Shown here: positions 1-34,270 of the stretch, in pieces | Layout of the letters: each line of letters starts with the position of its first letter | Numbering within the stretch: position 1 is the stretch's first letter | Notes under the pieces: model-generated | Told to the model about the DNA's origin: nothing | Databases searched by the model: none | The model's input: only the letters and a program-made list of their open reading frames with translations | Assembly: GCA_030593885.1 (NCBI GenBank) | Contig: JAUVGH010000020.1 | Location: forward strand, 1 to 34,270 | Direction of reading: 5' to 3' | DNA: 34,270 bases | Source: Methanomassiliicoccales archaeon | GTDB taxonomy: Archaea; Thermoplasmatota; Thermoplasmata; RBG-16-68-12; SOIM01 | Made by a program: the position numbers and the translations under genes

Positions 1-871
1 CAGGATAGAGAGATGAGGCTTTGCATACATCTGGATTCGTTATCAATACGATTGGGTCAATCATTGCCACCAAGTCGATTCTATGCCCTAAACCATCCTC
101 TGCAACGTAAGCTCTAACCTTGCACTGATTTACATCATTCAAAAAAATCTTTGAAGCGGGTTCTGTCGCCTTGTATGTTTCCCAGACAATACTGAACACA
201 GTCTTCTCCTTTAGGCCAAGATAATCACCTATCTGTGACACTTTGGGAGTTTTCCCACTAATCGTCAGCTCTTCAAACAGGCGAGAGATTCTTTCGGAAC
301 TAATATTGCCCGCTACCATCAACTCCAAAAGGGGAAAATCAGTGTTCATGTTCGATTTCAATCCTTCAAGAAATGATATAAAATGCTCTCGAAAATACGT
401 CTGTTGTGCCGAATATGTCTTGAAGCACCTGAACGAACGAATCCTAATCTTCTTTGAGGGGAAGGTTTGGTGTAGCTGCTTCTTAGCCTTCGTATTGATG
501 AGGACCGCGCACACAGTCACGGATTTGGGATTGTGCCTGAAGATCATCCTCAGGATAGAAGTCATTTTGCTTCCGCTGCGCACTGAGTCGTCGAAAACCA
601 GCACCCTCATACCTTCAATTCTCTTCGCCGATATCACAATCTCGTCATCTCGAATGGACTGGAACTTCTTGAGATTAGGGTATTCATCTTCGAAGCACGA
701 GAAAATCGTGTTCCCCTTCCTAGTGACCTTCACGACAGTGTCGACCCTGCCAAAGCGCTTTCTGACGAGTTTTCGAAGAAACCTGTCAATCTCTCTTTTG
801 GTTTGTACATAAGTTGAGTGGTTGATGATCTGCTCCAAAGAAGTAGGAAGGTCGTTCGTAACTTCTGCCAT
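1..871 (-). CDS. Phosphoribosyltransferase-like protein, truncated by the left edge
   Basis: Reverse-strand reading from ATG (CAT at 869-871) is open to the window edge: MAEVTNDLPTSLEQIINHSTYVQTKREIDRFLRKLVRKRFGRVDTVVKV...RIEGMRVLVFDDSVRSGSKMTSILRMIF. VLVFDDSVRSGSK resembles the PRPP-binding loop of type I PRTases. A TTTAAATA box lies at about 911-920. The gene is absent from the ORF track because it has no stop in the window. Confidence 0.7.
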   Translation of the reverse strand, partial: MAEVTNDLPTSLEQIINHSTYVQTKREIDRFLRKLVRKRFGRVDTVVKVTRKGNTIFSCFEDEYPNLKKFQSIRDDEIVISAKRIEGMRVLVFDDSVRSGSKMTSILRMIFRHNPKSVTVCAVLINTKAKKQLHQTFPSKKIRIRSFRCFKTYSAQQTYFREHFISFLEGLKSNMNTDFPLLELMVAGNISSERISRLFEELTISGKTPKVSQIGDYLGLKEKTVFSIVWETYKATEPASKIFLNDVNQCKVRAYVAEDGLGHRIDLVAMIDPIVLITNPDVCKASSLYP

Positions 872-969
872 GGTTCGGTTCACTTGTTTTGTACCAGATG
901 AAGGATGGAACCTATTTAAATTTCTCGCACATTATTCAGAACTTGCTCGGGATGTCCAACAAATCAGTC

Positions 970-1323
970 ACTGATCTAGCAGCATGTATCTTCCGCTCCC
1001 AACAAACCTCAGAACCCCATTATCGTTCAGAACCTGCAACTGCTACCTGATCTTCGGCCTGATATGCCTGTTCTTCGGATGAAGCTCTCCCAGCTCCTCC
1101 TCGAAGTCGTATATCTCCTGAAGCGAGAATTCCCTCTTCCCCAACTTCCTCACACACCTGAGAACATCCGAAGTCCAACCCCTGGACCTCACGGTGGACT
1201 CCCTGAGGAAGGAGAACCTCCGCCATTCATCGCGAACCGCACTTGGGCTCCTGACGCTCCCGTCCTTGATGATCTCGATCCATCCGTCCGGCGGGAGTCG
1301 GTCGAGGAGTATGTTGTGGCCGA
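970..1323 (-). pseudogene. Remnant A of the DpnI-like gene (C-terminal half)
   Basis: Reads ...GHNILLDRLPPDGWIEIIKDGSVRSPSAVRDEWRRFSFLRESTVRSRGWTSDVLRCVRKLGKREFSLQEIYDFEEELGELHPKNRHIRPKIR[TAG]QLQVL. By eye about 90% nucleotide identity to about 21773-22070; in-frame TAG and missing N-terminal half. Confidence 0.85.
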
Positions 1324-1433
1324 TCTGCGATTCGTACGTCTCAGAGAAACTATTTATTGATGCATCCTCATTCTGCCGAAGTCGATTGAGACTTGATCGT
1401 CTTGGAGGGTCATGGACTATCGACAAAGGGGGA

Positions 1434-2393
1434 GTGGAGGTGCCTATATCAGAACCAAGAGTCCTTGTCACAGGTGGAGCTGGATTCATCGGGTCCAGTC
1501 TCGTGAAGGAGTTACAGTTCGACGGTTTTTCGCCTATCGTTTATGACTTCAAAGATGCGGAGACATCCAGAAGAATCGCAGACGATGCGGATGTCGTATG
1601 TGGAGATGTTCGAGACTTTGAAAGACTTCGCAGAATCGTGCAGTCAGTCAACGGGATTATCCATCTCGCCGCCGTCTCGCGAGTTGTCTGGGGATACGAA
1701 CGACCTCGCGAATGTGTGGACACCAATATTCAAGGAACTGCCAACGTCCTAGAGGCAGCTAGAAAGTCACCGAAGAAACCCTGGGTCATCTATGGTAGCA
1801 GTAGAGAAGTCTACGGAGAACCAGAGGAACTCCCCGTACGTGAATCAGCTCCCAAAAAGGTCTTGAACGTCTATGGAATGACAAAGATCGCAGGGGAGAA
1901 TCTGTGTCGCCAATATCATCGAAACTACGGCCTGAATGTTGGAATCCTCCGTTTCTCCAATGTCTACGGTGGAGTGCATGATCACCTGGACCGGGTAGTC
2001 CCGGAGTTCATAATCCGATCTTTAATGGGTGAAGAAATAACGATACACGGAGGGAGACAGATCTTCGATTTCACGCATATTTCAGACACACTGGAGGGCA
2101 TCATGAGGATGATGGTAACTCTTGATTCAAACAACGGACCATACATTGATGACTTCCACATACTCACAGGAAAGCCCACTTCACTGCAACAGCTGGTCGA
2201 GATTATCCAGAAAGCTACTCGGAACCGTTCTGAGATCATATATGGACCAGCGAGAGACTATGATGTGGAAAGGTTCTACGGTGATCCAACGAAAGCAAGC
2301 AACCTGCTGGGCTACACCGCGAGGACAAGCATCGAAGAAGGCATTGCAGGATACGTTCCGCTTCTCAAGGAGCACTTGGAGGAGGTGCTGTGA
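1434..2393 (+). CDS. NAD-dependent epimerase/dehydratase (extended SDR)
   Basis: RVLVTGGAGFIGSSLVKEL Rossmann glycine motif; YGMTKIAGE = YxxxK active site. Track ORF starts at 1194, but a GTG at 1434 fits the domain start. Confidence 0.9.
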   Translation: MEVPISEPRVLVTGGAGFIGSSLVKELQFDGFSPIVYDFKDAETSRRIADDADVVCGDVRDFERLRRIVQSVNGIIHLAAVSRVVWGYERPRECVDTNIQGTANVLEAARKSPKKPWVIYGSSREVYGEPEELPVRESAPKKVLNVYGMTKIAGENLCRQYHRNYGLNVGILRFSNVYGGVHDHLDRVVPEFIIRSLMGEEITIHGGRQIFDFTHISDTLEGIMRMMVTLDSNNGPYIDDFHILTGKPTSLQQLVEIIQKATRNRSEIIYGPARDYDVERFYGDPTKASNLLGYTARTSIEEGIAGYVPLLKEHLEEVL

Positions 2394-2394
2394 A

Positions 2395-3597
2395 ATGAGG
2401 ATAGCACAGGTCATCCACGGTTTTCCTCCAGAATACATGGCAGGATCAGAGGTCTACACTCACGCTTTGGTCTCCGAGCTGGCAAAGCGACATGATCTGT
2501 CCGTCTTCACACGAATTGAGAACCCATACAAGGAGAAATATGAAACAGAGATTCAGAAGAGGAACGGGTTCGATGTCTTCAGGATCAACAACACTTCGAG
2601 GCACCCTAGGTTCAAGAGCAGGTACAGGGACAAAGCCATCGAATCGGAATTCGAGAATTTCTTGGATCTGTACGATCCTGAGATTATGCATTTCGGGCAT
2701 CTGAACCACCTGTCAACTGCCATGGTTCTCCAAGCGAAAGAACGTGGAATTCCCGTCATCTTCACGCTCCACGACTTCTGGCTGATCTGCCAACGCGGTC
2801 AGTTTTTGATGGGGGACTTCAGCATCTGCGATGGCCAGGATGACAGAAAATGCGCCAGGTGTCTTTCTAAATGGGTTCCCAAGAAGGAAGCCTTGGCCGA
2901 GATAGGCAAAAGGATGAGGTATCTCAAGAAAGTCATGTCGGGTGTCGATTTGTACATTGCCCCATCACGCTTCCTAATGGACAAGTTCATCGAGTTCGGG
3001 GTGCCTGAGAATAGAATCATCTACTCAGACTATGGTTTCGATACAAGTCGTTTCAATGGGTTCAAGAGGAGCAGGTCGTCGAAGGTGAGGTTCGGGTACA
3101 TAGGCACCCATATCCGCTCGAAAGGGGTCAACATCCTCATGGATGCATTCAACCAAATCAATAGTAACGATGTGGAGCTGAAGATCTATGGCAGGCGAAT
3201 GAAGGACACCGTGTACCTGGAGTCTATGATTCAACGTGAAGGCGTGAAGTTCATGGGCGGCTACGACAATCAGGATGTTGCCAAGGTCCTAGCTGGATTG
3301 GACGCAATAGTTGTACCCTCGATTTGGTACGAGAATTCACCCCTCGTAATCCATGAAGCTTTCCTGGCAAGAATACCCGTGATCGCTTCCAACAAGGGCG
3401 GAATGGCCGAATACATTCACCACATGGATAACGGTCTTCTTTTTGATCTTGGCAACTCCAGAGACCTTGCAGACAAAATCCTGATGTTGGCAGAGAATCG
3501 AGAACTAATCGAGGAATTGGGAGGAAACGCTCCCCCTGTCAAGTCCATAGAAAAGCATGCTGAGGAATTAGTGGAAATCTATAATCAGTTCCTGTGA
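2395..3597 (+). CDS. Glycosyltransferase family 4-like
   Basis: MRIAQVIHGFPPEYMAGSEVYTHALVSELAKRHDLSVFTR N-terminus; VRFGYIGTHIRSKGVNILMDAF and VVPSIWYENSPLVIHEAFLARIPVIASNKGGMAEYI donor-binding region. Starts 1 bp after the epimerase stop. Confidence 0.9.
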   Translation: MRIAQVIHGFPPEYMAGSEVYTHALVSELAKRHDLSVFTRIENPYKEKYETEIQKRNGFDVFRINNTSRHPRFKSRYRDKAIESEFENFLDLYDPEIMHFGHLNHLSTAMVLQAKERGIPVIFTLHDFWLICQRGQFLMGDFSICDGQDDRKCARCLSKWVPKKEALAEIGKRMRYLKKVMSGVDLYIAPSRFLMDKFIEFGVPENRIIYSDYGFDTSRFNGFKRSRSSKVRFGYIGTHIRSKGVNILMDAFNQINSNDVELKIYGRRMKDTVYLESMIQREGVKFMGGYDNQDVAKVLAGLDAIVVPSIWYENSPLVIHEAFLARIPVIASNKGGMAEYIHHMDNGLLFDLGNSRDLADKILMLAENRELIEELGGNAPPVKSIEKHAEELVEIYNQFL

Positions 3598-4745
3598 AGG
3601 TTGGGAAGAATGTGAAGGAAGAAGAGTTGTGGACCCTCAAGGAAGAGAACGAGAGACTTGCATGGGAAGAGGAGTTGAATGGATCTCCTAGCAATAGGGC
3701 CATGCCTGTTCATCTAACATTTGAAACAACAATGAAATGCAACATGAGCTGTATCATGTGTCAAGTATATCGCAGTCCAGAGGTTGCGTCACGGTCTGGT
3801 GTTGTGAATTCAATGATGCCCTTTGAGCTGTTCGAAAGAGTGGCGAGAGAGACCTTTCCAACAGCCAAGGCGATGTCCCCAACTGTAATGGGTGAGCCCC
3901 TATTGACACCATATTTCCCGAAGATCCTGGGACTTCTGGAAGAGTATTCAGTGAAGATGAATATGGTGACGAATGGAATGCTTTTGACGAAACAGATGAG
4001 TGAAAAGATAATGCCATACCTCAACAAGATCAAGGTCTCGTTTGACGGAGCCAGCAAATCGACCTACGAAAGGATCAGAAGAGGTTCGGACTATGACAAG
4101 ATCGTAGATAACATAAGAGATTTCAACACTGTCAGAGATGTAGTTGAGGGGGAAGGAAGACCTGTACTCATATTCCAAGTCACCTTGATGAGAGAGAACA
4201 TTGAAGAACTGCCTGAGATCGTCGAGTTGGCTAAAGGTCTAGGAGCAGATTGGGTTGTGGGTTTGCACGCCTATATCTTTGACAGGTCCTTTGAGGACCA
4301 GTCCCTGCTGAAACATAAGAATCTTGCAGATAGCGTACTACGAGAAGCCGAAAGCAGGGGAAGAGAGGTGGGAATCGCGACACACTTTCCGTCACCCTTT
4401 GATAGTACGACAAGGGAAGAAGTGGATGCTGAGCCGTCCTTTCAGTATGAAAGGCCCAGAAGATGCAAGTTCCTCTGGCAGGAGGTCTGGATAAGCCACA
4501 GAGGAGATGTCACGCCTTGCTGCGTACCGGACAGGCCAGTTATGGGTAACTTGAGGGAGGAGGACTTCGGATCAATATGGAACGGTCCCGGATATTGTGA
4601 GATAAGAATAAGGTTGAACACCGAGAATCCTTTTGATTGCTGCAGGAATTGCTCCATGGCAACTCAATATGAAGATGGAGTTGGTTATGACTATGATGAG
4701 AAATCTTTCTTTCTCTGTCAGGAAGAAGAATCGCAGAAGCATTGA
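3594..4745 (+). CDS. Radical SAM / SPASM-domain protein
   Basis: TFETTMKCNMSCIMCQVY = CxxxCxxC cluster motif; C-terminal Cys-rich SPASM region (CKFLWQEVWISHRGDVTPCCVPDRPVMGNLREEDFGSIWNG...CCRNC). Overlaps the GT stop by 4 bp. Confidence 0.88.
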   Translation: MKVGKNVKEEELWTLKEENERLAWEEELNGSPSNRAMPVHLTFETTMKCNMSCIMCQVYRSPEVASRSGVVNSMMPFELFERVARETFPTAKAMSPTVMGEPLLTPYFPKILGLLEEYSVKMNMVTNGMLLTKQMSEKIMPYLNKIKVSFDGASKSTYERIRRGSDYDKIVDNIRDFNTVRDVVEGEGRPVLIFQVTLMRENIEELPEIVELAKGLGADWVVGLHAYIFDRSFEDQSLLKHKNLADSVLREAESRGREVGIATHFPSPFDSTTREEVDAEPSFQYERPRRCKFLWQEVWISHRGDVTPCCVPDRPVMGNLREEDFGSIWNGPGYCEIRIRLNTENPFDCCRNCSMATQYEDGVGYDYDEKSFFLCQEEESQKH

Positions 4746-4813
4746 TGAGCGTGTCAACATTTAGTAATGAATTGAGTGCATTCAGATCGGGAACTCAAAG
4801 GAGGCTTGGGAAT

Positions 4814-5260
4814 ATGAAAAGATGTGACATTTGTGAGAAAGAATTCGACGAGAACAAGAAGTCATGTGCGCCTTGTCAGAGAATAATATCCCGTTACGAT
4901 GAACTCCCAAAGAGTAAGTTAAGGCCTGCATTGCACTTTGCCTACGACAGTGTAAGAAGCAAAGGAGAAGAGAGATACTTCAGGTGTCAGTATACAGGAA
5001 TCTCCAGCCAATTCAATCCTACGGCTGAATCTGTCATTGACCCCGTCAAAGACGCCCTCGTCCTTACAATTGACCATGTGAATCCCAAAGACTGGGATTC
5101 AGACCTTGTAGTCTCGCTTCACATCATCAACGCGATGAAGAGCAAGCTTTCCGGGGAAGAATTCAGACGACTTACAATTGCTCTGGGCAGTCACTTCAGT
5201 AAGGCCATTGAGCAAGAAGACTTTGAGAAGGAGTTCAGAAGGATTCTTCATATAGGTTAA
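4814..5260 (+). CDS. Possible HNH-like endonuclease / zinc-finger protein
   Basis: MKRCDICEKEFDENKKSCAPCQRI two CxxC; ALVLTIDHVNPKDWDSDLVVSLHIINAMKSKLSGEEF resembles the D-H ... N ... N/H core of HNH nucleases. Track ORF starts at 4742; ATG 4814 preferred. Confidence 0.5.
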   Translation: MKRCDICEKEFDENKKSCAPCQRIISRYDELPKSKLRPALHFAYDSVRSKGEERYFRCQYTGISSQFNPTAESVIDPVKDALVLTIDHVNPKDWDSDLVVSLHIINAMKSKLSGEEFRRLTIALGSHFSKAIEQEDFEKEFRRILHIG

Positions 5261-5287
5261 GAAAAGTATCCTCCACAACAAAGCCCC

Positions 5288-5959
5288 TCAACACATCCCG
5301 TCCTCCCGCAACCCATCACCCTCATCCCTCATCTTCGCGAGAGCGTCCACAGCCTCATTCGAGATCGTCCCTTCCCTGTAACACTCCAGACACATCACGA
5401 TCCGATTGATATCCCTGTAGTAGAATATGTCCGTTAGTTCGGTCTCATCGACGAGGCCCAAAGCGATCTGAACGGACCTCTTGGTCTTCTCACCGATCCC
5501 CCATTCCTTCCCGATCTCCTCAATGTCGCCGTCCCCCTCGATGCAGACCGTCAGCGGCTCAAAGTGCTCCTGAAAACACGTCGCGACCAGGCCTCCATGC
5601 CACAGGGCGATGCGGTAGATCCCCAGCTTGCCCCTCACGACCAGCGTGAAGCCATCCCGCGTTATCTCCGGGACATCTGCGATTATCCTGTCGATCTCGG
5701 GCACATCGTCCGCGACCCTCAACAGGGACTCCTGCAAGGGTCTCAGGATCTCGCTCTTGTTCTGGCTCTCTTTCTTGATCGTCTCGCACATTGCCTTGAT
5801 CGAGTGCTTGACGGCGGCATCGATGATCCTCTCCAGACGGTCCTTGTCACCGCACAATGCGGCCTCCGAGACCTCCTGCTCGTTGTCGCACAGGTATCGG
5901 AAGATGAACGATACGTCCGGGGGATGGGGGAAGAACTCTGGAGTGGGCACAGTTGACAT
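5288..5959 (-). CDS. Uncharacterised protein, paralogue of 8408..9112
   Basis: Shares VPEIDRIIADVPEITRDGFTLVVRGKLGIYRIALWHGGLVATC with VETIDSVIADVPEVTRESLTLHIQGKLARYKVTLWTGDTVATC in 8408..9112. Internal Met at 5959 preferred; track ORF extends to 6079. Confidence 0.65.
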   Translation of the reverse strand: MSTVPTPEFFPHPPDVSFIFRYLCDNEQEVSEAALCGDKDRLERIIDAAVKHSIKAMCETIKKESQNKSEILRPLQESLLRVADDVPEIDRIIADVPEITRDGFTLVVRGKLGIYRIALWHGGLVATCFQEHFEPLTVCIEGDGDIEEIGKEWGIGEKTKRSVQIALGLVDETELTDIFYYRDINRIVMCLECYREGTISNEAVDALAKMRDEGDGLREDGMC

Positions 5960-6130
5960 ATGTTGGAAGTTGCGAATGTTGACTCGTTCACTATTGTAAG
6001 CCAGAACGTTATCATTTCTGTAACTGTGAGAATTGTTTAAATAGTCTTTTTGTGTCATTGCACATGCAGTTAATGTCACACTTTAGAGTTTGACAAAAAG
6101 ATTTAAATAGTTTTTTCGACAATATGAACA

Positions 6131-7138
6131 TTGATGATGAACACGAACGACAGATGCAACAGCATAAACAACCGGCAGCTTGCGATACTGGAAACCCTTT
6201 CCACGCAACAGAAGACCATTGGTCAGATCGCAGAAGATGTCGGAATAAGCAATGGTCAAACGTCGCAGCTAGTGATGAGACTGCATGATCTAGGTTTCTT
6301 GTCCAAGGAGAGGAACGGGAATTCCGTTACTGTGAGTTTCTCTGATCGTCTTTTTGCAGAGTATCTGCGAGGGGTCATACTTCGTGATAGGATCGACCTG
6401 CGTAACACGCTCAAGCATCCCTGCTTCGACATACTCCTTGTACTTGGAGACAGAGAACTGGATCGAAAGATGATCGGATTGGAAGTAAAGGCCAGCCCAC
6501 ACCAGGTCAGGAGCTGCACTCGAGAGTTGGAAGAGAAGGGGTTTCTGGGTAGACATGATGACAAGATCACACTCTCAAGATCACTGCCTTTCCTTGCTTC
6601 TTTCCTCAAGAGTTATTCTTCATACTTGAATTTCAGGAAACTCAAAGATCTGACAAAGAAAGGAGTAATTGTGTGGCAAAGGGCCAATGAGTTCATATTC
6701 TTCGCTCCTTCAGATGAGAGGATAGAGAACGCGCAACTCACAGGTGTTTCAGCCATGAGCCGATATGGGATCGATATAGTTTCAGAGAGGGCTTACTATC
6801 ATTGCTTTGAGAACGGAAGACAACTTCGGATTGAAGATATTGCAGTTGACACTATACTGGCAGCAAATCCTCGGCCAAGGGCCATTCTCTACGCTCTTTT
6901 GTTTCTGAGAAAGATGAAGGAAGACGTTGATTCGGAGTATTTGATTTCTAGAGGGAGAGAAGTCGGAGAAGAGAGGATCGTAAGGGACCTCTTGGCTTTT
7001 CTAGGAGGTAAGAAGCCGAAATCAGAAGGCTTTCCTTCCCAAGAAGAGTTCTCTCAAACTTGCGCGGTATATGGGGTGAATCCATCGATCCAAAATTCTT
7101 CACAAAAGAAGACATCATCAACAAACTCAAGCAAGTGA
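6131..7138 (+). CDS. Winged-HTH regulator, AbiEi-like antitoxin candidate
   Basis: NNRQLAILETLSTQQKTIGQIAEDVGISNGQTSQLVMRLHDLGFLSKERNG wHTH, then a second wHTH-like segment (MIGLEVKASPHQVRSCTRELEEKGFLGRHDDKI). Overlaps the next gene by 79 bp. TATA-like gatttaaatag about 25 bp upstream. Confidence 0.7.
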   Translation: MMMNTNDRCNSINNRQLAILETLSTQQKTIGQIAEDVGISNGQTSQLVMRLHDLGFLSKERNGNSVTVSFSDRLFAEYLRGVILRDRIDLRNTLKHPCFDILLVLGDRELDRKMIGLEVKASPHQVRSCTRELEEKGFLGRHDDKITLSRSLPFLASFLKSYSSYLNFRKLKDLTKKGVIVWQRANEFIFFAPSDERIENAQLTGVSAMSRYGIDIVSERAYYHCFENGRQLRIEDIAVDTILAANPRPRAILYALLFLRKMKEDVDSEYLISRGREVGEERIVRDLLAFLGGKKPKSEGFPSQEEFSQTCAVYGVNPSIQNSSQKKTSSTNSSK

Positions 7139-7905
7139 GTCAGTTCGTCAGCTCAGAGATCACGGCATATATGGTCGGCGGAGGGGCGATGAGCATCCGG
7201 GGCGACAAGGCTTACACGAAGGACGTCGACCTTGTATTCGAAACAGAAGAAGAAGTTGACAGATTCGTACAGGCCTTGGAGGAAGCGGGATTTGAGGCCA
7301 AAACCGACCTCACGAACACATACCTAGATCTGGGTGCAAGAGTTGTAATGGTTGCCAAAGACGGCTTTTGGATAGATATCTTCCTTGAGAGGATTGCGAA
7401 GAAGCTCTACCTCTCTGGTGGCGTCAAAGCCAGAGCCGAGGATTGGGGTTCGATGGGGGAATTCAAACTCAAGCTTTGCAGTCAAGAGGACATCTTCCTG
7501 TCAAAGAGCGTGACTGACAGGGAGAGGGATCTTGAAGATATGATGGTCCTGTACAGAAAAGTGCTCGATTCGGACGTGCTCTCCGAAGAGTGCGATACGC
7601 AAACTGAGAACTCTGAGAATATCTGGCATTTATTCCTGGCAAAGAAGATCGACGAAATGGAAGAAAAGTATGAAGTTACTGTTCCGTGGAAAGATGACCT
7701 TGTGGAAATTGGAGGGAGAATACTCCTTGAAAGAAAGGTCCCCGACTTGGTTGCGGATGGACCGAGCACCGTAGCACAGATCGCGGAGGAATGCCAGGTT
7801 GAGGAGAATCTGGTGAAAAGCGTTCTCACCGAACTTGAGGACAAAGGTGTCATCAAAGTGGACAGAAAGAGGAGACCGTACATCTATCATCTCCCAGATC
7901 CATGA
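7060..7905 (+). CDS. Nucleotidyltransferase (AbiEii/MNT-like) with C-terminal wHTH
   Basis: AYMVGGGAMSIRGDKAYTKDVDLVFETEEE = GG...(T)KDVDLVF NTase core; C-terminus VAQIAEECQVEENLVKSVLTELEDKGVIKVDRKRRPYIYHL is wHTH. Confidence 0.75.
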   Translation: MRGIWGESIDPKFFTKEDIINKLKQVSQFVSSEITAYMVGGGAMSIRGDKAYTKDVDLVFETEEEVDRFVQALEEAGFEAKTDLTNTYLDLGARVVMVAKDGFWIDIFLERIAKKLYLSGGVKARAEDWGSMGEFKLKLCSQEDIFLSKSVTDRERDLEDMMVLYRKVLDSDVLSEECDTQTENSENIWHLFLAKKIDEMEEKYEVTVPWKDDLVEIGGRILLERKVPDLVADGPSTVAQIAEECQVEENLVKSVLTELEDKGVIKVDRKRRPYIYHLPDP

Positions 7906-7935
7906 TGTGACCTGATACGTTCCACCTGAGCCAGA

Positions 7936-8265
7936 TCAGCATCTCACAATGTGTTTTCTGGGACCGTCATCAACCTCCCTCAACAAGTGAACGAAGAAGT
8001 TCTCCAGAGTGAAAGGGATCACCTTTTCTACACGCACGAGAATCGAGGTTATCTGGCTCTTTCTGAGCTCATGTTCACGCTTCGCCATCACGCTGCTTTT
8101 CCCAATTCTTCCCTTTCCCACCAGCACGGCGTGCTGCTTCGCCTTGCTTCCGAGTGATTGGACTATTTCCTTTACTTCCTTCTCTCTGTCGCAGAAATAC
8201 GCTTCAAGGTCCTCTTCTTTGTGTCTTCCCCTGCGTAGAGACGGGAGATCGTACATTCCTACCAT
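7936..8265 (-). pseudogene. Truncated archaeal-type P-loop ATPase
   Basis: FCDREKEVKEIVQSLGSKAKQHAVLVGKGRIGKSSVMAKREHELRK Walker A-containing N-terminus; ORF stops at 109 aa, much shorter than typical archaeal ATPases of this type. Confidence 0.6.
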
Positions 8266-8294
8266 AATGACCGATCGGTAATAATGGTCATTAT
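8264..8294. promoter_or_regulatory. Inverted repeat abutting the start codon of the truncated ATPase gene
   Basis: ATAATGACC (8264-8272) ... GGTCATTAT (8286-8294), perfect 9-bp arms, plus internal 10-bp palindrome ACCGATCGGT (8270-8279). Confidence 0.55.
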
Positions 8295-8299
8295 CAACC

Positions 8300-8381
8300 C
8301 ACCATTCTGTGGAACCCCCTCTTCAGAAACCTCAAAACACCCATATCCCTCAAGACCTGCAACTGCTGCATGATCTTCGGA
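8300..8381 (-). pseudogene. Remnant B of the DpnI-like gene (extreme C-terminus)
   Basis: Minus-strand KIMQQLQVLRDMGVLRFLKRG matches KIRQQLQVLRDKEVLRFLGRG of the intact copy; lies directly downstream of the 8408 gene. Confidence 0.75.
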
Positions 8382-8407
8382 AAAAAACTCCCTCCACAAC
8401 AAGCCCG

Positions 8408-9112
8408 TCAATAGTCGTCCAGCTCATCGTCTTCGATCACTTCGCTCCGCTTCTGCAGGATCAGGTCGACCATCTCTTCGGAGAGGGACCCATCCTTGAT
8501 ACAATAAGGGCACATCGCGATCCGGCTGGCCCTGTTGAGGAGAAGCGGGTCTTTGATGTCGACGTCGTTCACCAGGTTCAAAGCAACTTGAAGTGGCTTC
8601 TTCATCCACTTGCTGAACCCGGTCCCTTCACCCGCACGCTCGATGTCCCATTGTCCGTCCACGCAGAAGTGCCTGTACCTTCCATGTCCATTGCGGCACG
8701 TCGCGACGGTGTCCCCGGTCCAGAGGGTGACCTTGTACCTCGCCAGCTTCCCCTGAATGTGTAAGGTTAGGCTCTCGCGGGTCACCTCGGGCACATCCGC
8801 GATGACGCTGTCGATGGTCTCGACGCCGTTGATGATCTCGCCGAAGATGTCCTCGTAGTTGAGGGCGATCTCCCCAATGCGGTCGTAGACCTTTTCGGTC
8901 TGTTCTTCGAAGAACTCGGCTGCGGCTTTGACGGCGTCATCGACCATGTCCCCAAGAAGCTCTAGGTCGCCATTGAGAACGGCTTCCGAGAGATCGCTCT
9001 CGTTCTTGAAGAGATATGCGGATATGTTGAGAGGATTCTCCGGGAAGAGCTTGCTTGAGAGGAACATGTGGTCCTGATAGAGGGGATCGAGATGGCGGTA
9101 GTACGTCCTCAT
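8408..9112 (-). CDS. Uncharacterised protein, paralogue of 5288..5959
   Basis: Shared central block with 5288..5959 (IADVPE[IV]TR..LTL...GKL..Y...LW.G..VATC) and a C-terminal region with paired cysteines (MCPYC vs MCLEC). Confidence 0.65.
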   Translation of the reverse strand: MRTYYRHLDPLYQDHMFLSSKLFPENPLNISAYLFKNESDLSEAVLNGDLELLGDMVDDAVKAAAEFFEEQTEKVYDRIGEIALNYEDIFGEIINGVETIDSVIADVPEVTRESLTLHIQGKLARYKVTLWTGDTVATCRNGHGRYRHFCVDGQWDIERAGEGTGFSKWMKKPLQVALNLVNDVDIKDPLLLNRASRIAMCPYCIKDGSLSEEMVDLILQKRSEVIEDDELDDY

Positions 9113-9176
9113 GTGATCAGGGACGGCGCCCTCTTCCCCTTGGGGCTCTTCTACAACTTCGTCTTCCGGGATCGGA

Positions 9177-9371
9177 TCAACCTCCGACGACCGGGGACAT
9201 GACCACCACGCTGGAGTCCTTGTGGACGAGCATGTTGAGATCGTTCGCGGTCCTTCCGTCCACGAGGACGACCTTTCCTTCGTATTCTACGCCTGAGTCT
9301 TCCAAGACGGATCTCAGAAGCCTTGTTTCGTTGAGGTCGCACACGACCCCTATGGTCTTTGTTAAGCTCAT
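9177..9371 (-). CDS. Small hypothetical protein (64 aa)
   Basis: MSLTKTIGVVCDLNETRLLRSVLEDSGVEYEGKVVLVDGRTANDLNMLVHKDSSVVVMSPVVGG; TATA-like aagtatataatcc (minus strand) at about 9396-9406, about 25 bp upstream; co-directional with 8408..9112. Confidence 0.45.
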   Translation of the reverse strand: MSLTKTIGVVCDLNETRLLRSVLEDSGVEYEGKVVLVDGRTANDLNMLVHKDSSVVVMSPVVGG

Positions 9372-9468
9372 GGGCCATGGGGATGGGGTCTGTGGATTAT
9401 ATACTTTTTTGCATACTAGAGTTGAATCTTATGGGTAGATGTGGTCGAAAGAATAGATAGTATTACTT

Positions 9469-10983
9469 TTGGTCATATTGTATGAGGGAGATTATATATA
9501 CTGCCTTTTGAGCAGTGAAGAAGTCCGAGACATTCAAGAAAGTCTGAAGAAAACATATTATACCTTCATCCCGATTCCGTTATCCGAGAGGGAGGTGGAG
9601 GAGTTGAAGTTCATAATCCATCTAAGAGGAAAACATGCAGTGGACGCCATCTACGGATTCAAAGGGAGCCTGCAGTCCGCGATAAGAACCACAGGAAAAT
9701 ACCCGGACGCGAGTCTCTCAGTGAACAAGAAGGAGCGAACGATCGAAGTTGAGAACGTTGACGGGGATTTCCTTGAGCAAGCGCTTGCCAAGATAAGGTT
9801 CTCGAAGGAGGCGTTCAAGCGGGTGGATTTCGAGATAGAAGAAGTCCTGGAAGCCCCGAAAGATGTCCAGCTAGAGGGATCCGCCGAGAGGAAGTACACA
9901 CACTGGGTCGAAACCACACAGAAACGTTTTCAGAAGGAGAAGAAGAGATTCAGGCAGCAGATCGAGAAACTGGAAGAAGAGAACAAGAAACTCTCAAAGG
10001 AGAAGGATACGCTCGCGGAGTTGAGGCGAGAGGACCGGAAGAATTACTCAGAGCTCCAGAAATCCCATGAAGCAGTCTCCAAGATGGTGGACGCTCTGGC
10101 CGAGGGAAAGGTCAGGGATCCCGCCGATGCGTGCACCGACTGGGTCGGTGATTGGATGGTGACGGCCCAGAAGGTCGAGAGCCATATTGTCGGGTCAGTT
10201 GGTGACGTGGAGCCCCATGAGATCGAGAGTCTGCTGTCAAAGACGGAGAAGACAGTTCTCAAAGCTGCGCGCAAGAGACTGAAAGTGGATCTGGTGGACG
10301 TGAAGGACCTGTCATCCATGGCGGGTGGAGTGAAGTGGGAGGACACCGACCATTACAGGCGAAACGTAGATAGATACACCAAAGCAATGGATGAGATCAA
10401 GTTTCTGGAGAATGTCAACTCGGGGAAGGTGGATGTTCCCGATACGGTCGTGGATATTCTGATGAAGGAGATAGATGAAGATGGGAACAACGACATAATC
10501 ATCAAGTTCGATACGGCCAGAGAGGATTTCAGGATCAGGACCGAGAAGGCGGAAACCGCTTCATCATTCCTCGAGGAGATCGAGCGGGTGGAGATGGTGA
10601 AGAAGCTTGTGAAGGAGTTCAAGAAGCTCAAGAGCCTCCCGGTCGCCATCAAATGCGATCAGGACGGCAAGAAGTGGACCTGCGAGGTGCTGTATCCGTA
10701 TGGCGAGGAGGATGGATTCGTGGAGAGGATCGTAGATGATATCGTATTCAACACGCTGAGGAAGCACTGCTCCAAGGTTCCTGTAAGGAGGAGAGGGGAG
10801 TCGGTGTGTGTCATGTGGGCGCCAGTGCCCGGGAAGTACGGCTCCTGGAAGGATGTTTCCCGGTTTCAGGAGAAGGTCCAGGGAGATATTGTGGAGAGGT
10901 TGAAGAAGTCCGTGATCAATGGATTGAAGGTGCCCTGGATGGTTACGAAGGTGATGACGCAAGGTGGGATGGAACAGAAATAG
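9469..10983 (+). CDS. Uncharacterised coiled-coil protein
   Basis: 504-aa ORF (TTG start) with heptad-rich ETTQKRFQKEKKRFRQQIEKLEEENKKLSKEKDTLAELRREDRKNYSELQKSHEAVSKMVDAL. Confidence 0.7.
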   Translation: MVILYEGDYIYCLLSSEEVRDIQESLKKTYYTFIPIPLSEREVEELKFIIHLRGKHAVDAIYGFKGSLQSAIRTTGKYPDASLSVNKKERTIEVENVDGDFLEQALAKIRFSKEAFKRVDFEIEEVLEAPKDVQLEGSAERKYTHWVETTQKRFQKEKKRFRQQIEKLEEENKKLSKEKDTLAELRREDRKNYSELQKSHEAVSKMVDALAEGKVRDPADACTDWVGDWMVTAQKVESHIVGSVGDVEPHEIESLLSKTEKTVLKAARKRLKVDLVDVKDLSSMAGGVKWEDTDHYRRNVDRYTKAMDEIKFLENVNSGKVDVPDTVVDILMKEIDEDGNNDIIIKFDTAREDFRIRTEKAETASSFLEEIERVEMVKKLVKEFKKLKSLPVAIKCDQDGKKWTCEVLYPYGEEDGFVERIVDDIVFNTLRKHCSKVPVRRRGESVCVMWAPVPGKYGSWKDVSRFQEKVQGDIVERLKKSVINGLKVPWMVTKVMTQGGMEQK

Positions 10984-11095
10984 TCTCAACTGAGCAAAAA
11001 GAACCGGCTGCATTCAATTGTGTTACATAGACGATTCTACTTATGCTACGAATATTACTTATACTATGATTCATATTACAGATTAAGAGGTTACG

Positions 11096-12409
11096 ATGAC
11101 TAAGAAAGGGAAGAAGAACGGAATTCCTTCAAGCTTTGAGGCGAGTGATTCCAAGAAGGCTCGGTTCTGGGCATGGCTATCCGGGAAGTATCCAGTGTCT
11201 TCGGAAGATAATCGAATAGACTTGGTTTCGGAGGAAGAGCTAAGAGACCTCATCAAACAGGCAATGTCAGAAAACCGACCAAATCGTGCGCGAGAGCTAT
11301 TGGACATTATTTCTACAGAAGAAGTGAAGAGCCACGAGATAGTGAGAAGAAGTCTTAGGGTTGGCACGGGGGAGTACTTCAAGCTCTACGAAACCCGTTC
11401 CCAGAAAAACACATCAATGGGAGAAGCAGTTGAGAGGATACTGGCCATTGGCCTCAAAGAACACCTTGACAGTATCAATAAACAGCTGAAGCCAAAACCG
11501 TCTTCCACTGAAGCTGATAAGTTGGAGCATTTATACGATTTGATTGAATCGTGGCAGGGCAGCCGTCCTTCATCCCGAACCGTAGCTTCCATGCTCCAGA
11601 TACCCACCCCAGAGAGTATTGAGCCTTATTCTCATTATGATAAGGACATCGTTGAGAAGTTCAAGGCGCTCGTCTGGGCAGACATATGCGAGTTCTTTGG
11701 AGCAAAGGAAGTAGCGAAACACTTCAAAAAGGACTGGGACGATATGATTGAGAACTACTTCTGGGACTGTCTGAGGATCACGGCCACGGTCGACAACAAA
11801 GTGAAAGACAGATTTCTGTTTAAGCTGTCTTTCAGAGTTGGCATAACCTTTGATGATGATGATGAGAAGATCCTCTTCGAAACATATGGAGAAGACAACG
11901 TCATGCAGTATGTGAATCACTTCGATGTAGCCGAGGGGCATAACTCGAGAGGAGGATATTCTGGATTGCGAGGTGCATCGCAATTCCTGGGATTCGTTGC
12001 GATTGAGCTCCAAATCGATTTTGAGCCGGGATATGTAGGAGAAATCACTGGGCCAAAGGATTTCGAAGTGATGATTGCTGTGAGCAAGGAATCGGGGAGT
12101 GATGCGTCCATTCCACACATGGATGATATCCAGGATATGGTTGATGCCGCGAAGGAGCGAGTGGATTTTGAGGAAGTCGAGTATCAATACGCCAGGGTGC
12201 AGAAGGCCCGCCTGATGAGTGAATTGAGACATTGGGGCAGGGGTCTGATAGAGAATAGCATAACCAAAGCCTCTGTAGCGTCATTCTACATCAATCCAGA
12301 CCTATGGCGCGTGGTTCCATTGATCTTGGAGAACACAAATTGGCTGGAACTGGTAGACAAGTACCTCGACGAATCCTCGAAGGAGGGGAAGGAGGATGAA
12401 TCAGGATAG
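11096..12409 (+). CDS. Uncharacterised protein, coupled to the NYN gene
   Basis: 437-aa ORF with upstream TATA-like elements; 3' end overlaps the NYN gene by 14 bp. Confidence 0.75.
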   Translation: MTKKGKKNGIPSSFEASDSKKARFWAWLSGKYPVSSEDNRIDLVSEEELRDLIKQAMSENRPNRARELLDIISTEEVKSHEIVRRSLRVGTGEYFKLYETRSQKNTSMGEAVERILAIGLKEHLDSINKQLKPKPSSTEADKLEHLYDLIESWQGSRPSSRTVASMLQIPTPESIEPYSHYDKDIVEKFKALVWADICEFFGAKEVAKHFKKDWDDMIENYFWDCLRITATVDNKVKDRFLFKLSFRVGITFDDDDEKILFETYGEDNVMQYVNHFDVAEGHNSRGGYSGLRGASQFLGFVAIELQIDFEPGYVGEITGPKDFEVMIAVSKESGSDASIPHMDDIQDMVDAAKERVDFEEVEYQYARVQKARLMSELRHWGRGLIENSITKASVASFYINPDLWRVVPLILENTNWLELVDKYLDESSKEGKEDESG

Positions 12410-12971
12410 CCCTCAGATTGCGATCTTCATCGACTATGAGAATGTTAGAGTGAGAAAAGGAGCGTATGAAAGCCCACGGGACCTACTTCAACTCATATAT
12501 GACCAGCTTCCCGAGAATGCACAAAGAAGAGTCGTCCGAGTCTACATGTCGATGGGTCTGCCTGAAGATAAAGGGCCAATAAGAATGAATGACATCTACA
12601 ATCTGCACTCAATGGGGGCTGATCCAGTCACAGTACCCTCGTACAGATCTGGAGAAAATTCTCAACGGAAGAACATCGCAGATAGTGTAATGACGTGTGA
12701 CATCATGGAAACCATTTTCACCCAGGAGTACATCGATGTCTTCGCTTTGGCTACAGGTGACAAGGATTTCATACCAGTTGTGAGGATGTTGAAGAAATAC
12801 GGAAAGCAGATAATCTTGCTTGTGCCAGGCAGTCCTGCCAGAAGCCTCATGGAGGAAGTAAGCATTCTACAGAGTCCGGAAGGTTCACTAACCAAAATCG
12901 TCGATCTGAAATCCGTAAGACGAGGCCGCTTGAGAAACCAGGAGGAAGAGGATCAAGAGGAGAATGGATAA
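12396..12971 (+). CDS. NYN-domain (LabA/DUF88-like, PIN-fold) putative RNase
   Basis: QIAIFIDYENVRVRKGAYE; DIMETIFTQEYIDVFALATGDKDFIPVVRMLKKYGKQIILLVPG = IDxxN and TGDxDF acidic motifs. Confidence 0.88.
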   Translation: MNQDSPQIAIFIDYENVRVRKGAYESPRDLLQLIYDQLPENAQRRVVRVYMSMGLPEDKGPIRMNDIYNLHSMGADPVTVPSYRSGENSQRKNIADSVMTCDIMETIFTQEYIDVFALATGDKDFIPVVRMLKKYGKQIILLVPGSPARSLMEEVSILQSPEGSLTKIVDLKSVRRGRLRNQEEEDQEENG

Positions 12972-12988
12972 GCAGATCTGTTGGTATA

Positions 12989-13954
12989 TCAAGTGAAGAC
13001 AACGTCTAACGATGTGCTACGACCTCTATTAGTGAATAACCAACCCTTGACGTCTGCTTTGATCGCTAGGTCGGCTTGTATGAGACCTTTCAATTCCTGC
13101 ACATTCTCAGCGAAGTCGCGAGGAATGCCAACCGTGGCACACAATCTGTAGGTCCCTCGAGGATCTTCTCCCGTTTCAGCACTTCTTTTGAATTGCCAGG
13201 ACATATTGTCATTGGAGTTGGTTGTCGAAGTGACTATCGCCTTTGAAAACGCAAGATGCTCTTCGTAGATTGCCTGAGCCTTGATGTCGATACCAGCATT
13301 CAGCCAGGGCACAAGTCGTTTTGGTATCTGAAATCCCATCTGAGAGGTCACTTCGGTCTTGCCATTATACTCTGCAGTCTTCTCGAACGATGTCTGTGGT
13401 GCTTGAGCATATATTCGAATACACCCACCAGAGTGCATGCCTGGTTTCAGAACGGCTTTGACACTCACGGAGTCTACTAACTCCTTTGGGTCTGGGTCTA
13501 TCCCGAAGTTGACATGAAGAACGAAAAACTTCATATTCAAAGCGTCCAGATCGTGTTTGATGCGGAAATCCAACTCATTCGAAGGAATTCCATGGAGGTG
13601 ATTGGTAATCTCTCGAGCGGGAACTTCAAGAGGTTGCTGAATGTCAATCCTATGAAAGCGATCCGGTATGGACTGGAACAAATTGCGAAATATCTCTGTT
13701 GGTTCCGCGAACTGGTGACGGGCGCGACTGCGCTCCAATTTAGTGCGAGATGGAGTTACACGATAAGATCGTGAGTCTTCAGAAAGATAGCGAGGGTGTG
13801 CAATAGTCTGAGACATCTCAGACGCTCTCCTGAGGTTCTCCTCATCCAAAGGATCGAGTTCAAGATAAGAAGGTTTGAGAGCTTGGTTACGATCGCCATC
13901 CAGATCCAATTTCGCCAACTCCTGAGGAGAGAAGAACTTCAACAGACATAACAA
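12989..13954 (-). CDS. Hypothetical protein
   Basis: 321-aa ORF, no recognised motif. Confidence 0.55.
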   Translation of the reverse strand: MLCLLKFFSPQELAKLDLDGDRNQALKPSYLELDPLDEENLRRASEMSQTIAHPRYLSEDSRSYRVTPSRTKLERSRARHQFAEPTEIFRNLFQSIPDRFHRIDIQQPLEVPAREITNHLHGIPSNELDFRIKHDLDALNMKFFVLHVNFGIDPDPKELVDSVSVKAVLKPGMHSGGCIRIYAQAPQTSFEKTAEYNGKTEVTSQMGFQIPKRLVPWLNAGIDIKAQAIYEEHLAFSKAIVTSTTNSNDNMSWQFKRSAETGEDPRGTYRLCATVGIPRDFAENVQELKGLIQADLAIKADVKGWLFTNRGRSTSLDVVFT

Positions 13955-14309
13955 GTTTCAGTATAGTTCGATTTGGCATTCAAGCACCACTCCCCTCATT
14001 CTCGAAATAGAAACGAATGATATAAGTCTTTCCACCAGATTTTGGGATTGCCATTAGCATCAATCCCTCTTGCTTCCGGTAAATGGTCAATCACTCAGAA
14101 TTCTCCTACATATTGAGCGAGGTGCGATTAAGACAAGTGCGGTGAGATGAATGAGAAAACCAGACCACCTATTGAGAATGCCTGAGAGGGTGATGGAACA
14201 TCACAGTGAGACTTGCCTGAGATATGACTCGATTTCTTCAACGTTAATCTCAAATCTGAGTGAGAGGGCAGAGCTTTGACGGAAGATGAGAAAGAGAGAA
14301 TAGAATACA

Positions 14310-14535
14310 AGGGGATAGTGAACAGGTCGAGGACCTTCCACGCGTCCCTGGTGTAACGCAGAAAGAAGAAGCTTGGGGCCACGTCGTGCTCGATGGCGTC
14401 CTTCAAGGGTCCGTAGGCGGAGTCTGCGAGCTTCCTTCCGAACTTGGTGCTCTTGCTCTTGAGCTGGTATCTCTCTTCGCATGAGTCGCACTGGAAGTCG
14501 TAGACCTCGGTGCCCGGGGTGGTGGGGTCGAGGTG
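14310..14535 (-). pseudogene. Remnant C of the DpnI-like gene (internal segment)
   Basis: By eye about 94% nucleotide identity to about 22136-22362; encodes VYDFQCDSCEERYQLKSKSTKFGRKLADSAYGPLKDAIEHDVAPSFFFLRYTRDAWKVLDLFTIP without the two ends. Confidence 0.9.
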
Positions 14536-14578
14536 TGGGAACCAATTCGGAGTTGGTGCTGGGAAAGGTGAATCGCGA

Positions 14579-15250
14579 CTACTTGAGGGTTGCCTTCAAA
14601 TCTTTAGAAAGCTCTGACAAGGCTTCGTCCACCCTTGTTCTCAGCATGCGCGGTTCAGTCTTTCTAGTGCCAATAAACTTTGAGGCCAGATTCTCAACCA
14701 TTTCAGCGAGTTCCATAGAACCCACAATCCTAACCGCTGACAACCCTTGCTTGATTCTGTTTGTGTTCACCTCATCACACCGGTGAGAAGCAATGAACTG
14801 CCTTTGCCATTCCCTATGAAGCTTGTCAATGACTTCTTTGGGCTTCAGCTTCTTTGTGTCTCCATGTCCCACTCCGTAGAATTCCTCACTCGTGAAGCGA
14901 AGACTCCAATCGTCAGGATCACTCATTCCAAGGCTTCTTTTCAGCATCGATAGCAAACTCCCAGATATCTCTGCTTTGCGCAATAGGTTCATGGATTCCT
15001 TCAATATCTCGGATGGTTCGATTTCAGTTATTGATTTCTTGAAGGAATCATGGTCCTCGCGAAAGCTTATTGACCAACCATAAGCATCAAGGGCCTTTGC
15101 TAATCTAGTATACACATCGAGTTTCATATCGAATATCTTCTTCTGTTTCTCAAGCTTCCTAGCCAAATGACCGTTTGCGAACCAGACGCTTAGAAAACCA
15201 GCCAGTGCGACCACAAGCATTACTACCAAAGTCCAGTCGATTTCTGCCAT
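14579..15250 (-). CDS. Hypothetical protein with N-terminal transmembrane segment
   Basis: MAEIDWTLVVMLVVALAGFLSVWFANGHLARKLEKQKKIF: one hydrophobic helix, then helical cytosolic domain. Confidence 0.65.
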   Translation of the reverse strand: MAEIDWTLVVMLVVALAGFLSVWFANGHLARKLEKQKKIFDMKLDVYTRLAKALDAYGWSISFREDHDSFKKSITEIEPSEILKESMNLLRKAEISGSLLSMLKRSLGMSDPDDWSLRFTSEEFYGVGHGDTKKLKPKEVIDKLHREWQRQFIASHRCDEVNTNRIKQGLSAVRIVGSMELAEMVENLASKFIGTRKTEPRMLRTRVDEALSELSKDLKATLK

Positions 15251-15295
15251 GTCTTCCTGCCCTCCGTAAGCTATCTTGACTCTACTAATGAACCG

Positions 15296-17518
15296 CTATT
15301 CTTCCTCCTCAGGTCCTTCAACTTCCCCCCTAAGCTCATTCAACTGCTTTCTTTGCTGGAATACAATGAGCAGGGCAACTATCAGAAGAACTAGTAAGAC
15401 GATTGCCAAGACCATCCACCAATTGAACTCGGCATCCTGTGCATCCTCTTCCTCCATAACATGAATGGTCAACTGGTCCACTCCAACTGATTCCCCACCC
15501 GAGGAATCCCTCACTCTGAGAGTGACTACATATTCTCCTGCTTCCGGATAAACGTGGGTCGTGTAGGGAGTCGAAATCCACCCTGTCGTGCTCCCGTCAC
15601 CGAAATCAAAGATCCAGAACCTGATGTGGCCGTCAAAGCCCGTGGAGAATTGGCCGCTAAGAAAGGCCTCTTCGCCTTCAAAGACCTCGACGGTAGTGGA
15701 GTTAAGGTAGGGGCGTGGCAACCGGCGTTCCACCTGTATTTGTACCGCTGTGCTCCACACGCTCTCGGCTCCATCATCATCTCTGACCTTCACCGTGATA
15801 TCATAGACCCCTTCATCTAGATAGGTGTGCCCAGTCGTGTGGGAGGTGATCCAACCGCTGTCAGTTCCATCCCCGAAATCAAAGAAGTAGCTCCCAACAA
15901 CCCCGTCGGGATCATAAGAGTATGATGCATTGAAGATAGCATTAAGAGTCGGGGCGACCACAGGATCGTAAACGGTCACAATCGCCACAGGGGGAGTGTT
16001 GTGAACGTAGAACCGATGTGAGGTAGTGAGGGTGCTCTCCCGTCCATCATTGTCCCGAACCTTCAGTGAGACCATGTACTCCCCGATGTCCTGATAGACA
16101 TACGTGACGTTGGGGTAGGATATCCAGCCCGTGCTTGTCGAATCTCCGAAATCGAAGAACCATGAAGTCACCCATCCGTCTGGATCGAATGATTTGCTCC
16201 CGTCCAAGGTCACGTTCTCCCCCTGATTGACATGGTCGCTGGAATACCAGAACAGGGGAATGGGTGCATCATTGAGAACAGTGATTGTTATGGGTTCGCT
16301 CCAATTGCTTTCATGGCCGTCGTCATCAAGCACCTTCAGTCTTGCATCGAAGATGCCGTCATACCAGTAGGAGTAATTGGAGAAGGGGGACATGATCCAT
16401 CCGCTGTCACTCCAGTCACCGTAGTCGAAGAAGTAGCCCAGTATCTCGCCATCCGAGTCGGTCGATTGAATGGCCGAGAACTCAACAGAACCCAAGGTTC
16501 CAATGGTCAGAGGTGTCGCGGTCAGGTTGGCGATGGGGATGGCGCATTCAACGCATATGGAAACAGTGGCCCAGCCACTTTCCTGCCCATTGTCACCCAG
16601 GACCTTCAGTCTTGCGTCAAATGACCCTTCAGCAGAGTAGATGTGATACACAAACGGTTCGTAAATCCAACCAGTGGATTGTCCATCGCCGAATTCGAAA
16701 GAGTATGATTCAATCTCTGCTCCCTGATAGTGAGACATTGTCCCATCAAGCATGATTATCTCATCTACATCTGGATTCTCGTTCGAAGCTTCAAGAACTG
16801 GCGTTGGAGGGTCTGTGATTATGTGATAGTCATCAAAGACGGCCTCGATGAACGTTCCTCCGCCCTTGATTCCTACGTGAAGGAATGGATAGAAAGATGT
16901 GATGCTGATTGGAAGCCATCCTTTTGTCTCTCCGTCCAGAATGAACTGAACGGTGCTGTTGGTGTGATGTATCAGTCTGTGAGTATGTTGTTCAAGAAAC
17001 GCAATATCTGTATCGTCGAATGTGACCTTCGTGTCGATCCCGTTGAACCAGCTGTCCACCCAACCTATGGCGTTTGTGGTCGGAGGATAATAACGTTGCG
17101 CCCAGCTGGTGATGTTGTCCCAGACAACGCTACTGTTCTCCATGATCCCCATTCCCACAGAATATTCGGGCCCTCCGGCGGAGGTGATTGAGTCTGTGAC
17201 AGATATGTCGAGGAAACCAGAGGAGCTTTGATTGAAGATCAACCGTAACTGATTCCATCCGGCTGTGCCAGGGGCGGTTTCGCCTGAATCGTACGTTCCG
17301 TTGATGTATAACTTCCCGTTTGCCTGTTCGGCGGCAAGGCCACCATAGTCCGAGATGATCCAGTTCACCGGGTCGATAGACGGACCTTCGAAATCCTCGT
17401 GGAAATCCGCCTGCATGTGCTGAGCATTCATTATCATTCCAAGGCCAAGGCTCATCATGATCAACAGAGTGACGGTTCTCTTTGGAAACACACTTTCCCC
17501 TCCAGGATTATATGGCAA
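15296..17518 (-). CDS. PKD-repeat cell-surface protein with C-terminal membrane anchor
   Basis: N-terminal hydrophobic segment; about five repeats of (Y/F)(S/F)F(D/E)(F/Y)GD....TGWI......Y...G.(Y/F)...(L/V)KV.D..G.ES; C-terminal WWMVLAIVLLVLLIVALLIVF. Confidence 0.88.
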   Translation of the reverse strand: MPYNPGGESVFPKRTVTLLIMMSLGLGMIMNAQHMQADFHEDFEGPSIDPVNWIISDYGGLAAEQANGKLYINGTYDSGETAPGTAGWNQLRLIFNQSSSGFLDISVTDSITSAGGPEYSVGMGIMENSSVVWDNITSWAQRYYPPTTNAIGWVDSWFNGIDTKVTFDDTDIAFLEQHTHRLIHHTNSTVQFILDGETKGWLPISITSFYPFLHVGIKGGGTFIEAVFDDYHIITDPPTPVLEASNENPDVDEIIMLDGTMSHYQGAEIESYSFEFGDGQSTGWIYEPFVYHIYSAEGSFDARLKVLGDNGQESGWATVSICVECAIPIANLTATPLTIGTLGSVEFSAIQSTDSDGEILGYFFDYGDWSDSGWIMSPFSNYSYWYDGIFDARLKVLDDDGHESNWSEPITITVLNDAPIPLFWYSSDHVNQGENVTLDGSKSFDPDGWVTSWFFDFGDSTSTGWISYPNVTYVYQDIGEYMVSLKVRDNDGRESTLTTSHRFYVHNTPPVAIVTVYDPVVAPTLNAIFNASYSYDPDGVVGSYFFDFGDGTDSGWITSHTTGHTYLDEGVYDITVKVRDDDGAESVWSTAVQIQVERRLPRPYLNSTTVEVFEGEEAFLSGQFSTGFDGHIRFWIFDFGDGSTTGWISTPYTTHVYPEAGEYVVTLRVRDSSGGESVGVDQLTIHVMEEEDAQDAEFNWWMVLAIVLLVLLIVALLIVFQQRKQLNELRGEVEGPEEEE

Positions 17519-17589
17519 ACATCTGGGTCCTAATAAGCGTTTCTCAAGACAATTCTGACGGAATAATCGAGAAGACAGTCCTAGTCGGT

Positions 17590-17697
17590 CATTACGTACT
17601 TACCCCTTGCAGCGAACGTCAATGTGCCTCCATCCCTCAAAACCTGCAACTGCTACCCAATCTTCGGCCTGATATGCCTGTTCTTCGGATGAAGTTC
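17590..17697 (-). pseudogene. Remnant D of the DpnI-like gene (C-terminus)
   Basis: Minus strand ELHPKNRHIRPKIG[TAG]QLQVLRDGGTLTFAARGKYVMTD; near-identical DNA to 1029-1076 and 21774-21832. Confidence 0.8.
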
Positions 17698-17738
17698 TGA
17701 ATTCTTGAGACCGCCATAAGTGACCGTCTCATTCTCGT

Positions 17739-18167
17739 CTACTTGATGGAAAGCTCAGTGCCGTTCGTTCTCACATCGGGCATGGCGGAGAGGATTCCCC
17801 AAATGTACGCAGGGCTTCTTTCGCATAAACCGCACGAGACAAGACGCCCATCTTCCCCTACTAGACTGCAGATCGAATCCCTTCCTGAAGAAACCCTCCT
17901 GATGGTCTTCTTGTCAAAGTTCATGGAATGATAGACGAGGGCAGTGTGCTTGACATGAAAAGGCCTGCTCTTGCCTGTGGTGACCCTCACGGCTATCGTC
18001 TCGGGATTCATGGAAGTTATTGTGAACGGTTTGTGCCTGGTGGTATAGAGCTTCTTGCCAACCTTGAAGTTCTTGATTATCGCGTTTTCGCATTTGCTGC
18101 ACATGGTCCTTGGAGTGATGGAGGGATGTATAATAAGTTTGCGTTGGGGTTCGATATATGCGTTCAC
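17739..18167 (-). CDS. Small hypothetical protein with CxxC pairs
   Basis: 142-aa ORF; CSKC and CGLC pairs suggest metal binding. Confidence 0.45.
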   Translation of the reverse strand: MNAYIEPQRKLIIHPSITPRTMCSKCENAIIKNFKVGKKLYTTRHKPFTITSMNPETIAVRVTTGKSRPFHVKHTALVYHSMNFDKKTIRRVSSGRDSICSLVGEDGRLVSCGLCERSPAYIWGILSAMPDVRTNGTELSIK

Positions 18168-18413
18168 AGAGAGACGTTAATTTCAGAGACTTGGATGGGA
18201 CGGATATTGCGTACGTCGTGTGCTGTCGGCCGGATTATGCGGTTGCGGGCGGGTTAAGTCCCAAGATGAAGTTCAGGAGGACGAAGTCGTTGATGGAAGG
18301 GGATGGGGAGTTTGATCTGGGGTGGGGGTAGAAGAAAAGTGGTCGCCACCAGTTATTGCATTGAGGTTTGATGGAATTGATTGGGTGAGAACAAGAACTA
18401 GAAACGAATCCTA

Positions 18414-21400
18414 TTAAGGATGTCTCAGAACAATCAGGGATCCAGAACTGCTCTCAGTTACCAGCATTCCTGATCTGATGGCGTAGCACAGAACGCCAAT
18501 GGCTTCCCTGTATTTCGCCCCGAGCCGGTACTCAACTTCATCGTGGTCTGCCAAATCTAGAATCAGTTCTGACTCAGATAACTGTCGTTCGAGTTTCTTA
18601 GAAATTGCCTGTCCTCGTTCCTGGCTTATGACAAGCTTGTTGAGATTGCTCTTGTCTTTCAATTCCATGAAGCTGAAGAACATGTGGACATCCCCATTTA
18701 CTGTGTCAGCAAAGACGTTCTCAGGAAGAACTGTCTTGATATATGCACGATTGATGTAGCCAAGAAATCTGGGTGTCTGCTGGAGCGAAAGAAGTAATTT
18801 GTCGGAGTTCTCCTTGAAGAACTCGTTTGGGAGGTTGTGCTTGTCCTTGTCGCTCAAAGCAAATAACCGGCTGAGATAATCCTCCACGAAGAGCATTCCA
18901 TCATATCCAAAACAATGTCCGAAGACCTGGCTCCAGTTTCCATCAACTTCCGTTATCATAGTTCTGTAGTGTTGCCTTGTGCAATTATACAAATCGTTCA
19001 TTGAGCCTTGGATGGGGGCAAGCATTGTTCTCGACCTTTCTTTCTGGCCCTTGATGTATGTGTTGGCCCTCTTCCCCATCCTGGCTCTCCATTTCTCTCC
19101 ATATTTCAGTTGGAAGATATCATATAGGAAATTACGCAGTCTTTTCTCCAAATGGTCTGTCAAGCGTCGACATGACTCAAAGAAATCCTCACGACTGAAG
19201 TCGAGTCTGCATTGATGTAATTCGCGTTTATCTGATTTGCTGAGATCGGGACTGGACAAGTCCACAATGTGATTAACCCTTAGCATTATCTCGACTAATC
19301 TTGAGAAATCTCTAAGAGCCCTCCTACATGAGCTTGTCAGCTCCGCTGCCTCTTTCTTGGTAGGCTGAATCCTACCGAGTCGATCCAACTCGTTCCAATA
19401 CTCCAAAACATCTGATGAAGTAACCCAGGAATCGGCCAACCATTCTCGAGGCGTTTTCCCAAAGAAGAACTGTTCTTTCCTCGGCTCGATTGTCCAGAAC
19501 AGGACCTTGAGAAACGCTTCAACTGCTTCAGTCGTTTCTTTCCTTATTTCGCTCAAAGGAATTATATCGACAGGGGATATTGCGTTCTTATCAATCTTCT
19601 CGAACTTAGCGAGAGCGTCCTTCATGGCATTCGCAAGCAACGAATCTGAGCTTTGATGGGTGGCAATTAGTGATTTCAAGAGATGAATCTCTTCAGATTC
19701 GGCTCGGGTTGGAATGATCTCCTCCCTTTCCTGGAACAGATCTATCATGAAAGAGGCGGCCTTCATCTTGAATCTCTTCTCCATGTGACGTGAGAAGTTA
19801 GTCAGAAGCCTAGACGGCCCCCAGTAGAACCCTTTTCCACCCCTCTCCCGCACTTTCTGAATGAGCCCAACCCTCAGAAGCATTGCAAAAAGTGATGAAT
19901 TCTCAGAGAATACGCGGTCCGTTTCCCGAATGCGTTTCTTTTCCAAGATTATCGATAAGATCTGAAGAGCAGGGACAAAGGCATCAGGTCTTTCTCGAAG
20001 TCTCTCAATTCTCCTCAAAGCCTTGGGGAAATTCGCAGCCTCGGCAGTCATTTTGTCCAGTAACTCCCGATCGAATGGTAGAGAAATCTCAACATAGACT
20101 CGGTTCTTAGTCTCCAGATAGGGAAGAATCTCGTCCACAATGTCTCTGAAGGTAATCTCTCCTGGGTATTTTTTCTTGAAGATGTTGTAGGCTTTCTCAA
20201 CCGCGGCCTTGCGAACCTTAGTGGGCCTATCCTTTTCCTCGGAGAAAGTCTCGAGTCGCTTAGAGATCATGTCGAATGCTTGATCTGAGGTGATTTCCTG
20301 AATCCTATCTGTTCTATTGATCGACCCTCGCAGTGAAGGATCCTGACCTAGCTCGAGTTCCCAGGCCTTCGACCCAGCGATGAGCAAGCTGATGTCAAGA
20401 CCCTTGCGGACCCAGTAGTCCTTTGTGTTCTGTAGCATCTGAATGAATTTGAGTGCTGTCTGACTCTTGCTTTCGTTCTTATGCAGACCGTCGAGCATCA
20501 GAATGATGCCTTTTCGCTTCTTCTCTTTGCGAATCAGCTCCATCATTCCTAGCAGTTCCTCCTTCGCTGGATTAGTATAGAATGACCGAGGATCCTGGCC
20601 GGTGATTCCATGATACAGATCTGAAAGCTCGTGGAACAGACATTTGAAAAAACTCCTGAGTATGTCTTCCGCGTCCCCTTCTGCGTCAAGGATCACATGA
20701 ATCGGTAGGAGATCATGAGTTATCATAGGTTTACCCAGGTAATCAAACAACGTGGTCTTTCCAGAGCCAAATTGGCCGACGATGAGGCACGTTCTATTAA
20801 GTAGTTCATCGGGGTGTTTTGTGACAAGAGAGTAGTAGTCCTGGAACACCTCTGTCTTCAGCACAAGCTCATCGTAGTACTTCTCATCAATCTTCGAAAG
20901 ACCATCAGTCGTTGGAAAGGGATTTTGGAATAGACCCAATCTTTCCCACCATATCAATCCATCACGAGGCTCGATTGCCTCAGAGCTCGGAGGGATATAT
21001 GGTATGTCTTCAATCTTAATCTCAGCATATTTGTCAATCTCGGACTTGAATATCTCAAGTTCAGCCCGTTCCTCCTCAAGTATTGCTTTGTCACGTTCCA
21101 GTAGTTCCCGATCCTCTCTCAAGAGTGACTCGGCCTCCTCTCTGGCTTGCTGTTCCTTCTCAGCAATCTGGGCAGAGAGTTTAGACTCGGCACTCTTAAC
21201 AAAATCATCTTCCTTCTTCTTTCGATATTCCTCGCGATGCATCTTACGAATATCATCTCTAGATACAATCGGTTCAGGTCTTCGTCTCTCAAAGAGGGAT
21301 TCCAGCCACGGCTTGTCCTTTTCGTAAATGTTCTTGTTCACAAATGGAGCCTTCTTGATGAGATCTTCGAGCCCTTCACAGCTGTTGACATGTCCACTCT

Positions 21401-21584
21401 CAACAAGCATACTGCAGACTTCTCTAGCTATCTCAGTGTTCTTAGGCATACCTACCTGGCCACTGAGCTGGTCTCGAAAATAGGTAAATTTCTTGCCCTT
21501 TATCTTTCTATAGCTGGGTTTCTTATCGAGAAGAATGTCAATGTTGCTGCGAACAAAGCTTCTCAGACCGGCTTTCTTATCCAA
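18414..21584 (-). CDS. Large P-loop ATPase with coiled coil (putative defence ATPase)
   Basis: 1056 aa; CLIVGQFGSGKTTLFDYLG Walker A; GIILMLDGLHKN Walker B-like; N-terminal coiled coil EKEQQAREEAESLLREDRELLERDKAILEEERAELE; LFQNPF motif before the ATPase. Confidence 0.75.
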   Translation of the reverse strand: MDKKAGLRSFVRSNIDILLDKKPSYRKIKGKKFTYFRDQLSGQVGMPKNTEIAREVCSMLVESGHVNSCEGLEDLIKKAPFVNKNIYEKDKPWLESLFERRRPEPIVSRDDIRKMHREEYRKKKEDDFVKSAESKLSAQIAEKEQQAREEAESLLREDRELLERDKAILEEERAELEIFKSEIDKYAEIKIEDIPYIPPSSEAIEPRDGLIWWERLGLFQNPFPTTDGLSKIDEKYYDELVLKTEVFQDYYSLVTKHPDELLNRTCLIVGQFGSGKTTLFDYLGKPMITHDLLPIHVILDAEGDAEDILRSFFKCLFHELSDLYHGITGQDPRSFYTNPAKEELLGMMELIRKEKKRKGIILMLDGLHKNESKSQTALKFIQMLQNTKDYWVRKGLDISLLIAGSKAWELELGQDPSLRGSINRTDRIQEITSDQAFDMISKRLETFSEEKDRPTKVRKAAVEKAYNIFKKKYPGEITFRDIVDEILPYLETKNRVYVEISLPFDRELLDKMTAEAANFPKALRRIERLRERPDAFVPALQILSIILEKKRIRETDRVFSENSSLFAMLLRVGLIQKVRERGGKGFYWGPSRLLTNFSRHMEKRFKMKAASFMIDLFQEREEIIPTRAESEEIHLLKSLIATHQSSDSLLANAMKDALAKFEKIDKNAISPVDIIPLSEIRKETTEAVEAFLKVLFWTIEPRKEQFFFGKTPREWLADSWVTSSDVLEYWNELDRLGRIQPTKKEAAELTSSCRRALRDFSRLVEIMLRVNHIVDLSSPDLSKSDKRELHQCRLDFSREDFFESCRRLTDHLEKRLRNFLYDIFQLKYGEKWRARMGKRANTYIKGQKERSRTMLAPIQGSMNDLYNCTRQHYRTMITEVDGNWSQVFGHCFGYDGMLFVEDYLSRLFALSDKDKHNLPNEFFKENSDKLLLSLQQTPRFLGYINRAYIKTVLPENVFADTVNGDVHMFFSFMELKDKSNLNKLVISQERGQAISKKLERQLSESELILDLADHDEVEYRLGAKYREAIGVLCYAIRSGMLVTESSSGSLIVLRHP

Positions 21585-21712
21585 TACGCTCCCTCCTCCT
21601 TCTGAATTCTAGAGGGCTTTCCTCATCGACCACTGGATATTTCAGTCTTTCTGAAGAAATGCGAGTATCTACCAGGTTAACATATTGGACGAGGTGGAGG
21701 GTGACGTTCTCG

Positions 21713-22483
21713 CTAATCTCTTACCATATATCTCCCTCTTCCGAGAAACCTGAGGACTTCCTTGTCCCTCAAAACCTGCAACTGCTGCCTGATCTTCGGC
21801 CTGATATGCCTGTTCCTCGGATGAAGCTCCCTCAGCTCCTCCTCGAAGCCATACATCTCTTGAAGCGAGAACTCGCTCTTCCCCAGCTTCCTCACACACG
21901 TCAGAACATCCGACGTCCAACCCCTGGACCTCACCGTGGACTCTCTGAGGAAGGAGAACCTCCGCCACTCATCGCGAACCGCCCCTGGGCTCCTGATGCT
22001 CCCGTCCTTGATGATCTCGATCCATCCGTCCGGCGGGAGGCGATCCAGGAGTATGTTGCAGCCTATCCATCCGCTCCTTCTGGCGGTCTTCCTGAGGGGT
22101 CTCCTCTCCTCGAGGGCATTGATTGTGAAGAAGTGCGAGGGGATGGTGAACAGGTCGAGGACCTTCCATGCGTCCCTGGTGTAGCGCAGGAAGAAGAAGC
22201 TCGGGGCCACGTCGTGCTCGATGGCGTCCTTCAAGGGTCCGTAGGCGGAATCTGTGAGCTTCCTTCCGAACTTGGTGCTCTTGGCCTTGAGCTGGTATCT
22301 TTCTTCGCATGAGTCGCATTGGAAGTCGTAGACCTTGGTGCCCGGGGTGGTGGGGTCGAGGTGGGTGGAGTCGCATGAGGGGCAGTACATGTTGTCCTGG
22401 AGCCATTGTTCGGTGATGACGCGGGCGATCTGGGTGGGGGATTTGTAGGCAGAACCTTTGTGAACTAGCAGGTCTGTCATCAT
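21713..22483 (-). CDS. dpnI-like: DpnI-family (type IIM, Gm6ATC-directed) restriction endonuclease homologue
   Basis: YKSPTQIARVITEQWLQDNMYCPSC...DFQCDSCEERYQLKAKS...GPLKDAIEHDVAPSFFFLRYTRDAWKVLDLFTIPSHFFT...RRPLRKTARRSGWIGCNILLDRLPPDGWI...IRQQLQVLRDKEVLRFLGRGRY aligns from memory to DpnI over nuclease and C-terminal wHTH domains. Confidence 0.93.
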   Translation of the reverse strand: MMTDLLVHKGSAYKSPTQIARVITEQWLQDNMYCPSCDSTHLDPTTPGTKVYDFQCDSCEERYQLKAKSTKFGRKLTDSAYGPLKDAIEHDVAPSFFFLRYTRDAWKVLDLFTIPSHFFTINALEERRPLRKTARRSGWIGCNILLDRLPPDGWIEIIKDGSIRSPGAVRDEWRRFSFLRESTVRSRGWTSDVLTCVRKLGKSEFSLQEMYGFEEELRELHPRNRHIRPKIRQQLQVLRDKEVLRFLGRGRYMVRD

Positions 22484-22825
22484 TCAAGACGGAACATGGG
22501 AACACACAATCATGATCTTCTTGGCTCTTGAGCATTTGATTGTCTTCAGAGAATTCATTGGAGAAAAGAAGGTGGCTCCATACAGAGACGATGTTCGGTG
22601 GTGATGAGAAAGGGCTTCACTGACACACCGTACCATCATTCGATAAGACACTAGGAAGTGTCATCTCGACGACGTATGCCATCAAATGATATTATCCCTG
22701 TTGTTGACGACGACTAGGAATCCATCTTGACCTTCTTTCAGTCCTCAAGAAGTGTCATCAATCATCACTCGGAAGATTATTATTGATAGACATGAATTGC
22801 ACAGAATGCCTAGGATGCGCAGGTT

Positions 22826-23536
22826 ATGGTAGACGTGCGAAGCTTCTTGAGATATGAGATCCCCGGTTACCTCATTTTCATTTATGCTTCTCTGTTGATA
22901 GCGTGCTTCGTGACGTATTCGGCGTTTCAGGAACTGCTCTCCACTATGATGCTTCCAGCAGCGATAAGTGGGTTCATAGTTGCGATTCCAGTTGGATGGT
23001 TAGTATACCAAACATACAACTCCTTCTTCTTGAAGCATTATGAGAAAGACTCCGTGAAACTCATCAAGAAATGGGCAACTGAAGAGAATATGTCTTTTCC
23101 TAAGGGTAAAGCAGGACTCGATACGCACTATGAGGAACTTGTGAATATTGGTCTTTACTCAAAAAATGATTCGGGCTCATTTGATGTGGGTTATGCAACT
23201 GAGACCCTTAGAGGATACTGGGATCATCATGATGCTAGGTACATTGTGGCGAAATACGTGCCGCCAGTGTCAGCCGGATTTGCTGCTATCATATTGTCAA
23301 TTGCATGGCTTGCGGCGAGAGACGTCGTTCATTTGGATATCTACGATACTCCATTTCGGGTTTCTCTTGTAGTTGCGCTCATAGCCATTATCTCATACAT
23401 TGTACACAAACCGATACTTAGAATTCGAGACGAAATTCAGATTCTCGAGAGCTACCTCATACTGAGAAACAAAGACCAAATCATTGAGTCCATGAGACTG
23501 ATGAAGAAGGAAAGAAATGAGAAGCCGAAAGGTTGA
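22826..23536 (+). CDS. Integral membrane protein of unknown function
   Basis: 236 aa; hydrophobic stretches YLIFIYASLLIACFVTYSAF, MLPAAISGFIVAIPVGWLVY, VSAGFAAIILSIAWLAA, VSLVVALIAIISYIV. Confidence 0.65.
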   Translation: MVDVRSFLRYEIPGYLIFIYASLLIACFVTYSAFQELLSTMMLPAAISGFIVAIPVGWLVYQTYNSFFLKHYEKDSVKLIKKWATEENMSFPKGKAGLDTHYEELVNIGLYSKNDSGSFDVGYATETLRGYWDHHDARYIVAKYVPPVSAGFAAIILSIAWLAARDVVHLDIYDTPFRVSLVVALIAIISYIVHKPILRIRDEIQILESYLILRNKDQIIESMRLMKKERNEKPKG

Positions 23537-23624
23537 GATTGAACCTAGGTGTCCTCTCCCATCTCCCCCTTCTGACGAGGTGTGAAAAGGATGTCTTCCT
23601 TTCGCCTCCACTCCTAGACTGTTG

Positions 23625-23652
23625 CCTTTTATCCTTTAATAAGGGTAAAAGG
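23625..23652. promoter_or_regulatory. Inverted repeat around a TATA-like core upstream of the RHH gene
   Basis: CCTTTTATCC (23625-23634) tttaataa GGGTAAAAGG (23643-23652); arms match 9/10. Confidence 0.5.
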
Positions 23653-23683
23653 TTATAAGGAAGCATATGTTACCTCAATTCCC

Positions 23684-23830
23684 ATGAATAGCGTCAAAAC
23701 TACAATTAGCATAGACAAAGACCTTTGGAAACGCTTTAGCATCCTGGTCATTGAAAAGGAAGGTTATCGCAAGAAGAATGAGGTCATCGAGAAGCTCATC
23801 CGACAATACGTCCAGAGAGGAGGAGAGTAG
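23684..23830 (+). CDS. Ribbon-helix-helix (CopG/Arc-like) DNA-binding protein, 48 aa
   Basis: MNSVKTTISIDKDLWKRFSILVIEKEGYRKKNEVIEKLIRQYVQRGGE; below the ORF-track length cutoff. Confidence 0.75.
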   Translation: MNSVKTTISIDKDLWKRFSILVIEKEGYRKKNEVIEKLIRQYVQRGGE

Positions 23831-23871
23831 AACATGAGAAGCGAAAAGCAACCAAGTCAGGAGGTCGATTG

Positions 23872-24330
23872 ATGGGGGGATATGTCTTCTTGGCCGAAGA
23901 CGGCACAACGACTTGGAGACTTAACCTGAGCGGATCGATAATCTGGTATGGGTTACTCGAAGAGCTATTTCAAGAAGAACTGACAAGGATGACCCGAAAA
24001 GAACACAACTGGGGCCATCTTTGGGATGCTTCTAGATACCGACAGCTCGCATACAAGTGCATAGCTTTTCTTCAGTCAAAGAGCCCCCTTCCAAGTGCGA
24101 CGGATGCCTACAGACGACGGCGTGGCGAGGACATGCCCAACTTCAAGAAAGGAGCGTTGGATATTTTTCAGACCTCCCTCCGGTGCTTACCAGAGCACGG
24201 TAGAATGTTTGTGGTGGACGATTTGAGCACAGATTGGCGGGATGAACCTTGCGAATGTGAGACGTGCATCACGGAAGGTCACTGGAAACAAGTGCTCGAA
24301 TGGTATGGTATACAGGGTGAAAGGTCCTAG
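23872..24330 (+). CDS. Hypothetical protein downstream of the RHH gene
   Basis: About 152-aa ORF with a Cys-rich C-terminus (CECETC); no recognised family. Confidence 0.5.
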   Translation: MGGYVFLAEDGTTTWRLNLSGSIIWYGLLEELFQEELTRMTRKEHNWGHLWDASRYRQLAYKCIAFLQSKSPLPSATDAYRRRRGEDMPNFKKGALDIFQTSLRCLPEHGRMFVVDDLSTDWRDEPCECETCITEGHWKQVLEWYGIQGERS

Positions 24331-24511
24331 TAATGTCTCAATTCAGGAAAGATGTCGCCTTGGAACCTAATATCATCTCAAGCGATTAGTCTCAGACTGA
24401 TGTAACTTCGCTTTGATGTGAAGGGTCCCGTAGCTTGTAACTCTTCTCGGAGTGAGAAAGCGGCGTGCCCTTAACCCTCCAGCAACGAACAGCGGTAATC
24501 AAATATGGTCT

Positions 24512-25435
24512 CTAACTCTCTGCTTGTGTGTACTCAGTCAAAACCTGCTGATAGGGATCAGTGACAAACACACTGGCCTTCTTTCTGCCCACCCTGCTTC
24601 TTCGGGGAACATTTGTAACCAAGATTTCATGAATCTTCCCCCGTCCAGAAGCGTCACAACTGATAAACCTATGAGCTTCAACCCTCTTGATTTCAAACCC
24701 CGAAGCCTTATCATAGAGCTCTCTCATGGGTTGGGTCCAAGAGTTGCTCAAGACGAAAAGCACCCTCTTCTTGTGAAGCCCTAGACAAAGATCTCTGAGC
24801 TTCTTCTGCTCATCAAAACCAAAACCCTGTGACGAGTAAGCTGTGAAATCTGCAGTTTCTGATACAGGTTGGTACGGTGGGTCAAGATACACGAGATCTC
24901 CTGCCCTTGCTTCCTTCCGGACATACTCAAAGTCCCCAACTTTGATTTCAAGATTTCTCAAAACCTCGCTGGCTTTCCTGAGTCTTTCTTCTGGGACGAT
25001 CGTTGGATTCTGATATTTCCCAAATGGTACGTTGAAGGCACCTTTCTTGTTTACCCTATACAAGCCGTTGTAAGCCGTTTTGTTCAGGAAAAGCAGAAGA
25101 CTTGCTTCTCTCACTTTGTCCAATTCCTCTCCTTCTAGAATGGATTTGTTGAACTCCCTTCGACACTCATAGTAGTAGTCCTTCTCGCTCACGTGTCCCT
25201 TGGCATCCTCAATAAGCTCGTCCACATGATCTCGTACAACTTCGTAAAATCTCATAAGCCTAGGATTGATGTCGTTTATCGTGCCGGAGATAGGTTCCAT
25301 CCAGAATGCGACTGCGCCGCCGCCAAAGAATGGTTCGTGAAATCTCCTCTCTCTAAAGTCCAGAGGCAAGAATGATATGATCTCTGGAAGAAGCTCCCGT
25401 TTTCCCCCAGCCCATTTCAAGATAGGTTCAGCCAT
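24512..25435 (-). CDS. dam-like: D12-class adenine-N6 DNA methyltransferase, DpnM/Dam-like
   Basis: PILKWAGGKRELLPEI (motif X), FHEPFFGGGAVAFW (motif I), NKTAYNGLYRVNKKGAFNVPFGKY, GDLVYLDPPYQPVSETADFTAYSSQGF (motif IV DPPY). Closely resembles DpnM as recalled. Confidence 0.93.
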   Translation of the reverse strand: MAEPILKWAGGKRELLPEIISFLPLDFRERRFHEPFFGGGAVAFWMEPISGTINDINPRLMRFYEVVRDHVDELIEDAKGHVSEKDYYYECRREFNKSILEGEELDKVREASLLLFLNKTAYNGLYRVNKKGAFNVPFGKYQNPTIVPEERLRKASEVLRNLEIKVGDFEYVRKEARAGDLVYLDPPYQPVSETADFTAYSSQGFGFDEQKKLRDLCLGLHKKRVLFVLSNSWTQPMRELYDKASGFEIKRVEAHRFISCDASGRGKIHEILVTNVPRRSRVGRKKASVFVTDPYQQVLTEYTQAES

Positions 25436-25482
25436 TTGACCCTCTTCCAACTAATCATTATTGGCATACTTAATAGATTCTT

Positions 25483-25504
25483 CCGTTGAATATGTATTCA
25501 ACGG
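25483..25504. promoter_or_regulatory. Perfect 22-bp palindrome between divergent methylase and wHTH genes
   Basis: CCGTTGAATA TG TATTCAACGG, perfect 10-bp arms with a 2-bp centre. Confidence 0.75.
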
Positions 25505-25540
25505 TCATACAAATAGCAATATTCTGATTAGGTCTCCGAG

Positions 25541-25762
25541 ATGAAACAGGAGAAGGATACGTCAACAGGAAGGTTCGAGGAATCTTTTCATGACGACGTT
25601 TTCTTGAAGGCTTTGACAGAGGATAGTGTCCTCTCCACAAAGGAGGTCGCGAAAGAAGTGGGATGCTCGTACAATCTCGCTTACAGAAGACTTAGGGAGT
25701 TGGCAGAAGAGGGCAGACTGGAGGGGAAGATCATCGGGAACAGCTACGCCTGGTGGATTTGA
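25541..25762 (+). CDS. Small winged-HTH regulator
   Basis: DDVFLKALTEDSVLSTKEVAKEVGCSYNLAYRRLRELAEEGRLEGKIIGNSYAWWI. Confidence 0.8.
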   Translation: MKQEKDTSTGRFEESFHDDVFLKALTEDSVLSTKEVAKEVGCSYNLAYRRLRELAEEGRLEGKIIGNSYAWWI

Positions 25763-25784
25763 GTTTCTGTGGAGACTGAGAAGC

Positions 25785-26855
25785 ATGCCATCTTCTGGAT
25801 TGTTTGTGACCCTCTATGACGAAGAGACGCTCAATCTATACCTGAGGGAAGGAATCTATGGATTCCTGATGCCCCCAGTTGATGATGAAGTCCCTCAGCG
25901 AAGTCGTCACTATCAGGCACTCGCAGATTATGCATGTGCAAGAGAAGGCGCTCATGTCTTCTTCTTCCGTAAGAGAATGATAGTCTATGGGGGACAAGTA
26001 ACAGGTTCGAACGAAGTCGGGTCTTTCTACCTGAATGGCCAATTCAGTCCGCTTGGCAGGGCCGCAAATGCCGACATCTACTGGGATGAAGGTAGGAGGG
26101 AGAGATATATCCAAAAGGAAAAACCAGGAATATTCGAAGTTCCCGAAGTTGGCATACGGTGTCAACCTTATTTGCTGAGGTTCGAAGATCTAGAGGGACT
26201 AAGGGGCAGCGCAATCCTCTCTGACCAGCTTTACTTCCAACTGGGTAAATATCCATATCCACTGCCTTCCAACTCCATCTCCAATATGTCTTTCTGTACG
26301 CTTACTCCAGGTGAAGTTGAAGCCGCGATTACACTATTCAGAGAAGAACCTAAGAAGCATCTGTCGGGAGAATCCTCAGAAATCATCTCCCTTGCGAGTG
26401 ATCCAATTCTGTTCGATCCGAGCTTTGATGTGGGCAGTCTCAGCGAAGCTTTCGAAGACTCACTTTTTGTCAATGAAGCCCACATGGAGGCCTCGGTCAT
26501 TGCCAACCCAAATCTCCTACCTGCTGAGGTGAGGCCGAAAGGGGCTACCATATGCAGACAAGTTCCTGTTTCCCCATTCAAGCCTGCACAGATGGATAGG
26601 GCAGATATCTGCTATTTCACTGAAGACAAGATCCAAAATGGTACAGTCCCAAACACGATAATTGAATTGAAAGTGAAACCCGCAGGAAAACCGGCAGTTG
26701 AGCAAATTCGAAGGTATTTGGACTGGCTACATCTAGTTCTGAAGTCAGAGGACGCCGAGAGGGTAAAGGTCTACTTATTGGCGCCTTCTTTCACCCGGAC
26801 TGCGAGAGTTCCAATAGAGTATTCTGACCAAGTGAGATTCATCAGTCTGGTGTGA
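25785..26855 (+). CDS. Putative PD-(D/E)xK nuclease (C-terminal NucS/DUF91-like core)
   Basis: ATG at 25785 in the track ORF frame; C-terminus RADICYFTEDKIQNGTVPNTIIELKVKPAGKPAVEQIRRYLDWL fits D...(I)ELK nuclease core with following helix. Confidence 0.65.
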   Translation: MPSSGLFVTLYDEETLNLYLREGIYGFLMPPVDDEVPQRSRHYQALADYACAREGAHVFFFRKRMIVYGGQVTGSNEVGSFYLNGQFSPLGRAANADIYWDEGRRERYIQKEKPGIFEVPEVGIRCQPYLLRFEDLEGLRGSAILSDQLYFQLGKYPYPLPSNSISNMSFCTLTPGEVEAAITLFREEPKKHLSGESSEIISLASDPILFDPSFDVGSLSEAFEDSLFVNEAHMEASVIANPNLLPAEVRPKGATICRQVPVSPFKPAQMDRADICYFTEDKIQNGTVPNTIIELKVKPAGKPAVEQIRRYLDWLHLVLKSEDAERVKVYLLAPSFTRTARVPIEYSDQVRFISLV

Positions 26856-27844
26856 AGCGTTATATTGGCAACCAGCTTTACCTTGGGGGAGGTGTAACCA
26901 TCGAATTCAAACCAATGAAACCAGTGAAGCACGAAGACTATCTGAAGTTTCTTAAGAGACATAAGGAGGTTAAGATAGAGAAGTCAGAAGTGAAACTCGA
27001 AGGTGAGTGGGAAATCAAGAAACTCTCCCCACCCGAGGACTACGAGATAGAACGATTCAACGCCTGGAGCTTTCCAGATAGAGGAGATTGGGCCACTCAC
27101 AGTGGCAACTACAGGGGGAATTGGTCCCCATATATACCGCGGAATCTGATTCTTCGTTACACAGAAGAAGGAGATACGGTTCTTGATCAGATGATGGGGA
27201 GCGGAACGACTCTAGTAGAATGCAAGCTTCTCAATAGGAAGGCAATAGGTGTGGATGTAAACCCGAATGCCGTGATGGTAGCAAGAGATAGACTGAGCTT
27301 CAATCCAAACCCTCCCGACCAACAACTCGATGACCCTGGAATACTCACATATGAAGGAGATGCACGGTTCCTGAACGAGATTGAGGAAGAGAGCATGGAT
27401 TTGGTGGCAACCCACCCACCTTATGCGGACATCGTCTCATATTCCAAACAGAGCCCTGTAGAGGGAGATCTATCAAGAACTCATAACGTCAATGAGTATG
27501 TTGATGAGATTCACCAAGTCGCGTTTGAGTGCCTACGAGTTCTGAAGCCCGGGAAACACTGTGGGATACTAATTGGTGACACCAGGCGGAAGAAACACCA
27601 TGTTCCGATAGCGATTAGAGTCATGCAGACATTTCTAGATGCTGGTTTTGTGCTGAAAGAGGATATCATCAAACATCAGTGGAAAACGAAGTCGGGGAGG
27701 GAAAAGTGGAGAGGCAAGAATTACGATTTTCTCCTATTGGCTTACGAACATCTATACATCTTCAGAAAGCCCCAAAAGGAAGAGAAAGCAACTGAGTATC
27801 GAGATAGCACGAAGTGGTGGAACCAGTCTAGTTCACTCTTTTGA
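26852..27844 (+). CDS. DNA methyltransferase (N4-cytosine / N6-adenine type)
   Basis: GDTVLDQMMGSGTTLVECKLLNRKAIGVDVNPNAV (SAM motif) and DLVATHPPYADIVSYS (catalytic PPY). Overlaps the nuclease stop (GTGTGA). Confidence 0.85.
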   Translation: MKRYIGNQLYLGGGVTIEFKPMKPVKHEDYLKFLKRHKEVKIEKSEVKLEGEWEIKKLSPPEDYEIERFNAWSFPDRGDWATHSGNYRGNWSPYIPRNLILRYTEEGDTVLDQMMGSGTTLVECKLLNRKAIGVDVNPNAVMVARDRLSFNPNPPDQQLDDPGILTYEGDARFLNEIEEESMDLVATHPPYADIVSYSKQSPVEGDLSRTHNVNEYVDEIHQVAFECLRVLKPGKHCGILIGDTRRKKHHVPIAIRVMQTFLDAGFVLKEDIIKHQWKTKSGREKWRGKNYDFLLLAYEHLYIFRKPQKEEKATEYRDSTKWWNQSSSLF

Positions 27845-29074
27845 CGGATAGGTGATGCGCCCAGGGAACCAATAGTCAATTCCTCGGTCACGCAGATACT
27901 TCTCCTTTTCTGCTCTGGTTCTCATCTTCTTAGTTGCTCTCGTGACGTTCTTGCCGAACCTCTTCCTCTCGAAGTCTTTCGAGTAGAACGGAAAACCATG
28001 CCTCACACAGATATTCTGTCGTCTGACGTTCCTCCGGTATTGCTTGATGAGAGCATCTGACCATCCGCTTTCTTCGTGGATGTGGTATTCATCATTTGTC
28101 TGTCCTTTCTTTCTTGGATTATACCTGTCATAAGTCTGATTCAGAGGCCGATATCTACAATCTGACATCTGCACTCCCCATCTCCAACATTTGATCCTCT
28201 TCTTCTCCATTTCTTCGAATGGGATATCCCAATTATAGAGCACGAAGACGCTTATGTCCTTGCGCCCATAGTCAGCTCTTGTAAGAAGATCAATCTGCCT
28301 CTTCATCTTCGGAAATCTGTCAAAACCCCAATCCCACGCAATCCTTGGGTATCTGAACCCTGCTTGCCTGATCAGTCTTGCCAGATGAGGCTTTTCAACA
28401 AGTATTCGTCCGTCGAAGCCACTCTGAGATTCGCACCACAGAATCTCTCTGTTTTTCTTGAGTTCGACAAGCTCCTCCAGAATTCCTTCTATGTGAGGAT
28501 TCGCGAGCAGATTGTTGTCGTAGAACACGATCTTTCTACGCTTGATCTTCTCCTTCACGGTCATTGTAGGACTGAACTCTGGTTCGATCCTCCAAGTGCC
28601 ACAGAAGTCACAGCTTCGAACGCAGCCACGTGAGGCGTGCATGATCTGATAGTCGACCGGATGAGGATTCTCCTCGATCAGAGAGTAGTCTGGAAAGCAA
28701 TTCTCCGCATACTTAAGGAGGCCTTTGTGCCTTCTGACTCCATATTCCCGTGCTTTCTTGAGGAATTCACTATCTTCATAGAAGAGGGAGACGTAGATTC
28801 CTCCTACATGGATAGTTGCATCCGGGAATCTGTCCCGATAGAACTTAACACTCTCCCAGAAACTGTCACTCCAATATGTGAAGAGAGATGTGATGAAGAT
28901 CTTGTCTGGTATGAAACTAATGTCCTCATTGCCGCGAACTAACTCCACTTCATTTGACTGAGATTGTTTGCGATAGTAAGCACCGATTTTCAGAAGAGGC
29001 AGTGGCAAAAAGTCCTTGTGGTTCTTGCTCTTTGGAGGGACAGGGAATTCGGGCTCAACTAGCAACAGCTTCAA
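27833..29074 (-). CDS. B12-type radical SAM enzyme
   Basis: MHASRGCVRSCDFCGTW = CxxxCxxC; N-terminal MKLLLVEPEFPVPPKSKNHKDFLPLPLLKIGAYYRKQ typical of B12-binding-domain radical SAM proteins. 4-bp overlap with the upstream gene. Confidence 0.88.
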   Translation of the reverse strand: MKLLLVEPEFPVPPKSKNHKDFLPLPLLKIGAYYRKQSQSNEVELVRGNEDISFIPDKIFITSLFTYWSDSFWESVKFYRDRFPDATIHVGGIYVSLFYEDSEFLKKAREYGVRRHKGLLKYAENCFPDYSLIEENPHPVDYQIMHASRGCVRSCDFCGTWRIEPEFSPTMTVKEKIKRRKIVFYDNNLLANPHIEGILEELVELKKNREILWCESQSGFDGRILVEKPHLARLIRQAGFRYPRIAWDWGFDRFPKMKRQIDLLTRADYGRKDISVFVLYNWDIPFEEMEKKRIKCWRWGVQMSDCRYRPLNQTYDRYNPRKKGQTNDEYHIHEESGWSDALIKQYRRNVRRQNICVRHGFPFYSKDFERKRFGKNVTRATKKMRTRAEKEKYLRDRGIDYWFPGRITYPSKE

Positions 29075-31659
29075 GCATCCTCACCGTCCTCGGGTTCTCG
29101 CCTGAAAATACTCTCAATCATATAAAGGCCGTCCTTGATCTTCTCGTACAGCAAAAACTCCTCATAGCTCAACTTTGAGGTGTCCAATTCTCCTTTCAGG
29201 ATTTCCTTTGCCATCCTTCTGATTTTTCTACCTGTTGTCTGATGAATCACCCTCAAGCTTTGGACCTCTCGATCAATGATATCATAATCTTCGATAATCT
29301 GTTCATCTCCCATGATCATACCCAGGATTAGAAGGTCCTGGGAGTCTTCCGGAGCAAGAACATTGCCTTTCGCCCAGTTCATGACCGTCATTCGATGTCT
29401 CCGACCGCCCTTGGCAACATATGATTCGTACACCTCTGCGAATGTCAGATCGTCCAACTCAATGTACTCAGCTAGCCTCTTCTTCCAAGATTCAACTAGG
29501 ATCGTGTCCACATCTTCTTCAAGATCCAGAATATCAATAATCAGCCCGAGAATCGTCTTCCGTTCATCGTTGTCCAGGATTAGGATAGTATATCCCTTCC
29601 TGAAGTTTCTAGGCGTGCCTTCAAAGATCTTGCCTTCCGATTGTTCAAGATAGAGATAGGTCTTCTCGGCTGGCAATGTCTTGGTTATGGTGAGTTCGGA
29701 CTTGACCTTCCTGAGTGTTGTTTCATAATATGTGGCAAACCTTACATCCACGATTTCGTCCTCATCGGCCTCGGCAATTCGCATCTCAATGTGCTCAATC
29801 GCCTCTTCGTGTTCCCTGTATTCTCTATGATCTACCGCGGTAATTTCCTTGAGTCTTTCGGCAAGTGGTTTCGGATCCACAAGAACTTCTCCCAATTGGC
29901 CGTCGGGGATTTCTGATTGGCGTTTGGCTTCGAAAGCCTCAAGGCGTTCCCAGTGGTCCTTGAAAATGCCATCCTTCGGTACATCAAGAAAATCATAGAC
30001 TTCACCCAGATATATCATTGAGTCCTTTTCTTGTTCCAGAGTGTAGGTGCTGAACAAATCAATCTGATCTTCTACAAGGTCATGATTCGAACCACTGTAG
30101 GCAAGAATCAGAATTCTTTCGTAGGGCTGAAGCAGTTCGGAGAAGTACTTCAAGCGCAATGGGCCAGGCAAAACTAATGTTATGCCGGACTTGGGGCGCA
30201 GGGACTTATTGATTTGACCTATGGTCTTAACATCAAAGCCATCATTTGCTCCTATCTTATCCAGTTCCCTTAACACGACATTGCGTTCGAAAGGAGAATA
30301 TGTAGCCAGCACGATCGATCCACCATTGGTCAGAATCGATGGCTCACCTTTGAGCAATTCCATAATCCTGAAGTCCTTGGCCACTCTTGAATATGTATTG
30401 TCTTCCCCAAACCTCATACATTCCTTCAATTCCAAGTACAGGCAATGTATCTCAGAAATCAAACGACTCAATAGTGTTCTGTTCTCCTTGTCTTCGTCAT
30501 CCAGGCGAGATTTCAACATTCCGAGAAGTTGTTGGACGGAGTAATGTCTCCACTTGATATGATTGTCGCCGTAGGATTCTTTATACTTCCCAGGATTGAC
30601 TGCCATACTATGAAACCTATATAACAGGCCAAGCACTCTGAAGAAGAGCTTCTTGTTTAACAGTTTGTCTTCATCAATCTGCCTGGCAAGGGATTTTGCA
30701 GTTGCGAAGTGATAGTCAATGTTCCCAGATACAAGCAAGGGTTCCAGAATCTCAATGTCTGTGATCCCCTCGTAGAAATGCTCACGATCGGCATCGTATT
30801 TCTCTAAGAATGGCGTCTCTGATGGAGTTATTTTCCGGGTCTCAAAGACAGTATCCATCGCATCTCTAATCTCTTTGTTAGACCTCAACAGACCAAAGCC
30901 GAATGGTATGACAAGTGCATTAATCTCGTCCTTCACACTTCGAATGAATCTTGACTCAGGATTGGAGAAATGGAGAAGCAAAGATGCACCCTTCTCACGC
31001 AAAGGTGATGTCCACTCAAGGAATTTTCTGAATGAGTATTCTGAATGTATGAATCGATCGACATTCTCAAAAATGACTAACCCAAGGTCGATTTCGATAT
31101 CCTGGTCGTCAACCTTCTCATCGTCCAGTATGATCTTCTCGATGGTACTGATAATCCTATTTTGTTTCTCGTCACAGTACAGCAATATCTTGGGCCCAAG
31201 AGTTTCCAGGAAATTCTTCTTCTGCTGATCTATGTATTTCTTCCTGAGAGATGCGACAGCCCGAGGGATGTAGACCTTCGCTTCAACTCGATCATGATAC
31301 ATGATACCCATTGGGACATAATAGAAGAGATACTCACCGTCTTTGTTTAGAAGATGATAATTCCGATTGTGATACTTCACAGGACTGTCGACAGTGCGTG
31401 TTCCTCCTTTCTGTGTGAAAACAATCACGGATTTCTCCCTGAGAGTTGCGTAGATATAGGATAGTATGGGAATCGGCCTTAGAACAGAGTCTGGAATAGT
31501 AACAATGAGGTCCTTCGTGCCCAGGGAATTGGCGAAAGTGTTGAAAATGAACTTCGTCACCGGGCCGAATCTCCCAGACAATCTGACATTATTGGGAGCA
31601 CCCTTTCTCTTGGGGTTGTAAGTACAGATTGGATGAGTGTGCTCATACCAGGCCTTCAT
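29071..31659 (-). CDS. Large uncharacterised protein, possible DrmE-like / degenerate helicase-like
   Basis: 862 aa; helicase-like strands without Walker A (RPIPILSYIYATLREKSVIVFTQ; DLGLVIFENVDRFIHS; IVLATYSPFERNVVLRELDKIG; ERILILAYSG). DrmE assignment rests mainly on context. Overlaps neighbours by 4 bp on both sides. Confidence 0.5.
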   Translation of the reverse strand: MKAWYEHTHPICTYNPKRKGAPNNVRLSGRFGPVTKFIFNTFANSLGTKDLIVTIPDSVLRPIPILSYIYATLREKSVIVFTQKGGTRTVDSPVKYHNRNYHLLNKDGEYLFYYVPMGIMYHDRVEAKVYIPRAVASLRKKYIDQQKKNFLETLGPKILLYCDEKQNRIISTIEKIILDDEKVDDQDIEIDLGLVIFENVDRFIHSEYSFRKFLEWTSPLREKGASLLLHFSNPESRFIRSVKDEINALVIPFGFGLLRSNKEIRDAMDTVFETRKITPSETPFLEKYDADREHFYEGITDIEILEPLLVSGNIDYHFATAKSLARQIDEDKLLNKKLFFRVLGLLYRFHSMAVNPGKYKESYGDNHIKWRHYSVQQLLGMLKSRLDDEDKENRTLLSRLISEIHCLYLELKECMRFGEDNTYSRVAKDFRIMELLKGEPSILTNGGSIVLATYSPFERNVVLRELDKIGANDGFDVKTIGQINKSLRPKSGITLVLPGPLRLKYFSELLQPYERILILAYSGSNHDLVEDQIDLFSTYTLEQEKDSMIYLGEVYDFLDVPKDGIFKDHWERLEAFEAKRQSEIPDGQLGEVLVDPKPLAERLKEITAVDHREYREHEEAIEHIEMRIAEADEDEIVDVRFATYYETTLRKVKSELTITKTLPAEKTYLYLEQSEGKIFEGTPRNFRKGYTILILDNDERKTILGLIIDILDLEEDVDTILVESWKKRLAEYIELDDLTFAEVYESYVAKGGRRHRMTVMNWAKGNVLAPEDSQDLLILGMIMGDEQIIEDYDIIDREVQSLRVIHQTTGRKIRRMAKEILKGELDTSKLSYEEFLLYEKIKDGLYMIESIFRREPEDGEDA

Positions 31660-32456
31660 CGAAAGTCCTCACCATCAAATCGAACATCCGAGGAGACGGA
31701 GAAGAGCATATCGAAGATTAGACCAAGATTGCTGGCTGTTTCCCCTTCAATGATAACGCCAAGTTCGAAATTCTTCTCGAATGAATTGAGGCGAAACTCA
31801 CCACTTCCCACATAGGCGTATCTATTGTCGCAAACAATGAATTTCGCGTGAGTGCTACTCTTGACGAATTTTTCCGATTGATAGTGATAATTCCTTATTG
31901 AAACAGGAGCTTTTTTATTCCTAAACTCTTCATATATTTCCTTCAACTCGGTATATCTGCTGTTGTAGTCCCCTCTGTCAATCTGTCTCGAGACAATCTT
32001 GACATCTACACCTCTCTCAGCCTTTGAAATCAGTGTTGGCAAGAAGGTATTGAACCCTTCCTTCTGAAGGAAGGGCGAGCAGATGAATATGCTCCTCTCT
32101 GCATTCTCTATCAACCTCATGAACTCTTCCCTCATGGAATAATAAGGAACCCTCTGCGCCTCCAAGTCGGTCTTGAGTCCAAACAGATTGAAAGGAGGTA
32201 GACTTATTGCTAGTCGCGGATATTCGTCAGTTCCTTCACCTTCTGATAGCCGGAGATCAGGCTTCTCGAGCAACTGAATCTGGACGCTATCAAACCTCTT
32301 GCTAGGCTTGACTATCACCACAGATTCGCGCGATAAAAGGTAAAAGATGCTCTCCCGAATTGCCTCCTTCTTATGTCCATCCTTTGCGACTCTTTTTGTG
32401 AGGGCGCCAACTTCTATCCCAGGCTGATCAACAAGTGCATCCATCAGAGATTTCAT
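31656..32456 (-). CDS. drmC-like: Phospholipase D-like nuclease with N-terminal wHTH (DrmC-like)
   Basis: SSTHAKFIVCDNRYAYVGSGEFRLNSFEKNFELGV = HxK(x4)D(x6)G HKD motif; SIFICSPFLQKEGFNTFLPTLISKAERGVDVKIVSR preceding strands. Confidence 0.8.
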   Translation of the reverse strand: MKSLMDALVDQPGIEVGALTKRVAKDGHKKEAIRESIFYLLSRESVVIVKPSKRFDSVQIQLLEKPDLRLSEGEGTDEYPRLAISLPPFNLFGLKTDLEAQRVPYYSMREEFMRLIENAERSIFICSPFLQKEGFNTFLPTLISKAERGVDVKIVSRQIDRGDYNSRYTELKEIYEEFRNKKAPVSIRNYHYQSEKFVKSSTHAKFIVCDNRYAYVGSGEFRLNSFEKNFELGVIIEGETASNLGLIFDMLFSVSSDVRFDGEDFR

Positions 32457-32499
32457 AACAGAGTAGTGCTTCTTATCTACGACAAGCGAAACCGTGTTA

Positions 32500-34270
32500 T
32501 CACCAATAGCCGACTTGATATCTCTCCTTGCCCATCACCACATCTCTGTCCAGATATTCATTGAAAACCGAGCATGCGTATTCAGGCAAATATAGACATG
32601 AGAAGCATGCTCCTTTCTCAAAGATGCAGGTAGGATCAAAGGTGCATTCTCGAATCTCGATTTCCACATCTCTTAGCCATTCATTCAAGGAGTTTTCAAA
32701 CACATATTCGAATCCGCCAATATTGATATTAGACGTAGAGAAGATCATAAATGCCGCTGGATTAACGAAAATCAATTCACCACAAGAGTCGCTGTCAAGC
32801 CCAGTATGGAGAGAGGACCGTCTCATCAATGTGTGGGACAAGGTGTGCAACAGAGTCATGAGTGCCTCATAAGGTGGGGATTCCTTTTCGATTCCCAAAA
32901 GGATTTCCTTTGCCTGTTCTCCATCAACCCCCTTTTCTGGTAAGAACCCAGTATCCATTAACCATCTACATGCCCGCAGTCGGTCGACTGTGAAGAGGAT
33001 GCCTTCAGTTTCAAACGGATATGAATATGCTACTAGTTTGTCCTTCTTCCTACTGTCTTTCCATATGGGATCGAAATGGGGCACAAAGCCCGACTCATAG
33101 AACTTATTCACACCGTTGATGACACCTATGCAGGACGATATCAAGCCAACATCAGAGATGTAACTAATGTCTTCGATGCCAAGTTTCCTCTTGACCGCTT
33201 TGTATGTTTCAAGCTTAATCTTTCTTCGAGTTGTGTCTGAAATGGTTTTCAAGTAACTACCATACGACAAACAGGTGGTTTCTCCATCAGAAAAGGTGCC
33301 TTTAATCGCAAGATAATCATTGAGATTCTCCAGATCAGCGTCTGGATAGTTATTCTTCAGGCCATTAACAACTTGCTCTATTGAGTCAGCGAAGAATCTC
33401 CTTTTCCATTTCTGCTCCTTCTCAGTCTCTGACAGTCCGGAGAATGAAGGGTCGGTTGAGAACAAAGCCTCCTTAAGATTTTGGTCTTTGCACGCTCTGA
33501 TATAGCTCTCGATCTTTGACAATGTTACACTTGAATCAATCTTCTCCGAGATCTCAGAAAACTTGCCAAGATGCAGGGCCAATAGCAAATACTCAAGGTC
33601 TTCGAGCTGGATTGCCTCAGTTGGAGGGATATCGATGGAAGTCACGACAATCGGAGTAAAGACCCCTCCCTCTTTCACTGTTAGAGGTTTGAATTTCTCA
33701 GGCTTCGCGTTGCATATTTTCACATTGTCTTCTTCATGACTGCAGGCGAATCGGAAAATGTCTATGGGATCCTTCTTGCACTGGACACACTGAACCTTCC
33801 ACGTCAGTAAGGAATCCTTCTCCTTCCTTAGCAGTCTTATCCTATGGTTCTTACAGTAGTAATGTAGGGGCTTGACATTGCCACATTGCTTGCAGTATAG
33901 AAGGATTGATATCTGTTCATATTCTCCATCGCAGGGAGATGCTTTACACTTCTTCGAATCAAACGTGCGCCATTCACTATCACGTGGATACCTGAAATCG
34001 CCACATTTCTTGCACACAAAAGTCCTGGGGTAAACAGTGTGCTCGCCCGTATAGTCATCTTCTTCTCCAATCATGCTCGACACCAAACGGTACCTAATTA
34101 TCTTGAAGTCCTTTTTTCGTGATAACGACAGTGCATCATGTGTCATATCGTAATGGTCAATCCGTTGGTTGTAGTTTGACATCACGATCTTGAATAGTCT
34201 ATCCCTCAACCTTTCTTCATTCCTTATCTTAAGATTTCTGTCATTCTTGTCTGGAAGTATTTTCTTGGTT
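32500..34270 (-). CDS. drmB-like: DUF1998 zinc-ribbon protein (DrmB-like), probably truncated by the right edge
   Basis: CKKCGDFRYPR, LYCKQCGNVKPLHYYC, VQCVQCKKD zinc ribbons; C-terminal LHTLSHTLMRRSSLHTGLDSDSCGELIF...GGFEYVFENSLNEWLRD...ECTFDPTCIFEKGACFSCLYLPEYACSVFNEYLDR is DUF1998-like. Frame is open to the edge past the TTG at 34209. Confidence 0.82.
   Translation of the reverse strand, partial: TKKILPDKNDRNLKIRNEERLRDRLFKIVMSNYNQRIDHYDMTHDALSLSRKKDFKIIRYRLVSSMIGEEDDYTGEHTVYPRTFVCKKCGDFRYPRDSEWRTFDSKKCKASPCDGEYEQISILLYCKQCGNVKPLHYYCKNHRIRLLRKEKDSLLTWKVQCVQCKKDPIDIFRFACSHEEDNVKICNAKPEKFKPLTVKEGGVFTPIVVTSIDIPPTEAIQLEDLEYLLLALHLGKFSEISEKIDSSVTLSKIESYIRACKDQNLKEALFSTDPSFSGLSETEKEQKWKRRFFADSIEQVVNGLKNNYPDADLENLNDYLAIKGTFSDGETTCLSYGSYLKTISDTTRRKIKLETYKAVKRKLGIEDISYISDVGLISSCIGVINGVNKFYESGFVPHFDPIWKDSRKKDKLVAYSYPFETEGILFTVDRLRACRWLMDTGFLPEKGVDGEQAKEILLGIEKESPPYEALMTLLHTLSHTLMRRSSLHTGLDSDSCGELIFVNPAAFMIFSTSNINIGGFEYVFENSLNEWLRDVEIEIRECTFDPTCIFEKGACFSCLYLPEYACSVFNEYLDRDVVMGKERYQVGYW

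Follow-up and report, generated by a model that had tools for sequence, protein, structure and literature searches.

A DISARM-like archaeal operon with a B12-type radical SAM gene as its putative DNA-modification component

The window, that is the whole stretch of 34,270 nucleotides analysed, is a complete contig ending at position 34270 and contains a minus-strand operon in the order DrmB–DrmC–DrmE–radical SAM enzyme (rSAM). On balance we favour a DISARM-like restriction system in which a B12-type rSAM is the modification component and marks the cell's own DNA. The coupling of this rSAM family to restriction modules is well supported. Its members occur beside at least four unrelated DNA-restriction machineries and one occurs by itself in a phage. 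This distribution suggests a common chemical marking of self DNA; we infer DNA as the substrate, a self-mark as the product and methyl transfer or another radical-based group insertion as the reaction. In the proposed system, made up of DrmA (encoded on a separate contig), DrmB, DrmC and DrmE, the rSAM would modify a base carbon, the sugar or the backbone of the cell's own DNA, and DrmAB, DrmE and the nuclease DrmC, acting together as a helicase complex, would attack only unmarked DNA. In the DISARM system of Serratia, DrmAB is sensitive to DNA methylation (PMC9142583).

All four minus-strand reading frames were found where a preliminary description of this DNA had placed them, and the two 4-bp overlaps by which it linked the last three genes are both real (Table 1). 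The overlap between drmE and the rSAM gene has a comparable 4-bp counterpart, ATGA, in a Helarchaeota operon. DrmB and DrmC are spaced by 43 bp. The DISARM-like operon with its radical SAM gene was confirmed, though membership of its third gene in the DrmE family had been missed.

Table 1. Positions of the operon genes, their junctions and neighbouring genes in the window
Feature	Positions	Strand	Basis or remark
DrmB-like protein (DUF1998-type)	32500..34269	-	N-terminus missing, 5′ end off contig
DrmC-like PLD nuclease (PLDc_2 domain)	31656..32456	-	Pfam, NCBIfam, PADLOC
DrmE-like protein, 862 aa	29071..31659	-	Pfam DrmE_C, DrmE_fam
Radical SAM enzyme with predicted N-terminal B12-binding-type Rossmann domain	27833..29074	-	Family alignment, predicted fold
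CxxxCxxC radical SAM motif codons, residues 151-158	28601..28624	-	Sequence
ATGA stop/start overlap drmC/drmE	31656..31659	-	Sequence
TTGA stop/start overlap drmE/rSAM	29071..29074	-	Sequence; requires TTG start for rSAM
N4/N6 DNA methyltransferase	26852..27844	+	Pfam N6_N4_Mtase 99.3 bits; PADLOC MTase_II 244 bits
NucS-C-like nuclease-domain protein	25626..26855	+	NucS_C 20.3 bits, below cut-off 24

The first gene had been described as DUF1998/DrmB, an assignment that PADLOC DrmB supports: it matched with 87.9 bits, the best stretch being at the C-terminus (residues 469-586), and the protein was 58-60% identical to DrmB of the relatives L038/L060 and L044; the evidence includes a family alignment (A6). 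The NCBIfam DrmB_fam score was far under its cut-off, however, and the Pfam MZB/DUF1998 model found no match in a whole-genome search that included this protein, so the window DrmB is divergent. The PLD nuclease was recovered as such (Pfam PLDc_2, 61.8 bits; PADLOC DrmC, 55 bits, with MkoB of another system higher at 69.8) and was 49-52% identical to DrmC of L038 and L044. It scored 59.1 bits with NCBIfam DISARM_DrmC_I, below the cut-off of 133. By sequence comparison, the protein encoded by the third gene is a divergent DrmE family member. It matched Pfam DrmE_C with 49.4 bits (cut-off 27) and the whole-length NCBIfam model DrmE_fam with 69.9 bits against a cut-off of 80, a model with which an ANME-1 relative reached 89.7 bits. 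Its predicted structure, of modest confidence (pLDDT 68), matches SF2 helicases and is not the main evidence.

The preliminary description had considered that these core genes might be orphaned, with no helicase upstream. Against this, a DrmA-like ORF of 1117 aa was found at a fitting contig end in the same assembly (contig C69, bases 21-3374, minus strand; 279.7 bits, cut-off 950). It sits at the very end of C69 and is oriented to join the window contig (C85). No overlap between C69 and C85 was found, so the junction is one that we infer, from orientation and gene content only.

The preliminary description had left recurrence of the rSAM beside DUF1998/PLD genes to be tabulated, and we found it conserved next to DrmA/B/C/E genes in other genomes. 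Three loci (L060, L078 and L092), from Thermoplasmatota, Lokiarchaeota and Helarchaeota, share the order DrmA-B-C-E-rSAM. Two methanogen-lineage loci (L051 and L068) had A-B-E-rSAM, with DrmC missing and the rSAM retained. DrmA was part of the operon in all five of these loci. A second lineage (L057, L065 and L090) possessed DrmABC, a divergent DrmE (hhalign 99%, E 8e-18) and the rSAM. In genome G080 (L044), DrmB/C/E were accompanied by a decayed rSAM, which counts against the favoured reading; DrmA was not found there, on a contig that is cut. A PAPS-reductase-like gene lies 1 bp before drmA in genome G267 (L142). It matches a common archaeal PRK13795-type protein and is not claimed here as a phosphorothioation enzyme.

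The same rSAM family was also found with other restriction genes. It adjoins PbeABCD (CxC ATPase/DndE-type) genes in 14 loci, sitting behind them, follows GHKL-ATPase restriction-like (GHKL/BbrUII-like) genes in five loci and lies beside ParB or DGQHR/DndB genes in five. Distant plasmid relatives were located between a DGQHR gene and a GHKL-like ATP-binding gene in 4/4 loci. Partner swaps between DISARM-like and Pbe genes were repeated in the rSAM tree (100/100 branches, 60-68% identity), and a single clade of DISARM-linked rSAMs was rejected (p-AU 7.5e-8). PbeABCD is a CxC ABC ATPase/DndE system (PMC6459918, PMC10853773), and the Pbe systems described so far rely on DNA methylases or phosphorothioation rather than on a radical SAM enzyme (PMC10853773). 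PbeABCD-rSAM loci occur in Methanobrevibacter, and Methanobrevibacter curvatus DSM 11111 (L087) is a native carrier of the rSAM. PbeA, PbeC (CxC ATPase) and PbeD, found beside the rSAM in other genomes, are absent from the window. On one plasmid with Pbe genes and no rSAM, a DNA methyltransferase directly behind PbeD occupies the position of the rSAM in the others. Finally, a tailed-phage contig without restriction genes has an rSAM copy of 51% identity, flanked by a small ORF and the terminase.

A methyltransferase (MTase) or DndC/PAPS-type gene was present within 5 kb in 1/13 Pbe loci with the rSAM versus 11/15 without it, and no MTase was found within 5 kb of DrmA in 8/8 rSAM-carrying DISARM-like loci searched; both comparisons use hand-picked sets, several MTase references come from rSAM-less loci, and the statistics ignore relatedness. 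The DISARM control is weak because half of the rSAM-less DISARM loci (4/8, controls including plasmids; Fisher p 0.08) also show no linked MTase. We suggest that the rSAM may be an interchangeable marking module for DISARM-like, PbeABCD, GHKL and ParB/DGQHR systems, where it would take the place that a methylase or phosphorothioation enzyme otherwise fills. Self/non-self marking, one of the roles offered in the preliminary description, is independently supported by four observations: unrelated modules reuse the family, partners have been swapped, a gene for methylation or phosphorothioation is missing, and a phage has a solitary copy.

The rSAM might instead modify a defence protein, as a maturase for DrmA/B/E, PbeC/D or others. 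Many radical SAM enzymes are maturases, and the rSAM gene is nearly always near defence genes and co-directional with them. We consider this rather unlikely, since DrmABCE, PbeABCD, GHKL+c8, ParB+c16 and DGQHR have no protein in common, leaving DNA as the sole common substrate, and no partner of this kind lies near the phage copy.

The CxxxCxxC motif claimed earlier for the radical SAM protein is present (C151, C155 and C158) and, together with C306, invariant in 45 family members. Of these 45, 36 match the Pfam Radical_SAM domain and 31 the B12-binding domain. In the window protein, Radical_SAM was the only Pfam match, below cut-off, and B12-binding was not matched. An AF2 model (pLDDT 92.9) gave TokK and CysS as best Foldseek matches, and the fold is predicted to be closest to cobalamin-dependent radical SAM methylases. 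A profile search against PDB sequences gave no significant match, and a viral-structure library search returned generic rSAM matches only. MTAB and tRNA methylthiotransferase structures were among the best Foldseek matches too, as would suit an enzyme with a MiaB-type methylthiotransferase-like fold that targets tRNA or other RNA and serves defence islands as a back-up or counter-measure. Such a target has a low probability, as the rSAM is found with DNA restriction modules and with DGQHR proteins, which belong to the DNA-modifying Dnd/Dpd systems, and Pfam showed no TRAM domain and no N-terminal domain of MiaB type.

Neither DrmMI nor DrmMII was found in the window operon, and the neighbouring methyltransferases are on the opposite strand or in a separate unit. 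The N4/N6 methyltransferase gene is convergent with the rSAM gene, their 3′ ends overlapping by 12 bp. It overlaps by 4 bp with the NucS-C-like gene, whose product (NCBIfam NucS 28 bits, far below cut-off) is likely to be its restriction partner, and it is probably a separate R-M unit. A Dam-type methyltransferase was also present within 5 kb in the window. The opposite-strand methyltransferase next door could serve the DISARM-like system, which counts against marking by the rSAM. Unrelated genes gather in defence islands, and with adjacent or distant methyltransferases such as these marking the DNA, the rSAM would be a passenger without functional tie. This is quite improbable given that in many phyla the rSAM gene stands last and overlaps its neighbour at stop and start or follows it almost without a gap, and given its retention where DrmC was lost, and the eight DISARM-like loci without a nearby MTase.

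The antiviral small molecule of the preliminary description, which the rSAM would produce as viperin-group radical SAM enzymes produce antiviral nucleotides, is very unlikely, mainly because of the solitary phage copy but also given the B12-type fold and domain plan, constant partners that are nucleases, helicases and DNA-scanning ATPases, and the absence of viperin from significant PDB sequence matches and from the Foldseek matches listed.

The marks that known restriction systems place on self DNA are methylation, phosphorothioation or 7-deazaguanine. If the rSAM marks DNA, groups at chemically inert positions would be possible, a new DNA modification, and self/non-self discrimination would be explained for those DISARM-like and PbeABCD systems that lack methylase or Dnd genes. 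More tentatively, there may be a new restriction-modification class with a radical, probably B12-dependent, DNA mark, its enzyme mobile across at least four modules and phages protecting their genomes with it too. The rSAM offers a one-gene, testable entry point. In the open-licence PMC literature searched, no earlier paper was found to link DISARM or Pbe to a radical SAM enzyme.

The predicted rSAM fold shares the N-terminal Rossmann domain and radical SAM barrel with TokK and CysS, but the protein is shorter, has 12-14% sequence identity and possesses a basic C-terminal extension preceded by the conserved C306. As to Dnd/Dpd systems, rSAM relatives adjoin genes of the DGQHR/DndB family (DGQHR proteins being DndB/DpdB), whereas in these loci we recognised no modification gene of the DndC or DpdA type. 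PbeABCD systems resemble the window system in their helicase and HKD/PLD nuclease modules, with rSAM relatives filling the modification slot, and differ in the Pbe genes, which the window lacks. Class 2 DISARM consists of drmE, drmA, drmB, drmC and drmMII. Since the third gene is a DrmE, the window system is nearest to this class: it has homologues of DrmB, DrmC and DrmE, with a candidate DrmA on another contig, and in relatives all four are in one operon. It differs in that DrmA, DrmB and DrmC score below curated cut-offs, in that DrmE comes after DrmC, while on annotated haloarchaeal plasmids it precedes DrmA, and in that the window operon lacks drmMII and ends with a radical SAM gene in its stead.

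An ORF check on the window, which is the entire contig C85 (34,270 bases) of a 2.14 Mb assembly in 91 contigs (86% complete), bore out the minus-strand gene set and positions of the preliminary description. Its claim of start/stop overlaps also holds: ATGA and TTGA overlaps link drmC, drmE and the radical SAM gene (rSAM) in series. The 862-aa protein is DrmE by Pfam DrmE_C, and scored 69.9 bits, slightly below the cut-off, with the full-length DrmE_fam model. The preliminary description had pointed to a DrmA helicase as the gene to seek beyond the contig end. A DrmA-type ORF of 1117 aa does lie at the end of another contig of this assembly, C69 (bases 21-3374, minus strand), its 3′ end pointing toward the contig end, and the terminal bases could open a DrmB reading frame. 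With L060, a Thermoplasmatota locus, as reference, about 30-40 DrmB codons are absent between C69 and C85. No overlap was found between the two contigs, so that we infer the junction, and with it the joining of this DrmA to the operon.

Features of the window
Feature	Position	Strand	Remarks
DrmB-like protein	34269-32500	minus	extends past contig end
DrmC-like PLD protein	32456-31656	minus	
DrmE (862 aa)	31659-29071	minus	Pfam DrmE_C 49.4 bits (cut-off 27)
Radical SAM (rSAM) protein	29074-27833	minus	
Dam-family methyltransferase	24512-25450	minus	285.8 bits
Intact DpnI-family gene	21713-22483	minus	194.5 bits (cut-off 26.7)
Decayed DpnI-family copy	14201-14545	minus	
Decayed DpnI-family copy	1043-1489	minus	

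The intact DpnI-family gene lies 2 kb from the Dam-family methyltransferase. Since DpnI cleaves methylated GATC, this pair should be incompatible if GATC is the target of both.

Scanning for rSAM across 84,980 species genomes returned 46 loci; viral contigs gave two more (one only 23% identical), and Thermoplasmatota matches came in addition. The preliminary description had made its reading depend on the family recurring beside DUF1998/PLD genes elsewhere, and the order DrmA-B-C-E-rSAM was found in L060, L078 (Lokiarchaeota) and L092 (Helarchaeota). DrmC was absent and rSAM kept in L051 (ANME-1) and L068, and in the latter a deletion joins DrmE with rSAM. In L057, L065 and L090, DrmA-B-C and rSAM were accompanied by a ~1050-aa protein, a remote DrmE according to profile comparison (99.0%, E 7.7e-18, 328 columns). 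Close DrmE proteins were found in 3 of 293 Thermoplasmatota genomes, each followed by rSAM, one of these rSAM copies being decayed. The decayed rSAM of L044:5140-5790 (genome G080, contig C205), in several frames with stops and one motif Cys gone, is directly behind intact DrmC and DrmE. DrmB is truncated there by the contig end, and a search of that genome found no DrmA, the contig being cut. A PAPS-reductase-type PP-loop protein with a 4Fe-4S motif (L142:6707-8290; genome G267, contig C10) was encoded 1 bp ahead of drmA in a DrmABCE-like operon lacking rSAM.

Complete or partial Pbe genes adjoined rSAM in 14 loci, with carriers including Methanobrevibacter, Phycisphaerae, Chloroflexota, Stahlbacteria and Nanoarchaeota. 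The set comprised PbeA (HKD nuclease and helicase), PbeB (a ~67-aa ORF, by size), PbeC (CxC-type DndD-like ATPase) and PbeD (TIGR04062-like). A fifteenth locus (L066:9649-11266) retains just an N-terminal PbeA remnant (54 aa, 50% identity) immediately before an rSAM with a shortened N-terminus; it is a Pbe locus that has lost its restriction genes and kept most of the rSAM enzyme. Five rSAM loci encoded a GHKL ATPase akin to restriction enzymes of the BbrUII type, or the protein that partners it, and five had ParB-like genes. One of the latter, in a WOR-3 bacterium (L050:470-7666), lines up a DpnII-like nuclease, a DGQHR/DndB-HEPN fusion, rSAM, ParB and a 498-aa protein of unknown kind. Where the upstream neighbour of rSAM was visible, it was nearly always a gene of restriction or DNA modification, the clear exception being a phage contig. 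In each of four plasmids examined, a distant relative (25-27% identity) had a DGQHR gene on one side and a GHKL-like ATP-binding gene on the other. This triplet, its middle gene a radical SAM or unannotated equivalent, is conserved in the alphaproteobacterial plasmid loci L146, L159, L160 and L161, often with ParB, PIN-like and helicase genes, and is possibly a further defence system.

In a maximum-likelihood tree of 41 rSAM sequences, clades with 100/100 support mixed Pbe- and DISARM-linked members (L062 with L090; L071 with L065 and L067; L057 with L061 and L066), the swapped pairs being 60-68% identical. Constraining DISARM-linked sequences together against Pbe-linked ones was rejected (p-AU 7.5e-8).

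A marker gene (for a DNA methyltransferase, or of DndC or PAPS type) lay no more than 5 kb from PbeC in 1 of 13 loci with rSAM versus 11 of 15 without it (Fisher p 6e-4, for hand-picked loci with relatedness ignored). Examples among the latter have a methyltransferase directly after PbeD or directly ahead of PbeA, or have Dnd genes. The corresponding DISARM-like contrast, 0/8 versus 4/8 (p 0.08), by itself proves nothing. Adjoining the window operon is a methyltransferase gene in convergent orientation, paired with a nuclease-like gene. We read the two genes as a separate restriction-modification unit, though the methyltransferase may itself supply the marker for the DISARM-like system. In two haloarchaeal PbeABCD loci, an unknown protein pair (L148:16246-18412, 393 and 330 aa; L152:13691-15810, ~377 and 329 aa) sits behind PbeD, the slot of rSAM elsewhere, and is possibly another partner pair.

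The AlphaFold model of rSAM was confident (pLDDT 92.9). TokK and CysS were the nearest solved structures by fold, and an MTAB model was also near. CxxxCxxC and C306 were invariant in 45 of 45 family members, C296 was present in 42, and the B12-binding Pfam domain was detected in 31. Net charge was positive in every member (+3 to +42), which is compatible with nucleic acid binding without proving it. What the data show is the operon structure, its conservation, the partner swapping and the fold; in the scheme proposed from them, rSAM would mark self DNA, DrmAB together with DrmE would detect the missing mark, and DrmC would be a dispensable nuclease. In Serratia DISARM, methylated DNA lowers DrmAB ATPase (PMC9142583). 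Loss of most of PbeABCD with rSAM kept (L066) and loss of rSAM (L044) fit restriction-modification asymmetry only loosely. On the IMG/VR phage contig L096, an rSAM member (51% identity) is flanked by a 227-aa ORF and the large-subunit gene of a terminase (phrog_38, E 1.7e-93); glycosyltransferases follow, and no restriction genes were seen on the contig. More weakly related proteins are encoded by Marinitoga camini virus 1 and by phage vir520, in the latter near a DNA methyltransferase. Were rSAM instead to make a host antiviral compound, a virus would hardly benefit from a copy, whereas a marking enzyme would be an advantage to it.

The open-licence papers searched contained no report of DISARM or Pbe in association with a radical SAM enzyme. 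The window operon is a new variant among DISARM-like operons and, if a DNA product is confirmed, the rSAM mark would add a new kind to the known restriction markers. TokK and CysS are cobalamin-dependent radical SAM methylases, and the likeness of rSAM to them is one of predicted fold. Since the 862-aa protein is DrmE, the nearest described set is class 2 DISARM, from which the operon differs in the absence of the methylase. Dnd modification genes pair with different restriction modules, a mixing that the partner swapping of rSAM resembles (PMC10853773).
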